A stretch of 64,000 bases of DNA from Acidobacteriota bacterium (GTDB lineage Bacteria; Acidobacteriota; Blastocatellia; RBC074). The DNA is taken from positions 1 to 64,000 of the forward strand of contig JACPYM010000069.1 in assembly GCA_016196035.1 (NCBI GenBank), read 5' to 3'. Positions 1 to 64,000 of this stretch are shown here, piece after piece (positions within the stretch are counted from its first letter, which is position 1; the number at the start of each line of letters is the position of its first letter). The position numbers and the translations under genes are program-made. A model generated the notes under the pieces. It saw only the letters and a program-made list of their open reading frames with translations, ran no database searches and was not told where the DNA came from.

Positions 1-834
1 TGCGGGACGACGCGCGTTGGATGGCGCGCAGTCGTAACACCGCTTCGGCGTGTTCCTTCTTGGGCAGTTTGTCGAGCAGGTTACACATTTTAGGCAGCCA
101 GCACAGTTGTTGTTTACTCAGCGGAAAGACTTCACCCAGCGCCGCGCGAGAAGCCCCATGCGCCATCACCGCTCGCCAGCGTGGGCGCGTTCAAGCCGCG
201 CTTTTGCAAGTCGCGCCAGACCTCCAGCCAGCTTTCTCTCGACTCGCGGTAACCGGCTTGCCACGCGCGAAAGTGCTTTTGCCCAGCCGTATCCACACCC
301 ATCACCACCAACAGACGAGCTTTTTCATCGCTCAAGCCCGCCGCCACGTACAAGCCGTCGGCGTACAGATAAACGAACTTGTCCGCCGTCAGATCACGTT
401 GTAGCCAGGCCGCGTAGTTTTCTTTGAACTGCGGCTTGAGCCGCGCGACCGTGCTCGGCGACACGGCCGCCTCGGCGCCCAACAGCGCGCGCAAAGCGGG
501 TTCGGAAAGCGCGCCGCGCCGGTTTGTGAACGCTTCTGATAGGGCTTGACCAACGGCGACTGGAAGCGCTGGCCCGCTGGCGCGGCGCTCACGCGCGGCA
601 CTTTGACCGCTACCGCGCCGCTGCCCAGAATATTGAACGCTCCGGCAAAGAGCCGCTGCGAGAACCCCGCGCCACCCCGCTGCGTTCGTCGCGTGGTCGC
701 TGCAAATACTCCGTCACCTCCGCTTCCAAGGCCGCCTGCAAGCGCTGCCGCGCCCCCAGCCGCGCCAGACTTTCCAGCGGATCATTGAACTCCTCCCTCG
801 TCACCAACAGACTTTCCTGGGATGCTTTTCCCAT
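1..834 (-). pseudogene. Decayed IS256-type (mutator family) transposase, 3' end outside window
   Basis: A DDE transposase that would move an IS256-family element, now broken. The N-terminal frame (ATG at 834, with GGAGG just upstream) has the family segment LEAEVTEYLQRPRDER. The next homologous stretch, PRVSAAPAGQRFQSPLV, is in another frame near 600. A third frame (about 494-132) has the catalytic-core pieces DGLYVAAG and LLVVMGVD and ends after SGDGAWGF. Downstream (131-1) the typical LLDKLPKKEHAEAVLR continues in yet another frame. At least three frame changes in one gene mean it is not a functional transposase. The pieces still read in family order, so decay is by small indels. The far end and the distal terminal repeat lie outside the window. 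Confidence 0.85.
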
Positions 835-919
835 CGCGTATCCTCCGTCGAAGGTTTGCGCAGGCGCACAACCGGTTGGGTACAAAAGATTTTCAACGAG
901 GATACGCGGCACCTCTTTC

Positions 920-1486
920 AATGATCAATTCCCGCAACTTCAAAGCCTAACTCGGGACAAAACCTACACCCGTTTTGGCGAAGCCACTGGCATCTTTTTG
1001 CTAACGAAATTATTTGATCGTCATCAACGCGAGTTGCAATTGAAACGACAAGACGCGCTGACTTGGGAAGAGTTGGCCGTGCAAAACGTCATCTTTGTCG
1101 GCTCGGGTAAAGCAGGCATGTTCGAGCGCATTCTCGTGCAACTGGCCTTCGAGCAAAAAGCCAACACCATTCTCAACGTGAATCCGCAGGCAGGCGAACC
1201 CGCCGAATTCAAAACGCCTGCGCCCAATCCCAAAGATTTTATGCAGCAGAAAGATTACGCGCTCATCAGCGTCGTGCCCGGGCTGCACGGCAAAGGCGAA
1301 ATCGTAGCCTTTGGCGGCGCATCGAGTTCCGGCTTGTGGGCTGCCGTGGAATTTATGACCGAACCTCGCTACGCCCGCGAACTCGTGACAAAGCTGAAAG
1401 GCGCGGACGGCAGACTACCGTGCCATTACCAAGTCGTGATTCACGCGCGTTTTCAATCCCTTGTCCCCATCGAAATCTATACGTGA
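920..1486 (+). pseudogene. 3' remnant of a gene truncated beside the IS256-type element
   Basis: The open frame runs through the IS end region, but only its last ~185 residues (from about FPQLQSLTRDKTYTRF to IPIEIYT) look like real protein. No start codon with a ribosome site is seen, and the 5' part is replaced by IS-derived sequence. The preserved part has an alternating strand/helix pattern with NVIFVGSGKAGMF and LISVVPGLHGKGEIVAFGGA. This resembles, from memory, the C-terminal module of long acidobacterial proteins with an N-terminal winged-helix domain. The left edge is approximate. My reading is that the element inserted into this gene and removed its start. A natural short gene with an unseen start is the alternative. 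Confidence 0.5.
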
Positions 1487-1557
1487 CGCATCGGGCATTG
1501 TGAAAGCACGGTTTGGCGAACGTCCTCAAATTAAACAGATCAGGCAATGACAAGACA

Positions 1558-3075
1558 TCAGTGATGGGGGATCAAACTTTTGTCGGCAATGACAATTGGT
1601 GCATCATAGACAGGGATTTCTTTGAAGGTATAAGTGTCGCCCTTTTTGCTCCATTTCGCTGCCGGGATTTTGTAAACACCACCCGTGATGATGTCTACCA
1701 ACACAGGGCTTTCAAAGTTTCCGTTAGAGCAAGAAAACGCCTGGAGTTTGGTTTGATTGGAATCTGTCGGAATATTTTCACCCATCCAAATCACGTAAAG
1801 CTGTTTCTGCGTGAGTTTATTGCGGAACCCATAAACCGCAAGGCTGCGGTCGGTAGTTTGTGAATACTTGAATTCGTTGGAGTCTGCGCCAGCGATGTTG
1901 CGGGTCGGTTGCAGCCTGGTAATTCTTTCGAGGGTGTTATCAAAAATGGAGGTTACATTTTGGATCGCGTAATAAGCAGTTTTCGGACGAATTATTTTTT
2001 TGGTGGCGTCAGATTTAATGATTCCTTTCAGATTTAATCGATTGATTGGTCCTTCGGTATACGCCATTTCAATGATGCCGAAAACACTGCATTCAATGTC
2101 ATGACCGAGGTTCCCCAACATTCTTCTGACATCCCATTTCGCCTGCGTTAATTCCGTCCAGTTATAGTCCCAAAGCGCGCCCCGCCCTGTGCCGCCTTCT
2201 GAAGGCGCGCCATTTTCGCCCTGCCTGAGCTTCATCCCCGGCGCGTATTTATCCAGCGTCTGCCTGAGCAAATAAACCTCGTGATAGTTCGCGTCTGGGT
2301 TATAGGCGTAATCGTGATAGGTCATGTTATCGAACAGCTTCATCTTCCCTTTTTTAGCCAGATAACTAAAAAAACGATCTGCAAATTCGAGTCCGATATG
2401 CCCCAAGGCCAGCCCTGATATTTTCGCATCAGGCTGAATCTTTTTGATGATCTCCGCCGTGCGGATATTAAACTCCGCAGTCATTTCAGGCGTGTTGATC
2501 GTGTTATCGCCAAAGTTCGGTTCGTTCCAGACTTCCCAATCGTTTACCTTGCCTTTGTATCGCGTCACCATCGCCGTGACCCATCTGGCGTAGGCGTCCA
2601 ACGCTTCTTTTGAGGTAGGCAATCCGGCTCCTAAATTCGCGCCGCCGCCGTCCGGATAAAGCGTATTGCCATACGAAGTTTGCAGCCACGGTTTTAAGCC
2701 GCGGCTGACCGCGTCGTTCACAATGTGATCAAGCCACGCCCAATCATACTGGCCTTTTATTTTTTCGGTCTTAGCCCAGCCGGCCTGCATTCGCAGCCGT
2801 TTAATGCCTAACGGAGCGAGGTATTCTTTGTACTGATCGTAATCGGCAAAATCACGATCCAGCGTTTCGCAACCGATCAACCAGTTGGAAGATTCAATCT
2901 CGCTGGCGTTTCTGGCTTTCACTGAGCCGAGATAGGGCAACGCAATTTTGAGGTCGGTTTGAACTCTATCTTTTGAGCTATTTATTTGCTGCGAATAACT
3001 AACTTGAGGAAGCAAAATCAGAGATAGAAAAATAACGAAAGCGGCGGGCAGATATTTTACGAAGCAGGTAATCAT
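1558..3075 (-). CDS. Secreted clan GH-A glycoside hydrolase (GH39/GH5-like)
   Basis: A 505-residue extracytoplasmic glycosidase. Residues 1-28 form a Sec signal peptide (hydrophobic run from A11 to P23, cleavage near SYSQQ). The barrel begins around residue 64. WEVWNEPNFGD carries the Asn-Glu pair of clan GH-A, with E185 as the likely acid/base. RQGENGAPSEGG supplies E287 as the likely nucleophile. These two Glu and the (beta/alpha)8-type spacing support retaining hydrolysis of a glycosidic bond. The substrate cannot be read from the sequence; beta-xylosidase or another GH39-like activity is possible. It is the last gene of a minus-strand run containing a dehydrogenase, two transporters and an enolase-type enzyme. 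That suggests it releases a sugar the locus then takes up and oxidises. The preceding SDR stop is only 3 bases from its start. Confidence 0.8.
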   Translation of the reverse strand: MITCFVKYLPAAFVIFLSLILLPQVSYSQQINSSKDRVQTDLKIALPYLGSVKARNASEIESSNWLIGCETLDRDFADYDQYKEYLAPLGIKRLRMQAGWAKTEKIKGQYDWAWLDHIVNDAVSRGLKPWLQTSYGNTLYPDGGGANLGAGLPTSKEALDAYARWVTAMVTRYKGKVNDWEVWNEPNFGDNTINTPEMTAEFNIRTAEIIKKIQPDAKISGLALGHIGLEFADRFFSYLAKKGKMKLFDNMTYHDYAYNPDANYHEVYLLRQTLDKYAPGMKLRQGENGAPSEGGTGRGALWDYNWTELTQAKWDVRRMLGNLGHDIECSVFGIIEMAYTEGPINRLNLKGIIKSDATKKIIRPKTAYYAIQNVTSIFDNTLERITRLQPTRNIAGADSNEFKYSQTTDRSLAVYGFRNKLTQKQLYVIWMGENIPTDSNQTKLQAFSCSNGNFESPVLVDIITGGVYKIPAAKWSKKGDTYTFKEIPVYDAPIVIADKSLIPHH

Positions 3076-3078
3076 AAG

Positions 3079-3855
3079 TTACTCGTTTCTCAAATCCGAC
3101 AAATCAACTAATGCGGCATCGCGTCCGCCATCTACGGTTAGCCAGATGCCGGTGATCCATTCGGCGTCGTCAGAAGCCAGGAATAACGCGGCTTTGGCGA
3201 TGTCTTCCGGCTTGCCCAACCGTTTGAGCGGAAACGTTGACAGCACGCGGCGGCGGGCTTCGGTCGGGTCGGTGAAGGAATTGAAATAGCCTTCGGTGCG
3301 CACCGATTCGATCTGCCCTGGAATAATAGCGTTGACGCGAATCTGATCGGGCGCGTATTCGACCGCCAAGTTGCGCGTCAATCCAAGCAGCCCGCCTTTT
3401 GCGGCGGAGTAAGGAAACGAACGGTTGTTGCTGCGATAGCCTTGCGTCGAAGCGGTGGTCACGATGCTGCCGCCGTTTATCATCAACGAATGCGCAGCGC
3501 GTGCGCACAGCCACGACGATTTCAGATTGAGATTGAGGCACGCCTCCCAATCTTCATTCGTGGCCTTCAGGCTGGTAGAAATCCACGGACGCCCCGCGTT
3601 GCTGATGAGAATGTCGAGCTTGCCAAAGCGTGATTTCACTTTGGCAAACAGTGCGTTGATGGAATCTTCATTCGTGACATCGGTGGGAATGGCAATCGCT
3701 TTGTCGCCGATTTCCTGTGCGACTTGTTGTGCTTGTGCTTCGTTGATTTCGGCGATCACGACCTGTGCGCCTTCAGCCGCAAACAACTTGGCCGAAGCAC
3801 GTCCGATGCCGCTGCCGCCGCCGGTAATCACTGCGATTTTGTCTGGTAACCTCAT
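3079..3855 (-). CDS. SDR-family NAD(P)-dependent oxidoreductase
   Basis: A 258-residue classical short-chain dehydrogenase/reductase, cytoplasmic. It has the cofactor motif TGGGSGIGRA (residues 11-20), the NAG motif in ISNAGRP (~85-90), Ser136 in TTAST, and the catalytic Tyr149/Lys153 in YSAAK. It ends with the usual GIWLTVDGGRDA. The ATG at 3855 overlaps the stop of the MFS gene as ATGA, which implies translational coupling and fixes the start. A longer upstream reading in the same frame would run through the transporter and is not real. The context suggests oxidation of a sugar or sugar acid brought in by the adjacent transporters. The exact substrate cannot be assigned. Confidence 0.9.
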   Translation of the reverse strand: MRLPDKIAVITGGGSGIGRASAKLFAAEGAQVVIAEINEAQAQQVAQEIGDKAIAIPTDVTNEDSINALFAKVKSRFGKLDILISNAGRPWISTSLKATNEDWEACLNLNLKSSWLCARAAHSLMINGGSIVTTASTQGYRSNNRSFPYSAAKGGLLGLTRNLAVEYAPDQIRVNAIIPGQIESVRTEGYFNSFTDPTEARRRVLSTFPLKRLGKPEDIAKAALFLASDDAEWITGIWLTVDGGRDAALVDLSDLRNE

Positions 3856-5117
3856 ACGGTTTTCAGTTGTGGAGAGGTGACGCGACCTACGCCGACGAAC
3901 AAGGCGATGCAGGCCAGCAACGCCAGCGTTCCCGCAATGGCGAACACCGGTTGATAGCCCGTGCGGTCTACCATCAAGCCGCTGGCGTAAGTGAATATCG
4001 AACCGCCCAGACTCGACGCCATACCAGTCAGGCCGACTGCGGTTCCCATAGTTTCGGTGGGGAAAATATCGGCGTGCAAGGCGAGAATGTTCGCGCTCCA
4101 TAACCCAAAACCAAACGTTGCCACGCACACCCATGCAATTGCGCCTGCCGAAGTGTTTGCGCCTACGACCAGCACGCCTGCGGCCATCGCGATTGCGCCC
4201 ACGACCATGACGCTTTTGCGCGCGAACGTGGCGCTGCGCCCGCGTGCGAGCAGACGGTCTGAACACGCGCCGCCAATCAGTTTGCCGATGTCTACGGTGA
4301 GGTATGGAATCCAGCCGAACATGCCAATTTCTTTGAGTGTGAAGCCGCGTCCTTTGTTCAGATAATCGGGCAGCCAGAACACATAAAACCACCACACGGG
4401 TGTCGCGAGCATACGCGTTGCCATCAATCCCCACAGTTGACGCCAGCCGATGATTTGCGCCAACGCTGCGCCGAAAGTTGCCTTGCGCGTTTGCGCAGCG
4501 CCGCTGTCTTTGCTTGCCGTCGCGCGGTCTGCTTCAGAAAGCCAGCGGTGTTCTTCGGGCGTTTGATAAATGAACCACCAGGCCGCGAACCAGAGGAAGC
4601 CCAGCGCGCCCGTGACTACGAACGCTGCGCGCCAACCGAAATATAGCGCGAGCGCCGCAACCATCGGCGGAGCGATGATTGCGCCGACAGCGGAACCGCC
4701 ATCAAAGACCGCCATCCCGAACGCGCGCCGATGTTGCGGAAACCATTGCGCGACAGCTTTGCCGCCCGCAGGCCAGTTGCCCGCTTCGCCGATGCCGAGC
4801 GCGAACCGCAACAATCCGAAACTCAGCGGGCCGCGTGCAAAGGCGTGTGCGATGGCAGCGAACGACCACGCCACAATTGAAAGCGCAAAGCCGCGCCGCG
4901 TGCCGATGCGATCAATCACGATGCCTGCAAACAATTGCCCAATGGTGTAAGCCGTCAGAAAGAGCGTCGTGATCGTGCCGTATTCGGCGCTGCTGATACC
5001 GAGTTCGCCGCGCAAGGTCGGCAGCAAGACGGACAACGCCTGCCTGTCCACGTAATTGATGACCGTGGACAGAAACAGCAAAAACAAGATCAGCGAGCGT
5101 AAGCGGCTTAGTTTCAC
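3852..5117 (-). CDS. MFS transporter, hexuronate/sugar-acid (ACS) type
   Basis: A 421-residue inner-membrane carrier with about 12 hydrophobic segments. The start is GTG at 5117, one base after the stop of the enolase-type gene. The N-terminal VINYVDRQALSVLLP and GIGEAGNWPAGGKAVAQWFP motifs are typical of the anion:cation symporter branch (ExuT/GudP-like), which imports hexuronates, aldarates and similar organic anions with H+. The loop DRIGTRR is the MFS signature between TM2 and TM3. Its position between an SDR and an enolase-superfamily protein fits import of the acid they act on. Family placement is firm; substrate is inference. Confidence 0.85.
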   Translation of the reverse strand: MKLSRLRSLILFLLFLSTVINYVDRQALSVLLPTLRGELGISSAEYGTITTLFLTAYTIGQLFAGIVIDRIGTRRGFALSIVAWSFAAIAHAFARGPLSFGLLRFALGIGEAGNWPAGGKAVAQWFPQHRRAFGMAVFDGGSAVGAIIAPPMVAALALYFGWRAAFVVTGALGFLWFAAWWFIYQTPEEHRWLSEADRATASKDSGAAQTRKATFGAALAQIIGWRQLWGLMATRMLATPVWWFYVFWLPDYLNKGRGFTLKEIGMFGWIPYLTVDIGKLIGGACSDRLLARGRSATFARKSVMVVGAIAMAAGVLVVGANTSAGAIAWVCVATFGFGLWSANILALHADIFPTETMGTAVGLTGMASSLGGSIFTYASGLMVDRTGYQPVFAIAGTLALLACIALFVGVGRVTSPQLKTV

Positions 5118-5118
5118 A

Positions 5119-6270
5119 TCAACCTCGCGAGAAATTCGTCAGCACATCTTTGACGGAACTCAGGGATTCGGAAATCGCTTCGATTTTCTTTTCGTCCACT
5201 TCGATGCCCAGTCCAATGCCTTCGGGCACGAGCAGATCGCCGTTCTCAAAGCGCGATGGTTCGCGTGTGACATCCGCGGTATACAAACACGGGCCGACCG
5301 GATCGGAAGCGTAATCCAACCGCACGGCAGCCGCACCGACGTGGGCTTGCGCGGCGGTCGCAATGCTCAATTCCTGCGTCGTACCGATCAGGCATTCAAT
5401 GTTTGCAGCTTCGGCCAGCGCGAACAGTTTCATCATGCCGCTGATGCCGCCCGCGACGGTGATCGAGATATTGAAAATGTCTACCGCGCGCAGCTTGATG
5501 CAGCGCAGTGCGTATTCGAGGCTGCGAATATGTTCGCTGACGGGATGGTCAATCGCGCGGCGCGCTTCGGCGATGGCTTCGATGTCTTCGCGTTCGACCG
5601 GGCTTTCGATGCTCTCGAAAGGAAAGCGTGCGAGTCGTTTATACGCACGCAAAAACGCGGGCAGCGTGAACAGCCCGCTGCCATCCAGCGAAGTCAGTTG
5701 AATACGATTGCCGAACTCGCCGCAGATTGTTTCGAGCAGTTGTTCATCGGCTTCGGTGCAATGCCCGAAGTAAAAACGAAACGCAGTGAAGCCGACCTGA
5801 AATTGTTCTCTGACCAGTCGCACACGATCAGCTACATCATCGCGGCTTTTTAGCCGAAAGATCGGATAGCAAATGGGGATGCGGTCACGTCGCTTACCGC
5901 CGAGCAGGTCATAGACCGGAATGCCCAGCAGCCGCGCTTTCAAATCGTGCGCCGCAATGCTCACACCAGCGCGCGCCAGCACCGCTTTGCCGTGAAAGCG
6001 TGTGCCCGGAAAGTTCGCCAGCATCGCGTCTTCGATCTGATTCAGGTTCATCGCGTCGCGCCCCACGAGCAACGCTTGCAAACAGCTTTCGAGGTCGCGC
6101 ACGTCCGGCATCATTGCGGGCAGATGCGACACATCGGAGATTTCGCCCCAGCCCGTCGTACCGTCCGCAGCGGTCAGGCGCACGATGATGTGCTGGCTCG
6201 GTTCGCCGTACAGACGCGGCGTTGTCACCGGATAGAGGTTTACAGCTTTGATTGTGATTCGATCTTTCAT
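5119..6270 (-). CDS. Enolase-superfamily protein (mandelate racemase/MLE-like)
   Basis: A 383-residue cytoplasmic protein with the two-domain enolase-superfamily layout: capping domain at ~1-130, then a barrel. Metal-ligand positions are visible as LDGSG, FESIESPVE and VSEHIRS, followed by the GGISGMMKLFALAEAANIE barrel strand. Relatives are usually sugar-acid dehydratases or racemases using Mg2+. Odd point: where relatives have the catalytic KxK after strand 2, this protein reads GFTAFRFYFG, with no Lys, so the chemistry may differ or be lost. The gene is one base upstream of the MFS start and about 40 bases after an RraA-like gene, consistent with an operon for a sugar acid. Confidence 0.8.
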   Translation of the reverse strand: MKDRITIKAVNLYPVTTPRLYGEPSQHIIVRLTAADGTTGWGEISDVSHLPAMMPDVRDLESCLQALLVGRDAMNLNQIEDAMLANFPGTRFHGKAVLARAGVSIAAHDLKARLLGIPVYDLLGGKRRDRIPICYPIFRLKSRDDVADRVRLVREQFQVGFTAFRFYFGHCTEADEQLLETICGEFGNRIQLTSLDGSGLFTLPAFLRAYKRLARFPFESIESPVEREDIEAIAEARRAIDHPVSEHIRSLEYALRCIKLRAVDIFNISITVAGGISGMMKLFALAEAANIECLIGTTQELSIATAAQAHVGAAAVRLDYASDPVGPCLYTADVTREPSRFENGDLLVPEGIGLGIEVDEKKIEAISESLSSVKDVLTNFSRG

Positions 6271-6310
6271 CCCGATTTACTTCCTTCTCTCGTTCAGCAA
6301 AGTTTGTTGG

Positions 6311-7021
6311 TTATTTGGAGTGGCGGCGAAACTCGGCGCGCACGTTGTCATTCGGCGGATAGAGGCCAATGCTGGAAGCGCCGCCGCGAATTTTTTGCAG
6401 GATATAGTCTTCCACCTGTTCCTGTTCCGCCGCATCCGCCGCAACTTCTTCGACAATGTCGTAAGGAATCACGATGACGCCTTCGGCATCGCCGACGATC
6501 ACATCGCCGGGCACGACCGCTACGCCGCCGCAGCCGATGGGCAGGTTGATGTCAATCGGCAAGAGCGCGGTAGAGTTCACCGCCGCGTGCCGTCCGCGCG
6601 CGTAGGTCGGAAAGTCCATCGCCTGAATCGCGGGGTAATCGCGAAAGCAACCATCCGTCACGATGCCCGCTGCGCCGCGTGCCTGCACGCGCGTCGAAAG
6701 AATGTTACCGATGCTGGCCGAAGCCATCGTGCCGCGCGCGTCAATCACCATGACTTCGCCCGCGCCGATGCTTTCGATCAACTGTCGCTGCGCGTTCGTT
6801 TCATCATTCTTTTGTTTGAGCAGGTCTGCCCGCACGGGAATGTAGCGCAACGTCACCGCACGTCCGCACAAACGCAGATCAGGGCGCAGCGGCGCAAGTC
6901 CCGCCATAAACGTATTGCCAAACCCGCGTGCGGCGAGTTGATAGCTGATCGTTGCCGTGCTAACAGCATTGAGTTGCGCGACGATGTGTTCCGGCAGCGG
7001 CGCGAACGTTGGGTTTTCCAT
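6311..7021 (-). CDS. RraA-family protein (HMG/CHA-type aldolase or RraA-like)
   Basis: A 236-residue cytoplasmic protein of the RraA / 4-hydroxy-4-methyl-2-oxoglutarate aldolase family. The typical phosphate- and metal-binding region reads GAGEVMVIDARG ... GIVTDGCFRDYPAI. It is followed by VVPGDVIVGDAEGVIVIP, the strongest family signature. Members cleave alpha-keto acids with divalent metal, or act as RNase E regulators; in a catabolic operon the aldolase or lyase role is more likely. The gene lies between the enolase-type gene and the Na+/solute symporter on the same strand. It fits the final carbon-carbon cleavage after dehydration of a sugar acid. Confidence 0.82.
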   Translation of the reverse strand: MENPTFAPLPEHIVAQLNAVSTATISYQLAARGFGNTFMAGLAPLRPDLRLCGRAVTLRYIPVRADLLKQKNDETNAQRQLIESIGAGEVMVIDARGTMASASIGNILSTRVQARGAAGIVTDGCFRDYPAIQAMDFPTYARGRHAAVNSTALLPIDINLPIGCGGVAVVPGDVIVGDAEGVIVIPYDIVEEVAADAAEQEQVEDYILQKIRGGASSIGLYPPNDNVRAEFRRHSK

Positions 7022-7047
7022 AAATGATTTCTTCCCCTGAAAATGAA

Positions 7048-8742
7048 TTATCGCAACAAAAAGTAAAGCACGCCCACTGTCACCAGCAGCGCCAGCGACA
7101 CAATGCGCGGATCACTGAGTGCAGTGATTGGCCCTTTGAGAAAACTCAACGGATGATCCCAGCAGACTTTGGCGACTTCGGCTTTATCCATCGCGGGCGT
7201 GAGCAGGCTGGTGATGACGTAAATCGCAATGCACAGCACGGCGATAATCGGGCCGACGAGCATAAAGGGAATGCCCCAACCGTGAACCGGATCACTGACA
7301 ATGCCGCCGAAATCTTTGAGTTGATCGGCGGGCAAAAACCATTTTCCCGTGCTCGGCAAATCCAGCAGAAAATAAATCACGCCAATCAACGAACCGACAT
7401 ACAGCGTAGCCATCGCCGCCTGTTTCGTGCCGCGTTTCCACAGCACGCCCAACACAAACACCGTTGTCACAGCAGGCGCGAACGTCATCGGAATTTTATT
7501 GATCGCCTCGAAGATCGTCCCAAACTGATCGCCCTGCGTAGACCACAACATCGCCAGCACCATAATGACGCCCGTCGTGATGCGGCCTACGCGCACGACA
7601 TGCGCATCAGAAGCATCGGGATGCAGGCGCTTGACCACATCCATCGAAATCAGCGTCGCGCAACTGTTGAGCGCCGCCGCCATACAACTCATCAACGCCG
7701 CCGCCATGCTGGCCGCGAGCAGGCCGCGCAATCCGACCGGTATCAAATAATTGATCAACGTCGGCAGCATCGTGTTGTAATCGGGATGATCTGTACCCGC
7801 CAGATTCACCAGTTGAATCGCGCCTTTTTTCCAAAGCACGTAACCGATGATGCCGGGCAACACCATCAAAAAGACCGGCGTGATTTTCAGAAAGCCCGCG
7901 AAGATCGCGCCGTTCTGTCCGTCTTTTAACGTCCGCGCACCGAGTACGCGCTGGACGTGCGTTTGGTCGGCGCACCAGTACCAGATGCCCAAAATCGGAT
8001 AGCCGAGCAACACCGCCAGCCACGAGAAACCGTTGAGATGCCCTTCGTTATTGATGATCGGTTGTAGCATGTTGAGTTGACCGGGCGCGACGGCTGATTT
8101 GAATGCTGCGAAATCGGTCACGCCTACGCCGGGCAAGGCGCGCAAGCCCAGAATGGTGATTAGCAATGCGCCGCCTAACAGCAATACGACTTGAATATTT
8201 TCGGTCATCACGACGGCTTTCAATCCGCCCAGCGCGGTGTAAACAACCGTGAAAAGCGACAGCACAATAATCGTCCAAATCATCGGCACGCCGAGAAAGC
8301 TCTCAAACACTTTCGCCGCCGCAAACAGGCTGATGCCGATGTGAATGAGCAACGCGCCGAGCAATCCGATGACTGCGAGAAACGTGCGCGCCTCCGGGCA
8401 ATAACGACGTTCCATAAATTCCGGCAGCGTGGCTACGCCGGAGTTGATGTAAAACGGCGCGAACAACAACGCGAGCAAAATCAGGGTGAAGCAGGCCATC
8501 CACTCGAAATTGCCAATGACCAATCCGTCTTTCGCGCCGCCTGCCGCGAGGCCCGCCAGATGAATGGTGGAAATGTTCGAGGTGAACACCGCCGCGCCTA
8601 CCGTGAACCAGCCGAGCGATTTGTTGGCGAGAAAATACTGCTCGGTCGAAGTGTTCTTGCGATAGCCGACCCAAATGCCAAAGGCGGTAATGCCAATCAG
8701 GTAAATGGCGATGACCGCCACATCAATCAGGGATGCATTCAT
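7048..8742 (-). CDS. Sodium:solute symporter (SSS/SGLT family)
   Basis: A 564-residue inner-membrane Na+-coupled transporter with about 13-14 hydrophobic segments. It starts MNASLIDVAVIAIYLIGITAFGIWVGY. The TEQYFLANKSLGWFTVGAAVFTSNISTIH region is the SSS motif at TM1-TM2, and WYWCADQTHVQRVLGARTLKDGQ is the conserved central loop of SglT-like sugar transporters. Its stop lies 26 bases before the RraA-like start. With the MFS carrier, this gives the locus two uptake systems, perhaps one for neutral sugars and one for sugar acids. Confidence 0.9.
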   Translation of the reverse strand: MNASLIDVAVIAIYLIGITAFGIWVGYRKNTSTEQYFLANKSLGWFTVGAAVFTSNISTIHLAGLAAGGAKDGLVIGNFEWMACFTLILLALLFAPFYINSGVATLPEFMERRYCPEARTFLAVIGLLGALLIHIGISLFAAAKVFESFLGVPMIWTIIVLSLFTVVYTALGGLKAVVMTENIQVVLLLGGALLITILGLRALPGVGVTDFAAFKSAVAPGQLNMLQPIINNEGHLNGFSWLAVLLGYPILGIWYWCADQTHVQRVLGARTLKDGQNGAIFAGFLKITPVFLMVLPGIIGYVLWKKGAIQLVNLAGTDHPDYNTMLPTLINYLIPVGLRGLLAASMAAALMSCMAAALNSCATLISMDVVKRLHPDASDAHVVRVGRITTGVIMVLAMLWSTQGDQFGTIFEAINKIPMTFAPAVTTVFVLGVLWKRGTKQAAMATLYVGSLIGVIYFLLDLPSTGKWFLPADQLKDFGGIVSDPVHGWGIPFMLVGPIIAVLCIAIYVITSLLTPAMDKAEVAKVCWDHPLSFLKGPITALSDPRIVSLALLVTVGVLYFLLR

Positions 8743-8749
8743 AGGTGTT

Positions 8750-10906
8750 TTATCGTTTAGAAGTCAGGTTAATCGTGACTGTTTTTTCGGCTGACCGTTT
8801 CAACCAGACAACGAGGTCAGTCCCTTCCAACGTGCGGTTGAAGCCGTAGCGAAATTCCGCTCCGCGCGGGACGCTTTTCCCGTCCACTGTGATTTGCGCT
8901 TCGGATTCGCCCCAGCCTTTGATGACAAAGGCTGGATTGTGCAGCGGTGAAGCTTGACTGGCATCGAGTTGAAATTTCAGCCCGTTGGAATTCGCGCCCG
9001 TCGCCGTCAAGACATAAGCGCGTTCAGCCATCAAATAACCTTCGCTCTTGAACGCCCCTGTCAACAGTTTGAGCGGCGCAGGTTGCAACCACGAACTCGC
9101 CAACGGAACCAGCGCGTTCGCTGCCGCTTCGGTCATGCCGTTCAGCATAATTTTGGTCGTAGTGTTGCCCGTTTGCTCAAGCGCAGGCCAATGAATATGG
9201 GTCAGCGAACTATGCGAAACGCGATCCGGCGCGACGGCCCAGCGTCCGGTTGATTCAAGCTGTTGCGCGACCGGCCAGTGATTCCACCACGGAAAAATCG
9301 AACGCTCGCGGATGATCTCGCCCGCGTAAACATCAATCGCCGCAAGCCTGGGATCAACAATCACGAACGGGCTGTATTTGGCTTTCAGATTGACGAGATG
9401 GATGTTGGCGGCTTCGGGTTCCAGCAACCATTTGCGGCGAGCGATGGAATCGCCGCGTTCGGTCATCACAAATTTAGCGCGTTCCGCGTCCAGCTTGCCG
9501 ACTACGCCGGGCGACGTTTCGGCCCACGAATAGGTATGCGATTGGCCTTTCATATTCGCCAGCGTCAGCCCTTCGGTTTTGAGGTTGTCGTCAGGTTTCG
9601 TGCCGGGCGGATTGATGATGATGGATTCGTGAAATTCGCGGAAGCCGCCTGAACCGGGGCCGTTGCCCGCCAGCAGCGTTGGCTTCGTCGAATGCAATTC
9701 GATCTTTCTGACCGCGACGCCGTCGGGATAAATCGTGTAATACTCATCCACCCAATCGCCCCAGCCTGATTGGTCTTCGTGCGCGATGCCATACAGCACA
9801 TCTACCGGCGCGTAACGCCAATGCACCACCGCGCGCGCATCGGTGCTTTCAATAATGCGGACGTGCGAGAACCGCGTCTGCTTATCCGCCATCGGCTCCG
9901 AGCCGGAGCGCAAGCCCTTGCTGTTCGTCTCGAAAAATTCGTTGGTATACCAGATGCCGTTCTCTGAAACCCAGCACGGAATGAAACTCGTGCCGCGCCA
10001 AAAGACAAAGCGGTAATCTGCCCTGTCGAAACGCACTACGACATCGGGATGCTCGCCGACGCGCCAGAGCCTGTCCCAAAATTCGTTGTATTGCAGCCGC
10101 GCATAAAACGCGCCAAAACGTCCTTTGCCTTTCGGGCCGCTCGGCAACAACGGCGCGTGCAGAGGCGGAGTTGCTGAGATTTGCTGCGCGCTGAATTGTG
10201 TGGCTACGGCATTGTCGTTGAGCGTCTCGTGATAAATTTTGACCTCATCGAGAATGCCTTCCAACGAACAGCGCACCGGTCTGGCTTCACGCACTTCAAA
10301 CGCCAGCGGTCGCGCGTTTTTATTGCGTCCGAGCAAGACATCTGCATCCGTTGCCGCCGTGAATATACCTTTGAACGGGAATGCTCCGGCGGGCTGGCCG
10401 TTCAGGTACAGCCGCACGCCTGCGCCCGCATCAAACGTGGCGACCAGATGATTCCATTTGTATAAAGGCAATTTGGCTTCAGAAGTCGCGGTTTGCCATT
10501 TCCCATCCAGTGCCAGATGCAACCCGAAGCCTCCTTCGGGATCAATGCCAAAGTAATAGCCCTGCTGTTGCTCTTTTTCGTGATCAATCACCGCGCACCA
10601 CGTCCAGGGATAGGCTTCGAGCGCAACCCACGCTTCCACCGAAAACTGCTGGCCGAGCGTGAGCGGAGCCTTGTGCAACACCGAAGAAGTGTAGCCATCC
10701 AATTGCAGCGCATTGCCAGCGACACCCAGCACATATTTGAAATTTCCGGCAAGCTGATCCTGCGCGCCGTTGATCTTTTCGCGCACAAACGTTTCGTCTT
10801 TTTGATCGAACGTCCAATGCGCGGCGAGCTTTGATTGGGCGAGAGTTGATGGGTTGATGAAGAGAGTCAGCAAGAGTGCAGCGCAGATTGAAACTTTGAT
10901 TTGCAT
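8750..10906 (-). CDS. Secreted LamG-domain protein
   Basis: A 718-residue exported protein. I chose ATG 10906, where a good Sec signal peptide begins (MQIKVSICAALLLTLFINP, cleavage near TLAQS). An earlier in-frame start would overlap the aldo/keto reductase. Residues ~25-210 form a LamG/concanavalin-like jelly roll: AAHWTFDQKD at its start, FSVEAWVALEAYPW, LPLYKWNHLVATFDA and GILDEVKIYHETLND at its end. The remaining ~500 residues (PSGPKGKGRFGAFYARL onward) are Trp-rich and beta-rich. I do not recognise that domain. Such proteins bind or process glycans outside the cytoplasm. The position next to a symporter and an aldo/keto reductase supports a carbohydrate role. Confidence 0.75.
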   Translation of the reverse strand: MQIKVSICAALLLTLFINPSTLAQSKLAAHWTFDQKDETFVREKINGAQDQLAGNFKYVLGVAGNALQLDGYTSSVLHKAPLTLGQQFSVEAWVALEAYPWTWCAVIDHEKEQQQGYYFGIDPEGGFGLHLALDGKWQTATSEAKLPLYKWNHLVATFDAGAGVRLYLNGQPAGAFPFKGIFTAATDADVLLGRNKNARPLAFEVREARPVRCSLEGILDEVKIYHETLNDNAVATQFSAQQISATPPLHAPLLPSGPKGKGRFGAFYARLQYNEFWDRLWRVGEHPDVVVRFDRADYRFVFWRGTSFIPCWVSENGIWYTNEFFETNSKGLRSGSEPMADKQTRFSHVRIIESTDARAVVHWRYAPVDVLYGIAHEDQSGWGDWVDEYYTIYPDGVAVRKIELHSTKPTLLAGNGPGSGGFREFHESIIINPPGTKPDDNLKTEGLTLANMKGQSHTYSWAETSPGVVGKLDAERAKFVMTERGDSIARRKWLLEPEAANIHLVNLKAKYSPFVIVDPRLAAIDVYAGEIIRERSIFPWWNHWPVAQQLESTGRWAVAPDRVSHSSLTHIHWPALEQTGNTTTKIMLNGMTEAAANALVPLASSWLQPAPLKLLTGAFKSEGYLMAERAYVLTATGANSNGLKFQLDASQASPLHNPAFVIKGWGESEAQITVDGKSVPRGAEFRYGFNRTLEGTDLVVWLKRSAEKTVTINLTSKR

Positions 10907-10907
10907 A

Positions 10908-11900
10908 CTATTCACGGTTCCTCGTTGGCGCATCAGCGCGAATCAATCCCTCGGCTTTGAATTCTTCCCACAGCCCAGCGGGAATCGGCCACTCGAACAT
11001 TCGCACTCCTGTCTCGACCTCTTCGGGCGAACGCGCGCCGGGAATGATCGAAGCGACCGCCGCGTGACCGAACGGAAACTGCAATGCCGCCGCCTGCAAC
11101 GGAACTTCGTAGCGTGCGCAGACGGCTTCCATTTTTCGCACGCGGTCGAGCATCTGCGGATCAGCGTCTTCGTAATTAAACTTCGCTCCCGTGCGCGAGC
11201 CGGTTGCCAGAATGCCGCTGCCGTATGGTGTGCCGACGATCACGCTGATGTTTTTGCGAGCGCAGACCGGCAACAATTCATCCAGCGCCGATTGATCAAG
11301 CAACGTGTATTTTCCCGGCAGCAGAAAAGCATCGAAGTCGCCCGCTTCCGCAAAGCGCGTGAGCAAAGTCGAATCCCAACAGCCGACGCTGATTGCTCGC
11401 ACCACGCCTTGTTCGCGCAATTCGTGCAGCGCTCGGTAAGCGCCTTGCATCACTTCATCGAAAGCGCCGTCAGGGTCGTGAATGTGCAGGATGTCTACGC
11501 GGTCGAGTTTCAATCGCTCGAGGCTTGAGGTGAGCGAGCGACGCACCGCGTCATAGCTGAAATCAAAAACGGGTTCAAGCGCAGGAAGATTTTTGAACCA
11601 AATACTTTCAGCTTGTTGAGGTGTCGGAAGCAGCAAGCGTCCCACTTTGGTAGAAATCACAAACGAGTCTCGCGCGACATTTTCTAAGGCTAAGCCGAGC
11701 CGCGCTTCGCTCTTGCCGTGTCCATAGAGCGGCGCGGTGTCAATGTAGTTGATCCCTAGGCTGAGTGCGTGGCGCACGGTGGCAAGGGCGGCCTCTTCAG
11801 AAACTTCTGCGAAGAGACCACCAATCACTCCCGCCCCCAGGCCAAGGCGCGTTGCATAGACTTCAGTTGTACCGATTTGAGTTAATTCCGTAGCGTTCAT
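10908..11900 (-). CDS. Aldo/keto reductase (D-threo-aldose/L-fucose dehydrogenase-like)
   Basis: A 330-residue cytoplasmic NAD(P)-dependent oxidoreductase. The AKR tetrad is visible: D54 and Y59 in YIDTAPLYGHGKSE, K85 in VISTKVGR, and H141 in ILHIHDPD. The broader pattern (LGLGAGVIGGLF near the start, AIQFPFGH-like AALQFPFGHAAVASIIPG near the end) matches the aldose 1-dehydrogenase / pyridoxal 4-dehydrogenase branch. That branch oxidises sugars such as fucose or threo-aldoses to lactones. The stop is 1 base before the LamG start and the gene follows the TonB receptor by 9 bases, so co-transcription is likely. Its product would feed the dehydratase/aldolase steps encoded further along the run. 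Confidence 0.85.
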   Translation of the reverse strand: MNATELTQIGTTEVYATRLGLGAGVIGGLFAEVSEEAALATVRHALSLGINYIDTAPLYGHGKSEARLGLALENVARDSFVISTKVGRLLLPTPQQAESIWFKNLPALEPVFDFSYDAVRRSLTSSLERLKLDRVDILHIHDPDGAFDEVMQGAYRALHELREQGVVRAISVGCWDSTLLTRFAEAGDFDAFLLPGKYTLLDQSALDELLPVCARKNISVIVGTPYGSGILATGSRTGAKFNYEDADPQMLDRVRKMEAVCARYEVPLQAAALQFPFGHAAVASIIPGARSPEEVETGVRMFEWPIPAGLWEEFKAEGLIRADAPTRNRE

Positions 11901-11909
11901 TTTGTCTGG

Positions 11910-14900
11910 TTAGAAAGTGAACCTGACCGAGATTTGTACCCGCCGATTGCCTCGCTTCGTAATGACCTTCCCGAAATTCTGGAGAGTCGTGTCGTTGAAG
12001 AAATAGCCTTGCGTCGGATCGCAGACATTATTCACTGTCCCGCCCAAACCATTTGGCACTCCGTTGACACGCACCCGGCAATCGGTTTGCAATGTCATAT
12101 CTACATCCGATTGCCGCGTGACAAAGGCTTGATTGAAGATATTGAAAAGGCCTGTCCGAAGCTGGATGTTTTTGCCTTCCTTAAAGCGGAAGTTTTTCAT
12201 CACTGTCATGTCGTGATTGTTGCGGCTGGGCAGGCGCGAATAAAACGGCGATTGATAGGCACCCGATTGCCCAAAGGCCGGAATGCCGATGGTGGCAACG
12301 TCATAAAGCTTATCGCCAACGTTGGTACTCGCGCCATTGATTTGCGGATTCGCCAACAGGATCGGCGCGATGCCGCCGATGTTGGTCGTGCCCGCGCCCG
12401 CAAACGCATTCGTGCCAAACCATGATTGCCAGACATTCGCGCCATTCAACCCCGTGCCGGTCGCTCCTGTTGCGCCCCCGGAAAAGAAGACGCGAATCGG
12501 CGCACCGCTTTGATAGGTCGAGATGCCTGATAACTGCCAGCCGTTCAATAAGCCACTCGCCAATCTATTGCCCTTGCCACGAATCACGCGCGGCAAGTTG
12601 TAGTTGTAATTCACGACCAGATTATGCGTGCGATCATACGCTTGCACGCCATACGAACGGTTGCGCGCATCCAGCGGGTCAACCGTGCCACCATCGCCGC
12701 CAAAAATGCCGAGCGCTTTTGAGAAAGTATAGGCTGCCGTATAGGTTAGCTTGCCCTGTTGCCGCGTCAGCGTCAGTTGGCCGGAATGATACGCTGACGT
12801 GCCAACATATTCGCGGAAGTTGATGGCATTGAAATCCGGGAAGGGCAACAATTGGCGATAGGCGTCGGTCGAAAGGGCAACGCGTTGTACGGCGCTCGAC
12901 AGATCAAGCACTTGGCCGTTGGTCGCCGTGAGCGTGCCTTTCAGCAACGCGCCGATAGGCACGAAATTGATGTTGCGCACCTGCGGCAAATGACGCACCT
13001 GATTGCCGACATAACCAACCTCCAGCACGTTCCCTTTCCCCAAGCGGCGCGCGATGGAGAGACTGGAACTCGCTGTCCGTGTCACGTCGTTGCCTTCGGG
13101 ATTGAGTGAGACCGGCGTGATCGAAAGTGGGACGCGCGCCAGATCAACTTGCGTCAAGCGATCCAGCGTCAAATTCTGCACGCCATCTTTGAAAGCGGTT
13201 GCGGCTGAATCGAAGCGAACCGTCGGATTGATATAATTCGGTGCGTTCTGCAACGCAGGCGAATATTGGAAGTTACCCGCCGCGCGGTTATAAAACAGCC
13301 CGTAACCACCGCGCACGACAAAGTTTCCTTTCTTGCTGACATCCCAGGCGAAGCTCAGACGCGGAGCCAGGCGCGGCGCGGGATCGTCCACGATGCCGGC
13401 TTTGGCTTCGCCGCGCGAGACCAGTTGAATCCCATTCGGCTTATTGAAATCGCCATTGATAAAGGCTCCTGCGTTGCGTTGGTATTTCGTCACGTCAAAG
13501 AACGTTTCCAGGCCATTGCGCTCTTTGTTATTCGGCACGTTGACCACGCGCAAGCCGTATTCAAAGGTAAACCACGGCTTCATCTTCCAGGCGTCCTGCG
13601 CATACACATCGAAGTTCCAGGCACGGAATTCACCGACGGGCGGCGTATTGGATTGCTGCACCGAAACAGGTCGCCCAATGTACAGATTGCCAAAGGAATT
13701 GCCCGTGCCGTTGGTCACCCCACCCAGCACAATGCGCCCGTTGTACTGATTGCCGAGGTTCTGTTTCTTGTTGACCTGTTCCAGCAACGATCCGAATTTG
13801 TAAACGTGGGAGCCGTTGATCTTCGTGACGTTGCCATTGACGGAATAGCTGGAATTAAAAGCAAACTGCGGCGTCTCGCCCTGAAAATTACCGACATATC
13901 CGCCGCCTGTGAGTCCTTGTGAAAGACCCGTCACCTGAAGCGTCGGGAACGTTTTGCCCAGATTGCCGAAGGGGAGTTTCAAATTGCTGAGACCCAATGC
14001 CTGCGGCGAGACTTTCTCCACGTCTTTGAATTCATGCGAGAGCTTTAGTTTACTGGCGCTGAAGACAACTTCCATCGTCAGGGTCGGGTCAAAAACCGTG
14101 ACCAGATTGGCGGCTGCCGAACGTCCAATGTGATCGCCGAGTGTGTTGCTGTAACCCGGCACATACGCGCTGCGGCCCCACACACCATAGGAAAATTCTT
14201 CGCCTTCGGTCTCGCGCGCCAACCGGACATACAGATTCGTGCGCTCACTGACCTTGTAATCTACGCGCAATTTCTGATCGGTACGATCTAAAGGCAACGT
14301 CTCACCCGTGACGTAATTGAAGCGCCCGGTCGGATCGGTGTAATTCGGTGCTGGAAACAACGTGCTGAGCATCGTCGGCCCTAGATTCGAGGCATCTTTG
14401 AAAGGTGCGAGATTGAAATTATTTGCCACCAGACTCTGCCCGACCGTGAAGCCCGTCGGGGCGTTACGCGGCACGGTCAAGGTGCGGTTTTGCAGCAGGT
14501 AAGTCGAAGTGCAACCGGCTGGGTTCCCAATGTTGGCGCACGGCAGAAATTCGCTAAAATCTCCCTGCCGCTGTTTGAGGGTGGGAACAACGCCGAAGAC
14601 GATGTCCTGCGGATTGCGCTGGCGTTGATATTCAAACCCGTAAAAGAAAAAGAGGCGATCTTTGACTTTATCGCCGCCCACCGTTGCGGGTAGTTTGATC
14701 GGCCCGCCGAGGTTACCACCGGTATAAAACTGCGACGATTGGGGCCGCGCCAAAGCGGAGTAATTGCGGGCACGGTCGTTAGCATTCAGGCTGTAATGCC
14801 GTGCGTATTCATACAAGCTGCCGTGAAATTGTTTGCCGCCCGATTTGGTGACGGCGGTGACCTGCAAGGTACTCGTACCGAATTCCGCCGCGTAATTGGA

Positions 14901-15599
14901 GGTCTGCACGCGCACTTCTTTCACCATATCGTTGTTGGGTGTAACGATAGTGCCGTTGTTCGCGCCGACATCTTTGGTGATCGAGCCGTCAATGCTGATG
15001 TTGATGTTTTGCCCGCGCTGACCGTTCACACTGAACCCATTGTTCGCATTGCCACCTTGTTGGAAGCCCGTAAAATCAAGCGTTTCGGCATCGGGGCCGA
15101 CCACTCCAGGCAGGATGCGCAGGAGTTCCAGACTGCTGCGCGAAATCAGCGAAAGGTTTTCAATCTGGCTGGCGGTAATGGTGTACGCCTTCTCGCCCGT
15201 CTCGGTTTGAATCTGGGCGGCTTCGCCGGTAACAGTGACCGATTCAGTCGCCGCGCCAATTTCCAGTTTGATACTCAATCCGCGTGTTTCGCTGGGGCTG
15301 AGCAGAAATTTGCTGAGCGAATATACCTTGAATCCCACGCCCTCGACCTTGACCGTAAACACGCCAGGCGTTAACGCGGTAAAGCTGAAAAGGCCGTCTT
15401 CATTGGTTGTCGCGGTGCGTTCCTGCTGCGTCTGTTCGTCGCGCAACAGGACTTTAGCCTGAGCAACTACTGCGCCAGTTGGGTCAGTGACCGTACCGCG
15501 CAAGGATGCGCTGCCGCTGGTTTGCGCCAGCCCGCTCAAGGTAGCGACCAACAATAGGAAGACTATTGTTACAAGGTTATGGACTTTGATTGTATTCAT
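11910..15599 (-). CDS. TonB-dependent receptor, Oar-like, with carboxypeptidase-regulatory-like domain
   Basis: A 1229-residue outer-membrane receptor. The chosen start is ATG 15599, preceded by GGAGG. It is followed by a signal peptide (MNTIKVHNLVTIVFLLLV) cleaved near GLAQT. Residues ~28-120 are a CarboxypepD_reg-like beta-sandwich (SASLRGTVTDPTGAVV ... GLFSFTALTPGVFTVKVEG). A plug domain follows (VTVTGEAAQIQTETGEKAYT; GFSVNGQRGQNINISIDGS), then a long beta-barrel ending RRVQISVRFTF with a terminal aromatic. These receptors import large or complex substrates, often glycans. Being the promoter-proximal member before the aldo/keto reductase gene, it probably brings in the locus substrate. Confidence 0.88.
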   Translation of the reverse strand: MNTIKVHNLVTIVFLLLVATLSGLAQTSGSASLRGTVTDPTGAVVAQAKVLLRDEQTQQERTATTNEDGLFSFTALTPGVFTVKVEGVGFKVYSLSKFLLSPSETRGLSIKLEIGAATESVTVTGEAAQIQTETGEKAYTITASQIENLSLISRSSLELLRILPGVVGPDAETLDFTGFQQGGNANNGFSVNGQRGQNINISIDGSITKDVGANNGTIVTPNNDMVKEVRVQTSNYAAEFGTSTLQVTAVTKSGGKQFHGSLYEYARHYSLNANDRARNYSALARPQSSQFYTGGNLGGPIKLPATVGGDKVKDRLFFFYGFEYQRQRNPQDIVFGVVPTLKQRQGDFSEFLPCANIGNPAGCTSTYLLQNRTLTVPRNAPTGFTVGQSLVANNFNLAPFKDASNLGPTMLSTLFPAPNYTDPTGRFNYVTGETLPLDRTDQKLRVDYKVSERTNLYVRLARETEGEEFSYGVWGRSAYVPGYSNTLGDHIGRSAAANLVTVFDPTLTMEVVFSASKLKLSHEFKDVEKVSPQALGLSNLKLPFGNLGKTFPTLQVTGLSQGLTGGGYVGNFQGETPQFAFNSSYSVNGNVTKINGSHVYKFGSLLEQVNKKQNLGNQYNGRIVLGGVTNGTGNSFGNLYIGRPVSVQQSNTPPVGEFRAWNFDVYAQDAWKMKPWFTFEYGLRVVNVPNNKERNGLETFFDVTKYQRNAGAFINGDFNKPNGIQLVSRGEAKAGIVDDPAPRLAPRLSFAWDVSKKGNFVVRGGYGLFYNRAAGNFQYSPALQNAPNYINPTVRFDSAATAFKDGVQNLTLDRLTQVDLARVPLSITPVSLNPEGNDVTRTASSSLSIARRLGKGNVLEVGYVGNQVRHLPQVRNINFVPIGALLKGTLTATNGQVLDLSSAVQRVALSTDAYRQLLPFPDFNAINFREYVGTSAYHSGQLTLTRQQGKLTYTAAYTFSKALGIFGGDGGTVDPLDARNRSYGVQAYDRTHNLVVNYNYNLPRVIRGKGNRLASGLLNGWQLSGISTYQSGAPIRVFFSGGATGATGTGLNGANVWQSWFGTNAFAGAGTTNIGGIAPILLANPQINGASTNVGDKLYDVATIGIPAFGQSGAYQSPFYSRLPSRNNHDMTVMKNFRFKEGKNIQLRTGLFNIFNQAFVTRQSDVDMTLQTDCRVRVNGVPNGLGGTVNNVCDPTQGYFFNDTTLQNFGKVITKRGNRRVQISVRFTF

Positions 15600-15679
15600 C
15601 GGGTGCTTTCCTCCAACAAGGTGAAATATTATGGGTAATTGCTCAGCCCTCTTCGTCACCACCTGACGGCTGAATGTAG

Positions 15680-15699
15680 GCAGGTCGTTGACGACCTGC
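15680..15699. repeat. Short perfect hairpin between DUF1501 gene and TonB receptor
   Basis: GCAGGTCGT and its exact reverse complement ACGACCTGC are separated by two bases. The hairpin lies just past the stop of the minus-strand DUF1501 gene. There is no T-run after it on that strand, so a Rho-independent terminator is not well supported. It could still stabilise a transcript end. Confidence 0.45.
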
Positions 15700-15704
15700 T
15701 CGCG

Positions 15705-17159
<1,455 letters not shown>

Positions 17160-17165
<6 letters not shown>

Positions 17166-17203
17166 TTCGTAGTCACGAATAAATTCGTGACTACGAAGTG
17201 AAG
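17160..17203. repeat. Perfect 21-bp inverted repeat overlapping a GTG start
   Basis: Arms 17160-17180 and 17183-17203 are exact reverse complements (core TCGTAGTCACGAAT) with a two-base loop. The element fills the gap between the TonB receptor stop and the DUF1501 gene, and its arm contains that gene's GTG start. It could be a REP-like element or could hide the initiation site in mRNA. Confidence 0.85.
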
Positions 17204-17222
17204 TGCGCGGGAGGAAGGTTTA

Positions 17223-20200
17223 CTACCACAACAGCTTCAACCCAAATTGAAACTGCCGCGCGAACGTATTCGTGCTGGTGATTTTGGCGAAGTTCGCGGA
17301 ACCAAAGCCGCCGCTCGGCGAAGAAAATTCAGGCCGATTGAAGGCATTAAACGATTCGGCGCGGAATTGCAGGCGAATCTTTTCGGTCAGGGTCGTCGTC
17401 TTGAATAGCGAAATGTCCCAGTTGTTTTTCCCGGCGCTACGCACATCGGGCAAACGCGCCAAGCCAACAAGCTCCAGCGTCTGCCGTTGGCGAAAGACCG
17501 ATGTATTGAACCACCCGTTGACGCTGCGTTCGCTGTTCGGAATCTCTGCGCTTTGGCCTGTGCTTTCCGCGCCGGTGATGTCGAAAACATAGCCGCTCTG
17601 GGCCTGATAGATCGCGTTGAGTTGCCAGCCTTCGACGATCTTGCCGCCAATGCCACCAGCATTGCCGAAGAAGCGTTTGCCTTTGCCGAACGGCAATTCA
17701 TAGCTGCTGCTGACAACCAGCCGTTGCGGAAGGTCATTCTCGCTCAGTTCCTTGGTCAATGCGGTGTCGGTCTCGTTGAGGAAGCGCACCTGATCGAGCT
17801 GCTTGGCGTTGGTGTAAGACACCAGCAGGCTGAAGCCATTGGCGAAACGGCGTGAAGCCTTCATTTGAAAGGCGTCGTAACGGCTGCTGCCAATGCTGCG
17901 ATTGAGCAGGGTGATGCCGGTGAAATGCGGGTAAGGCCGCAGCAACTGACTGCGCGTGACCGTGCGTGCGGACAACGCGCCCGACGTAATCAACCCGAAA
18001 AACGGATTCTGTACCGAGTCGTTCAGAATGTTGCGCCCCGTTGCCACAAACGTATCGCGCGCCTGTTTGATGAATTGCAGCGGAATCGCATTGACCGCCT
18101 GATTCACCGCCAGATCGCGCCCCAGCGATCCGCTGTAGGCCACGTCCAGCAAGACCTTGCCCGGCAGTTCGCGCTGAATCGTCAACGAATACTGATGCGT
18201 GAACGGTTGCTGACGATTCGGATCAATGAAACCGATGCCCTGTCCCACCAGCGTATTCAGCCCCAGGCTTGCGCCGGTCGGATTGACCAGTCCGGTGGGA
18301 AACGGATTGCTGAGCGTATTGGCGGGCGTCAAGCTGCCATCGTTCGAAACCACCCACGGCGTCGAGACGCTGAAGCCCAGGCGTGATTCGGCGAGTACCG
18401 TTGACGCGCCATAAAACAAACCATAGCCACCGCGCAAAATCGTTTTCGGCGTCAGGCTATAGGCCACGCCGAGGCGCGGCGAGAAATTATTGCGATCCAG
18501 ATTCGTTTGCCCGCGCGACTGTCCATTCACGCCGGTGAAGAGCAATCCGCCTTTGACGTTGAAATTCGTCGCCGGAACTTCAGCAATCGGATTCGCGGCG
18601 TAATTGATTTTCGCTTGCTGTTCCAACGAACTCGCTGTCGTGAAATCATAACCGCGATTGAGCCGGTTGAAGCGTTCGGTGTAATCGCCTTCCCATTCAT
18701 AGCGCAGTCCTAGATTCAGCGTCAGCTTGCTGCTGAGGCGGAAATCGTCCTGAAAATAAAAGCCGAAATACTTGCCCTGTTCCGCCGTTGCCGCGTTGTT
18801 GTCCACCGAACCGCCGGAACCCAGCCCCAGCAAAAACGAAGCCAGCGCCGCGCCGCCTGTTACCGTGGCTGCCTGTGGATTTGGCCCACGCGTGAAAGTT
18901 GAATTGAAGCTATACGCCCCGGCAGCATTGGCTCCAAACGATCCTGGATTGGAGCGCACCACCCGATATTCGCCGCCGAAACGAAACGTCTGTTTACCGG
19001 CGATTTTCGTCAGCCCCGTGCGAAACGAATGCGAATCTTCAGAGCTTTTCAGCAACTTGTTCGCGCCGCTCAAAGTCGTAAGGCCAGCGATGGCAATTTG
19101 CGGAATCGCCTTGACCGGCAAGAGCGCGCTCAAGGCTGCCGGAAAGCCAAACGTAGCCGGATCAGTGCCAGTATTCGCCGATGAACCGGTGTTGAAATAA
19201 CGCGAGAAACCGTAACGCATATTCAAAATCAACGATGGGCTGAGCGTCAGCGTGTCATCAAACGCAAAGCCCGGCGCGACGCGGTCGTCCACATCCTGCG
19301 TGACTTCGTTCTTGAAATTGCCCTGCCGCAAAACCTGGAAATGGCGTTTGGAAAAGCGCCCAAAGATCGCATGCCGTTCACTGAACCGATGATCTATGCG
19401 CGCCACAAAGCCGTTATCAAACACCGGGTCTTTGAACGAGCGCAGATAGTTGTTGGCTTTCGTGATCGAATCGCCCGCCGCGTTGGGCAGCGGAAACAGA
19501 GTGATCAGTTTCGCCGCAATCGGGTTGATGCGGCTGAGGGGAATTTTATTGCCAACGAACGCATCGCGCACAAATGCTGTCCCCACTTGCCGCGTCGTCG
19601 CCGGGTCATAAATCACAACCGGTGCAGCCGTCCCATTCGCCTGCCGCACAAAGGTCTGCGAGAAATCGCCCTGCCGTTCCAATTCTGTTGGCACGCTTGA
19701 AACGAACGCGCGCGGCACGCCTTCGCGCGAGCCTTCATAATTGAAAAAGAAGAAGGTGCGATTCTGCCCGCGATAGACGGCCTTGCCGCCTTCGCCAAAG
19801 CGCGGCAAATAAACCGGGCCGCCTATCGAACCGCCAAACAGGTTGTAGCCGAATTGCGGAATCGTCGCCGCAAACGGATCGCGCGCGTTCAATTTTGAAT
19901 TGCGCAAAAACTCAAACAACGCTCCGTGCCAATCATTCGTCCCAGACCGAATCGAAGCGTTAATCACACCGCCCGCAAACCGTCCGAACTCCGCATCAAA
20001 CGCATTGGTCTGCACTTTGAATTCCTGCGTCGCGTCCACCGAAGGGATGAACTGAATCAAACCATCGCTGCCCGTGTTCGGCACGCCATCCAGCAATGCT
20101 TCATTGAAACGCGGTTGCGAGCCGGAAAGCGCAAGGCTGGAAATCCCATTGTTCCCGGTCGTGCGCAAAAAGGTGAACGTTTGTGAACGCGCCACGAAAT

Positions 20201-20678
20201 TAACGCCCGGCACCAGCGTTGCCAGTGCAAACGCATTGCGCCCGTTGAGCGGCAAATCCACCAGCGTCCGCCCGTTGATGACCTCGCCGCGCGAAGCGTC
20301 CGCTGTTTCCAGCCGCGACGCATCGGCGGTGACGGTGATCGAATCCGTGACCGCGCCCGCTTCGAGCGCCACATCAATCGTTGGACGCGCCAGCACTTCC
20401 AGCGTCAGGTTGTCGCGCACCGCTTTTTTGAAGCCGCTGGCCTCGACTTCCAGCTTGTAACGTCCCGGCTGCAAAGCTGGAATGACATAATCGCCGTTCT
20501 CAGAAGTGACGACGCGGTTGGCTGCGTTGGTTTCCAGATTCGTGACGACGATTTTCGCGCCGACCACCGCCGCGCCCGAAGCGTCACTGACACGCCCGCT
20601 GATCGTGGCACGGAACTCCTGCGCCAGCGCGCAAACAGATAGTAAACAAAGCATCGTTAAGGTTTGAATCAACCGCAT
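17223..20678 (-). CDS. TonB-dependent receptor, Oar-like, LacI-controlled candidate
   Basis: A 1151-residue outer-membrane receptor. ATG 20678 has AGGAGG upstream. The signal peptide MRLIQTLTMLCLLSVCALA is cleaved before QEFRAT. The regulatory-like domain spans ~22-110 (TISGRVSDASGAAVVGAKI ... VIPALQPGRYKLEVEASGF). The plug follows (ITVTADASRLETADASRGEV; NGRNAFALATLVPGV) and then a ~900-residue barrel ending FARQFQFGLKLLW. A 14-bp palindrome, TGTAAACATTTACA, sits 32 bases before the start. A very similar site precedes the LacI gene next door. I infer it is the main target of that repressor and is induced by a sugar. Confidence 0.88.
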   Translation of the reverse strand: MRLIQTLTMLCLLSVCALAQEFRATISGRVSDASGAAVVGAKIVVTNLETNAANRVVTSENGDYVIPALQPGRYKLEVEASGFKKAVRDNLTLEVLARPTIDVALEAGAVTDSITVTADASRLETADASRGEVINGRTLVDLPLNGRNAFALATLVPGVNFVARSQTFTFLRTTGNNGISSLALSGSQPRFNEALLDGVPNTGSDGLIQFIPSVDATQEFKVQTNAFDAEFGRFAGGVINASIRSGTNDWHGALFEFLRNSKLNARDPFAATIPQFGYNLFGGSIGGPVYLPRFGEGGKAVYRGQNRTFFFFNYEGSREGVPRAFVSSVPTELERQGDFSQTFVRQANGTAAPVVIYDPATTRQVGTAFVRDAFVGNKIPLSRINPIAAKLITLFPLPNAAGDSITKANNYLRSFKDPVFDNGFVARIDHRFSERHAIFGRFSKRHFQVLRQGNFKNEVTQDVDDRVAPGFAFDDTLTLSPSLILNMRYGFSRYFNTGSSANTGTDPATFGFPAALSALLPVKAIPQIAIAGLTTLSGANKLLKSSEDSHSFRTGLTKIAGKQTFRFGGEYRVVRSNPGSFGANAAGAYSFNSTFTRGPNPQAATVTGGAALASFLLGLGSGGSVDNNAATAEQGKYFGFYFQDDFRLSSKLTLNLGLRYEWEGDYTERFNRLNRGYDFTTASSLEQQAKINYAANPIAEVPATNFNVKGGLLFTGVNGQSRGQTNLDRNNFSPRLGVAYSLTPKTILRGGYGLFYGASTVLAESRLGFSVSTPWVVSNDGSLTPANTLSNPFPTGLVNPTGASLGLNTLVGQGIGFIDPNRQQPFTHQYSLTIQRELPGKVLLDVAYSGSLGRDLAVNQAVNAIPLQFIKQARDTFVATGRNILNDSVQNPFFGLITSGALSARTVTRSQLLRPYPHFTGITLLNRSIGSSRYDAFQMKASRRFANGFSLLVSYTNAKQLDQVRFLNETDTALTKELSENDLPQRLVVSSSYELPFGKGKRFFGNAGGIGGKIVEGWQLNAIYQAQSGYVFDITGAESTGQSAEIPNSERSVNGWFNTSVFRQRQTLELVGLARLPDVRSAGKNNWDISLFKTTTLTEKIRLQFRAESFNAFNRPEFSSPSGGFGSANFAKITSTNTFARQFQFGLKLLW

Positions 20679-20709
20679 AGGTGGTGCCTCCTAGTTGAGA
20701 TGGAAATTC

Positions 20710-20723
20710 TGTAAACATTTACA
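20710..20723. promoter_or_regulatory. LacI-family operator candidate upstream of TonB receptor
   Basis: TGTAAACATTTACA has 6-bp perfect half-sites (TGTAAA/TTTACA), the usual size and symmetry of a LacI-family operator. It lies between the lacI stop (20746) and the receptor start (20678). A near copy is at 21804-21817. Confidence 0.65.
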
Positions 20724-20745
20724 TAGCAGAGTAAAAAAATAATGC

Positions 20746-21801
20746 CTATTTCCTGATCAGCTTCAAATTCGGCAGCGGCACGCTGCACGAATTGCGCTCC
20801 AATAACTGACACGGGAAGACTTTGGCGTCGAGCCGTGTGCCCGGGTTCTTCAATTTCTGCAACAGCATCCGCGCTAGTTCTTCCCCGATCTTTTCCTGAA
20901 AGACCGAAATGGTGGTGAGCGAAGGTTCTAAAATCGAGAACTCTTCGCGGTCGCCAAAGCCAATCAAACTGATCTCACGGGGCATCGCTACGCCGCGACT
21001 GAGCAGGGCTTTCCAGATGCCGCCCGCAATTTCATCATTGCCGCTGAATATCGCCGTAGGCGTCGTCGCGCGGCGCAGCAATTCCGCCGCCGCCAACTTG
21101 CCGTATTCGATGTAATGCACATTCCAATCGTCGGTCACGGTAATTTCCTTCAGCCCGGCTTTTTTCATCGCTCGCTGATAGCCTTCATAGCGACGCGCAA
21201 ACCAAGGCAATTTTGTATTGCCCACAAACGCGATGCGCTGATGACGCAGGCGAATCAGATACTCGATGGCTTCAAAGCAACCCGACACGTCATCATAAAC
21301 AATCGCGTCTTGCTTCAGTTTTTCTTTGCGCCCGATGTAAGTATTCCCCACAATGACATAGGGCAGTTTCAGCTTGTCGAGGGCGTCGAGAAAATTGTCG
21401 TGATGCACTCCGGCCAGGATGACACCGTCCACTGATCCCTGCTGCGCAATCAAGCGCGGCAGATGTAAATTTCCCGCCTTCATTTCCCGGTCATAGCGAT
21501 GAAGCGAAAAGACCACATCGTAACCCGCCTCCGCCATCACCCGTTCGCAGGCGAGCAGCATTTTGACTTGTGTTGAATTAAGCGTTTCACGATTGCCGAG
21601 CAGAAAACAAACCGTGCGCGACTCATTGCGCACCAACCGTTCCCAATGCACATTGCGACGATACCCCAACGCCTCAACCGCTTCATTGACCAGCCGCGCC
21701 GTATCTACGTCAAAATAGCCTGAGTTATTCAACACGCGCGAAACCGTCGCAGTGCTCACGCCCGCTTTTTGGGCTACGTCTTTGATCGTTGGGGTTGTCA
21801 T
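20746..21801 (-). CDS. LacI-family transcriptional regulator
   Basis: A 351-residue repressor-type regulator. The N-terminal helix-turn-helix and hinge helix read [22 protein letters not shown] (residues ~3-24, shown in two parts by its TVSRVLNN hinge entry). The rest is a periplasmic-binding-protein-like effector domain with [25 protein letters not shown] and [12 protein letters not shown], the usual NDExA and GFGD-type signatures. The effector is probably a sugar or sugar acid. The gene is directly upstream of a TonB receptor on the same strand. Palindromes in front of both genes suggest control of the receptor and of itself. Confidence 0.92.
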
Positions 21802-21803
21802 TG

Positions 21804-21817
21804 TGGAAACATTTACA
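21804..21817. promoter_or_regulatory. Operator candidate overlapping the lacI ribosome-binding region
   Basis: TGGAAACATTTACA matches the 20710 site at 13 of 14 positions. It ends 2 bases from the lacI start codon, so bound repressor would cover the 5' leader. Autoregulation is inferred. Confidence 0.6.
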
Positions 21818-21931
21818 CAAGCATCTTCAATATGTCAATGCCAGCTGACGACCAAGTGCGGTGCTGCGGCCTTGATGTCAGCCATTACACGCTTGCTTAC
21901 CATTCGACCAGACAGGACAACGGTTAAGCGT

Positions 21932-22492
21932 TCAACCTTTCCACTCAGCCAGCATATTGCAAAACAACGCGCCCTGCTCAATCGCATCATCCAGCGCCCG
22001 ATGCGTATGCGGCAGCTTGTCGAACCAGCGTTTCGGCATATTGCGTTTGGGGCAGGCGCGGTAATCCTTTTTGAGCAGCGCCATCGCAAAGGTCTTGATG
22101 TCGAGCGCCGAATGCGAGAACGGGCTTTCTGAGGCGAAGCGCATCAGATACCAATGGACGAACATAAAGTCGTAGGCCGCCGGATAGGCTACGAACACTG
22201 GTTTGCCCGGGAGCGCCTTGAGCCACGCGACGTAACGCGGCATCACTGTGGCAGGGTCTTCCGGGTTTTCGCGGCAAGCGGCCCAGGCTACAGGCTGCGT
22301 CGCCCACCACGCCATCGTACCTGCGTCGGCGACTGCTTTAGGCAGCGTCATTAGATTGGCGGTAAACGTACTCACCAACGTCTTGTCGGCCAGATAAGCC
22401 GCCGAATCGAAACTCAGCATGGAATTGACACCGGGAATCGTCCCGTCGCTTTCGACATCGGTGTTGACGTAAATCTCAGGTTGGTCTTTCAT
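21932..22492 (-). CDS. DEDDh 3'-5' exonuclease/exoribonuclease-like protein
   Basis: About 186 residues, cytoplasmic. [11 protein letters not shown] near the start gives the first Asp-x-Glu metal pair of DnaQ-like exonucleases. [17 protein letters not shown] gives the Exo II Asp. [13 protein letters not shown] near the C-terminus gives the Exo III His and Asp of the DEDDh type. The compact single-domain layout resembles stand-alone 3'-5' exoribonucleases of the Rv2179c type. I chose ATG 22492 because family members begin only a few residues before the DVE motif; GTG 22525 and ATG 22501 are in-frame alternatives. No clear ribosome site is seen at any of them. Confidence 0.78.
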
Positions 22493-22530
22493 ACTTTTCA
22501 TTTGTTTGTGACAAAACGTCTTCACTGGTT

Positions 22531-22544
22531 GAGAAATGTTTACG
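22531..22544. promoter_or_regulatory. Weak operator-like site upstream of the exonuclease gene
   Basis: GAGAAATGTTTACG matches the inverted form of the 20710 palindrome at 10 of 14 bases (right half TTTAC conserved, left half degenerate). It may be a third, weaker site or chance. Confidence 0.3.
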
Positions 22545-22557
22545 TTTCGTCACTTCG

Positions 22558-22928
22558 TTACAGCGGTTTCCACTGGCCTTTGTTTGTCCAACGAAAGGCG
22601 AAACGAACGCCCGCGTGCATGGCTTCGGTCAGCGGCAACAGAAATTGCGTGATCGCGGCGACGATGTCGGCGAGTTGGGCTTCGCGGTCACGCAACGCAT
22701 TCTTGCGCAGAAAACTTTGCCATTGCACCAAACGATCACTGACGAACTGTTCGCTCAACGCCAGCGGCGTACCTTTAGGCAAAGGCGTTTGGCGACGCGC
22801 GAACGTAGCGCGAATCGTAGCCATCAGCGTTTCGCCGTCAAACTCAAATTGCCGTCGCGCTGCGCGATCACGCGCAAGCGGTCGCCGACAGAAGCGGGCA
22901 AATTGGTGGGTGTCTTGCGAGTTACCAC
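22558..22928 (-). pseudogene. abiEii-type nucleotidyltransferase toxin, internal deletion
   Basis: The remnant begins at a GTG (22928) overlapping the AbiEi stop, the usual coupling of this pair. It reads TRKTPTNLPASVGDRLRVIA, the typical AbiEii N-terminus, for about 25 residues. The sequence then jumps directly into the C-terminal family segment RRQFEFDGETLMATIRATF ... SDRLVQWQSFLRKNAL in a different frame. The whole nucleotidyltransferase core (normally ~170 residues with the GSxxxxxxD site) is missing. A functional toxin is therefore impossible. Confidence 0.8.
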
Positions 22929-23548
22929 AGCGCCTCCAGATAGGGACTTATCACGTTGCCGACGCGACAGATCCCGGCGTAACGCCAAATCTCATCCGCC
23001 GTCGCGCGCCGCGCTTTGCGGCATTCGCGCAGGGCTTCCAACGCGACTTCCAAACCGATCTTGTTACGGAACTTGAAACAATCGGCGACGGTCTTGGCTA
23101 CGTTATAAACACGCAGCGTGACGCCCTCAATCTTGTGTTCCTCAATGCCTTCGGTGTATGACTCGCCCGAAAAGAAATGGAGGCGGAGCGGCGGCTCGGT
23201 GATGCGTGGACGATGCGCCCCGCGCGGCAACGCGAGCCAAACCTCGAACGGGTCTTGCGTCGTCAATTCGTGATAGTTGAGCGCCGACAGCAAACACAGC
23301 ACGCCTTGCGGTACGAGCTTGGCCGCTTGCAGGAAACTTTCATACTCGCTCAGTTCCGCATCGGCCAGGCGGTACAAACCACGCCCTGCGCGCACGATCA
23401 GCCCGCGCTTTTCCAGCCGTTGCAGATGGACGCGATGCACGCCACGCCCGATGAGTTCGCCGGTACGTGCGACGTTTTGCTGCCCCATGCGTTGCAGCAC
23501 TTGTTGCGTCGCTACGGGTTTGCGAGTTGCTTTTGCTAGTTTCGGCAT
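22922..23548 (-). CDS. AbiEi-type antitoxin/transcriptional regulator (orphan)
   Basis: A 208-residue protein of the type IV AbiE antitoxin family. ATG 23548 begins MPKLAKATRKPVATQQVLQR. Residues ~15-70 form the N-terminal winged-helix domain (GVHRVHLQRLEKRGLIVRAG and GLYRLAD). It continues with GVLCLLSALNYHELTT and GVTLRVYNVAKTVADCFKFR, the conserved C-terminal antitoxin core. Family members repress the abiE promoter and counter AbiEii. Here the adjacent toxin is deleted, so only the DNA-binding role could remain, for example against toxins elsewhere. The frame could extend upstream to 23839, but that part has no family similarity. Confidence 0.85.
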   Translation of the reverse strand: MPKLAKATRKPVATQQVLQRMGQQNVARTGELIGRGVHRVHLQRLEKRGLIVRAGRGLYRLADAELSEYESFLQAAKLVPQGVLCLLSALNYHELTTQDPFEVWLALPRGAHRPRITEPPLRLHFFSGESYTEGIEEHKIEGVTLRVYNVAKTVADCFKFRNKIGLEVALEALRECRKARRATADEIWRYAGICRVGNVISPYLEALW

Positions 23549-23631
23549 CGTGTTCCGCTCTCTTTGCATTTCGAGATAAGTGCAGAGAGAGCGGAACACC
23601 ACCGTTGTTCTGCGAAAACTACCGTTCATAA

Positions 23632-23886
23632 TCAAACCAGCGAGTTGTGTTCGCGCGCGTTGAGCGCATTGTTGGTGAGGTTGCCGCGCAAGAATGATTC
23701 GGCTACGCGATTGAGTTCTTCGGGCGTGCGCGTAGCGTTGAGCTTTTCGTGAATGGCGCGAAACGCGGGCGAACGATGCAGCGTGCGAGCTTCGGGAGCG
23801 CGCCAGCGTTCCGCCACGTAGCCTTTCAAAAATCGGCACACGCTGCTACGTGTGCGCAATGCGGCGCGCGACTGGCGCGGCAACAA
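23632..23886 (-). other. Short ORF of uncertain reality, possible gene fragment
   Basis: An 84-codon frame with a credible-looking C-terminal half (EKLNATRTPEELNRVAESFL) but no recognised family and no ribosome site. It lies in the ~450-base gap between abiEi and the secreted protein at 24006. That gap otherwise shows nothing I can identify. It may be the 3' scrap of a lost neighbour. Confidence 0.25.
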
Positions 23887-24005
23887 AACGTTGCCGATGG
23901 GTTAAGTGCGCTGGCGGTGCAAGAACGTAGCATTCAAGCGCCGGCGCACCTCGGCGCAATGTTGCGAACCGCTCGCGCCACTGGTTTGTTACGTCAACCG
24001 CGCTA

Positions 24006-24710
24006 TTACTGCTTCACACGCGCTGAACCCACGCGATCTGACAGGGCTTTGAATTCAGCCGGGGTCATTCCTTCGCCCAACAATTCCAGCTTGTACTTTT
24101 CCCCGGAAAACGGTTCGATTTCCAGAATGTAAGGGCCGGTTTGCTTGACGGTTTTGACATCCTTGAGCTCCCACTGGCGCGAATACTTCAGCCCTTCGGC
24201 GGATTCAAAATGAATCATGTTGTCCATAATGATCAGCTTGCCGGTGGTTTTCCCCAGCAGGTTGTCTTTGCGCGCCTGATAGATTTTCTGGCCCGGTTTG
24301 TCAGTGCTGGCCGTCACGTCTTTGGCTAGCGCGTCCGCCGGTTTCGCCATGACGGTTTCTTTGTACCAGGCGGCCAACCCCGCGCCGCTGCCTTCGACCA
24401 AACGAAAGGCAAAGCGATTGCGCTCACCGCTGCGGTCTTTGACGTTCTTGTTCGTATCAACGGTGATGACACCCTCCTGCTCGTTCCAGCCTTTGATATT
24501 GCCTTTATCAATGGCAAACGAGGCATCTGGCATTTCCTCATCCACAAAGATCAACTGCTCACCGGCAGTCACCAGGCGGCCTTTGGCGACACCGAAGTTG
24601 ATCGAAAGCTCGGCCTTTTGCACTTTGACCGGGACTTGCGCGGCCACCACGCCGCACAGTCCCAGCGCGCACACAACGACAGCCAAACTACAACTCTTGA
24701 AGTAGCTCAT
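24006..24710 (-). CDS. Exported protein of unknown function
   Basis: A 234-residue protein. ATG 24710 is preceded by AAGGAG. A signal peptide (SLAVVVCALGLCGVV) ends near VAAQV. The mature part is a beta-rich single domain with two similar stretches, SFAIDKGNIKGWNEQEGVITV and KYSRQWELKDVKTVKQTG. Each places a charged strand before a short turn, like tandem PH-like or DUF-type lobes that compare a stored state with a reference. The C-terminus has GEGMTPAEFKALSDRVGSAR. I do not recognise the family. It is followed on the same strand, upstream, by an NHL-repeat protein 205 bases away, so co-transcription is uncertain. Confidence 0.65.
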   Translation of the reverse strand: MSYFKSCSLAVVVCALGLCGVVAAQVPVKVQKAELSINFGVAKGRLVTAGEQLIFVDEEMPDASFAIDKGNIKGWNEQEGVITVDTNKNVKDRSGERNRFAFRLVEGSGAGLAAWYKETVMAKPADALAKDVTASTDKPGQKIYQARKDNLLGKTTGKLIIMDNMIHFESAEGLKYSRQWELKDVKTVKQTGPYILEIEPFSGEKYKLELLGEGMTPAEFKALSDRVGSARVKQ

Positions 24711-24914
24711 TGAGATAGTTCTCCTTCTCGGAAAGAAAATTGAAATTCCAGGGATTAGTACGAATGGGGAGGAATGGGCAGCTTGGTCATCAATGGTGTC
24801 AACACGATCCAACTGCCATCTTGCGAACTGCGATACTGCGAATGGAGGTAACTATTTGCCTTGTCCGCGCTGATTTTGCAAGTCCTTCAAGCGCAACTTT
24901 CAGCTCTCGGCAAA

Positions 24915-25970
24915 TTATGCCGCCGATCCGCGCCGGCTGTCGTGTGTGCGCAGGCGCCACAAAACAACCAAGGCGCCCAGCAAGATCGCCGCGCCTAACA
25001 AGAGCCGCGTGGTCGAACCCCAGACAGTCGCCAGGGTATGAATACCGCCGTCAAGCGCGACTTTTTGCACGCGCAGATAAGGGCCAATGCCCAAGGCCGT
25101 CGGCACGAGCGGCACGTCCGCCAGGCTCTCCAGCACGAACACTTCGTTGTTGAACACGGTCACCCCGGCGGGCAGCCAAAAGCGTCCGGTCGTAAAAATG
25201 GTTTCGACGCGCTGCTCCGCATTGATGCGGCGCACGGCGTGTTGCTCGGTATCTGCTACCAAAACATTGCCTTGCGCATCCACGGCCAAACCCAAAATCA
25301 GCGGCTGCGCGCTGCGCGCGACACCTGCCAGTGGATTGCCGCCCACCGTAGTAACGTTGCCGTCCGGCGCTACGCGGCGGATGCAGGCTTGGTCGCACAA
25401 ATACAGCGCGCCGTCCGCGCCCAGAACCAGCGCGCCAATCGCGGTGAATTGGGCTTGCGCACCGTACCCGTCGGCATAGCCAGGCGCGCCCCCGGCCAGG
25501 AAGATCAATTGTCCCGCTGCTGTGCGTTTCAACAGCCGCATGGTTTGGGCGCTGCTTTCCACTTCATACTGGTTCCCGGCGGCATCGCGCGCGAACCCCG
25601 TGCCGTGCATGGCGCTCAAAGAAGACGAGCCTAGTTCGATCAGTTTGTCGTCGGTGTCAAACAGCCAGCGGCGGTTGCGCCATTGGTTGGCGGCGGCGTC
25701 CCAAGTGGCGTGTTCGCCGAACACATCCCCCGCTTGATCCAACCACAGATTGTGGGAATGCTGGCCTTTGAGCAACGAAACCAGCGTCCCACGGCGATTG
25801 ATCTTCCAGATGCGCTGCTGGGCGGCATCGGCAAAATAAACTTCGCCGTCCGCGCTCACACAAATGCCCCAAGCCGGGTGCGCGCGGGCCGCTCCCACCG
25901 GCATCCCCAACCAGAACGCGAGCCATATGGCGTGGCGCAGCAAACGCCAGCAACACAAAGTCATCAACAC
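24915..25970 (-). CDS. Exported NHL/SMP-30-like beta-propeller protein with C-terminal membrane anchor
   Basis: A 351-residue protein. The N-terminus has a hydrophobic signal (AIWLAFWLGMPVGAARA). Repeated blades follow: GEVYFADAAQQRIWKIN, GALYLCDQACIRRVAPDG and GNVLVADTEQHAVRRINAE, each of the NHL type with a D-x-x-x-x-x-R-R/K pattern. A C-terminal transmembrane segment (LLLGAAILLGALVVLW) is followed by a basic tail. It is therefore probably periplasmic and anchored. Such propellers bind ligands or act as lactonase-like enzymes; no catalytic set is evident. About 300 bases between it and the divergent reductase at 26267 hold no recognisable gene. Confidence 0.75.
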   Translation of the reverse strand: MLMTLCCWRLLRHAIWLAFWLGMPVGAARAHPAWGICVSADGEVYFADAAQQRIWKINRRGTLVSLLKGQHSHNLWLDQAGDVFGEHATWDAAANQWRNRRWLFDTDDKLIELGSSSLSAMHGTGFARDAAGNQYEVESSAQTMRLLKRTAAGQLIFLAGGAPGYADGYGAQAQFTAIGALVLGADGALYLCDQACIRRVAPDGNVTTVGGNPLAGVARSAQPLILGLAVDAQGNVLVADTEQHAVRRINAEQRVETIFTTGRFWLPAGVTVFNNEVFVLESLADVPLVPTALGIGPYLRVQKVALDGGIHTLATVWGSTTRLLLGAAILLGALVVLWRLRTHDSRRGSAA

Positions 25971-26266
25971 AATCCCTCGAATGGAATTTCTACGAACGGC
26001 GGGCCATGGATAGGGAGGATTCAGCCGCAGCCTGGGCCAAACACCGTGCTTCTATATCATTCGCCGGTGTGGTAAGTCGAGAAGAGTTCGGGGAAGTCCA
26101 ACTACGTCAGCCCAAATTCGCTGCGGCGTTGCACCACATCCCAACACGCGCAAACTCGTCCGAAGCGCTCGCAAAACACGGCGGCGGCTTGTCGCGCTCA
26201 ATTCCCTATGGCATCTTGACGGCTCATTTTCACCGCAACCATTTTTCACGGACAGGAGAATCAGCT

Positions 26267-27160
26267 ATGCAAATCGGTTTCATCGGTCTCGGCATCATGG
26301 GCCAGCCCATGGCGCGGAATCTGTTAAAAGCGGGCTTCCCGCTGGTCGTCGCGACGCGCACGCCCGGCAAAGCCGCCAACTTCGCCGACGAAAACGCCAC
26401 GCTGGGCCGCGTGCAGGCTGCCGCAACACCTGCGCAAGTCGCCGCCCTTTGTGACGTCATCATCGTCATGGTCACCGATACGCCAGACGTAGTCGAAGTG
26501 GCTTACGGCGAGACTGGTCTTTTCGCCACGGCCAAACCCGGCACGATCATCATTGATATGAGCACCATCTCGCCCAGTGTCACGCGCGACCTCGCCACCA
26601 AAGCCAACAAGCAAGGCTTGCACTGGCTGGACGCGCCTGTTTCCGGCGGCGAGAAAGGCGCTATCGAAGGCACACTCACCATCATGGCCGGCGGCGCGGC
26701 TGAAGCGGTCGCGCAAGCGCAACCCGTGCTCAATGCGATGGGCAAACGCATCACCCATTTCGGCGCGCCGGGCAACGGTCAATCCGCCAAACTCTGCAAT
26801 CAAATTATGGTGGCGGTGAACTTGATGGCCGTCTGCGAAACCATGACCTTTGCGCGCAAGGCCGGCTTGGATTTGAATCTGTTGCATCAAGCGTTGACCG
26901 GCGGCGCGGCCAATTCGTGGGCATTGGATGTATTGGGCAAGAAGATGATTGACCGCGATTTCAAACCAGCCTTCATGGTCAAGTTGCAGCAAAAAGATTT
27001 GCGACTGGTGATGGATGCGGCCAACAGCAATCATTCCGCGCTGCCCGCCGCCGGGCTGGCCCATCAAATGCTTGCCGCTGTCGAAGCCGAAGGGCGTGGC
27101 GAAGATGGCACGCAATCGCTGGTGCGCATTTTTGAACGGCTGGCGGGACTGGCTGAGTAA
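26267..27160 (+). CDS. NAD(P)-dependent beta-hydroxyacid dehydrogenase (2-hydroxy-3-oxopropionate/3-hydroxyisobutyrate type)
   Basis: A 297-residue cytoplasmic enzyme reducing or oxidising a beta-hydroxyacid such as tartronate semialdehyde. ATG 26267 is preceded by GGAG. The family motifs are complete: MQIGFIGLGIMGQPMARNLL (cofactor site), DAPVSGGEKGAIEGTLTIM (substrate loop), the catalytic Lys in GNGQSAKLCNQIMVA, and KDLRLVMDAA. It stands alone on the plus strand between minus-strand genes. Tartronate-semialdehyde reduction would link to sugar-acid catabolism in the first 12 kb, but the distance makes that speculative. Confidence 0.9.
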   Translation: MQIGFIGLGIMGQPMARNLLKAGFPLVVATRTPGKAANFADENATLGRVQAAATPAQVAALCDVIIVMVTDTPDVVEVAYGETGLFATAKPGTIIIDMSTISPSVTRDLATKANKQGLHWLDAPVSGGEKGAIEGTLTIMAGGAAEAVAQAQPVLNAMGKRITHFGAPGNGQSAKLCNQIMVAVNLMAVCETMTFARKAGLDLNLLHQALTGGAANSWALDVLGKKMIDRDFKPAFMVKLQQKDLRLVMDAANSNHSALPAAGLAHQMLAAVEAEGRGEDGTQSLVRIFERLAGLAE

Positions 27161-27197
27161 CGCATGACAAGCCGTGCGCGCGCGCGGCGGCGTTCAT

Positions 27198-28133
27198 TCA
27201 CGACTGCCGCAAGCTGCTCAGCTTTTGCTGCAAGGTTTCGGCGTCAGGCAGTTGCGCAAAATCCAGGCAAAGCTGTTCCAAGGCCTGCCAGTCTTCGAGA
27301 CCTTCCACTTGCGCACGCCAATCCACCGCTGGAAAACGGCGCGCGGCCAGCCGGGCCAAAATGTCCGCCGCCGCCTGCGCGCGGCCTTCTTCACGGCCTT
27401 CTTCACGGCCTTCTTCACGGCCTTCTTCTTGCGCTACCTTAAACAGGATTTGATAGGTCGGTGTCTGTTGAAACTGTTCAAACGTGATTCCAAACATGGT
27501 TCCTCTCCTTAACGCGACAACTAATTCGTCGTGAGTATAGCGAAGACTGCCCAAGACCAACAGACTGAAAAACAGGCTGTCGCGTAGGCCCGCGTCGGGT
27601 AGTTGCAACACGCGCAACGCCGCGCCGCGCAAATGCGCCTCAGCCCCTTGCATCAATGGCACGAATGGCAACACCTGCGGCCGGTCGAGCGCCAGCGCTA
27701 ATTCCGCCGGCATTTCCCACACCTTGGACACGCGAAACCTGATCGCCACTTGCAAAGAACCCGCCGTCAAACTCAGCCCCTCCGGCACCACCGACGGCAA
27801 GCGTTCCGGCGTCAACAGCAGCACATAACAATCCACTTCATACTGAGCTTCATAGGTGAGCCAGATCAGCAACGCATAGGTCAGCATGCGCTGCGGCATC
27901 TCCGGTTCCCAGCGTGTCTGCGCCTCGACGTGCACGATGCGCGCGCCCACCGCTGTCCGCACCAGATAGATTTGATCGGAAATCTGTTTGCCCGCGCGCA
28001 ACTCGCGCGAGAGTACCTCGATTGACAGCGCCTCGTGTGGCTGCACCGCGCCTAACAGCAACAGCAATGCCTCCGGGTCGCGCTCGGCTAACTCTTTGAA
28101 AGCGTCGTCGTACTTTGTGTTGGAAACAGCCAT
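27198..28133 (-). CDS. Rpn/YhgA-like PD-(D/E)XK nuclease family protein
   Basis: A 311-residue cytoplasmic protein. It begins NTKYDDAFKELAERDPEALL, typical of Rpn (recombination-promoting nuclease) and transposase-associated families. ARIVHVEAQTRWEPEMPQRM supplies the E-x-Q type nuclease core, followed by the YALLIWLTY helix. Residues ~245-260 are four copies of EEGR encoded by a 12-bp tandem repeat, a common linker in these proteins. The C-terminal helical tail ends LPDAETLQQKLSSLRQ. Rpn proteins promote RecA-independent recombination and are often mobile. The gene is 38 bases from the convergent reductase end. Confidence 0.8.
   Translation of the reverse strand: MAVSNTKYDDAFKELAERDPEALLLLLGAVQPHEALSIEVLSRELRAGKQISDQIYLVRTAVGARIVHVEAQTRWEPEMPQRMLTYALLIWLTYEAQYEVDCYVLLLTPERLPSVVPEGLSLTAGSLQVAIRFRVSKVWEMPAELALALDRPQVLPFVPLMQGAEAHLRGAALRVLQLPDAGLRDSLFFSLLVLGSLRYTHDELVVALRRGTMFGITFEQFQQTPTYQILFKVAQEEGREEGREEGREEGRAQAAADILARLAARRFPAVDWRAQVEGLEDWQALEQLCLDFAQLPDAETLQQKLSSLRQS
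27382..27429. repeat. 12-bp tandem repeat, four copies, inside the Rpn-like gene
   Basis: CGGCCTTCTTCA is repeated three times exactly, then once as CGGCCTTCTTCT. It encodes EEGR units in frame, so copy-number slippage would change linker length without a frameshift. Confidence 0.9.
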
Positions 28134-28143
28134 CTCCCTACCT

Positions 28144-30411
28144 TCAGCGTTCCAGCTTCAACCGCACGCCGCCCCGCACCAAACGCGGCATACCCAGCGT
28201 TTCCAGCGGCGTGCGTCCCACGACAATCTTCTCATCCAACAAATTCTGCACCGCTACAAACACCTCGAACCAGCGCCCCAGCGGACGCGCCACCGTCGCA
28301 TCAACGACGGCAAAGTTGCCCAGCGGCAATAGATTCTGATCGTCATCGAACTGCTTACCGATGGCGCGAAACTGCACCGCCGCCGTCACAAAGCGCGGGT
28401 GCGCATACGCCGTTTGCAACGTGAACTGATGGCGCGCCACCTGCGGTACCCACAAACCTTCCAGCCGCGCATCCTGCGGCGCACGCCGGATTGTCGCGTC
28501 AACCAGCAAATAGCCCGCCGTGATTTGCCAATGCTTGGCGGGATTGAATTCGGCTTCGGCCTCCAGACCGCGCGAACGTGTGCGCCCCAGGTTGCGGCGT
28601 TCGCGTGTGATCAGCGTCGGCGTCGCCGACAGCGTAAAGTTCGCCACCGGATTGATCGTCTCCGTCCAAAAGCCTGTCGCGCGAAACCGTGTCCGCTGCC
28701 AAGCCGCCGCCGTCACGCCCGCTTCGCCGCCAGTCAAACGTTCCGCCGTCAGTTTCTCATTCGACTGCGTCAACGTATCGCCCACGCGGAATGAGCGATA
28801 CAACTCATTCAACGTCGGCGCGCGAAAGGCGCGATACCCAGCGACGTGCAAATTGACGTGTTCGGCGACCGCATAAGACAAGGCCAGGCGCGGGCTAAAC
28901 GCGCTTTCGGAACGCGGCGCAAAGAAGCGCGGCACAACTGCGCCCGTCGCCAGCGTCCGCGTCACCGAGGCCGCCGAAGAGTTGCGCCAATCGTCATAGC
29001 GCCCGCTCGCGGTCAGACTCAACTTGGAAGTCAGTTGGAAAATACCTTGCAAGAAACCGCCCGCGCGCCGCTGCCTGCCGCCCGCGCTGACAAACGAAGT
29101 CGCGCGATTGTTGGCATAGACGATCTCATCGCTCGTACCGCGCACGCCGCGCACGTCCAAGCCGGCGACCAGCAAATGCTTGCCCGCATTCAGCCGCGAC
29201 CAATTGAACGACAACCCTGCATCGCGCGCGGGCACGAATTGCAAGCGCGACAACGTCTCGGAATTGCGATTGGCCGCCACCGCCGTGAAGCTCTGGTGAT
29301 AACGCTGTTGATTGCCAAAGACCGTTAATTCCCACGTGCTGCCCTCGCCGGTTTGCACGCGCCCGCCCACGGCCAGCGATTCATTCGCCGTGTCGTTGTA
29401 TTGCAAGACCGTTCCATTCGCACGGTCTTCGTCAAATAACGTCCCGCGCGCAAACACGTAGCTGTGCGCGTTGAAATCATTTTGCAGCCGCAGATTCAAC
29501 ACGCGATGTTTCGAGGCCGCCTGGGCATCCGCCGTCCCGCGCGTGGTCGGCGCAAGCAGAAAATAACCATCCGTGCGGAAAGCTTCGCCGGAAAGCGTCG
29601 CGCCAAAGCTCTTCCATTTCTCGCTGGCAAAGAACGAAACTTCGCCCGTGTCGCGATTGCCATAACTTCCTTCAACATTCACGTGACGACTGGCGGGCGG
29701 GCGCGTCAACAAGTTAATCACGCCGCTCAGCGCGTCCGAACCATACAAATCCGAAGCGCCGCCGCGCACGACCTCAATGCGTTCAATTGCGGTGCGCGGC
29801 ACGCGATCCCAATAGACCCAACCGCCAAAGGCATCGTTGAGCGGCACGCCGTCTTGCAAGACCAACGTCCGGCTTGCGCCGCTTGCTCCCGCCCCGCGCA
29901 AGCTCACGCCGCCCGTCGTCGGATTCGCAACCAAACTACTCGCGCGGCGAAACAGACTGAAGCCGGGAATCTGGCGCAGCAGATCATCGGTCGTTTGCGC
30001 GCCGGCATTCTGGACATCGCGCGCATCCAGCAAGCTGATGCTGGCGGGCGCATCTTCCAACCGCACGGCAGCGCGGGCCGGAGTAACGGCGACGTCTTCG
30101 ATAAGCAAAGCAGGTTCAAGCTGAATGGTGAGATTGACGGTTTGCGCCGCAAGGCTGACATGCTGCGTGATTCGGATGAATCCATCCGCTATCACGCGCA
30201 ACTCGTACTCGCCGATGGGCAGAGTGAGGGTAAAGCGGCCTTCCGCATCCGTTTGTGCGCGAATTTGTGCGGAGGCAATCTCAACCGTCGCGCCTTTCAC
30301 GCTTGCACCAGCCGAATCAACAATGCGCCCGGAAATTTGCTGCAGAGTTTGCGCCCCAGCAGACAATACAATGAGCAGAACATAAACCAAGAGGGAGCAA
30401 CTTATTTTCAT
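28144..30411 (-). CDS. TonB-dependent siderophore/cobalamin-type receptor
   Basis: A 755-residue outer-membrane receptor, shorter than the three Oar-like ones. A signal peptide (SLLVYVLLIVLSAGAQ) precedes a short regulatory-like domain at ~25-95 (ISGRIVDSAGASVKGATV). It is followed by a classic plug: ASISLLDARDVQNAGAQTTD, GVSLRGAGASGASRTLVLQD, and RIEVVRGGASDLYGSDALSG, which is close to the BtuB/FepA consensus. The barrel ends LVRGGVRLKLER with no terminal Phe, which is unusual for outer-membrane barrels. The substrate is probably a small chelate such as vitamin B12 or a siderophore. It lies just downstream of the UnbV lipoprotein terminator, so it has its own promoter. Confidence 0.88.
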   Translation of the reverse strand: MKISCSLLVYVLLIVLSAGAQTLQQISGRIVDSAGASVKGATVEIASAQIRAQTDAEGRFTLTLPIGEYELRVIADGFIRITQHVSLAAQTVNLTIQLEPALLIEDVAVTPARAAVRLEDAPASISLLDARDVQNAGAQTTDDLLRQIPGFSLFRRASSLVANPTTGGVSLRGAGASGASRTLVLQDGVPLNDAFGGWVYWDRVPRTAIERIEVVRGGASDLYGSDALSGVINLLTRPPASRHVNVEGSYGNRDTGEVSFFASEKWKSFGATLSGEAFRTDGYFLLAPTTRGTADAQAASKHRVLNLRLQNDFNAHSYVFARGTLFDEDRANGTVLQYNDTANESLAVGGRVQTGEGSTWELTVFGNQQRYHQSFTAVAANRNSETLSRLQFVPARDAGLSFNWSRLNAGKHLLVAGLDVRGVRGTSDEIVYANNRATSFVSAGGRQRRAGGFLQGIFQLTSKLSLTASGRYDDWRNSSAASVTRTLATGAVVPRFFAPRSESAFSPRLALSYAVAEHVNLHVAGYRAFRAPTLNELYRSFRVGDTLTQSNEKLTAERLTGGEAGVTAAAWQRTRFRATGFWTETINPVANFTLSATPTLITRERRNLGRTRSRGLEAEAEFNPAKHWQITAGYLLVDATIRRAPQDARLEGLWVPQVARHQFTLQTAYAHPRFVTAAVQFRAIGKQFDDDQNLLPLGNFAVVDATVARPLGRWFEVFVAVQNLLDEKIVVGRTPLETLGMPRLVRGGVRLKLER

Positions 30412-30440
30412 AACGCAATGAGTTTGGAGAGTAAGGTGAT

Positions 30441-30480
30441 AATTAGAAAAAGGCGCGCAACGGTTAATCAGTTGCGCGCC
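30441..30480 (-). terminator. Rho-independent terminator after the UnbV lipoprotein gene
   Basis: Reading the minus strand, GGCGCGCAAC pairs perfectly with GTTGCGCGCC over a 9-base loop, followed at once by TTTTTCTAATT. Position and orientation suit the gene ending at 30512. Confidence 0.85.
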
Positions 30481-30511
30481 CTAACATTCCGTTGGTGGGA
30501 TTAAACGCTCA

Positions 30512-32401
30512 CTACCGTACTTGCGCAAGCGGCGAAGCGCTGGGCGAAATTATTGGCGTTGGAGTCGCCAACGGCAGCGGCCTGCTTTCGGCAATGCCCT
30601 TTCCTTCTTTCAGCATGTGCAGTTGATTGATCGCGACGTTTTTCAACACCTCCACCGTATTGTTCGGCCATTCAATTTCGACGTGATCAATTTTGTCGTT
30701 GCGGCCCAGGCCAAAGGTCAGCGTTAATTCGCTCTGTGAACAATAACTCGAACCACTGTGGACGACCTGCCACTGCTTCGAACCATCGCCCGCGAAGACA
30801 GTGATCTTCGATCCGATGCCGTCGCGGTTGGCTTTGTCGCCGCTGGTTTTGAAACGCACAAAGCGTTGTTGATTGCCGCCCTCGTTGCGCAACAGATAGG
30901 CCGGGCCGCCGTTCGTCGTCACCAGCACGTCCAGGTCGCCATCATTGTCATAATCGGCATACGCCGCGCCGCGCGCGACGATGGGCCGCACAAACGGCTT
31001 GCCCGCCTTGCGCGTCGTTTCGGTGAACTTGCGCTTGCCGTCGTTGTGGAAGAGTTTCGGGGCCATCGCGTAAGTGATCTTCGGTTGCACGGCGTTGATG
31101 TCGTCCGCGACGTGGCCGTTGGCGAGGAAGATGTCCGGCTTGCCGTCCAAGTCGTAATCGAAAAAGAATAATCCAAACGTCAGCGACAACAGCGTCGCCT
31201 GCCCGATGTTGGAAGAAGGCGATTCGTCAATGAAGAGGCCCGCTTTGCCTTCGTTGTGGTAGACCGCCAGCATCTCATTCGAGAAATTGCCGATGATCAC
31301 ACTGGGAAAGCCGGAGCCATCGTAATCGGCAAAGTCCACGCCCATCCCGGCGCGCGCTTTGCCTTCGTCGCTAAACGCGATGCCCGCCGTGACCGCCGTT
31401 TCGCTAAACGTGCCGTTGCCGTTGTTTTTGTAGAGCTTGTTCGGCTGCGTGTCGTTCGAGACGAACACATCCGGCCAGCCGTCTTTGTTGTAATCCGTAA
31501 TCGCCACGCCCATCGCCTTGCTGGTCGGATCGAAGATGCCCGCCTTTTCGCTCACGTCTTCAAACTTGCCGCCCGTGTTGCGATAGAGGCGCGAAGGTTG
31601 GCCCTTGTAACTTTCGGGCGTGCAATAGCTCTTGTTCGTACCGTCGAGCGAGCAGTTCAAGTCCTTCTCCAACTGCCAATCAACGTAATTGCACACGAAC
31701 AGGTCGAGCTTGCCGTCCTTGTCGTAATCGAACCACGCCGCGCTGGTCGAAAACTCTTTCTCTTTGTCCAGGCCCAGCTTGGCTGTCACGTCGGCGAATT
31801 TGCCGCCGCCCAGATTGCGGAACAGATAGTTCTGGCCGAGCGCCGTGACGAAGATGTCTACGTTGCCGTCGTTGTCATAATCGCCAATGGCCGCGCCCAT
31901 CCCATACATCGGCTTGGCTAAGCCAGCGGCAGCCGCGACATCGGTGAACGTGCCGTTCTGATTGTTGTGATAGAGCGCCAGCACCGAGCGGCGTGGCTTC
32001 TTCGCCTGTGGGGGCGCATCGGGAAAATCCATCCCATTGATCAGCAAAACGTCCGGCCAGCCGTCGTTGTCGTAATCAAGCCACGCGCCGCCCGCGCCCA
32101 TCGTTTCGGGCAAATACTTTTTGCCATACGCGCCGTTGTTGTGGCGGAACTTAATCCCGGCTTGGCCGGTCACGTCAGAAAAAGTCACGTCGGCGAATTT
32201 CGCAGGCAGTGGCGGCAACCCAACAGGTGAAGGCGAAACGCTCGGTGCAGCCTCCGCTTGTGCAGGCGTCGCCACAGTGCTGGCGGGCAAGGGCGTGCTG
32301 CCTGTGGTGGGAGCGGGCGCTTGCGTGCTGTGGCAGGCGCTGACGAGCAGGCTGGTGATGAGCAGGGCCAATACACAACTCAATGATGCGAAAGATTTCA
32401 T
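30512..32401 (-). CDS. Lipoprotein with FG-GAP repeats and ASPIC/UnbV domain (CRTAC1-like)
   Basis: A 629-residue exported lipoprotein. LLVSACHSTQ gives the lipobox with Cys near residue 23. A Pro/Ala-rich linker follows. Then come about eight FG-GAP/VCBS calcium-binding repeats of the type WLDYDNDGWPDVLLING, IGDYDNDGNVDIFVTALG and FFDYDLDGKPDIFLANG. The C-terminal domain (GIGSKITVFAGDGSKQWQVV ... VEIEWPNNTVEVLKNVAIN) is ASPIC/UnbV. This makes a beta-propeller tethered at the membrane, probably binding glycans or proteins. Such proteins are frequent in acidobacteria and planctomycetes, without a proven reaction. It has its own terminator downstream. Confidence 0.88.
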   Translation of the reverse strand: MKSFASLSCVLALLITSLLVSACHSTQAPAPTTGSTPLPASTVATPAQAEAAPSVSPSPVGLPPLPAKFADVTFSDVTGQAGIKFRHNNGAYGKKYLPETMGAGGAWLDYDNDGWPDVLLINGMDFPDAPPQAKKPRRSVLALYHNNQNGTFTDVAAAAGLAKPMYGMGAAIGDYDNDGNVDIFVTALGQNYLFRNLGGGKFADVTAKLGLDKEKEFSTSAAWFDYDKDGKLDLFVCNYVDWQLEKDLNCSLDGTNKSYCTPESYKGQPSRLYRNTGGKFEDVSEKAGIFDPTSKAMGVAITDYNKDGWPDVFVSNDTQPNKLYKNNGNGTFSETAVTAGIAFSDEGKARAGMGVDFADYDGSGFPSVIIGNFSNEMLAVYHNEGKAGLFIDESPSSNIGQATLLSLTFGLFFFDYDLDGKPDIFLANGHVADDINAVQPKITYAMAPKLFHNDGKRKFTETTRKAGKPFVRPIVARGAAYADYDNDGDLDVLVTTNGGPAYLLRNEGGNQQRFVRFKTSGDKANRDGIGSKITVFAGDGSKQWQVVHSGSSYCSQSELTLTFGLGRNDKIDHVEIEWPNNTVEVLKNVAINQLHMLKEGKGIAESRPLPLATPTPIISPSASPLAQVR

Positions 32402-32437
32402 GGGATTAAATGCAATTACGAAGGAGGGCGACAGCTT

Positions 32438-32534
32438 TGGAGTGCGTGCGGCACAGGCCGCCGCTTTGGTATTCCCTTCATCGGCTAATTACTGAAGGAA
32501 TACCAAAGCGGCGGCCTGTGCCGCACGCACTCCA
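32438..32534. repeat. Long inverted repeat (about 42-bp arms, 12-base loop)
   Basis: The left arm 32438-32480 and the right arm 32493-32534 are reverse complements apart from one inserted C. The core includes GTGCGGCACAGGCCGCC. The element fills the gap between the UnbV lipoprotein start and the AhpD-like gene stop. It looks like a MITE/REP-type element rather than a simple terminator because no T-run follows. Confidence 0.88.
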
Positions 32535-32560
32535 GAGGCGCTGCCGCGCCGGACGGATTA

Positions 32561-33823
32561 TCAATGCTTCACGCCATACACTTCCTGATACACGCGAATT
32601 GCTTCGTCCTCGGAAGGCAGGCGCAAGTTGTCGGTGAAACGGTTCATGAAACTAAACGCGCCGGTTTGCAGCACGATTTCGAGCGCGCCGTAATCCTGAA
32701 ACTCAACGCGCAAAGCAGCGACATCGGCATCAGTCATTGAACCCGGCCCGCGCGTCAGTTTGCGCGCAAAAACGACGGCGGCGCGCTCGCGCGTGCTCAA
32801 CTGCGTATCGTCTTTTTGCATCGCAACCAACTTGGCGGGATCAACGGCGAGCCTACGCAATCCGAGCACTTGATGCAAGGTGCAATAGCGACAACCGTTG
32901 GCCGCCGAGACGGCGAACGAAACGTGCAATTGCAACTCGCGCCCGAGCTTGGAATTGGCCCGCACCGCCGCGCCGTAGTTGCGCCAGGCCGCTTGCAGAT
33001 CCGGCACCAGCAGCATCGCCCGTTGTGAATTGGCAATGCCCACGCCCAGACTGTTGGCCGCTGCGGCGCTTTCTTTCGCCGCATTGGCAGCCGCCACGAC
33101 CGCCGCCATCTCTTCATCGCTGACCAACGCAATGCGCGCTTCGGTCAGCCGATTTTTTGGTTTCGCTGGCAAAGCAGGTTTGACTTGCGCATCGAGCGCC
33201 CACGCTTCGACTGGCAAATTCAACGCCTCGGCATAGCGCGTGAAGTAGTTGAAGAAGCAAACGACCATCGTCAACTCGACCATCTGTGCATCGTTGAATT
33301 GCCCGCGCGCCTTGGCGAATTCGGCGTCGGTGACGCCGTGGACATCGCGCGTCAGCAATTCGGCGTATCGCACGGCCAGTTGTTCGGCGGGCGTTAGCTC
33401 GCTCAGCTTTTCGCCTTTCAAACACTCTGCTACTTGCGCGCCGCGTTCGCTGGCGCGCAGCAAGCGCAGCATGTGCGCGGCGACATACGGGCTTTGATTC
33501 ACCTGCGCAATGCGCAAGCCCAGCGCCGCTTTGAGTTCGGGCGCAAGCGTGCCGCCGGTGATGTACGTTTTGAAAAGCTGCGCGAAGGTTTGCGGCGCAT
33601 TCGGGATTTGCGCCAAGCCGCGCAGGTAATTCGGCACGCGCCCGGCGTCGAAGGTTTCAATACTGCCGAGCGTCGCGGCGTTGCCCAGCGGCAAGCGCGC
33701 GGTCGCGTTGACGCGCTGTTGGGCGGCGGCTTCCAGCTTGGCGATGGGTAACAAGCTGGTTTGCGCATTGACTGAAAATGCAATCAATGCGGTGACGAAG
33801 AGTCCGGTGAAGAGGCGAAACAT
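32561..33823 (-). CDS. Exported double AhpD-like (carboxymuconolactone decarboxylase fold) protein
   Basis: A 420-residue protein. I chose ATG 33823, where a signal peptide (LFTGLFVTALIAFSVNAQ) starts. Two AhpD/CMD-like helical domains follow. The first (~80-205; AYVAAH-like SPYVAAHMLRLLRASE, then QFNDAQMVELTMVVCFFNYF) lacks the Cys pair. The second (~230-415) has AANGCRYCTLHQVLGLRRL with C311, C314 and H317, the redox motif of alkylhydroperoxidases. It therefore probably acts as a peroxidase or redox protein outside the cytoplasm, with one active and one structural domain. The family usually has a single ~110-190 residue domain, so this is a fused or duplicated form. Confidence 0.82.
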   Translation of the reverse strand: MFRLFTGLFVTALIAFSVNAQTSLLPIAKLEAAAQQRVNATARLPLGNAATLGSIETFDAGRVPNYLRGLAQIPNAPQTFAQLFKTYITGGTLAPELKAALGLRIAQVNQSPYVAAHMLRLLRASERGAQVAECLKGEKLSELTPAEQLAVRYAELLTRDVHGVTDAEFAKARGQFNDAQMVELTMVVCFFNYFTRYAEALNLPVEAWALDAQVKPALPAKPKNRLTEARIALVSDEEMAAVVAAANAAKESAAAANSLGVGIANSQRAMLLVPDLQAAWRNYGAAVRANSKLGRELQLHVSFAVSAANGCRYCTLHQVLGLRRLAVDPAKLVAMQKDDTQLSTRERAAVVFARKLTRGPGSMTDADVAALRVEFQDYGALEIVLQTGAFSFMNRFTDNLRLPSEDEAIRVYQEVYGVKH

Positions 33824-33858
33824 AAACGATTTCTCCCAGAGGAAATTGCGAGCATTCT

Positions 33859-34000
33859 CCCTGGGAGCGCAGGCATCCTTGCCTGCCGTAAAAGAAGTCG
33901 CGCAGCATCCTTCGCTCCGTTTCCGCACGATGCAAAACCGGGATAAGGAAGGCTCCGCGGCATTTTTTATAGCAGGCAAGGATGCCTGCGCTCCCAAGGG
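33859..34000. repeat. MITE-like element with 28-bp terminal inverted repeats
   Basis: The left end 33859-33886 (starting CCCTGGGAGCGCAGGCATCC) and the right end 33972-34000 are reverse complements apart from one extra A. The arm itself is partly palindromic (GCAGGCATCCTTGCCTGC). The 85 bases between the arms hold no gene. The same CCTGGGAGCGC-GGCATCC core recurs at 41116. No clear target duplication was seen. Confidence 0.8.
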
Positions 34001-34010
34001 AAGTTTCAAA

Positions 34011-37000
34011 TTAAAACGTAAAGCGCAGCCCCGCTTGCAAAGTGCGCGCATCGTGCGCCTGCGTAGACTTGCCAAACGAAGCCAGCGAGAGATCGGCATT
34101 CGGCAAAAACAGATTGACATTGTTGAGCGCATTGAACGCTTCCAGCCGGATTTGCAATTGGCGTTCGCCCCACACGGTGAAGCTGCGCGCGACCGAAAGA
34201 TCGAGCGTCACCGCGCGCGGCCCGCGAAAGGTGTTGCGACCCAGCGTGCCGTTCTGGCCCAATGCGGGCGCAGGAAAAATGCCGGCGTCAAACAAGCCTT
34301 TCAGAAAATCGCGCTGGCTAAAGGAAGTCTTGAGCGTGCCGGGCGCGGGCGCATTCGGGCGATCATAGAACCAGCCGCCTACCGCGCCGCCACCGCCATC
34401 CAGATTGTAATCGCCGCCTGTGTTGCGGCCATTCACCAGATTGGACGGTGCGCCGTTCCAAACGGAAAACGGTCGGCCAGACTGGGCTGACAACACGCCG
34501 GACAGCAACCAGTCACGGCTCAACGCGCCCAACCAGCGCGGCGTTGTGTCAAAGATCATAGGCACAGCAGGCGTCCAACTTACGACGGTCGAAAGTCGCT
34601 GCGGAATATCGAACAACGAACGCGCCCGTTCACAACGCAAACACGCGGCGTCTTGCGCGCCTTTGCCCGGTTCGGAATTGTCGGTGAATTGGCCGGTCGA
34701 AGTGTCCGACGCCGTATCCAGCCATTTCGACCAGCGGTAATTCGTTTGCAGCGCGAAGCCGCCCAGGCGCGTCTGAGCAAAGGCGCGGCGCAGTTCCGCC
34801 GTGAAGGCGTGATAGCTGGACGTGACGCCATTCGTCACGAACAACAGCACGCCGAAATTCGGATTCAGGCGGTCTTCCTTGCCATCGGCCAGATCGCCCG
34901 CGAAACGGTTCACATCGTCAATGCGTTCGAGGTTGATGCCGTTGGTGCCGACGTAACCGGCTTCGACGATCCAGCCGCCCGCGAATTCGCGTTGCAGGTT
35001 CAGGAACCAGTTCTCGCTGTATTGCGTCTTGATCGTCGGGTTGACGACGAAGCCGGTGATGCGAATGGCGTTCTCACCGGCGGGCGTGTTGACGCCGCCT
35101 TTGGCGTTCAGGCCGCGCGCGAACTCGGCGTTAAACGGCACCGGGATGTTGTAAAGAATCTGCGTACCGATCTTGTTACTCGGTTGAATCACGCCTTGAA
35201 TCGCATCCGGCGGCAAGGCGCGCGCGCCCGCGATGGATTGGCCGTGATGCGGCTGAAAGGCCAGACTGAATCCGGCGCGAATCGCCGTCTTGCGGTTGCC
35301 AAACGGATCGTAAGCCAGCCCGATGCGCGGCGCGAAATTGCGGCGTTGCGGCGTATACAAACGGTCTACGCGGCCAAGCGCGGCGTTGGCAAGTCGTTCG
35401 TTAAAGTTGTTGCCGGTACCGAGAATAATCGAAGACAAGCGGCCTTCGCGTTCGGTCACATCGCCGAAGTAGTCGTAGCGCAAACCCAGATTCAGATTCA
35501 ACCGACCGGTCACTTTCCAATCGTTTTGGAAGAACGCGCCCGCTTCGTATTGCGTGAAGTAACGCGGAAAGCCCGCCGGTTTACCCGTCGCCGGATCAAC
35601 CGTGAGCGTCTGACGGAACGGGCGGTCGGCAACAAAGTCCGCGATGCTGCGAAAGCTGAATGCGCCTGCGGTCGCCGGGCCAAGCGAAAGCCCTTTGAAT
35701 GCGCGCCGCAATTCAAACCCGGCGCGCCACGTTTGTTTGCCGCGATCCAGCGTCAGCGTGTCGCGGATTTCGTAAGTGCGCAGCTTCGTGCGTGAATTGA
35801 AAATATCGCCGAAGGGCATCTCGATGCCCGTGATCGTGATGTCCGGCACGGCGGCGTCAGCATTGCCGCGTGTCGTGTCTACGTTTTGAAACGAGAAGCG
35901 CGCATCGTTGACGGCGCGTTGAAAGACGTGCACGTAGCCCAGATTCAAGTTGGCAAAGAAGCCGTCGAACGGCCCACGCGAACCGCGCAGCGCCTTGCCC
36001 AGCGTCGCGCGCGAAGAACTCGTGCCGCCCTGATCGCGCTGGTTTTCTGAAATCCAGCGCGCCGTCACTTTGTCCGCGCCGTTGTTGAAGCTGTGATCAA
36101 GCCGCGCCAGATACTGATCGAAGCGCACGTAATCGCGCAGCGTCGCCGCCGCCAGCGCAATCGCCGGGATGAAACCTTGCGCCGTGCTCAGACAGTTGCG
36201 CTGCTCCGCCACCGTCGCGCAACCCGTCGCCACGGGCGTGGGCGCGGGGAATTGTTTGAACAAACGCGCGGCGACGCCGGTAGGCGCGGTGCGAATGACG
36301 TAGTCGCGCAGTTGCGGCGTCTCGACCAAAAACGAAAGCGGACGCCCGACGGCGTTGCGCGTGCCTTCATACGAGCCGAAAAAGAAGGTGCGATTTTTGA
36401 AAACCGGGCCGCCCACGTTGCCGCCGAATTGATTGAAGACTTGCGGCAGCACTGCGGCGGAAAAGAAATTGCGCGCGTTGAGCGCGGCGTTGCGGTGGTA
36501 TTCCCAGAGCTTGCCGTGCAGTTGATTCGTGCCCGCTTTGGTTTGCAGATTGATGACCGCGCCGTTGCCGCGCCCATATTCGCTGGAAAAATTGCCGGTC
36601 TGCACCTGCACTTCTTCCAATGATTCGAGCGCGGGCACGAGCGTCGGTTCGCCGGTGTTGTTCGGATTGGTGTTGAGCGCGCCGTCGAGCACGTAGTTGT
36701 TGCCGCGATAACGATTGCCGTTGACCGTCACGACGGGCGAATTGGTCAGCTTGGTCGAATTGGCCGAGCCTAGAATTTGCGTCGCGCCCGCGCTGAGTTT
36801 CGGCAGCAGGAAGACATCGCGTTGCGGCAGCGGCAGCGTCGTGAGTTGCTGATTGGAAAAGTTGTCTGAAAGACGGCCTTCGGTGGCGACGACGGCTTCG
36901 GGTTTGGCGTTGATGGTGATGGCTTCGGCAAGGTCGCCGACTTCGAGTTTCAGCACCAGTTCCGTCGTTTGGCCGACGTTGAGTTTCAGCCCGCGCTGTT

Positions 37001-37286
37001 CATAGCTTTTGAACCCGGCGGCGCGCACCTGCACGGTATAAATGCCGGGCGGCAGGCCGGCCAGCAGAAAGCTGCCTTTGTTGTCAGTCGTCGCCGCGCG
37101 TTGCAACCCGGTCTGTTCGTGGGTGGCGGTCAGCGCGATTTGCACGAGCGCGTTGCCGGTGCTGTCGCTCACCGCGCCTTTGAGTGTCGCCTCGGTGAAT
37201 TGCGCGGCGGCGGATGCCGTGCAAAAGAGCAACACGCAGCACAGCGCGACAGCTTTGCAGGTTGGGGAAAGCTTTTGATGATTCAT
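34011..37286 (-). CDS. TonB-dependent receptor, Oar-like
   Basis: A 1091-residue outer-membrane receptor. A signal peptide (AVALCCVLLFCTASAAAQ) leads into a regulatory-like domain at ~30-115 (EATLKGAVSDSTGNALVQIA; FLLAGLPPGIYTVQVRAAGF). The plug follows (TINAKPEAVVATEGRLSDNF; PVVTVNGNRYRGNNYVLDGA) and then a barrel ending DARTLQAGLRFTF with terminal Phe. It is related to the receptors at 11910 and 17223 but has no LacI-type gene nearby. Its downstream edge is 10 bases from the MITE-like element at 33859. Substrate unknown. Confidence 0.87.
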   Translation of the reverse strand: MNHQKLSPTCKAVALCCVLLFCTASAAAQFTEATLKGAVSDSTGNALVQIALTATHEQTGLQRAATTDNKGSFLLAGLPPGIYTVQVRAAGFKSYEQRGLKLNVGQTTELVLKLEVGDLAEAITINAKPEAVVATEGRLSDNFSNQQLTTLPLPQRDVFLLPKLSAGATQILGSANSTKLTNSPVVTVNGNRYRGNNYVLDGALNTNPNNTGEPTLVPALESLEEVQVQTGNFSSEYGRGNGAVINLQTKAGTNQLHGKLWEYHRNAALNARNFFSAAVLPQVFNQFGGNVGGPVFKNRTFFFGSYEGTRNAVGRPLSFLVETPQLRDYVIRTAPTGVAARLFKQFPAPTPVATGCATVAEQRNCLSTAQGFIPAIALAAATLRDYVRFDQYLARLDHSFNNGADKVTARWISENQRDQGGTSSSRATLGKALRGSRGPFDGFFANLNLGYVHVFQRAVNDARFSFQNVDTTRGNADAAVPDITITGIEMPFGDIFNSRTKLRTYEIRDTLTLDRGKQTWRAGFELRRAFKGLSLGPATAGAFSFRSIADFVADRPFRQTLTVDPATGKPAGFPRYFTQYEAGAFFQNDWKVTGRLNLNLGLRYDYFGDVTEREGRLSSIILGTGNNFNERLANAALGRVDRLYTPQRRNFAPRIGLAYDPFGNRKTAIRAGFSLAFQPHHGQSIAGARALPPDAIQGVIQPSNKIGTQILYNIPVPFNAEFARGLNAKGGVNTPAGENAIRITGFVVNPTIKTQYSENWFLNLQREFAGGWIVEAGYVGTNGINLERIDDVNRFAGDLADGKEDRLNPNFGVLLFVTNGVTSSYHAFTAELRRAFAQTRLGGFALQTNYRWSKWLDTASDTSTGQFTDNSEPGKGAQDAACLRCERARSLFDIPQRLSTVVSWTPAVPMIFDTTPRWLGALSRDWLLSGVLSAQSGRPFSVWNGAPSNLVNGRNTGGDYNLDGGGGAVGGWFYDRPNAPAPGTLKTSFSQRDFLKGLFDAGIFPAPALGQNGTLGRNTFRGPRAVTLDLSVARSFTVWGERQLQIRLEAFNALNNVNLFLPNADLSLASFGKSTQAHDARTLQAGLRFTF

Positions 37287-37409
37287 TGCTATGGGTAATC
37301 AGTAGTAGCGATAACACGCAAGCTTAGCCTGGTTTGCGATGGCGTTCACAAAAGGCCGCGTCGCGGTACCGTCCTGCGCACTTTTTTTCCGTAGACAGAA
37401 AACCGCCCA

Positions 37410-38672
37410 CTAATTGCCCGCGCGTCCGCCGAGTGAATAGACCGTTGTCCGGGGGTGATAAAGCTGCCAGTCGAACCAGAAATCTTTGAGCAAGGCGACT
37501 GGTTTAAGTTTTTGTCCGGCGAGTTGACCGCTGATGGCCGCGCCGCTGAAATCCCAAGTGGAGCCGGTTTCGGCGTCTACAATTTGCAACGGGTTCGCCG
37601 CTGCTTTGACAAAAAATTCCAGCGTGCGCCCGTTGACGCTGCGCTCAAACACGCGGACGGATTGGTTGTCTTCGCCCACGATCAGAAAGAGCGGTACGCC
37701 GCCCAGTTCATCCAGCGTCAACCGTTGCTTGACCAAATCGGCCTGCGGATACGCCCTGCCCTTGCCATTCAATTCCAAGCCGACAATCAGCGTGCGTGGT
37801 TGCCAGGCGTCTTGCGGGTCGGCAGGCGTGACGACCCGCATACGTTGAATGCCTGCTTCCCAATCGGCTTTCTCATATCGCGCTTTGAACTTTTCGTCGG
37901 GCCGCAACACGCGCCCCTGCGGATGTTCGCGCTTCCAAACGGCGAACGAGATTTCGTCTACAAAAACCTGTTTGAGCTGTTTGCCTTTGAGTGGGCCGTG
38001 CAGGGCCGCCCCGCTGACCTGTTGCCACCAGGAATTGGTGGTTTCGTCGCGCATGATGAAGTTCTGGTTATTGATACCCGCCAGATGAAACTTCAGCGGC
38101 TGTCCGTCCACTTCGGCTTCCCACACCAGACCGGTGTGACAGAGCGTTCAGTACGTCGCGGTGATCGGCCTGCCACCGACGACATCGTTGACGACGTGGT
38201 GATAGGCCATCTGCCGCACCGGATAAGCCACGGCTTCCCCGTTGACCGCAATCGCCATCACCATGTCTTTGTCAGCCACAAAGTTGGCTTCGTCGGCGCG
38301 GGCATAAGCGACTGTCGAGAGGGGCGCGAACATCCATTCAAAATGGTTTTGCCGGGCAAACCAGGTGGCGACCAGCGCAGGCAGTAAAATCACCAGCAAA
38401 GCTAGCCTGCGAACCACGCCCGTGCGCGCCCGCCAGAGTGCAATGCTCACCCACAACGCCAGTGCGGTTGCCAGCGTCGTCACCCACGGCGCCCAGCTTT
38501 TCAAGGCATAAGAGACAGCCACGTTGCGGGCCGTTTGCGGGCGAAACGGTTGGATGTACCAAGCGGGCACGAAGACGAGCAGTACGGCGACGGCCACCAC
38601 GGCGAGCAAGAGCAGCCATTTGACGAAGGTGCGCGGGGCAACGATTTGATAGGCGCTTGGGGCGTTTTGCAT
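37410..38672 (-). CDS. DUF3179 membrane protein, probable selenoprotein (in-frame UGA as Sec)
   Basis: Read through the UGA at 38150-38148, this is a 420-residue protein with Sec at residue 175. Residues 18-40, 62-80 and 87-105 are three membrane helices. Two DUF3179-like halves follow. The first has the VNGEAVAYP / HHVVND entry and then TATY-U-TLCHTG, where relatives have YCxxC, so Sec replaces the first Cys of the redox pair. NFIMRDETTNSWWQQVSG follows. The second half repeats the fold (NGKGRAYP ... DAETGSTWDFSGAAISG) without Cys. Both sides of the UGA are in the same frame and fully family-like. A SECIS-like hairpin follows immediately. The start ATG 38672 has no clear ribosome site; TTG 38681 is possible. 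A nonsense mutation is the alternative, made unlikely by the hairpin. Confidence 0.85.
38122..38147 (-). promoter_or_regulatory. Bacterial SECIS-like hairpin directly after the UGA codon
   Basis: In the transcript, 15 bases after the UGA come CACACC, the loop GGUCU, and GGUGUG: a perfect 6-bp stem with a five-base loop. GGUCU is, from memory, the apical loop bound by SelB in E. coli fdhF. A lower GCU/AGC pairing across an internal loop is possible. The stem also codes for the conserved HTG-LVW residues, so part of its sequence is protein-constrained. Confidence 0.8.
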
Positions 38673-38746
38673 AAGACACAACTAGAAACCGGGTTATCCA
38701 AAAGCTGACAAGAAGCGTAATTTCTCCCTCCAACTCCGCTACTTCT

Positions 38747-39385
38747 TCAAGGTTTATTGAGCGCGTAATTAAAAACAAACCTGCCAAGTAACATCGTCCC
38801 TTTGCCACCCACCGGCGGATTGATCAGCAAAGATCGAATCGGGCCACGCGCCGGTTGCAAATGTGCATTGACCAAGCCCAACGGCTTGCCTGTGGCAGCT
38901 TCAAAGAAACGCACTTCCAGCATCTCGCCATCCACCCGTTTGTAGCCAAAAACATATTCGCCAGCGGGCAGCGCAAGTTCGCCGACCCTGAGCGACGTTT
39001 GCGCGATGAAAAAGTGCGAGTACTTACCTTCGGCAGCGTAACCCGCCGTAATGATGACGACGCCGGCAATAAATTTGCCTTTGCCGTCGGTCACACCCGC
39101 CGCCGTGCGCAACTCGGTTTCGATCTGCTCTTTCTCAACCGGCGCGCGGGCGGGGATCAGCGCCGCCAGTTCTTTCTCGGTGGCAGCGCGCCATTTCGTT
39201 TGCGCGCGCGCGGTGCTGGCGGCGGCCAAGCTTAGAGCAAGGCAGCACAGGCACAGTAAGCAGCGTTGCAGCGTCAACTGTTTTTTCACGATGGCATTGA
39301 AAGCGAGAGTATTGGTGACGAACGCACGTAGCCTAGCATTGGCGCGCCCGGCTGTCTTGGGTCTGAAGATTGAATTTCGAGTCAT
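38747..39385 (-). CDS. Exported protein of unknown function
   Basis: A 212-residue protein whose hydrophobic signal (LLCLCCLALSLAAASTARAQ) starts about 40 residues in. A GTG at 39289 would give a normal-length signal peptide and may be the true start, but no ribosome site supports either. The mature domain (AALIPARAPVEKEQIETELR; GVVIITAGYAAEGKYSHFFI; LPAGEYVFGYKRVDGEMLEV; PVGGKGTMLLGRFVF) looks like a small beta-sandwich. I do not recognise the family. It is the nearest gene upstream of the DUF3179 selenoprotein on the same strand, with a 75-base gap, so the two may be co-transcribed. Confidence 0.6.
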   Translation of the reverse strand: MTRNSIFRPKTAGRANARLRAFVTNTLAFNAIVKKQLTLQRCLLCLCCLALSLAAASTARAQTKWRAATEKELAALIPARAPVEKEQIETELRTAAGVTDGKGKFIAGVVIITAGYAAEGKYSHFFIAQTSLRVGELALPAGEYVFGYKRVDGEMLEVRFFEAATGKPLGLVNAHLQPARGPIRSLLINPPVGGKGTMLLGRFVFNYALNKP

Positions 39386-39539
39386 ACTTTAGTTGGAGTT
39401 GTTTCCTGGGATTCCCTTTCCCGTCACCTGATGCGCGACGGGGTGCGGGGCAACAGTACACCAAAATATGACCAAGAGACGACTGCTGCGGCTTCGTTTT
39501 CCGCCAGCCTGGGGCTGGCGCGGTGGCGCCAGGCTTGTT

Positions 39540-39752
39540 TTAGTGAAGACGCGGGCGGCCTTTCTTCGACCCGCGCTTGGGCTTTTCCATCTGCAAGGCG
39601 GCGGCGGGCAAGTCCCAATACTTACCTTTGGCGGAGTTGCGTTCGATGGCGCCGGGGATCAAGCCTTGGTGAATCCAGTTCAAAACGGTGCGATAGCTGA
39701 CGCCTTTCCTTTTTGCGAATTCTGCTGCGGTCATTGACGGGGGCTTCTCCAT
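39540..39752 (-). CDS. Small MerR/excisionase-like helix-turn-helix protein
   Basis: Seventy residues, cytoplasmic. MTAAEFAKRKGVSYRTVLNW followed by IHQGLIPGAIER is a MerR/Xis-type winged helix (helices ~9-32). YWDLPAAALQM is the usual end of such domains, and the tail KPKRGSKKGRPRLH is strongly basic. Excisionase-like proteins bend DNA or direct small regulators. No integrase or phage gene is nearby, so it may be an orphan regulator. There is no strong ribosome site; ATG 39752 is chosen as the only start giving the whole domain. Confidence 0.7.
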   Translation of the reverse strand: MEKPPSMTAAEFAKRKGVSYRTVLNWIHQGLIPGAIERNSAKGKYWDLPAAALQMEKPKRGSKKGRPRLH

Positions 39753-40206
39753 TGTCGTTCAGCCGGGAGCGGATAAATTTTTGCCACAGGCCACTTCGGC
39801 ACAGGGAGGATTTCCTCTTCACCCCTCGGCACCTCTTCTTTACTTGCGTTGGGGTCGCGGTGACGTGTGACACTGTGGCAAAGCCTGGGCATTTAGGAAG
39901 CTGTGTTGCGAAGGCCAAAGCGTAACGCACCTTTTTCACTGCCCAACCGTTCACTGGCTACCAACCAGAGCGCCTCATTCTGAACACAGAATACCCGGGA
40001 CGACAGGTAAGTAACGTTTGTGTTACGGCTCCAAATTGAGCTTGAACGGCTGGGCAAGAAAAAAGGGCGAAAACGTTTGGTGTTCAACCAACTGCGCAAC
40101 TTCCCCCAAACAGCCTGAGAATACCATCCGTGGCGAGGCCTGTCTTGAATCCAGCGATTGAGCTGGAAGTCAAACTTTAGGTGGAGTAGGCGGGAAAGTT
40201 CCTCAA
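39753..40206. other. Intergenic region without a recognisable gene
   Basis: About 450 bases. Short open frames on both strands lack domain features and ribosome sites. No strong hairpin or repeat was seen before the MITE-like element begins at 40207. Confidence 0.5.
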
Positions 40207-40457
40207 TCTATAGACTTCAAGAAAAAGAATTTCCGTAGCCATCTCCAACGGAGCGTCAGCTAACAGCCTGGGGTGCAGCCCCAGGAAGCACATTGAGTCA
40301 TTGTGCGAAGCCCTGAAAGGGCGACAGCCAAGCCTATGGCTGTCGCCCTTTCGGGGCTGGCCGAACCATTTGCACGACTCCCCAGGGCTTCACCCTGGGC
40401 TTATGGCTGGTCGTCCCTTTGGGACTTTTCGGAAATTCTTTTTCTTAAAAACTATAG
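40207..40457. repeat. MITE-like element with terminal inverted repeats and nested palindromes
   Basis: Both ends carry CTATAG, five unpaired bases, then AAGAAAAAGAATTTCCG, exactly inverted (40219-40235 and 40430-40446). Inside are three hairpins: CCTGGGGTGCAGCCCCAGG at ~40268, a long one around GGGCGACAGCCA at 40310-40356, and CCCAGGGCTTCACCCTGGG at ~40381. It has no coding capacity. The right end covers the stop codon of the response-regulator gene. Confidence 0.82.
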
Positions 40458-41093
40458 GTGGACAATTCCCCGTTGTAACGCCGTCGTGGCAGCCTGGGTG
40501 CGGTCAGTGACGCCGAGTTTGCCGAGCAAGGAATTGATGTGCGATTTGACAGTGGCTTCGGAAATGGAAAGCGCGGTGGAAATTTCTTTGTTGCTGCGGC
40601 CTTTGACGATCAGTTCCAGCACCTGCAACTCGCGCCCCGTCAATTCCTGCCCGGCCATGCGTTCGGCCAAGCGTTCGGCCACGGCGGCGGGGATGCGCCG
40701 TGCCCCCGCGTGCACCGTGCGGATGGCGGCGAGCAATTCATCAAAGGACATGCCCTTGAGCAAATAGCTTTGCGCGCCGGCCTGCAACGCGCGGTAAATA
40801 TCTTCGTCGCCGTCGTAGGTCGTCAGCACAATGATTTTGGCCGCAGGGGATTCCCGCCGGATGGCACGGGTCGCTTCGACGCCGCCCATTTCGGGCAAGC
40901 GCAAATCCATCAGCGTGATGTCCGGGCTGTGTTGGCGGAATAACTCAACGGCCTGCCGCCCATTCTCAGCCTCGGCGACGACATTCAGATCGGGTTCGGT
41001 ATTGATGAGCGCGACCAAGCCTTTGCGGACGATTTGATGATCGTCCACAACCATGACGCGAATGGGTTGCGCGGAATTTGTTTCCATAAGCAT
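40452..41093 (-). CDS. NarL/FixJ-type two-component response regulator
   Basis: A 213-residue transcription factor. The receiver (residues ~10-130) has VMVVDDHQIVRKG, the phospho-acceptor D63 in ITLMDLRLPEMGG, the Thr in IIVLTTYDGDED, and the Lys in YLLKGMSFDEL. The C-terminal LuxR helix-turn-helix (~150-210) reads LTGRELQVLELIVKGRSNKE ... ISEATVKSHINSLLGKLGV. It follows the propeller kinase gene by 60 bases, so it is the cognate regulator. The last codons overlap the terminal repeat of the 40207 element. Start is ATG 41093 or 41087. Confidence 0.93.
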   Translation of the reverse strand: MLMETNSAQPIRVMVVDDHQIVRKGLVALINTEPDLNVVAEAENGRQAVELFRQHSPDITLMDLRLPEMGGVEATRAIRRESPAAKIIVLTTYDGDEDIYRALQAGAQSYLLKGMSFDELLAAIRTVHAGARRIPAAVAERLAERMAGQELTGRELQVLELIVKGRSNKEISTALSISEATVKSHINSLLGKLGVTDRTQAATTALQRGIVHL

Positions 41094-41115
41094 TCTTCGT
41101 AACTACTCGCCATTC

Positions 41116-41151
41116 CCTGGGAGCGCGGGCATCCCTGCCCGCGCTCCCAGG
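41116..41151. repeat. Perfect 16-bp hairpin between kinase and regulator genes
   Basis: CCTGGGAGCGCGGGCA and its exact complement flank TCCC. The hairpin shares its core with the ends of the 33859 element. It lies in the kinase-regulator spacer, two bases past the kinase stop, and could lower regulator expression relative to kinase. Confidence 0.85.
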
Positions 41152-41152
41152 A

Positions 41153-44100
41153 TTATCCGTTAAGCGGCACTTCGACAATCACCTCTGTGCCTTCATTCGG
41201 CTGGCTCTTCAACTCAAATCCCCCTCCCAATTGTTCGACACGTTCGCGGATGCCGACCAAGCCGAAATGGCCGTTGGGGCTGCCCAATTTCGTGGCGACC
41301 TCGAAGCCACAGCCGTTATCGCGCACGCTGAAGCGCAACCGGCGCGCTTCAAACTCGAGTTGCAAATTCAATTGCGTGGCGCCCGCGTGTTTGAGCGCAT
41401 TGGTCATTGCTTCCTGTCCGATACGCAACAGTTGGTCTTCGACGGCAGGACTCAGCGGGCGATAGGCACCGTGCACTTCGACATGCGCTTGTACGTTGGT
41501 GCCCGCGACCAGGCGTTTGGCGGTTTCAGCCAGCGCGGCGGGCAAGTCGCTGCCCTCAAGTGTCGGCGAACGCAAATCCCAGACAGAGCGGCGCGCTTCG
41601 GCCAGACTCGCGCGCGCCAGTTCGCGGGCCTGATCAAGCTGTGTTTTGGCCGCCGCCGGGGCGCGTTCCAGCAAGCGCGCCACCAATTCGAGTTGCACCG
41701 AAAGCCCCGCGAAACTCTGCGCCAACGTGTCGTGAATCTCGCGGGCGATGCGTGTGCGCTCGGCCAGTACGGCGGCGAATTCGCGTTCAACACGGCGGAC
41801 GCGCGTGCGGTTCCAAGCGAAGACAAAGGCGACGAGGCTCAGCAAACACAGGCCATAAAACCAATAGGTGCGATAGAAATGCGGCTTCAGGTAAAACTCG
41901 AACGCCGCGCCCGTTTCGTTCCAGACACCGTCATTGTTGCAAGCCAGCACGCGGAAGCGGTAATGCCCGGCGGGCACGTTGGTATACGACGCCAGCCGCC
42001 GCGTCCCGGCGTCAATCCAAGCGGGATCGAAGCCTTCCAGCTTGTAGCTGAACTTGACCTGCTGCGGCGCGGCGAAACTCAACCCAGCGTAGTAAAACTC
42101 AAAGCGCGTTTGTCCCGGCGGCAAGACCAGCGGCGCGCCAGGATAAAACACGGCGTCATCCACGCTGACCTGTTCGATGGCGACCGGCGGCGGTTGATCG
42201 TTGATCACTAGCTGGGCGGGATCAATTGCCGCGACGCCTTTGAGCGTGGCAAACCAGAGCCGTCCGTCGCGCGTCCTGGCCCCTGCCGGATGCCCACCGC
42301 CGCTGCATTCGCGCGTTTCCAGGCCGTCGGCGGTGCCGTAACTCACTACAGGCAACGGCTGCGTTTCGTTTGGTTGGCGCGTTTCCAACGCCTGGCGGCT
42401 GACGCGCATGACGCCTTTGTTGGAACTCAGCCAGAGCTGGCCCTGGCCATCTTCCAGAATCTGATAGATCACGTCATCGGCCAAGCCGTCTTTGACGGTG
42501 AAGTGCGTGAACCGGCCCTCTTTGAACAGGTTCAAACCGCCGCCGTGCGTCCCGATCCACAGATTGCCCGGCGCGTCTTCGTAAAGCGCGATCACGACCT
42601 CGCTCGACAGCCCTGTAGCAGTCGTATAGTTGGTGAACTGGCCGTCTTTGAAACGGCTCAAGCCGCCCAAGGTGCCGATCCACAAGCTGCCATCGCGGCT
42701 TTCGCAGAGCGCGCCGACCAGATCATTCGCCAGGCCGTCGAGCATCGTATACGCCGTGAATTGGCCGTTCTGCCAGCGCGTCAGGCCGCGCCGCGTGCCG
42801 ATCCACAAATTGCCCGCGCGGTCTGCGTACAGCGAACGGATGTAATCGTCCGCCAAGCCATCGCGCACAGTGAATGTGGTAAAGCGGCCTTGGCGAAACC
42901 GCTGCAAGCCCTGCGGTGTGCCGATCCAGAGATTGCCCGCGCGATCATCGCAAAGCGCCAACACGTCATTGCTGGCCAAGCCGTCTTTGGTCGTGAACGC
43001 CGTCCAGCGTCCATCTTTCAACCGGTTCAAACCTTCCTGCGTGCCGACCCAGAGATGGCCCGCGCGGTCTTCGAAAACGGCCCTGACCAAATTGGCCGAC
43101 AGGCCCTGGCGTGTGGTGTGGGTAGTGAACTTTTTGTGCTTGATCAGATTCAGACCGCCCGCTTCGGTGCCCACCCACAAACTGCCCTCGCGGTCTTCAA
43201 AAAGCGCCAGCACCAGATTGCTCGAAAGCCCCTCGCGTTCGGTGAAGGTGGTCAAGACGCCGTCTTGCCAGTGCGCCAAGCCGCCGCGTGTGCCAATCCA
43301 AAGTCCGCCCTGTTTATCTTCCTGCAACGCTTCGACACGCTTGTCGGGCAAGCCCTGGCGCGTGGTGAAGCTCTGAAACTTGCCGTCATACCATTGTTGC
43401 AATCCGCCGGGCGTGCCGAACCACAGCCGCCCCGCCTGGTCTTGCGCGATGACCGTGACGCTGTTGTGCGCCAACCCCGCGCGCGTGGTGAAGCTCTGAA
43501 ATTTGCCGTTGCTCCAGACCGACAAACCCTCCGGCGTGCCGATCCACAGGCGGCCCTGTTGATCTTCAAAGAGCGTCTTGATCGTTGATCCGGCCAAACC
43601 CTCCGGCGTGCCAAAGCGCGTGAAAGTGCCGTCTTTGAAGCGGTTCAATCCATCCAGCGTGCCGATCCAAAGCGCGCCGCTGCGGTCTGCCAGCAAGGTC
43701 TCGATGCTGTTGTGCGACAACCCATCGCGCGTCGTGAAGGCCGTAAACTGGCCCTCGCGATAACGGTTCAACCCATTCGGCGTGGCAATCCAGAGGCTGC
43801 CCGCGCGGTCTTCATACACCGACCAGATGTTGTTACTCGACAATCCGTCCCGCGTGGTAAAGGGTTGGAAATGGCCGTTGGCATACAACACCAACCCGCC
43901 CGGCGTGCTGATCCACAGGCGTCCGGCGCGGTCTTCAAACAGCCCGCGAATCTGGTTATGCGGCAGTTGCGGCGTGTTCTGTTTGTCGAAGACCACAAAG
44001 CGCAGCCCGTCAAAACGCGCCAACCCTTCCTTGGTACCGAGCCAGAGGTAACCAGCGCGTGTTTGCAAGATGGCCTGCACAGTGTTTTGCGGCAAGCCCT

Positions 44101-44251
44101 GTTCGGTCTGCCAACTCGCCAGGCCGAATTGTGCGGGGGCTTGCGGCTGGCTTTGCGCACGCACCGGCGTCCACACAATTTGGCCGCGCTGCGCCAAACC
44201 GGCGAGCACCAGGGTGAGTGCGCAGAGCATGACGGGACGCAGACGCGGCAT
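41153..44251 (-). CDS. Two-component propeller sensor histidine kinase, 14 repeats
   Basis: A 1032-residue membrane sensor. A signal/anchor (MLCALTLVLAGLAQ) is followed by 14 tandem propeller repeats of the form GLSSNNIWSVYEDRAGSLWI, ~40 residues each, enough for two seven-bladed propellers in the periplasm. A Y_Y_Y domain follows (FSYKLEGFDPAWIDAGTRRL; NVPAGHYRFRVLACNNDGVW). Then come one TM helix (WFYGLCLLSLVAFVFAW), a HisKA_3 box with H~840 in IAREIHDTLAQSFAG, and an HATPase_c domain (IGQEAMTNALKHAG; RDNGCGFE; GHFGLVGIRERV). The layout matches glycan-sensing hybrid systems of Bacteroidetes, but here the regulator is a separate NarL protein encoded just downstream. Confidence 0.92.
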   Translation of the reverse strand: MPRLRPVMLCALTLVLAGLAQRGQIVWTPVRAQSQPQAPAQFGLASWQTEQGLPQNTVQAILQTRAGYLWLGTKEGLARFDGLRFVVFDKQNTPQLPHNQIRGLFEDRAGRLWISTPGGLVLYANGHFQPFTTRDGLSSNNIWSVYEDRAGSLWIATPNGLNRYREGQFTAFTTRDGLSHNSIETLLADRSGALWIGTLDGLNRFKDGTFTRFGTPEGLAGSTIKTLFEDQQGRLWIGTPEGLSVWSNGKFQSFTTRAGLAHNSVTVIAQDQAGRLWFGTPGGLQQWYDGKFQSFTTRQGLPDKRVEALQEDKQGGLWIGTRGGLAHWQDGVLTTFTEREGLSSNLVLALFEDREGSLWVGTEAGGLNLIKHKKFTTHTTRQGLSANLVRAVFEDRAGHLWVGTQEGLNRLKDGRWTAFTTKDGLASNDVLALCDDRAGNLWIGTPQGLQRFRQGRFTTFTVRDGLADDYIRSLYADRAGNLWIGTRRGLTRWQNGQFTAYTMLDGLANDLVGALCESRDGSLWIGTLGGLSRFKDGQFTNYTTATGLSSEVVIALYEDAPGNLWIGTHGGGLNLFKEGRFTHFTVKDGLADDVIYQILEDGQGQLWLSSNKGVMRVSRQALETRQPNETQPLPVVSYGTADGLETRECSGGGHPAGARTRDGRLWFATLKGVAAIDPAQLVINDQPPPVAIEQVSVDDAVFYPGAPLVLPPGQTRFEFYYAGLSFAAPQQVKFSYKLEGFDPAWIDAGTRRLASYTNVPAGHYRFRVLACNNDGVWNETGAAFEFYLKPHFYRTYWFYGLCLLSLVAFVFAWNRTRVRRVEREFAAVLAERTRIAREIHDTLAQSFAGLSVQLELVARLLERAPAAAKTQLDQARELARASLAEARRSVWDLRSPTLEGSDLPAALAETAKRLVAGTNVQAHVEVHGAYRPLSPAVEDQLLRIGQEAMTNALKHAGATQLNLQLEFEARRLRFSVRDNGCGFEVATKLGSPNGHFGLVGIRERVEQLGGGFELKSQPNEGTEVIVEVPLNG

Positions 44252-44376
44252 TGGTTTAGCAAATGTGCTTAACGGAGAATTGGTGCGGGCGTCAGACTAT
44301 GCTTGAACGGCTGCTGCCAGCAAGTGTTGATGAACCAAAGCCACCGAGACAAGACCAATAGCAGCGCCAAAACAGG

Positions 44377-44409
44377 CAAGCCGCCCGCTGACTGGCAACG
44401 GGCGGCTTG
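44377..44409 (-). terminator. Hairpin after the haloperoxidase gene, probable terminator
   Basis: CAAGCCGCCCG pairs perfectly with CGGGCGGCTTG over an 11-base loop. On the minus strand it is followed by CCTGTTTTGG, a weak T-run, 35 bases past the gene's stop. Confidence 0.6.
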
Positions 44410-44443
44410 GAGTTTCACACCAACAACCAGTTAAGCGCCTGGC

Positions 44444-46201
44444 CTAGATCGTGATCTTGGTGCCATCGAACTTGGTCAGCGTCATCTCAACGTTGTCGTT
44501 GTAAGTGAGCTTCTGCTCTTCCAGGATGGCGATGGTGACCGCTTCGCCGAGTCTGAGCGAATTGACGGCATCGGTGCGCCAATGCACGCCTGCGCCATTG
44601 CGGCCATTGGCGACGTTGGAAGCGACCTTGTTGAGTTCGCCGCCAATGGTCAACGGTGGGCCTTCGTAGGGGATGAGGCCAGTCCCGTCGGCATTCACCA
44701 TCATTGGATTCTTGACGACGTCCGTCTCGTCGAAGAACGCTTTCAGCGCCGTCACACAGGCCCCGGCGACTGTCGCGTGGCCGGAACCATACGACGAATG
44801 GGTCGGGCTGCCTTCGGCAAACGCCGTGGGGAACAGATAGGTGCCGTACTTGCTGAAGGTGTCAGCCACTGCACGCGAAGCCAGTACGTCCGGATGCAGC
44901 GGGTAACGCGCCGCGCCAGTCAGGTGGTTATGCACGCGCCCGCCAAATTCCTCCGGACGGAGACGATGATGGACGAACCATTTCTGATACCAGACGGCCT
45001 TGAGCGCGCGTGTCGCCACTTCGCACACCAAACTGAGAATGTGCGGCCCGCCACATTGCGCGAATGGCGCCTGGGTTTTGGAGTCGTACAGCGGCAAGCC
45101 CGGATCGAGGCGCGCGCCCTGTCCCATCATGATCAGACAGGCATGCAGATAGGCTTGGTAAAGCGCATCCACGTGCACCCACTGCGCCATGTCGCGCAGA
45201 TTGCGGATATACCGGGGCGTCGGATCGTATTGGATAGTGGCGCTCGGATCGGCCCCGTTCTGCACGTCCAGCCAGTCTTGATACTTTGTTTGGTAATCCA
45301 CGCCGGCGACTACGGTCTTCATTTTCTGCGAAACAAAGTTGGCGCCGAAGTTGAAGTCCAGCGTCAGAAATTGCGAGAGCCAGGGGCCTGTCAGATCGCC
45401 CGGCGTGCTGTTGCGGAAGATTGTGCCGGGCGTGACTTTCCCGCTCACTTTCGGCCCGCGAAAATCGGACATGGTAGAAAGCTCTGCTACCGCGCGTGCG
45501 ATGAGCGGATCATTGCCATAGTCGTTGAAGTTGACGTCGCGCGTGAGGGCCATCCAATACAACTCGACCATTTCACCTGCCTCTTCGGCACTCGCCAGGG
45601 TTGGCGGTGGCGGCAATGTGACGTGATGCGAATCGGCCCCTTCCAAATCCATCGCCAAACCGGCTTGCGGGCTAGTTAGCTTGCGACCGAGGCCGAGAGT
45701 GATTTGTTCAAAAAGCGCCGGGTTCTCGGTTTCCCGCGCGCGCGCGAGGGTGGCATAAGCGGCCGGGTCTACTTCGCCCAGTTGGTTGTGCGGCAAGCCC
45801 TTGGTGTAACTACCAATCTTATTGGCATACAGCGTGTCGTCGCCATTGCTGATATGCGAAACAATTGAACGTTCGCGCGCCAACTTCGCCGCCGCCGTGC
45901 GGCACTTGTACGCTTTCATGTAGCGGTTCGAAGCCAACGAGGCGGGTTCGGTGCCGAAGGGAAAATTCGGATCGTCGCACGTCGGTACGGTACGCTGGAC
46001 GCCGCCGAATTGCGCTAACGCCGGTTGCGCAGACATCCCGGCGGCAATGGTCGCGGCAGTAGCACCGCCGACAGCACCCAGGAACTTACGGCGACTGGAT
46101 GAGATTTCAAGGGCAGGTTGTGCGGTAGACGAATCTGTGGTGGCGGGCGTGGTGGGCGCTGTTGCAGCGCTGGCGTCCGCCGTTAAATTGCGCTTCTTCA
46201 T
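44444..46201 (-). CDS. Vanadium-dependent haloperoxidase (PAP2-like), Tat-exported
   Basis: A 585-residue protein. SSRRKFLGAVGG (residues 35-46) is a twin-arginine signal. The vanadate-site motifs are present: KWFVHHRLRPEEFGG (Lys/Arg), SSYGSGHATVAG (the SGH motif), and NGRNGAGVHWRTDA (Arg, catalytic His, Asp). Such enzymes use H2O2 to oxidise halides and halogenate organic compounds. The length and the single long helical domain match bacterial VHPOs. It has no obvious partner: it follows the 14-repeat kinase and precedes the multihaem cytochrome on the same strand, with large gaps on both sides. Acid phosphatase-like activity is the alternative for PAP2 relatives. Confidence 0.87.
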   Translation of the reverse strand: MKKRNLTADASAATAPTTPATTDSSTAQPALEISSSRRKFLGAVGGATAATIAAGMSAQPALAQFGGVQRTVPTCDDPNFPFGTEPASLASNRYMKAYKCRTAAAKLARERSIVSHISNGDDTLYANKIGSYTKGLPHNQLGEVDPAAYATLARARETENPALFEQITLGLGRKLTSPQAGLAMDLEGADSHHVTLPPPPTLASAEEAGEMVELYWMALTRDVNFNDYGNDPLIARAVAELSTMSDFRGPKVSGKVTPGTIFRNSTPGDLTGPWLSQFLTLDFNFGANFVSQKMKTVVAGVDYQTKYQDWLDVQNGADPSATIQYDPTPRYIRNLRDMAQWVHVDALYQAYLHACLIMMGQGARLDPGLPLYDSKTQAPFAQCGGPHILSLVCEVATRALKAVWYQKWFVHHRLRPEEFGGRVHNHLTGAARYPLHPDVLASRAVADTFSKYGTYLFPTAFAEGSPTHSSYGSGHATVAGACVTALKAFFDETDVVKNPMMVNADGTGLIPYEGPPLTIGGELNKVASNVANGRNGAGVHWRTDAVNSLRLGEAVTIAILEEQKLTYNDNVEMTLTKFDGTKITI

Positions 46202-46594
46202 TTGATACTCCTTGCGTGAAGAGGGACTTGGTTATTTGACGGGTGAGCAAATCGCGCTACGAGTCTGGCACACGAACATATACCGCGAAGCTGCAAGCGC
46301 TCGTCAAACGTGCGCCGCTGTTCGCGCCAAGCGTGGAAGATCATATTGCGACTGCCACAAACATCAAGTTCACAATGGAGAGTAAGGTGACGAGGGATGT
46401 GTTTACTCAGCAGCATAAAGAGGGCAGGCACCAAAAATGAGAGCGGACCCGAAGCAATTTTTTAATTATGCGGGGATGATAAATGCCCTCAAACGTGCGG
46501 ATGATTGCACAACTGTAAAAATCTCTGCAACAGATTTTTTGACTAAACGCCTGCCAACGTAGCGCGGCGCGCGCAGATCATGCCGCGCTCTGTT
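46202..46594. other. Intergenic region without a recognisable gene
   Basis: About 390 bases between the haloperoxidase start and the cytochrome stop. A GC-rich inverted pair (AGCGCGGC/GCCGCGCT) at ~46560-46590 could be a weak transcript-end hairpin for the cytochrome gene. Nothing else stands out. Confidence 0.45.
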
Positions 46595-49552
46595 TCAGCG
46601 CAAGGCTGCCGCCAATTTGCGCGGGCGCACTGCCGCCGTCCGGTCATTCCGCGAGAGCGCCGCCGCACTCTTATTTGACAGCGCGGGCTTGGCGGGCGGG
46701 CCTAGCGCGACGGTTAGGTGTTCGTGAATCTGTTGTCGTTCGTTGTTGTCTTCGGGATGCAATTTGCGATATGGGCCGGTGATCGCTTGTGCGGATTCGT
46801 CAGCTTTGAAGCGGCGATATAACGTCTCTTCGCGCTTGGCTTCATCTGCCTTGCCCAAGCCCTGATAGCAGAGCATCAGGTTGTAATGCGCCTGCAAATC
46901 TTCGGGATCAATGCCCAGGACTTTGTGCAAGGCGTTGACAGCCTCTGGATAGCGGCGCTGCAAAAACAGCACGCGGCCCAGCGTGTTTTGCACAACGCGG
47001 TCACGCGGATATTGTTCGAGGGCCACGTTCAGATACTTCAGCGCCTCGTCGTATTTCCCCGCCGCTTTTAAGGTCAGCGCGTAAAAGAAATTCGTCTTGG
47101 CCAGTCGTGGATTGAGCGCCAGTGCCTTTTGCAAAACTTCCGCCGCTGCTTCCATCTCGCCTTCCTGAATGCGCGCGCGCGCGACGTTGACCCAGCCATC
47201 GGCGTAGCCCGGTTCCATTTGCGTGACTTTCAGGAAGACGTTTTCCGCACCTTTCAAATCGCCTTGCAGCAACAGGCCGATGCCGTAATCGTTCCAGCGT
47301 TCGCGCACGTCGGGCGACAGCACAGATTTCATTTCCGGCAATTTGTCTTTGGCCCCCTTGCCTGAATTGATGACGCGCAGGGCAACGGTGTCTTCAGCCA
47401 TCACCGTGATGGGCAGATTCGGAATCGCCTTCAATCCACCCGACACACCCGACGTGTCGCCCGTGAACAACCAGCGCCCGTTATCGAAACCGGGGCCGAC
47501 CTGCAAATCGGTCTGTTGCGGATCGCGCACGCCCGCGTATGACCAATTCGTATTCCACCAGTTGAATTTCCGATAGTTGACCTTGGCCTTGAGCGTGATC
47601 TGATCGCCGCAATCCGCCGGGATGTTCAACCGATAGTGAATCGTATCCGCCGCGCCCGGCGGCACCAGCCGCACATAAGCGACCGTGCGCGCGGCCCAGG
47701 CATTGCGTTTGTTGATCGGATTGCCCTGCTCATCCAGCATCAGCGAACGATAGAAATGCGCGCCTGGCTCGACCGGCCCCTTGCCGCCGTCGGTGACTTC
47801 ACCACTCCAGAAAATCTTCTTGCCCGTGTTGTCGAAAGCTTCCAACTCGACCCACACGTCAAAGCCATCCACCGTGCCGCCGGGAAAAAAGTGGCCGACC
47901 TTGCGCGTGCGCACGACGACTTCGACGCGCATCGAATCGCCGCGCCGTACCGTGGCGTTGGCGACTTTATTCAACGGCGCGATCACTTCAACCGGTTTGG
48001 TGATGAAGGCCTGCGCCGCGCCAAAGCTGGCCGATTCCTCGCCGACCGCGAACATCGAGGCCAGTTGCTGATCTTCGCCCGTCGCGCGTTTCAATTCTTT
48101 GACTTCAGCTTTTTCTGAAACCGGCGCGCCCGGCGTCATCGCGAAGATGTCCACCGTGACCTGCTTGTCTTTGAGGAAATCCTGTGTGGCTTTCAACTGC
48201 GCCTGATCGCCGTTGACAAAGGGCAGCGCCGTGTTGGCCGCCGGGAAGCGGTGCGATTTGATCTTGCCGTTCTTGGCCGCCGGGTCTTTGGAATCAATCA
48301 GCGGCATGTGGCATTCGGCGCACTTCTTCGGTTTGTCGGGATAGTAAAACGCCCGCGCGCCCTGCCCCGACACGCCCGACGCCTGCCAGTTGTCGTAATC
48401 ATTGAAGCCACGGAACCAGCGATACCCATTCACCGGTTTGTCGAGATGCACCTTGTGGCACGACGCGCAGTATTCCGGCGTGTTCTCGCGCATAAACGGC
48501 TTGATGAAGGTCTTGGTGTGCATCTCCGGGTTGGCGTAAGTCAGAAAGTCGTGGCCCCATTGCAGCACCTTGTTTTCGCTGGTCGCCATATCGTGCAGCG
48601 TGGGGTATTCGATCTCGAAACCGCCATTCCCCATCGAACTGTTGACGTGCACAATGGAATGGCACGACAGACAGCCCAAGCCGTTCTGCGCTTCGGGAGT
48701 GTTGATCTGGTTCTTGATCGGATTATCAAAGCGCCCGTTGAAAAAGACCGCGTGATCGTGGCAACCCGCGCACCATTTCGACGGCTGGGTGCCGACGACA
48801 TCCTGCATGTATTCAATGGATTTGCGGTACCACTGATTGTTGAACGAAGACATGTGGTGCGCCGACGAATTCCATTGATCGTAAATTTCTTTGTGGCAAC
48901 GCGCGCACGATTGCGAAGTCATGAAAAAGTTCGCCGGGATGATGCCGTTGACGTTGGTATTCGCCGACGATGGCCAGAACGGACTCTGCGGCCCCGCGCC
49001 TTCGCCTTCCATTGCCAGCGGTGCATTGGTCGGATTCACGATGTAATCACGGCTGGCGCGCGTGTATTTTTGGTAATAGCCCGCCACGACCGGGAACAGC
49101 AACGCCACGGCTAATACACCGCCAAATGCCCGCGCAAATTTCGGACTGCTCGCGTGTTGCCGCAACAACGCAAAGGCCAGCGCCAACACACCCACGACGC
49201 CCGTGATCACGTGCGCTGTTGCCACCCAATGCAACGGCTTGCGCGCGACCAAAAACGGCATCACTGCGCCAAAGGCGAGAATGGCTAAGCCCAAACCGCC
49301 GCTTAACAGCAGGATCAACGCGCTCAACCGAAAGGGCGCACCCAACTCCGACCAAGTGCGCGTCAAGAGGCGTAGGAACAGCATCAACAGCACCCAGCCG
49401 CCGATGAAGTGTAGCCCGATGTTGGCGATGTAAAAGAGGGTCGGAAACCCAAAGGCCGCCAGATAGGAGCTATTGAGCAATAGCACTAAGAAGCCGATGG
49501 CGAGCAATTTGGTTAAACGTGCGTTCTCAGTAGATAGAAGACCACTTTGCAT
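46595..49552 (-). CDS. Membrane multihaem cytochrome c fused to TPR repeats
   Basis: A 985-residue protein from ATG 49552. About five hydrophobic helices occupy the first ~170 residues (FLVLLLNSSYLAAFGFPTLF and later segments). Five CxxCH haem sites follow: CARCHKE, CAGCHDH, CLSCHS, CASCHK and CAECHM, the spacing of a cytochrome c-554/multihaem family. The middle is beta-rich, with GDSMRVEVVVRTRKVGHFFP. The C-terminal ~180 residues are TPRs (AGKYDEALKYLNVALEQYPR; RYPEAVNALHKVLGIDPEDL). Electron transfer at the periplasmic face is likely; the TPRs probably dock partners. The membrane + five-haem + TPR fusion is uncommon, and its redox partner is not encoded nearby. Confidence 0.85.
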   Translation of the reverse strand: MQSGLLSTENARLTKLLAIGFLVLLLNSSYLAAFGFPTLFYIANIGLHFIGGWVLLMLFLRLLTRTWSELGAPFRLSALILLLSGGLGLAILAFGAVMPFLVARKPLHWVATAHVITGVVGVLALAFALLRQHASSPKFARAFGGVLAVALLFPVVAGYYQKYTRASRDYIVNPTNAPLAMEGEGAGPQSPFWPSSANTNVNGIIPANFFMTSQSCARCHKEIYDQWNSSAHHMSSFNNQWYRKSIEYMQDVVGTQPSKWCAGCHDHAVFFNGRFDNPIKNQINTPEAQNGLGCLSCHSIVHVNSSMGNGGFEIEYPTLHDMATSENKVLQWGHDFLTYANPEMHTKTFIKPFMRENTPEYCASCHKVHLDKPVNGYRWFRGFNDYDNWQASGVSGQGARAFYYPDKPKKCAECHMPLIDSKDPAAKNGKIKSHRFPAANTALPFVNGDQAQLKATQDFLKDKQVTVDIFAMTPGAPVSEKAEVKELKRATGEDQQLASMFAVGEESASFGAAQAFITKPVEVIAPLNKVANATVRRGDSMRVEVVVRTRKVGHFFPGGTVDGFDVWVELEAFDNTGKKIFWSGEVTDGGKGPVEPGAHFYRSLMLDEQGNPINKRNAWAARTVAYVRLVPPGAADTIHYRLNIPADCGDQITLKAKVNYRKFNWWNTNWSYAGVRDPQQTDLQVGPGFDNGRWLFTGDTSGVSGGLKAIPNLPITVMAEDTVALRVINSGKGAKDKLPEMKSVLSPDVRERWNDYGIGLLLQGDLKGAENVFLKVTQMEPGYADGWVNVARARIQEGEMEAAAEVLQKALALNPRLAKTNFFYALTLKAAGKYDEALKYLNVALEQYPRDRVVQNTLGRVLFLQRRYPEAVNALHKVLGIDPEDLQAHYNLMLCYQGLGKADEAKREETLYRRFKADESAQAITGPYRKLHPEDNNERQQIHEHLTVALGPPAKPALSNKSAAALSRNDRTAAVRPRKLAAALR

Positions 49553-49710
49553 TTCCTTGGACTCCAACGCAATGCCACATGTCTGACCCCTACTTGCCAT
49601 AGGAAGCTGCAACGGAGGCAAAGCAACTGTTCAAACTGGTTTTTATGATTTTATTTGGAGAATGTTCGGGGTGAATGTAGAGCCATGGCAAGAAATTAAG
49701 CAAGCCAGGG

Positions 49711-49826
49711 CAAACCTGGGTACGCACCGCTTCCAGCGTGCAGCCTCGGCGAAAGACGCAAACCTACCGGCAGGGATTCGCTTCATGCCGAGACCGCACG
49801 CTGGAAGCGGTGCGTACCCAGGTTTG
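49711..49826. repeat. MITE-like element with perfect 31-bp terminal inverted repeats
   Basis: Arms 49711-49741 and 49796-49826 are exact reverse complements (core ACGCACCGCTTCCAGCGTGC). An inner pair, CTCGGC/GCCGAG, extends the symmetry. The middle has no gene. It lies in the ~375-base gap between divergent genes (cytochrome on minus, rfbB on plus). Confidence 0.88.
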
Positions 49827-49927
49827 GACATTCGGGCAGTCAGCGTGTAATTTATGCGCCTGCTTCAATCAACAACACCGCTTCAATTCACCCCGCATTG
49901 CAAGCTAAGAGCAAGGAGATTTCTGTT

Positions 49928-51028
49928 TTGTCAGAGACCCCAAGCAATCAAGATAAATGGATCGTCACAGGTGGCGCAGGCTTTATCGGCACGAACTTTG
50001 TGCATTACGTGCTGGCGCAAACCAACGCGCAGTTGGTCATCGTGGACAAGCTGACTTACGCCGGGAACAAAGCCAATCTAGGTGCCGTGCTCGACGATCC
50101 GCGCGTAACGTTCATCGAAGCCGACATCGCCGACCGCGCGGCAATGTCGCAGGTGTTTGCCGAGCACCAACCCACCGCCGTCATCAATTTCGCCGCCGAA
50201 TCGCACGTGGATCGTTCGATTGACGATCCGTCGCCCTTCATCGAAACCAACATCACCGGCACGTTCGTGTTACTTGAAACCGCCCGCAAATACGTGCGCG
50301 GGTTGGACACGGCGCAACAGGCGGCTTTCCGCTTCCTGCACGTTTCGACGGATGAGGTTTATGGCACGTTGGGCGACACGGGGCTATTTGCCGAGACAAC
50401 GCCTTATGCACCCAATTCGCCGTATGCCGCGTCGAAGGCCTGCGCCGATCATCTGGTGCGCGCCTGGCACGAGACCTTTGGCCTGCCGACGATCATCACG
50501 AATTGCTCAAACAACTACGGCCCGTATCAATTCCCCGAAAAGCTGATCCCGTTGATGCTGACCAACGCCCTCGAAGGCAAGCCGCTGCCGATTTACGGCG
50601 ACGGCGGCAACATCCGCGACTGGCTCTATGTCGAAGACCATTGCAGCGGCATCCTGCTGGCCTTGCAACGCGGCGTGTCGGGCGAGAAATACAACATCGG
50701 CGGCGGCAACGAACGCACCAACCTGCAAATCGTGGAGCGCCTCTGCGCCGAGGTTGAAAAGGTTTTGCCCGCTGCTGAGAACGCCGCGTTGCAAGCGCAA
50801 GGCAAGACCAGCTATCTCGAACTCAAAACCTTCGTCGCCGACCGGCCCGGACACGATAAACGATATGCAATTGACGCCGGCAAGATTCGCGCGGAGTTGG
50901 GCTGGCAGCCGAAATACGATTTTGAAAGCGGGTTGGCGAAGACGGTGCGGTGGTATTTCGACAATCGCGACTGGTGCGAGACCGTCTTGGCGGGCAAGTA
51001 TGAACGCCAACGTTTAGGCGCAGCTTAA
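49928..51028 (+). CDS. rfbB: dTDP-glucose 4,6-dehydratase
   Basis: A 366-residue cytoplasmic enzyme converting dTDP-glucose to dTDP-4-keto-6-deoxyglucose, step two of dTDP-L-rhamnose synthesis. The NAD-binding VTGGAGFIGTNFV is at ~12-24. FAAESHVDRSIDDP, the catalytic STDEVYGTLG and YAASKACADHLVRAW (Tyr/Lys) are conserved. VADRPGHDKRYAIDAGKI is the typical C-terminal signature. I chose TTG 49928 because AAGGAG lies ~10 bases upstream; an earlier TTG at 49898 has no such site. First gene of the cluster. Confidence 0.95.
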   Translation: MSETPSNQDKWIVTGGAGFIGTNFVHYVLAQTNAQLVIVDKLTYAGNKANLGAVLDDPRVTFIEADIADRAAMSQVFAEHQPTAVINFAAESHVDRSIDDPSPFIETNITGTFVLLETARKYVRGLDTAQQAAFRFLHVSTDEVYGTLGDTGLFAETTPYAPNSPYAASKACADHLVRAWHETFGLPTIITNCSNNYGPYQFPEKLIPLMLTNALEGKPLPIYGDGGNIRDWLYVEDHCSGILLALQRGVSGEKYNIGGGNERTNLQIVERLCAEVEKVLPAAENAALQAQGKTSYLELKTFVADRPGHDKRYAIDAGKIRAELGWQPKYDFESGLAKTVRWYFDNRDWCETVLAGKYERQRLGAA

Positions 51029-51035
51029 AAGCACC

Positions 51036-51067
51036 TACTGACTACTGACTACTGACTACTGACTACT
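51036..51067. repeat. Heptamer tandem repeat TACTGAC in the rfbB-rfbA spacer
   Basis: Four exact copies of TACTGAC plus TACT, followed by a T-run and the rfbA ATG. It occupies the place where a Shine-Dalgarno site would be expected, and none is seen. A one-base variant (TACCGAC) is repeated in the rfbC-rfbD spacer. Confidence 0.93.
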
Positions 51068-51072
51068 TTTTT

Positions 51073-51963
51073 ATGAAAGGCATTATCCTCGCCGGCGGCT
51101 CCGGCACACGGCTCTATCCAATTACGCTCGCGGTCAGCAAACAACTGCTGCCGATTTACGATAAGCCGATGATCTATTACCCGCTCTCGACGCTGCTGCT
51201 GGCGGGCATCCGCGACATTCTGGTCATCACGACGCCGCAAGATCAGGCGCAATTCACGCGCTTGTTGGGCGACGGCTCGCAATACGGCTTCAATCTGAAC
51301 TACGCCGTGCAACCCAGCCCCGATGGTTTGGCGCAAGCCTTCATCATCGGGCGCGAGTTCGTCGGCAATGACAACGTAGCCCTCGTGCTCGGCGACAACA
51401 TTTTTTACGGCCACGGGCTGCCGGATGATTTGCGGCGCGCGGCGCAACGCCAGGACGGCGCGACTGTCTTCGCCTATCAAGTCCGCGATCCCGAACGTTA
51501 CGGCGTGGTCGAATTCGCCGCCGACGGGCGCGCTGTCAGTCTGGAAGAAAAACCCAAGGCTCCGCGTTCGCACTGGGCGGTGACGGGCTTGTACTTTTAC
51601 GACAATCGCGTGCTCGACGTGGCGCGCGATCTGAAGCCATCGCCACGCGGCGAACTGGAAATCACCGACGTGAACAAGCAATACCTGGAATGGAGCGCGT
51701 TGCACGTCGAGAAGCTCGGACGCGGCATCGCCTGGCTCGACACCGGGACGCACGAATCGTTGCAACAGGCGTCCAGCTTCATTCAAACCTTGCAGGAACG
51801 GCAGGGCTTGATGGCCGCGTGTCTGGAAGAGATCGCCTTTCACAATGGCTGGATGACGGCGGCGGATGTGGCGCGTATCGCCGAGCCGATGCGCAAAAAC
51901 GAATACGGGCAATACCTGTTGCGCATGCTGCAACAAGCTGAACAGGAGGCGCACCTGCAATGA
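51073..51963 (+). CDS. rfbA: Glucose-1-phosphate thymidylyltransferase
   Basis: A 296-residue cytoplasmic nucleotidyltransferase making dTDP-glucose from dTTP and glucose-1-phosphate, the first step to dTDP-L-rhamnose. [20 protein letters not shown] holds the nucleotide-binding signature. [44 protein letters not shown] and [11 protein letters not shown] are all typical. The length fits the family. The stop overlaps rfbC by four bases (ATGA), so the two are coupled. No good ribosome site is visible; the spacer is a heptamer repeat. Confidence 0.96.
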
Positions 51964-52520
51964 AATTCCTGCCGACCGATTTGCCCGGCGTCATCCTGAT
52001 CGAGCCGCAAGTCTGGCGTGATGAACGCGGCTTCTTTCTGGAAACCTACCAGCGCGAAAAGTACGCGGCGGGCGGCGTTGACGCGGTCTTCGTGCAAGAC
52101 AATCATTCGCGTTCGGCGCGCGGTACGTTGCGCGGACTGCACGCCCAACTGGCCCGCCCCCAAGGCAAATTGATCCGTGTGATCGAAGGCGAGATTTTCG
52201 ACGTCGCCGTGGACATCCGGCGCGGCTCGCCACACTTTGGCAAATGGATGGGCGCATGGTTGACAGCCGAAAACTTCCGGCAGATTTATGTACCGCCCGG
52301 TTTTGCTCACGGCTTTTGCGTCACCAGTGAAGTTGCGCAGGTCGAATACAAATGCACGGACATTTATGATCCGGCCAGCGAGATCACAGTGTTGTGGAAC
52401 GATCGGGCGCTCGGCATTCAATGGCCGGATTTGCCGGACGCATCGCTGCTCTCAAAGAAAGATCAACAAGGCAAGCCACTGGCGGAATTGCTGGCAGTCT
52501 TGCCGCAGTTTGAAAAGTAG
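51960..52520 (+). CDS. rfbC: dTDP-4-dehydrorhamnose 3,5-epimerase
   Basis: A 186-residue cupin-fold epimerase, third step of dTDP-L-rhamnose synthesis. [37 protein letters not shown] (catalytic His region), [20 protein letters not shown] and [20 protein letters not shown] are conserved, with Tyr and His in their usual places. It starts inside the end of rfbA (ATGA). It acts on the product of rfbB before the rfbD reductase, so B-A-C-D covers the whole pathway. Confidence 0.95.
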
Positions 52521-52588
52521 TCGGTAGTCAGCAGCTTTGAAAGGGCTTTAGGTTTAGTTGCCGACTACCGACTACCGACTACCGACTA
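52517..52588. repeat. Heptamer repeat CCGACTA with a facing inverted copy in the rfbC-rfbD spacer
   Basis: Four exact copies of CCGACTA (52561-52588) precede the rfbD start. GTAGTCGGTAGTC (52517-52529), overlapping the rfbC stop, is the reverse complement of part of this array. The spacer can therefore fold back on itself. No Shine-Dalgarno site is seen for rfbD. Confidence 0.9.
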
Positions 52589-52594
52589 CTGTTC

Positions 52595-53437
52595 ATGAAA
52601 ATCCTCATCACCGGAGCCAACGGACAACTCGCGCGCGTGCTGCCCAAAGCCTTGCTCGGCCACGAATCCATCCCGCTCACGCGCACGCAACTCGACATTA
52701 CCAAACTCAATCTGGTGCGCGACGCGCTCGACTGGCACAAACCCGATGCCGTCATCAACACGGCGGCCTACACCAACGTAGACGGCGCGGAGGAAGATCA
52801 AGAATCCGCCTATCGCATCAACGCCTTAGGCGCGCGCAACCTGGCGCTGGCGACGGGCGAGGCCGATGTGCCGTTGCTGCACGTTTCGACCGATTACGTG
52901 TTTGACGGCACGGGCAAACGTCCGCTGCACGAATTCGACCCGGTCAATCCGCAGTCCCTCTATGGCCGCAGCAAGCTCGCCGGCGAACAGCAGGTCGCGC
53001 TGTTTAACCCGCGCCACTACATCGCGCGCACCGCCTGGCTTTATTCAACGGATGGCAAAAACTTCCCGTTGACGATGCTGGCGCAAGCGGCCAAGCCGGA
53101 GGTTGAACACGTGCGCGTGGTCAACGATCAGTACGGTTCGCCGACTTACGCCCCGCATCTGGCACAGGCGCTGGCGCAATTGATTCAGACCGATGCTTAC
53201 GGCACCTATCACCTGGCCGGACAAGGCAGCGCCAGTTGGTACGAACTGACCAACGAGTTGTATTACCGCAGCACGATCACGCTGCCCGTGTATCCGGTCA
53301 AAAGCGAAGAGTACCCGCGCCCAGCTAAGCGCCCGAAATACGCGGTACTGACGACGCTGCAAGACCCACAGATTTTGCTGCCGCCGTGGGAAGAGGGGCT
53401 GGCCGAATTCGTTTGGCTGATGCGGCGCAACCGCTAA
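52595..53437 (+). CDS. rfbD: dTDP-4-dehydrorhamnose reductase
   Basis: A 280-residue SDR-type enzyme that reduces dTDP-4-keto-L-rhamnose to dTDP-L-rhamnose, the last step. MKILITGANGQLARVLPKAL gives the cofactor site. VINTAAYTNVDGAEEDQESA, LLHVSTDYVFDGTG and YGRSKLAGEQQV (Tyr/Lys) are conserved. RPKYAVLTTLQDPQILLPPW is near the C-terminus. The gene ends the cluster; the PSD1 protein starts 150 bases later. The rhamnose is presumably destined for surface polysaccharide. Confidence 0.95.
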   Translation: MKILITGANGQLARVLPKALLGHESIPLTRTQLDITKLNLVRDALDWHKPDAVINTAAYTNVDGAEEDQESAYRINALGARNLALATGEADVPLLHVSTDYVFDGTGKRPLHEFDPVNPQSLYGRSKLAGEQQVALFNPRHYIARTAWLYSTDGKNFPLTMLAQAAKPEVEHVRVVNDQYGSPTYAPHLAQALAQLIQTDAYGTYHLAGQGSASWYELTNELYYRSTITLPVYPVKSEEYPRPAKRPKYAVLTTLQDPQILLPPWEEGLAEFVWLMRRNR

Positions 53438-53586
53438 TCCTTTTCAAACCGCGCACCAGCCATTCACCAGATTGACACTGCCGCGCAACCGGCATAATTT
53501 GTGGCCGCTGGTATAACCACGCGCTGCGCTGGCGGCGTTGCATTCCTCGATACCAAACCAACAATCGAATTTTTTGGAGTTGCTCG

Positions 53587-56151
53587 ATGCCAAGATACGC
53601 GCTGAGTCGCCGCACCTATAAGTTAATGCTGGTCGCCCTTTTGGTCGCCGCTTGTTTCTTTGCGACGCAAACGTACCGACCGGAAACGGCCGCCGCGCAG
53701 ACCACTGAATTCTTCAAGCAAAAAGTGCTGCCCATCTTCGCGGCCAATTGCGCCGGTTGCCACGGCGCGCAAATCCAGCGCGGGCGGCTTGATCTGCGCA
53801 CTGAAGAAGCCATCTTGAAAGGCGGCACGCGCGGCCCGGCGGTCGTGCCCGGCGCGCCGGACAAGAGTGTGCTCTATCGCATGGTCGCGCATAAAGAAGA
53901 GCCAGCGATGCCTTACGGCGGTGACAAGCTCAGCGACGCCGACCTGGCTGTGATTGCCGAATGGATCACGAAACTGACACCCGTGGCCGCAACCAATCAC
54001 GTTGAAACCGGTCCGCCCACACGCAAGCCTGGCTATAGCATCACCGGCAAAGACCGCCAGTTCTGGTCATTCGTCAAACCGGTGCGCCCAAGCGTGCCGG
54101 CGGTCAAAAATCAGGCTTGGGTACGCAACGAGATTGACGCTTTTGTGCTCGCCAAACTGGAAGCGAATGGCTTGGAACCTGCGCCCGCCGCCCCGCCGCG
54201 CGAATTGTTGCGGCGCGTTTATTTCGATTTGATCGGCTTGCCGCCGACGCCCGAAGAGATGGCGGCGTTTTTGAAGAACCCTTCAGATCAGGCGTATCGT
54301 CAAGTCGTAGAGAAACTGCTGGCAAGCGAGCATTACGGCGAACGCTGGGGCCGCCACTGGCTCGATCTGGCGCGCTATGCCGACAGCGGCGGTTATGAAT
54401 TCGATTACGACCGCCCGCACGCCTGGCATTATCGCGATTACGTGATCAAGGCGTTCAACGCCGACAAGCCCTACGATCAATTCATCCGCGAGCAATTGGC
54501 CAACGATCAACTAGCAGGTGCTGACAAAGCGGATAAACCGGAGGCGCTGATCCCGACCGGCTTTTGCCGCAACGGGCCGACGGTGGACAACGCCAACAAC
54601 GAAGAGACGCGCACCGACGAATTGGACGACATGGTGGCGACGACTTCATCGGTGTTGATGGGGCTGACGGTGGGTTGCGCGCGCTGCCACGATCACAAAT
54701 ACGACCCGATTCCGCAGCGCGATTATTACCGGCTGCAAGCCGTCTTCTTCCCCTTCAAGAAAACCGAAAAGACCTTTGCCACGGCTGCCGAACAGGAAGC
54801 CTTCAAAAACCTCAACAAAGAATTCGATGAAAAGGTGCGGCCCTTTCGCCAGCAGATCGCCGAAATCGAAAAGCCGGTGCGTGAAAAACTGATGCGCGAA
54901 AAAGTCGAATTCCACGTCAAGCTCGCCAAAAACTCCTCCGGCTTTGGCGAACTGACCGAAGAGCAGTTTCGCGCCGAAACCGCCCAGCGCTTGAAAAAGG
55001 AAGTCAACCTGCAAGCCGAAGAGATCGAAGCCGAACTCGCGCCCGCCGACTTGCAACGCCGCAAGGAGCTGCAAAAACAAATGGACGCCATCAACAACCA
55101 GCGCCCCAAACCGCTGGACGCCGCGATGGGCGTGACCGACGAAGAGCAGCCCAAACAGGCCTACCTGCTCGAACGCGGCGACTGGCACAACAAAGGCGCG
55201 GCGGTTTCGCCCGGCGTGCCTCTTATCGTCAGCGACGGCAAAGACCTCGCGCCCGCCAACCGCCGCCAGCAACTGGCCGAATTCATCGCCAGCCCCGACA
55301 ACCCGTTGACGGCGCGCGTCGCGGTCAATCGCATCTGGCAATACCACTTTGGCAAAGGCATTGTGCGCACGCCTAGCGATTTCGGCGCGACGGGCGACCG
55401 CCCCAGCCACCCCGAATTGCTGGACTGGCTCGCCATCGGATTCGTCAAGCAGGGTTGGAGTTGGAAGGCCATGCACCGGCGGATGCTGTTCTCAAACACC
55501 TATCGCCAGGCTTCTCAATTCGATGAGGCCAAGGCCGCCAAAGACAATGAGAATCGCCTGCTCTGGCGCTTCAATCCGCGCCGCATCGAAGCCGAAGTCT
55601 TGCGCGACAGCATCCTGGCCGTCACCGGCAAGCTCAACACCGAGATGTACGGCCCCGGCGTGTATCCGCGCATTGACCCCGACATCATCAACACCGGCTC
55701 GCGCCCGCGCTGGCCGCTGGACGCCAAGGACGAACACGCGACCTTCCGCCGCAGCGTTTACATCTTCGTCAAACGCTCCGTGCTGGTGCCGATGCTCGAA
55801 GTCTTTGATTGCCCGATTACCGTGTCGCCCGCGCCCGTGCGTTCGACCTCGACCGTCTCGCCACAAGCGTTGGCATTGATGAACAATCAATTCGTGCTGG
55901 AACAGGCCGGTTTCCTGGCCGAGCGTGTTGCAAAGGAAGCGGGCGCGCAACCACGCGCGCAGGTGCGCCGCGCCTTCCAACTGGCGCTGAGCCGCACGCC
56001 GAGTGTGAAAGAGATGCAGTGGGCGCTCGCTTTCACCCACACGCAAACGGCCGGGTATGCTGAGCGGAAGAACGAGAAACCGGCGGCGGCGGCGCTGCGC
56101 GACTTCTGTCATGCGTTGATCAATCTGAATGAGTTTTTGTATGTGGATTGA
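53587..56151 (+). CDS. PSD1-type protein: planctomycete cytochrome c, DUF1549 and DUF1553
   Basis: An 854-residue exported protein. The N-terminal hydrophobic segment ([14 protein letters not shown]) is followed by one haem site, [19 protein letters not shown] (C55, C58, H59), in a planctomycete-type cytochrome domain. DUF1549 (~160-370) shows [40 protein letters not shown] and [21 protein letters not shown], a further CxxCH-like pair. A coiled, charged stretch lies at ~400-490. DUF1553 (~530-830) has [21 protein letters not shown] and [20 protein letters not shown]. These proteins normally pair with DUF1501 proteins, as here (57925), with unknown substrate. Confidence 0.9.
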
Positions 56152-56312
56152 GAGCGGGTAATTTCGACGAAATAAGTGTTGGTCAACCTGCTCATTGGTA
56201 TCCTGGCATAAACTGAAACCCCTCCCACGACGGCGCGCGAGGGTACACGAAGACTGTTTGAATGCTTCATGCTGCTTCGTGTGACTTCGTGGGAAAAGAA
56301 ACGGAGCATCAA

Positions 56313-57269
56313 GTGAAACGACTGATTTTGACTGTGGCTGTGTTGTTGGCGGTGACCGCGCCGTTGCAATCGGTATTCGCCCAAGGCAAAGACTATCGCG
56401 TGCTGGGCGCTGACAAAAAGCACGTCGCCATCGTCAACGCTAAAGGCGAAGTCGAATGGGAAGTGCCCAATCCCGACGCGCGCGAGATTCACGACATCCA
56501 AATGCTGGACAACGGCAACGTGCTCTTCCAGACCGGCTACACCACCGTCGTCGAAGTCAACAAGGCCAAAGAGGTCGTTTGGAAACACGAGTCAAAGCCG
56601 AAAGAAGGTTATACCGGCAAGGTTGAGATTCATTCGTATCAACGACTGAAAGACGGCAATACGCTGATCTCTGAAAGTGGCAACAGCCGCCTGATCGAAG
56701 TGGACAAGCAAGACAAAATCGTCAAAGTGGTGCCGCTGACTGTCGTCAAATCGAACTCGCACCGCGACACGCGCATGGTGCGCAAACTCGACAACGGTCA
56801 TTACCTCGTGTGCCAGGAAGGCGAAGGCAAGGTGCGCGAATACGACGCGACCGGCAAGATCGTCTGGGAATACGCGCTGGAATTGGGCGACCGCCCGCGC
56901 TCTGACGGTCACGGCCCCGAAGGCCACGGCGTCGAAGTCTTCGGCGCGGTGCGCTTGAAAAACGGCAACACGCTGATCGCGGGCGGCAATAACAACCGCA
57001 TCCTCGAAGTAAACAAGGCCGGCAAGACCGTCTGGAGCATTGACCACACCGAACTGCCCGGCATCACCTTCGCGTGGATGACGACGTTGCAAGTGCTGCC
57101 CAACGGCAACATCATCATCGGCAACACGCACGCGACCGAAGCGAATCCGCAACTAATCGAAGTCACACGCACCAAGAAAGTCGTCTGGCAGTTTAAGGAT
57201 TGGACGAACTTCGGCAATAATCTGGTGGCGGCGCAGGTAGTGGGGTTGAAAGGCAAAGTGATTCGCTAG
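56313..57269 (+). CDS. Exported PQQ/WD40-like beta-propeller protein
   Basis: A 318-residue protein. GTG 56313 has GGAG upstream. The signal peptide (LILTVAVLLAVTAPLQSVFA) is cleaved near FAQGKD. Repeated strands have the pattern NVLFQTGYTTVVEVNKAKEV, NTLISESGNSRLIEVDKQDK, HYLVCQEGEGKVREYDATGK, NTLIAGGNNNRILEVNKAGK and NIIIGNTHATEANPQLIEVT. This is a blade repeat with W-x-Y/H-E ends, as in bacterial arylsulfotransferase-like/PQQ-like propellers. Probably periplasmic. It lies between the PSD1 and DUF1501 genes on the same strand, so it may belong to their system. Confidence 0.78.
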   Translation: MKRLILTVAVLLAVTAPLQSVFAQGKDYRVLGADKKHVAIVNAKGEVEWEVPNPDAREIHDIQMLDNGNVLFQTGYTTVVEVNKAKEVVWKHESKPKEGYTGKVEIHSYQRLKDGNTLISESGNSRLIEVDKQDKIVKVVPLTVVKSNSHRDTRMVRKLDNGHYLVCQEGEGKVREYDATGKIVWEYALELGDRPRSDGHGPEGHGVEVFGAVRLKNGNTLIAGGNNNRILEVNKAGKTVWSIDHTELPGITFAWMTTLQVLPNGNIIIGNTHATEANPQLIEVTRTKKVVWQFKDWTNFGNNLVAAQVVGLKGKVIR

Positions 57270-57296
57270 ACCCGGTGCGCCGCTGAAAGAGGTTTT

Positions 57297-57521
57297 ATGC
57301 AGTTGACCATTGAGACGCAAGTGACACCGAATGGTACGGTCATCTTGCACGATCTGCCATTTGCCAATGGCGAGGCCGTGCAAGTGACGGTGCAATCGCT
57401 GGCGGTAACCGAGCCAGCGCCGATGCAGCCGCGCATCCCAGGATTGCACGCCGGGGCAATGCAGATGCGCGAAGATTTCGATGAACCATTGCCCGATGAT
57501 TTCTGGCTGGGGGCAGCTTGA
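57297..57521 (+). CDS. Probable VapB-type antitoxin
   Basis: Seventy-four residues. AGAGG lies just upstream of ATG 57297. The N-terminal half is beta-rich (MQLTIETQVTPNGTVILHDL; GEAVQVTVQSL). The C-terminus is acidic and unstructured (MREDFDEPLPDDFWLG), the kind of tail that wraps a PIN toxin. Its stop overlaps the toxin's TTG start. The function is inferred mainly from that coupling; the DNA-binding type is not clear. Confidence 0.7.
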   Translation: MQLTIETQVTPNGTVILHDLPFANGEAVQVTVQSLAVTEPAPMQPRIPGLHAGAMQMREDFDEPLPDDFWLGAA

Positions 57522-57904
57522 AGTACTTGCTCGACACGCACACGTTCATTTGGTGGGACAGCGAACCAGCCAAGCTTTCGGCGACGGTCGCCACGATCTT
57601 GCAGAATCGTCAACACACAATTTTGCTCAGTGTGGCGAGCGCCTGGGAAATACAGATCAAGTTTCAGTTGGGCAAACTCGACTTGCAATTGTCGCTGGCA
57701 ACCATCGTTGCCAACCAAATACAACAGAATCAGTTTAAGTTGCTGCCAGTCGGTCTTGAACACGTTCTGGCACTCAATCAATTGCCAGCGGTTCACAAAG
57801 ACCCTTTTGACCGGCTATTGGCCGCACAATCCATGGTTGAGCAGGCGACTTTATTGAGCGCCGATGCAATCTTTGCGGGCTATCCAGTCAATACGCTCTG
57901 GTAG
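57518..57904 (+). CDS. VapC-type PIN-domain toxin RNase
   Basis: A 128-residue ribonuclease toxin. It begins KYLLDTHTFIWW, the usual PIN start with the first Asp at residue 6-7. ILLSVASAWEIQIKFQLGKL contains the conserved Glu. HKDPFDRLLAAQSMVEQATLLSADAIF, read in two parts (DPFDRLLAAQ and LLSADAIF), gives the last acidic residues. The four acids coordinate Mg2+ for RNA cleavage. The TTG start (57518) overlaps the antitoxin stop by four bases. The pair sits inside the propeller-DUF1501 interval. Confidence 0.88.
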   Translation: MKYLLDTHTFIWWDSEPAKLSATVATILQNRQHTILLSVASAWEIQIKFQLGKLDLQLSLATIVANQIQQNQFKLLPVGLEHVLALNQLPAVHKDPFDRLLAAQSMVEQATLLSADAIFAGYPVNTLW

Positions 57905-57924
57905 AACAACTAGCGAGGAATCAA

Positions 57925-59406
57925 ATGACCACTAGAGAGCCGAATTCAGCATTGCCGATACTTTCGACGTCCCAGATGTCGCGCCGCGAACTCATCTTTC
58001 GCGCGGGCGCTGGCTTTTCCGGCCTCGCGCTCGCTTCCCTGCTCGACCAGGACAAGCTGCTGGCCGCGACGCCAACCACTGGCACGCCCGGCACGCGCGA
58101 CAGCGAAGGCAATCCGCTCGCCGTCAAAGCGCCGCATTTCGCGGCCAAAGCCAAATCGGTCATCTTCCTGTTTATGTACGGCGGGCCGAGCCAGGTTGAC
58201 CTGTTCGACCCGAAGCCAATGCTGACCAAACACCACGGCCAGCCGCTGCCGGGCTTGGACAAGCTCGAAACGTTCAACAAAAATGGCAACCTGATGGCCT
58301 CGCCATATGCGTTCAAAAAATACGGGCACGGCGGCGTAGACATCTCCGAACTGTATTCCAACCTCGGCAGCGTGGCCGATGATTTGTGCGTGCTGCGTTC
58401 GCTGTATTGCCTGAGCAACAACCATTCGCCCGCGATCTTTCAGATGAACAGCGGCAACATACGGCCCGGCAATCCCAGCTTGGGTTCGTGGGTAACGTAT
58501 GGATTGGGCACCGAGAATCAAAACCTGCCCGCCTACATCGTGATGTACGACTGGCGCGGCGGCCCGATTGGCGGCGCACCCAACTGGTCATCTGGCTTTA
58601 TGCCCGCGGCGTTTCAGGGTACCTCCTTCCGCTCTGGCAATGTGCCTATCGTAGACCTCAACCCGCCCAAGTGGGTTGACCCGCATTTGCAGCGGCAGGA
58701 AGTGGACTTCATTCAAAAGCTCAATCAGGATCATCAAGAACGCCACGGCAAGAACAGCGACCTCGATGCGCGCATCGCTTCGTATGAACTCGCTTTCCAG
58801 ATGCAGACCCACGCGCCCGAAGCCGTTGACTTGGCGAAAGAATCCGACGCAACCAAAAAGCTTTATGGCATCGGCGAAAAGCACACCGACTATTTCGGCA
58901 AGCAGTGCCTGACCGCGCGCCGCTTGGTCGAACGCGGCGTGCGCTTCATCCAGCTTTACCACGGCGGCGGCCACCAGCAGGAATCGTGGGACGCGCATTA
59001 CGGCATTGACGAAAATCACCGGCTGCATTGCGCCGAAACCGACATCCCGATGACCGGCCTGATCAAAGACCTCAAAGCGCGCGGCCTGCTCGATTCCACA
59101 CTCATCGTCTGGGGCGGCGAATTCGGACGCATGCCTACCTCACAATCCGGCATCGGGCGCGATCACAACCATTATGGCTTCTCGATGTGGCTGGCCGGCG
59201 GCGGCGTCAAAGGCGGCCAAATGCTGGGCGAGACAGACGAGTTTGGGGCAAAAGCCGTGGTTGATCCGTATTCGGTTTACGACCTGCACGCGACGATCTT
59301 GCATGCGCTGGGGATGGATCACCGGCGGCTGACGTATTACTACGGCGGGAGAGATCAGCGGCTGACGAATTTTGGGGGCGATCCGATTTTGAAGGTGTTT
59401 GCGTGA
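57925..59406 (+). CDS. DUF1501 protein with Tat signal
   Basis: A 493-residue exported protein. SRRELIFRAGAGFSGLALAS (about 19-38) is a twin-arginine signal. The family motifs are SVIFLFMYGGPSQVDLFDPK, RFIQLYHGGGHQQESWDAHY, TLIVWGGEFGRMPTSQS and GRDHNHYGFSMWLAGGGVKG. It is related to, but clearly distinct from, the protein at 15705. It is encoded 1.8 kb after its usual PSD1 partner, with a propeller gene and a VapBC pair between. AGGAA before the ATG supports the start. Confidence 0.88.
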   Translation: MTTREPNSALPILSTSQMSRRELIFRAGAGFSGLALASLLDQDKLLAATPTTGTPGTRDSEGNPLAVKAPHFAAKAKSVIFLFMYGGPSQVDLFDPKPMLTKHHGQPLPGLDKLETFNKNGNLMASPYAFKKYGHGGVDISELYSNLGSVADDLCVLRSLYCLSNNHSPAIFQMNSGNIRPGNPSLGSWVTYGLGTENQNLPAYIVMYDWRGGPIGGAPNWSSGFMPAAFQGTSFRSGNVPIVDLNPPKWVDPHLQRQEVDFIQKLNQDHQERHGKNSDLDARIASYELAFQMQTHAPEAVDLAKESDATKKLYGIGEKHTDYFGKQCLTARRLVERGVRFIQLYHGGGHQQESWDAHYGIDENHRLHCAETDIPMTGLIKDLKARGLLDSTLIVWGGEFGRMPTSQSGIGRDHNHYGFSMWLAGGGVKGGQMLGETDEFGAKAVVDPYSVYDLHATILHALGMDHRRLTYYYGGRDQRLTNFGGDPILKVFA

Positions 59407-59454
59407 TTATGTTGTGGGCATGGCCAACGTTTGTGCCCGGTAAGCGGTAGCGTT

Positions 59455-60939
59455 ATGTATGAAAGAAAATCCAATCTTAGTCAGGCGGATCTAGAGTTAT
59501 CGAATGTTGAACTCTCAGCACTCTCGAAGGTTTGGAAGGAGCGAAAATCCGAGTTAGAACATGGTGGCGAGTACCAAGAATTCTTGAAAAAGCTTCAACG
59601 CGAATGGGCAATCGAGACTGGAATTATTGAACGACTCTACACTTGGGATAGAGGCGTGACGGAGGTTTTGATTGAACAAGGTATAGACAGCACAATTATT
59701 GCCCATCAGAGCGGAATGTCGCGTGACCAAGCAACACATGTGAAGGACATTATTGATGACCAACTCACAATAATTGACCACTTGTTCTCCTTTGTTAAAG
59801 GTGAGCAACCCTTGACCGAGCACTTCATAAGAGGATTGCAGGAACGATTCACAGCACACCAAGAATTTACCGATGCGCGTACTCCAGCCGGAGACAAAAT
59901 ACTCGTCCCTATTTTGCGGGGCGAATATAAACAACAACCCAATAACCCGCGTCGCCCGGACGGAGAGATACATGAGTACTGCCCCACATTATTTGTAGAA
60001 GAAGAAATGGAGCGACTTGTAGCGTGGTATAAGGAAGCTGAAGCCAACGCTTCGGTTGAAGTTTTAGCTGCCTGGCTCCACCACAGATTTACCCAGATTC
60101 ACCCCTTCCAAGATGGCAATGGAAGAGTTGCACGTGCCCTAGCTACGCTGGTTTTCTTAAAGGAAGGATTGTTCCCACTTATCATTCGTGATCAAGACCG
60201 CGACAAAGAATATATACCAGCGCTTGAATTGGCAGATAAAGGCGATCTACAGGCTCTAGTTCAGCTTTTCGCAAAACGGCAGAAAGCGTCAATTCTTGCG
60301 GCAATCGGTCTTGAGCAACAAGTCCAGCAATCACGATACACTGAAGAAATCATAGCTTCTGCAATTAAGGTGCTTAAAAATCGAGTAGCAGGAGAGACGA
60401 AGAAGCTAAACCAAGTCTATGAAATAGCGGATAAGCTATATGCAGTGACTAATGAGAGGCTGCATGAAATTTCCACACGACTTAATAAACAATTAGGACA
60501 AGTCGAAATCCGGAATCATCAACTTTTTTATAAAGCGTCCGTAATCGCCGCGAACAAAGATTCTCAGACCAAACACTACTTTCACCATCAGATAATTGAA
60601 GTTGCCAAACACTTTGGTTACTTTGCTAACTTAGATAAGTACCGAGCGTGGATACGTCTTTCAATATATACAGACGACCAGTTTGAGTATGTAATTAGTT
60701 TTCACGGTTATGGATATGGCGATAGCGGAATTATGGCCGCAAGTTCTTTCACTTGTCAGCGCATCCAACGGGAAGACGGCTACGGAACTGATGTAATTAA
60801 CACACGCCCTGCATCTCCCGATTTCTTCCAATTTAATTATGAAGAGTCTATTGAGAGCACTGAGAAAAGGTTCGGTGAGTGGCTAGAGGCCTCTATAGCA
60901 ATTGCTTTAGCAGAATGGAAACGACTGTTGCAAGCTTAG
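59455..60939 (+). CDS. Fic-family AMP transferase-like protein
   Basis: A 494-residue cytoplasmic protein. The Fic active-site motif is intact: HHRFTQIHPFQDGNGRVARA (the H-P-F-x-D-G-N-G-R core) around residue 218. The flap appears upstream as TPAGDKILVPILRGEYK. The N-terminal WAIETGIIERLY stretch resembles the region that carries the inhibitory Glu in many Fic proteins. Fic enzymes transfer AMP to target hydroxyls. The gene is visibly AT-richer than its neighbours, with many TTA, ATA and AGA codons, and ends next to a gene remnant. That suggests horizontal acquisition. ATG 59455 is preferred over TTG 59431; neither has a strong ribosome site. Confidence 0.88.
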   Translation: MYERKSNLSQADLELSNVELSALSKVWKERKSELEHGGEYQEFLKKLQREWAIETGIIERLYTWDRGVTEVLIEQGIDSTIIAHQSGMSRDQATHVKDIIDDQLTIIDHLFSFVKGEQPLTEHFIRGLQERFTAHQEFTDARTPAGDKILVPILRGEYKQQPNNPRRPDGEIHEYCPTLFVEEEMERLVAWYKEAEANASVEVLAAWLHHRFTQIHPFQDGNGRVARALATLVFLKEGLFPLIIRDQDRDKEYIPALELADKGDLQALVQLFAKRQKASILAAIGLEQQVQQSRYTEEIIASAIKVLKNRVAGETKKLNQVYEIADKLYAVTNERLHEISTRLNKQLGQVEIRNHQLFYKASVIAANKDSQTKHYFHHQIIEVAKHFGYFANLDKYRAWIRLSIYTDDQFEYVISFHGYGYGDSGIMAASSFTCQRIQREDGYGTDVINTRPASPDFFQFNYEESIESTEKRFGEWLEASIAIALAEWKRLLQA

Positions 60940-60949
60940 GTAATCCTAG

Positions 60950-61027
60950 CATTATCAAGGCAAAGACATTGTGCTCGCCTTCCATCCGCTTGAAGTGCGC
61001 CAATACACCGAGTTCGCCGCCGCGTAA
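60950..61027 (+). pseudogene. 3' scrap of a lost gene after the Fic gene
   Basis: HYQGKDIVLAFHPLEVRQYT then EFAAA and a stop: a 25-codon frame with native-looking GC-rich codons, starting right where the AT-rich Fic region ends. It has no start codon. It reads like the C-terminus of a protein cut by the insertion of the Fic segment. Family not recognised. Confidence 0.4.
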
Positions 61028-61091
61028 GCAGCAGCAGCCAGTTCTTTCTGTCGCAGCAATTGGCGTTGCGGCGACAGAAAGACGCGTCTCC

Positions 61092-61136
61092 AAAAAAAAC
61101 AGAAAGGCCGGACTGAGCAGCGTCAATCCGGCCTTT
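61092..61136 (-). terminator. Rho-independent terminator, possibly bidirectional
   Basis: AAAGGCCGGA (61103-61112) pairs perfectly with TCCGGCCTTT (61127-61136). On the minus strand it is followed by CTG and eight T residues, ideal for the gene ending at 61159. On the plus strand it is followed by a short T-run, so it may also end the Fic transcript. Confidence 0.88.
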
Positions 61137-61158
61137 TGTCGTTTTTGCCAGCCAGGCT

Positions 61159-62316
61159 TCACTTGCCGTAACTAACCCTGTACACAAAACCTTTGTTATC
61201 GTCCGAAATGTAGAGCGCACCGTCTGCGCCCGTCAGCAATCCGGCCGGGCGTCCGTTGTTGGCTTGTCCGGCATTTAACCAGCCGGTCGCGAAATCTTCC
61301 AGGCCAACCGGCTTGCCGTCCTTGAAAACAACGCGCACGACTTTGTAACCGATCTTCTCTTTGCGGCCCGTCGGGCTGGAACCGTGAATCGCCAGGAAGA
61401 GCGCGCCACGATAAGCGGATGGAAAAGCTTTGCCGGTGTAAAACCGCATATCAATCGGCGACGAATGCGCGGGCAATTCAAAGGCGGGCGGCGTGGCGTC
61501 CGTTGCTTTCATGGAGCCTTTCGCATCCTTCAAGCCAGCGTTGGCGACGTTGTTGCCGACGAAATAGGGGAAGCCGTAATGCTTGCCGGCTTCGACGCGG
61601 TTGATTTCATCGGGCGGGAACTCTTCGCCCAAGCCGTCCTGGCCCATGTCGTCGGCCCAGATGACGCCGGTTTTCGGATCCCAATCAAATCCGATGGAGT
61701 TGCGCATGCCCTTGGCAAACGGCTTTCCGCCGCTGCCGTCCGCGTTGTAAACCATGATCGTCTGACGCCGCTCATCCGCATCTTCGCAAACGTTGCATGA
61801 CGAACCGATGGAGACATAAAACTTGCCGCTTTTGTCGAAGCCAATCGTGCGCGTCCAATGCGCAGTCGTTGAGACTGGCAGGTCAATGAATTTTTCCGGC
61901 GTCCCCTCAATCTTGCCGTTGGCAAATTTGACGCGCAGCACGGCGGGATTAGTGGCGATATACAAATAGCCTTTGTTGAACGCCAGACTGTGCGGGCGCG
62001 TCAGACCGGTTAGCACCGTTTCGACTTTATCAGCCTTGCCGTCCTTGTCTTTGTCGGGCAAGGCGGCGACTTCGCCTTTGCCTTGCAGCGCGACGTAAAC
62101 GACGCCATCGGGGCTGACGGCCATCAGGCGCGCGCCCGCGACACCGGAAGCAAAGACCGATACTTTGAAGCCCGCCGGGACTTTCAAATCGGCGGGTTGC
62201 GCCGGAGCTGGCGGTTGCGCGGGCGCTTGCGCGGCGACGCGCGCGGTCAAGCCGGTGACGAGGGAAAGGCCAGTCACGAACGAAAAGATGGACAGAGCCA
62301 GACACGCTTTGTTCAC
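61159..62316 (-). CDS. Exported PQQ-dependent sugar dehydrogenase-like (sorbosone dehydrogenase type)
   Basis: A 385-residue periplasmic beta-propeller. A signal peptide (LALSIFSFVTGLSLVTGL) is followed by a low-complexity APAQPPAPAQP linker. Motifs of the glucose/sorbosone dehydrogenase fold include VYVALQGKGEVAALPDKDKD, RPHSLAFNKGYLYIATNPAV, GKFYVSIGSSCNVCEDADER and NSIGFDWDPKTGVIWADDMG. CNVCEDADERR holds a vicinal Cys pair usual in this subfamily. Oxidation of a sugar or sorbosone with PQQ is likely; the cofactor is inferred. It has its own terminator and faces away from the next genes. Confidence 0.85.
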   Translation of the reverse strand: MNKACLALSIFSFVTGLSLVTGLTARVAAQAPAQPPAPAQPADLKVPAGFKVSVFASGVAGARLMAVSPDGVVYVALQGKGEVAALPDKDKDGKADKVETVLTGLTRPHSLAFNKGYLYIATNPAVLRVKFANGKIEGTPEKFIDLPVSTTAHWTRTIGFDKSGKFYVSIGSSCNVCEDADERRQTIMVYNADGSGGKPFAKGMRNSIGFDWDPKTGVIWADDMGQDGLGEEFPPDEINRVEAGKHYGFPYFVGNNVANAGLKDAKGSMKATDATPPAFELPAHSSPIDMRFYTGKAFPSAYRGALFLAIHGSSPTGRKEKIGYKVVRVVFKDGKPVGLEDFATGWLNAGQANNGRPAGLLTGADGALYISDDNKGFVYRVSYGK

Positions 62317-62499
62317 AGAGATTCTCCTTACGGTTGCGAAAGTGTTGGAATGCGGTTTTGGATGGGGCGCAGCTTAGCAGCGAATGGCGGCAGGCTCAAT
62401 AGTGTGAACAGATTCAGCGCATTGAAGAGGGGGAAACAATAGACCTTGCTATACAACTCAGGCGCGTGCGAGCATACGTCGGCAGAGGAGGAAGACGCG

Positions 62500-62895
62500 A
62501 TGGAACCTAGCCTTGGCACAACGACAAGCACTCAATTGATAAAGGCGGCTGAGCAATTAAGCCTCGCCGAACTAGAGTGTTTTACCGAAGAAATCATTGC
62601 CTTGCGCGCCCGTCGCAATGCGCCTCTCTTGCCGGCAAAAGAATCACCCCTCTTCAAAACGATCAACCAAACCTTAACGGTCGAAGAACGGACTCGGCTT
62701 GCTGAATTGGGCGATAAGCGTGTGGAAGAGGCATTGACGCCTGACGAGCAGCGCGACCTTCTCGCTTTGCAGCAAAAACTTGAAGCCTTACACGCAGCGC
62801 GGATGAAAGCGTTGGCCGATTTAGCGGCGCTGCGTGGAATCACTCTCACCGCCACGATGGATGAGTTAGGAATTCATTTCCCTGATTATCTTTAG
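62500..62895 (+). CDS. Small helical protein upstream of HNH endonuclease remnant
   Basis: A 131-residue cytoplasmic protein with GAGGAGG upstream of ATG 62500. It is mainly helical: IKAAEQLSLAELECFTEEII, EERTRLAELGDKRVEEALTP, then LLALQQKLEALHAARMKALA. I do not recognise the family; similar small proteins often accompany HNH endonucleases as a two-gene unit. The stop is 15 bases before the HNH start, so the two were probably co-transcribed. Confidence 0.65.
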   Translation: MEPSLGTTTSTQLIKAAEQLSLAELECFTEEIIALRARRNAPLLPAKESPLFKTINQTLTVEERTRLAELGDKRVEEALTPDEQRDLLALQQKLEALHAARMKALADLAALRGITLTATMDELGIHFPDYL

Positions 62896-62910
62896 CCAGG
62901 ATCAAAGCTA

Positions 62911-63351
62911 ATGCTTGATAGATACATTCCGGCTGAGTTGCGCCGGTTGGTACAGCAACGCGCGCGGGGCCAATGCGAGTATTGCCGCAGCCAGCAAAGC
63001 TTCTCGCCACAGCCGTTCTCAGTCGAACACATCAAGCCTCGTGCGCTGGGCGGACTGACAACGGCTGAGAATCTGGCGCTTTCCTGCCAAGGTTGTAATG
63101 GACACAAATACACAAAAGTGATGGGCCATGATCCTGTCACAAATAGCCTTACACCCCTGTTCAACCCACGTACTCAACAGTGGCGTGACCATTTTCGCTA
63201 GGATGAAAACGCGCAACTCATCATCGGCCTTTCACCCACAGGCAGAGCGACGGCGGAGACGTTGTAACTAAATCGAGCGGAGTTGGTCAATTTGCGCGCG
63301 GTACTTTATGCAGCCCAAAAACATCCACCGACAGAGCCTGACGACGTATAA
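62911..63351 (+). pseudogene. HNH endonuclease interrupted by two in-frame stop codons
   Basis: The N-terminal 96 residues hold the HNH fold: QCEYCRSQQSF, the catalytic PFSVEHIKPRALGG, and ALSCQGCNGHKYTK (zinc Cys pairs and the NG-H). The frame then stops at TAG 63199 after WRDHFR. It goes on in the same frame with the family continuation DENAQLIIGLSPTGRATAETL to TAA 63265, and then LNRAELVNLRAVLYAAQKHP to a final TAA. Family members have Trp and Gln/Leu-type residues at the two stops, so each is one base change (TGG to TAG, CAA to TAA). A truncated but partly active protein is not excluded. Confidence 0.78.
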
Positions 63352-63375
63352 AGTTTCCACCGGGAATTGTTTCTT

Positions 63376-64000
63376 ATGATCACAATTGATGGTTCATTCG
63401 GCGAAGGCGGCGGCCAAATCCTGCGCACCTCCCTGGCCCTCTCGTTAGTCACCGGCCAGCCCTTCCGCATCGAGAAGATTCGCGCGGGGCGCAAAAATCC
63501 GGGGCTGTTGCGGCAGCATCTGACGGCGGTCAATGCCGCGCAACAAATCAGCCAGGCGGCGGTCGAAGGCGCGGGCATCGGTTCGACGCAATTGAGCTTC
63601 ACGCCCGGCGAAATCACGCCCGGTGAATACGCCTTTGCTGTCGGCACGGCGGGCAGTACGACGCTGGTGTTGCAAACCGTCTTGCCGTCGTTGTTGCGCG
63701 CGCGCGCTGAGAGCCGCTTGACGCTCGAAGGCGGGACGCACAATCCCTTTGCGCCGCCGTTTAACTTTTTGGTCAAGGCCTTTCTGCCGCTGCTCAACCG
63801 GTTGGGTGCCCGCGTAGAAGCGACGCTCGCGCGGTACGGGTTTTATCCGGCGGGCGGCGGCAAGCTTGAAATTCGCATCGCACCTGCCAGCCAACTCACG
63901 CCCTTTGAATTGCTGGAACGCGGCGAGATCGTCGGGCGGCGCGCACAGGCGCTGGTCGCCAATCTGCCGCGTTCAGTGGGCGAGCGCGAGTTGAAAGTCA
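63376..64000 (+). CDS. rtcA: RNA 3'-terminal phosphate cyclase, 5' part (runs off window)
   Basis: The first ~208 residues of an ATP-dependent enzyme that converts RNA 3'-phosphate to a 2',3'-cyclic phosphate. MITIDGSFGEGGGQILRTSL is the RtcA start; the GEGGGQ loop binds phosphate. RKNPGLLRQHLTAVNAAQ, TAGSTTLVLQTVLPSLL, GTHNPFAPPFNFLVKAFLP and RYGFYPAGGGKLEIRIAPA all match. The C-terminus, with the catalytic His region, is beyond base 64000. No RtcB or RtcR gene is in the window. ATG 63376 is the family start although the ribosome site is weak. Confidence 0.92.
   Translation, partial: MITIDGSFGEGGGQILRTSLALSLVTGQPFRIEKIRAGRKNPGLLRQHLTAVNAAQQISQAAVEGAGIGSTQLSFTPGEITPGEYAFAVGTAGSTTLVLQTVLPSLLRARAESRLTLEGGTHNPFAPPFNFLVKAFLPLLNRLGARVEATLARYGFYPAGGGKLEIRIAPASQLTPFELLERGEIVGRRAQALVANLPRSVGERELKV

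Follow-up and report, generated by a model that had tools for sequence, protein, structure and literature searches.

The window, by which we mean the whole stretch of 64,000 nucleotides analyzed here, comes from an Acidobacteriota genome (9.59 Mb, 96.9% complete) and carries a DUF3179 gene on its minus strand. The gene is a single 420-aa frame (38672-37410), running from an ATG at 38672 to a TAG at 37412-37410 and interrupted only by a UGA at 38150-38148 (codon 175, the sole in-frame TGA). The original prediction held that the halves flanking this UGA share one frame, which they do (junction TATY-U-TLCHTG), and that the gene has no indel or other damage; accordingly, the frame is open on both sides and broken by the UGA alone. 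The protein matches PF11376 (DUF3179) over residues 122-409 with E 1.7e-67 and 228.3 bits, against a gathering cut-off of 27, covering profile positions 11-292 of 292. Standard-code ORF lists split the gene in two at the UGA. With the window protein as query, its own genome gave one DUF3179 match. The main features of the gene are as follows:

37410..38672, minus strand: coding sequence of the candidate DUF3179 selenoprotein; 420 aa, Sec at codon 175, TAG stop; PF11376, E 1.7e-67
38148..38150, minus strand: candidate UGA Sec codon 175, which opens the UxxC (U175-T-L-C178); from the frame and the aligned loci
38121..38139, minus strand: putative SECIS hairpin, CACACC-GGUCU-GGUGUG, with the loop GGUCU at 38128-38132, beginning 15 nt past the UGA; from codon conservation and pairing

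Three neighbouring regions, all on the minus strand, were also annotated. Just upstream lies a 212-aa protein (38747-39385) with no Pfam match at E 0.001; further on, a response regulator adjoins a large propeller-type histidine kinase with Reg_prop, Y_Y_Y and HisKA_3 domains (40452-44251). Directly downstream, an outer membrane protein resembling TonB-dependent receptors bears a CarboxypepD_reg domain (34011-37286). We found no tRNA inside the window, nor any Rfam match at the gathering score.

The caution that the idea might be old at the family level was justified, since two reviews already tabulate DUF3179 as a selenoprotein family, with the motif UxxC/T (PMC9312934, PMC13188914); PMC9312934 cites Zhang and Gladyshev 2007 for it. 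An early survey counted three selenoprotein families in Acidobacteria (PMC1794560). The window protein belongs to the same Pfam family as the tabulated proteins and has Sec first in the same UxxC; its clade has three predicted N-terminal transmembrane (TM) helices. In the main texts of the two reviews, neither acidobacteri* nor Rieske occurs.

Sec and Cys at codon 175

Homologues of the window protein were found at E 1e-10 or better in 129 of the 396 genomes searched from the phylum. We aligned 89 loci from Acidobacteriota (the window gene plus 29 and 59 further loci) and found U at the codon-175 column in 43 and Cys in 46, with no third state. In loci from GTDB contigs (the best 80 of 123 relatives), the same column had U in 70 and Cys in 10; the 89-locus and 80-locus sets share some genomes, and as the set L110-L189 overlaps the set L022-L051, the two counts are not independent. 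UGA thus takes the place of the first Cys of the DUF3179 CxxC, as had been proposed. Within the matched stretch of the 89 loci, other UGAs were found only 239-242 residues further on, at the end of the stretch. Viral contigs gave 38 pattern matches, and no relative is encoded in any of them.

Standard-code ORFs do end or start at the UGA, as they would if it were a real stop separating two ORFs, in a decaying pseudogene or through an assembly error. However, the UGA recurs at one column in 43/89 and 70/80 loci and is flanked there by open frame, the codons right after it are the most conserved in the gene, and the Cys forms read through the same column. Because the UGA recurs at a single column and alternates there with Cys, neither sequencing error nor a pseudogene explains it, and we regard a real stop as extremely improbable.

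The second Cys of the motif (Cys178) is missing in 11 of the 43 Sec forms versus 2 of the 46 Cys forms (Fisher 0.006, a value that ignores kinship). The 11 Sec forms concerned read UPLA, UPLV, UPID or UPLT (L074, L075, L081-L084, L099, L101, L102, L107 and L109). That Cys178 is lost more commonly in Sec forms fits a Sec able to act alone.

A search of the source genome for selA, selB, selD and tRNA-Sec, the check put forward with the original prediction, returned all four. The tRNA-Sec scored 66.9 bits and is called tRNA-SeC with anticodon tca by ARAGORN; SelA scored 582.2 bits, SelB 363.7 bits and SelD 362.1 bits. SelD is itself apparently a selenoprotein, with an in-frame UGA in the context NCAGUASK (L020:1492-2430, UGA at 1531-1533, contig G000:C88). 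Adjoining the tRNA-Sec is a gene for a peroxiredoxin-like lipoprotein, also with an in-frame UGA (RGYFUTGC; L002:847-1485, contig G000:C60). NCBIfam matches of this protein all fell below the cut-off (best 54.4 bits against 140), and the 35-nt fold 3' of its UGA is unremarkable (z -0.88); it is likely a further selenoprotein. Counting the DUF3179 gene, SelD and this lipoprotein, the source genome has at least three candidate Sec genes.

A conserved hairpin downstream of the UGA

A SECIS-type stem-loop is found just 3' of the UGA of the window gene; the best fold of the 53-nt stretch is a different one. The loop of the stem-loop, GGUCU, is that of E. coli fdhF. In the membrane clade, that is, the relatives with three predicted TM helices, the 18 nt encoding residues 179-184 are CACACCGGTCTGGTGTGG in 62/71 Sec forms and 0/10 Cys forms; for the first locus set, the exact 18-mer occurred in 18/21 Sec and 0/10 Cys forms. 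Among the 79 conserved-residue columns of the 71 Sec forms, codon choice varies least at six, residues 176 and 179-183, with top codon frequencies of 0.92-1.0 versus a gene median of 0.59. The Gly181 codon is GGT in 65/71 Sec forms versus 0/10 Cys forms (Fisher 4e-9). The hairpin sequence of the membrane clade was found in none of 22 Sec forms from other DUF3179 branches.

The 7-bp hairpin is 97.7% paired, versus 28-54% in slid controls. Both sides changed in two pairs; such double changes are few (2/7 pairs). Of five covariation measures, one does not exceed shuffles (364/500), and the remaining measures are inflated by related rows. Among individual loci, L119 has CCATAC/GTATGG instead of CCACAC/GTGTGG, L151 and L154 keep the hairpin core despite an altered Trp codon, and L186 has two hairpin pairs broken. 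Folded freely, the 53 nt from the UGA are not unusually stable (z 0.18) and their best structure differs from the hairpin; the 21-nt hairpin alone is mildly stable (z -1.8 to -2.0). Near-frozen at synonymous sites in Sec membrane forms and relaxed in the Cys ones, the hairpin appears to behave as expected of a SECIS. We propose that SelB and Sec-tRNA(Sec) would be recruited by this hairpin, 15 nt downstream, and would decode UGA 175 as Sec.

Duplication, predicted membrane anchor and predicted fold

The AlphaFold2 model of the window protein (mean pLDDT 94.2, pTM 0.90) consists of three helices followed by a beta domain. Its predicted parts, all on the minus strand, are:

38556..38636, minus strand: predicted TM helix 1, residues 13-39; AlphaFold2 model, hydropathy 1.84
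38430..38531, minus strand: predicted TM helix 2, residues 48-81; AlphaFold2 model, mean hydropathy only 0.8 over 34 residues
38355..38417, minus strand: predicted TM helix 3, residues 86-106; AlphaFold2 model, preceded by a positive loop
37887..38315, minus strand: repeat 1, residues 120-262, with a predicted Rieske-like fold at 144-243, bearing U175/C178; from the models and hhalign
37437..37820, minus strand: repeat 2, residues 285-412, with a predicted Rieske-like fold at about 300-399 and no CxxC; from the models and hhalign

Across 81 rows, the loop joining helices 2 and 3 has a mean of 3.77 K+R and 0.07 D+E, a positive charge which suggests that the C-terminal domain is periplasmic. The internal duplication is clear in the 89-locus alignment, where hhalign matches the two repeats to each other (Prob 99.9, E 5e-31). 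A membrane-anchored, duplicated form had been put forward as possibly new: the three TM helices are indeed predicted and the duplication is real, but it is common to the 89 loci and not special to this protein. In repeat 2 of the membrane clade, Cys occurs at residues 378 and 388, both in 52 of 81 rows and never singly; this pair, which is absent from the window protein, probably forms a disulfide or serves as a second redox pair.

Structure comparison pointed consistently to one fold. For the whole model, all 50 listed VIA-align matches were of the Rieske fold (by title or family), covering residues 144-243 or about 300-399. The best had Z 8.6 (rmsd 3.1, 96 residues), 5cxm had Z 8.4 (rmsd 2.4, 92 residues) and, with repeat 1 modelled alone (pLDDT 95.0, pTM 0.88), all 50 listed matches were again Rieske, up to Z 8.5 (3gce, rmsd 2.9, 94 residues); as Z values of this size are near the level reachable by unrelated models, the argument is carried by the consistency of the match lists. 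Foldseek placed Rieske ferredoxins at the top for repeat 1, at probability 1.00 and with no E below 0.001; 48 of the 50 listed matches were Rieske, and the two others had probabilities of 0.08 and 0.05. Its list for the whole model was mixed: matches at a probability of 0.72 or above were Rieske, many unrelated ones had low probability, and none had E below 0.001. No thioredoxin-fold protein was among the matches listed by Foldseek or VIA-align, an absence from lists that does not exclude that fold. A sequence search of solved structures gave a best E of 0.43 with the protein and no match with the profile.

We also compared profiles with those of 30 Rieske domains. Repeat 2 matched with Prob 78 and score 32.5 (40 column shuffles reached at most 17.0, the reversed profile 10.1), and both repeats combined with Prob 42 and score 26.9 over 40 columns (shuffles at most 13.5). 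The membrane-clade repeat 2 gave Prob 13, global mode was weak, and repeat 1 (Prob 1.4, score 16.0) fell within its shuffles (at most 18.4).

Both repeats being Rieske-like, and UTLCHTG resembling CPxHG by eye, one could read the protein as a true Rieske [2Fe-2S] protein in which Sec is a cluster ligand at box II. Yet the ligand pattern C.H...C..H is present in 0/89 DUF3179 domains versus 30/30 Rieske domains, no Cys occurs at repeat-1 columns 183-216 in any of the 89 rows, and the register from the repeat-2 profile puts the U175 position on the hairpin before box I, away from box II. We consider a true Rieske protein very unlikely, and the profile register and the missing ligands led us to reject Sec175 as a replacement of the box II Cys. 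With Rieske-like models and absent ligands, a Rieske-like fold is likely and a Rieske protein is not: each DUF3179 repeat likely resembles, in its model, the fold of Rieske-type ferredoxins and domains (3gce, 3dqy and 5cxm, Z 7.5-8.5). The DUF3179 domain differs from them in lacking the CxH/CxxH ligands of the [2Fe-2S] cluster, in its tandem arrangement and in carrying UxxC on a different hairpin. Such a fold would give DUF3179, a family of unknown function, its first structural identity. In the literature searched, 'domain of unknown function' nowhere appears together with both Rieske and selenoprotein. What is new here is this fold prediction, together with the clear Sec-to-Cys history described below; the selenoprotein status of the family was already known.

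Proposed redox role and history of the Sec form

We conclude that the window gene is very probably a genuine selenoprotein gene, with UGA 175 decoded through SelB, three TM helices, a periplasmic tandem Rieske-like domain and a Sec175/Cys178 redox pair. The 420-aa product would be held by its three predicted N-terminal TM helices, with the C-terminal domain predicted to be periplasmic; this domain is a tandem repeat, and the predicted fold of each half is a Rieske-like beta structure that lacks the iron-sulfur ligands. Lying on a beta-hairpin in repeat 1, Sec175 and Cys178 would most likely cycle between the selenol/thiol and selenenylsulfide states. The likeliest function, judging from the motif and the Sec/Cys exchange, is thus that of a periplasmic selenol/thiol redox protein.

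No conserved partner was found in the gene neighbourhood (ORFs of at least 90 aa within about 4 kb, 80 loci), so it is the motif that points to a redox role. The best neighbour cluster, in 14/80 loci, is presumably a pilus-assembly-like protein. Pfam searches of ten relatives revealed no fused known domain, with one further match below its cut-off. NCBIfam has no family for the window protein, and gave weak hits (best E 0.00022), which we disregarded, in one or two of the 76 members of alignment A2; this alignment excluded 5 of 80 loci whose match stopped before query residue 400 (alignments A4 and A1 comprise 47 of 81 rows and 25 rows, respectively).

The Cys forms of the membrane clade read CTLCH, which is the CxxCH motif of a heme c protein, and a table line on DUF3179 in a genome paper (PMC9230427) groups a DUF3179 protein of Idiomarina with cytochromes and other proteins, at the cytoplasmic membrane. 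Nevertheless, the first position is Sec in 43/89 loci, the second Cys is absent in 11 Sec forms, and the position following the second Cys holds H in just 43/89 (G in 27, N in 9, Y in 4, R in 3 and S in 3). With U at the first Cys in 43/89 and H179 in 43/89, a CxxCH with conserved Cys and His is not what the family has, and a heme c protein is exceedingly improbable. A metal chaperone or sensor domain, in which Sec175, Cys178 and His158 would be metal ligands and not a redox pair, is a more serious alternative: His158 is kept in 82/89 loci and could complete a Cys/Sec/His site, and the fold neighbours are metalloproteins. Cys178, however, is absent in 11/43 Sec versus 2/46 Cys forms, a pattern better matched by a Sec nucleophile acting alone than by a pair of ligands, and we consider metal binding rather unlikely.

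We built a tree from 91 rows, 73 with Sec and 18 with Cys, keeping the Sec/Cys column with both residues coded as C; it requires two changes. Identical or contained rows were omitted, as were rows shorter than 340 aa in the L110-L189 set and shorter than 300 aa in the earlier one, from which only L022-L053 were taken. Sixteen Cys rows, from Edaphobacter and relatives, form one clade (support 100/100) nested among Sec rows; the two other Cys rows belong to the long-branched outgroup (rows L052 and L053), which leaves the root less certain than the nesting. By this topology, Sec looks ancestral in the three-helix membrane clade, with reversion to Cys in the subclade of Edaphobacter and relatives. 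The Cys-form membrane proteins of Edaphobacter (L132, L141, L142 and L181) share the architecture of the window protein at 41-42% identity, but have Cys (TGC) at the codon and do not keep the hairpin sequence.

Sec and its machinery were lost together. Among genomes with the membrane form, SelA and SelB were each over the cut-off in 20/20 with Sec and 0/10 with Cys (SelB had sub-cut-off matches in 6 of the 10), and tRNA-Sec was found in 19/20 and 0/10, respectively; residual hits in G215, a genome 88% complete, and in G130 are tRNA-Ser according to ARAGORN. SelA was searched in 78 of the 129 genomes with a match, and SelB and tRNA-Sec in 32 of those 78. Over the 78 genomes, SelA was present in 38 of the 40 that have a Sec form versus 25 of the 38 with only Cys forms. 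The two exceptions among Sec-form genomes, G317 and G046, both have tRNA-Sec, and G046 also SelB.

A wider proposal, to which we give even weight for and against, is that DUF3179 may be an unrecognised branch of the Rieske superfold, with tandem cluster-free domains in which the cluster is replaced by a Sec/Cys redox pair that sits on a different hairpin; its membrane-tethered periplasmic version in Acidobacteriota would be ancestrally Sec, becoming Cys only upon loss of Sec decoding. The 20 Sec genomes with SelA and the 10 Cys genomes without it constitute a natural experiment, in which the question of why cells pay for Sec can be tested on one protein pair.
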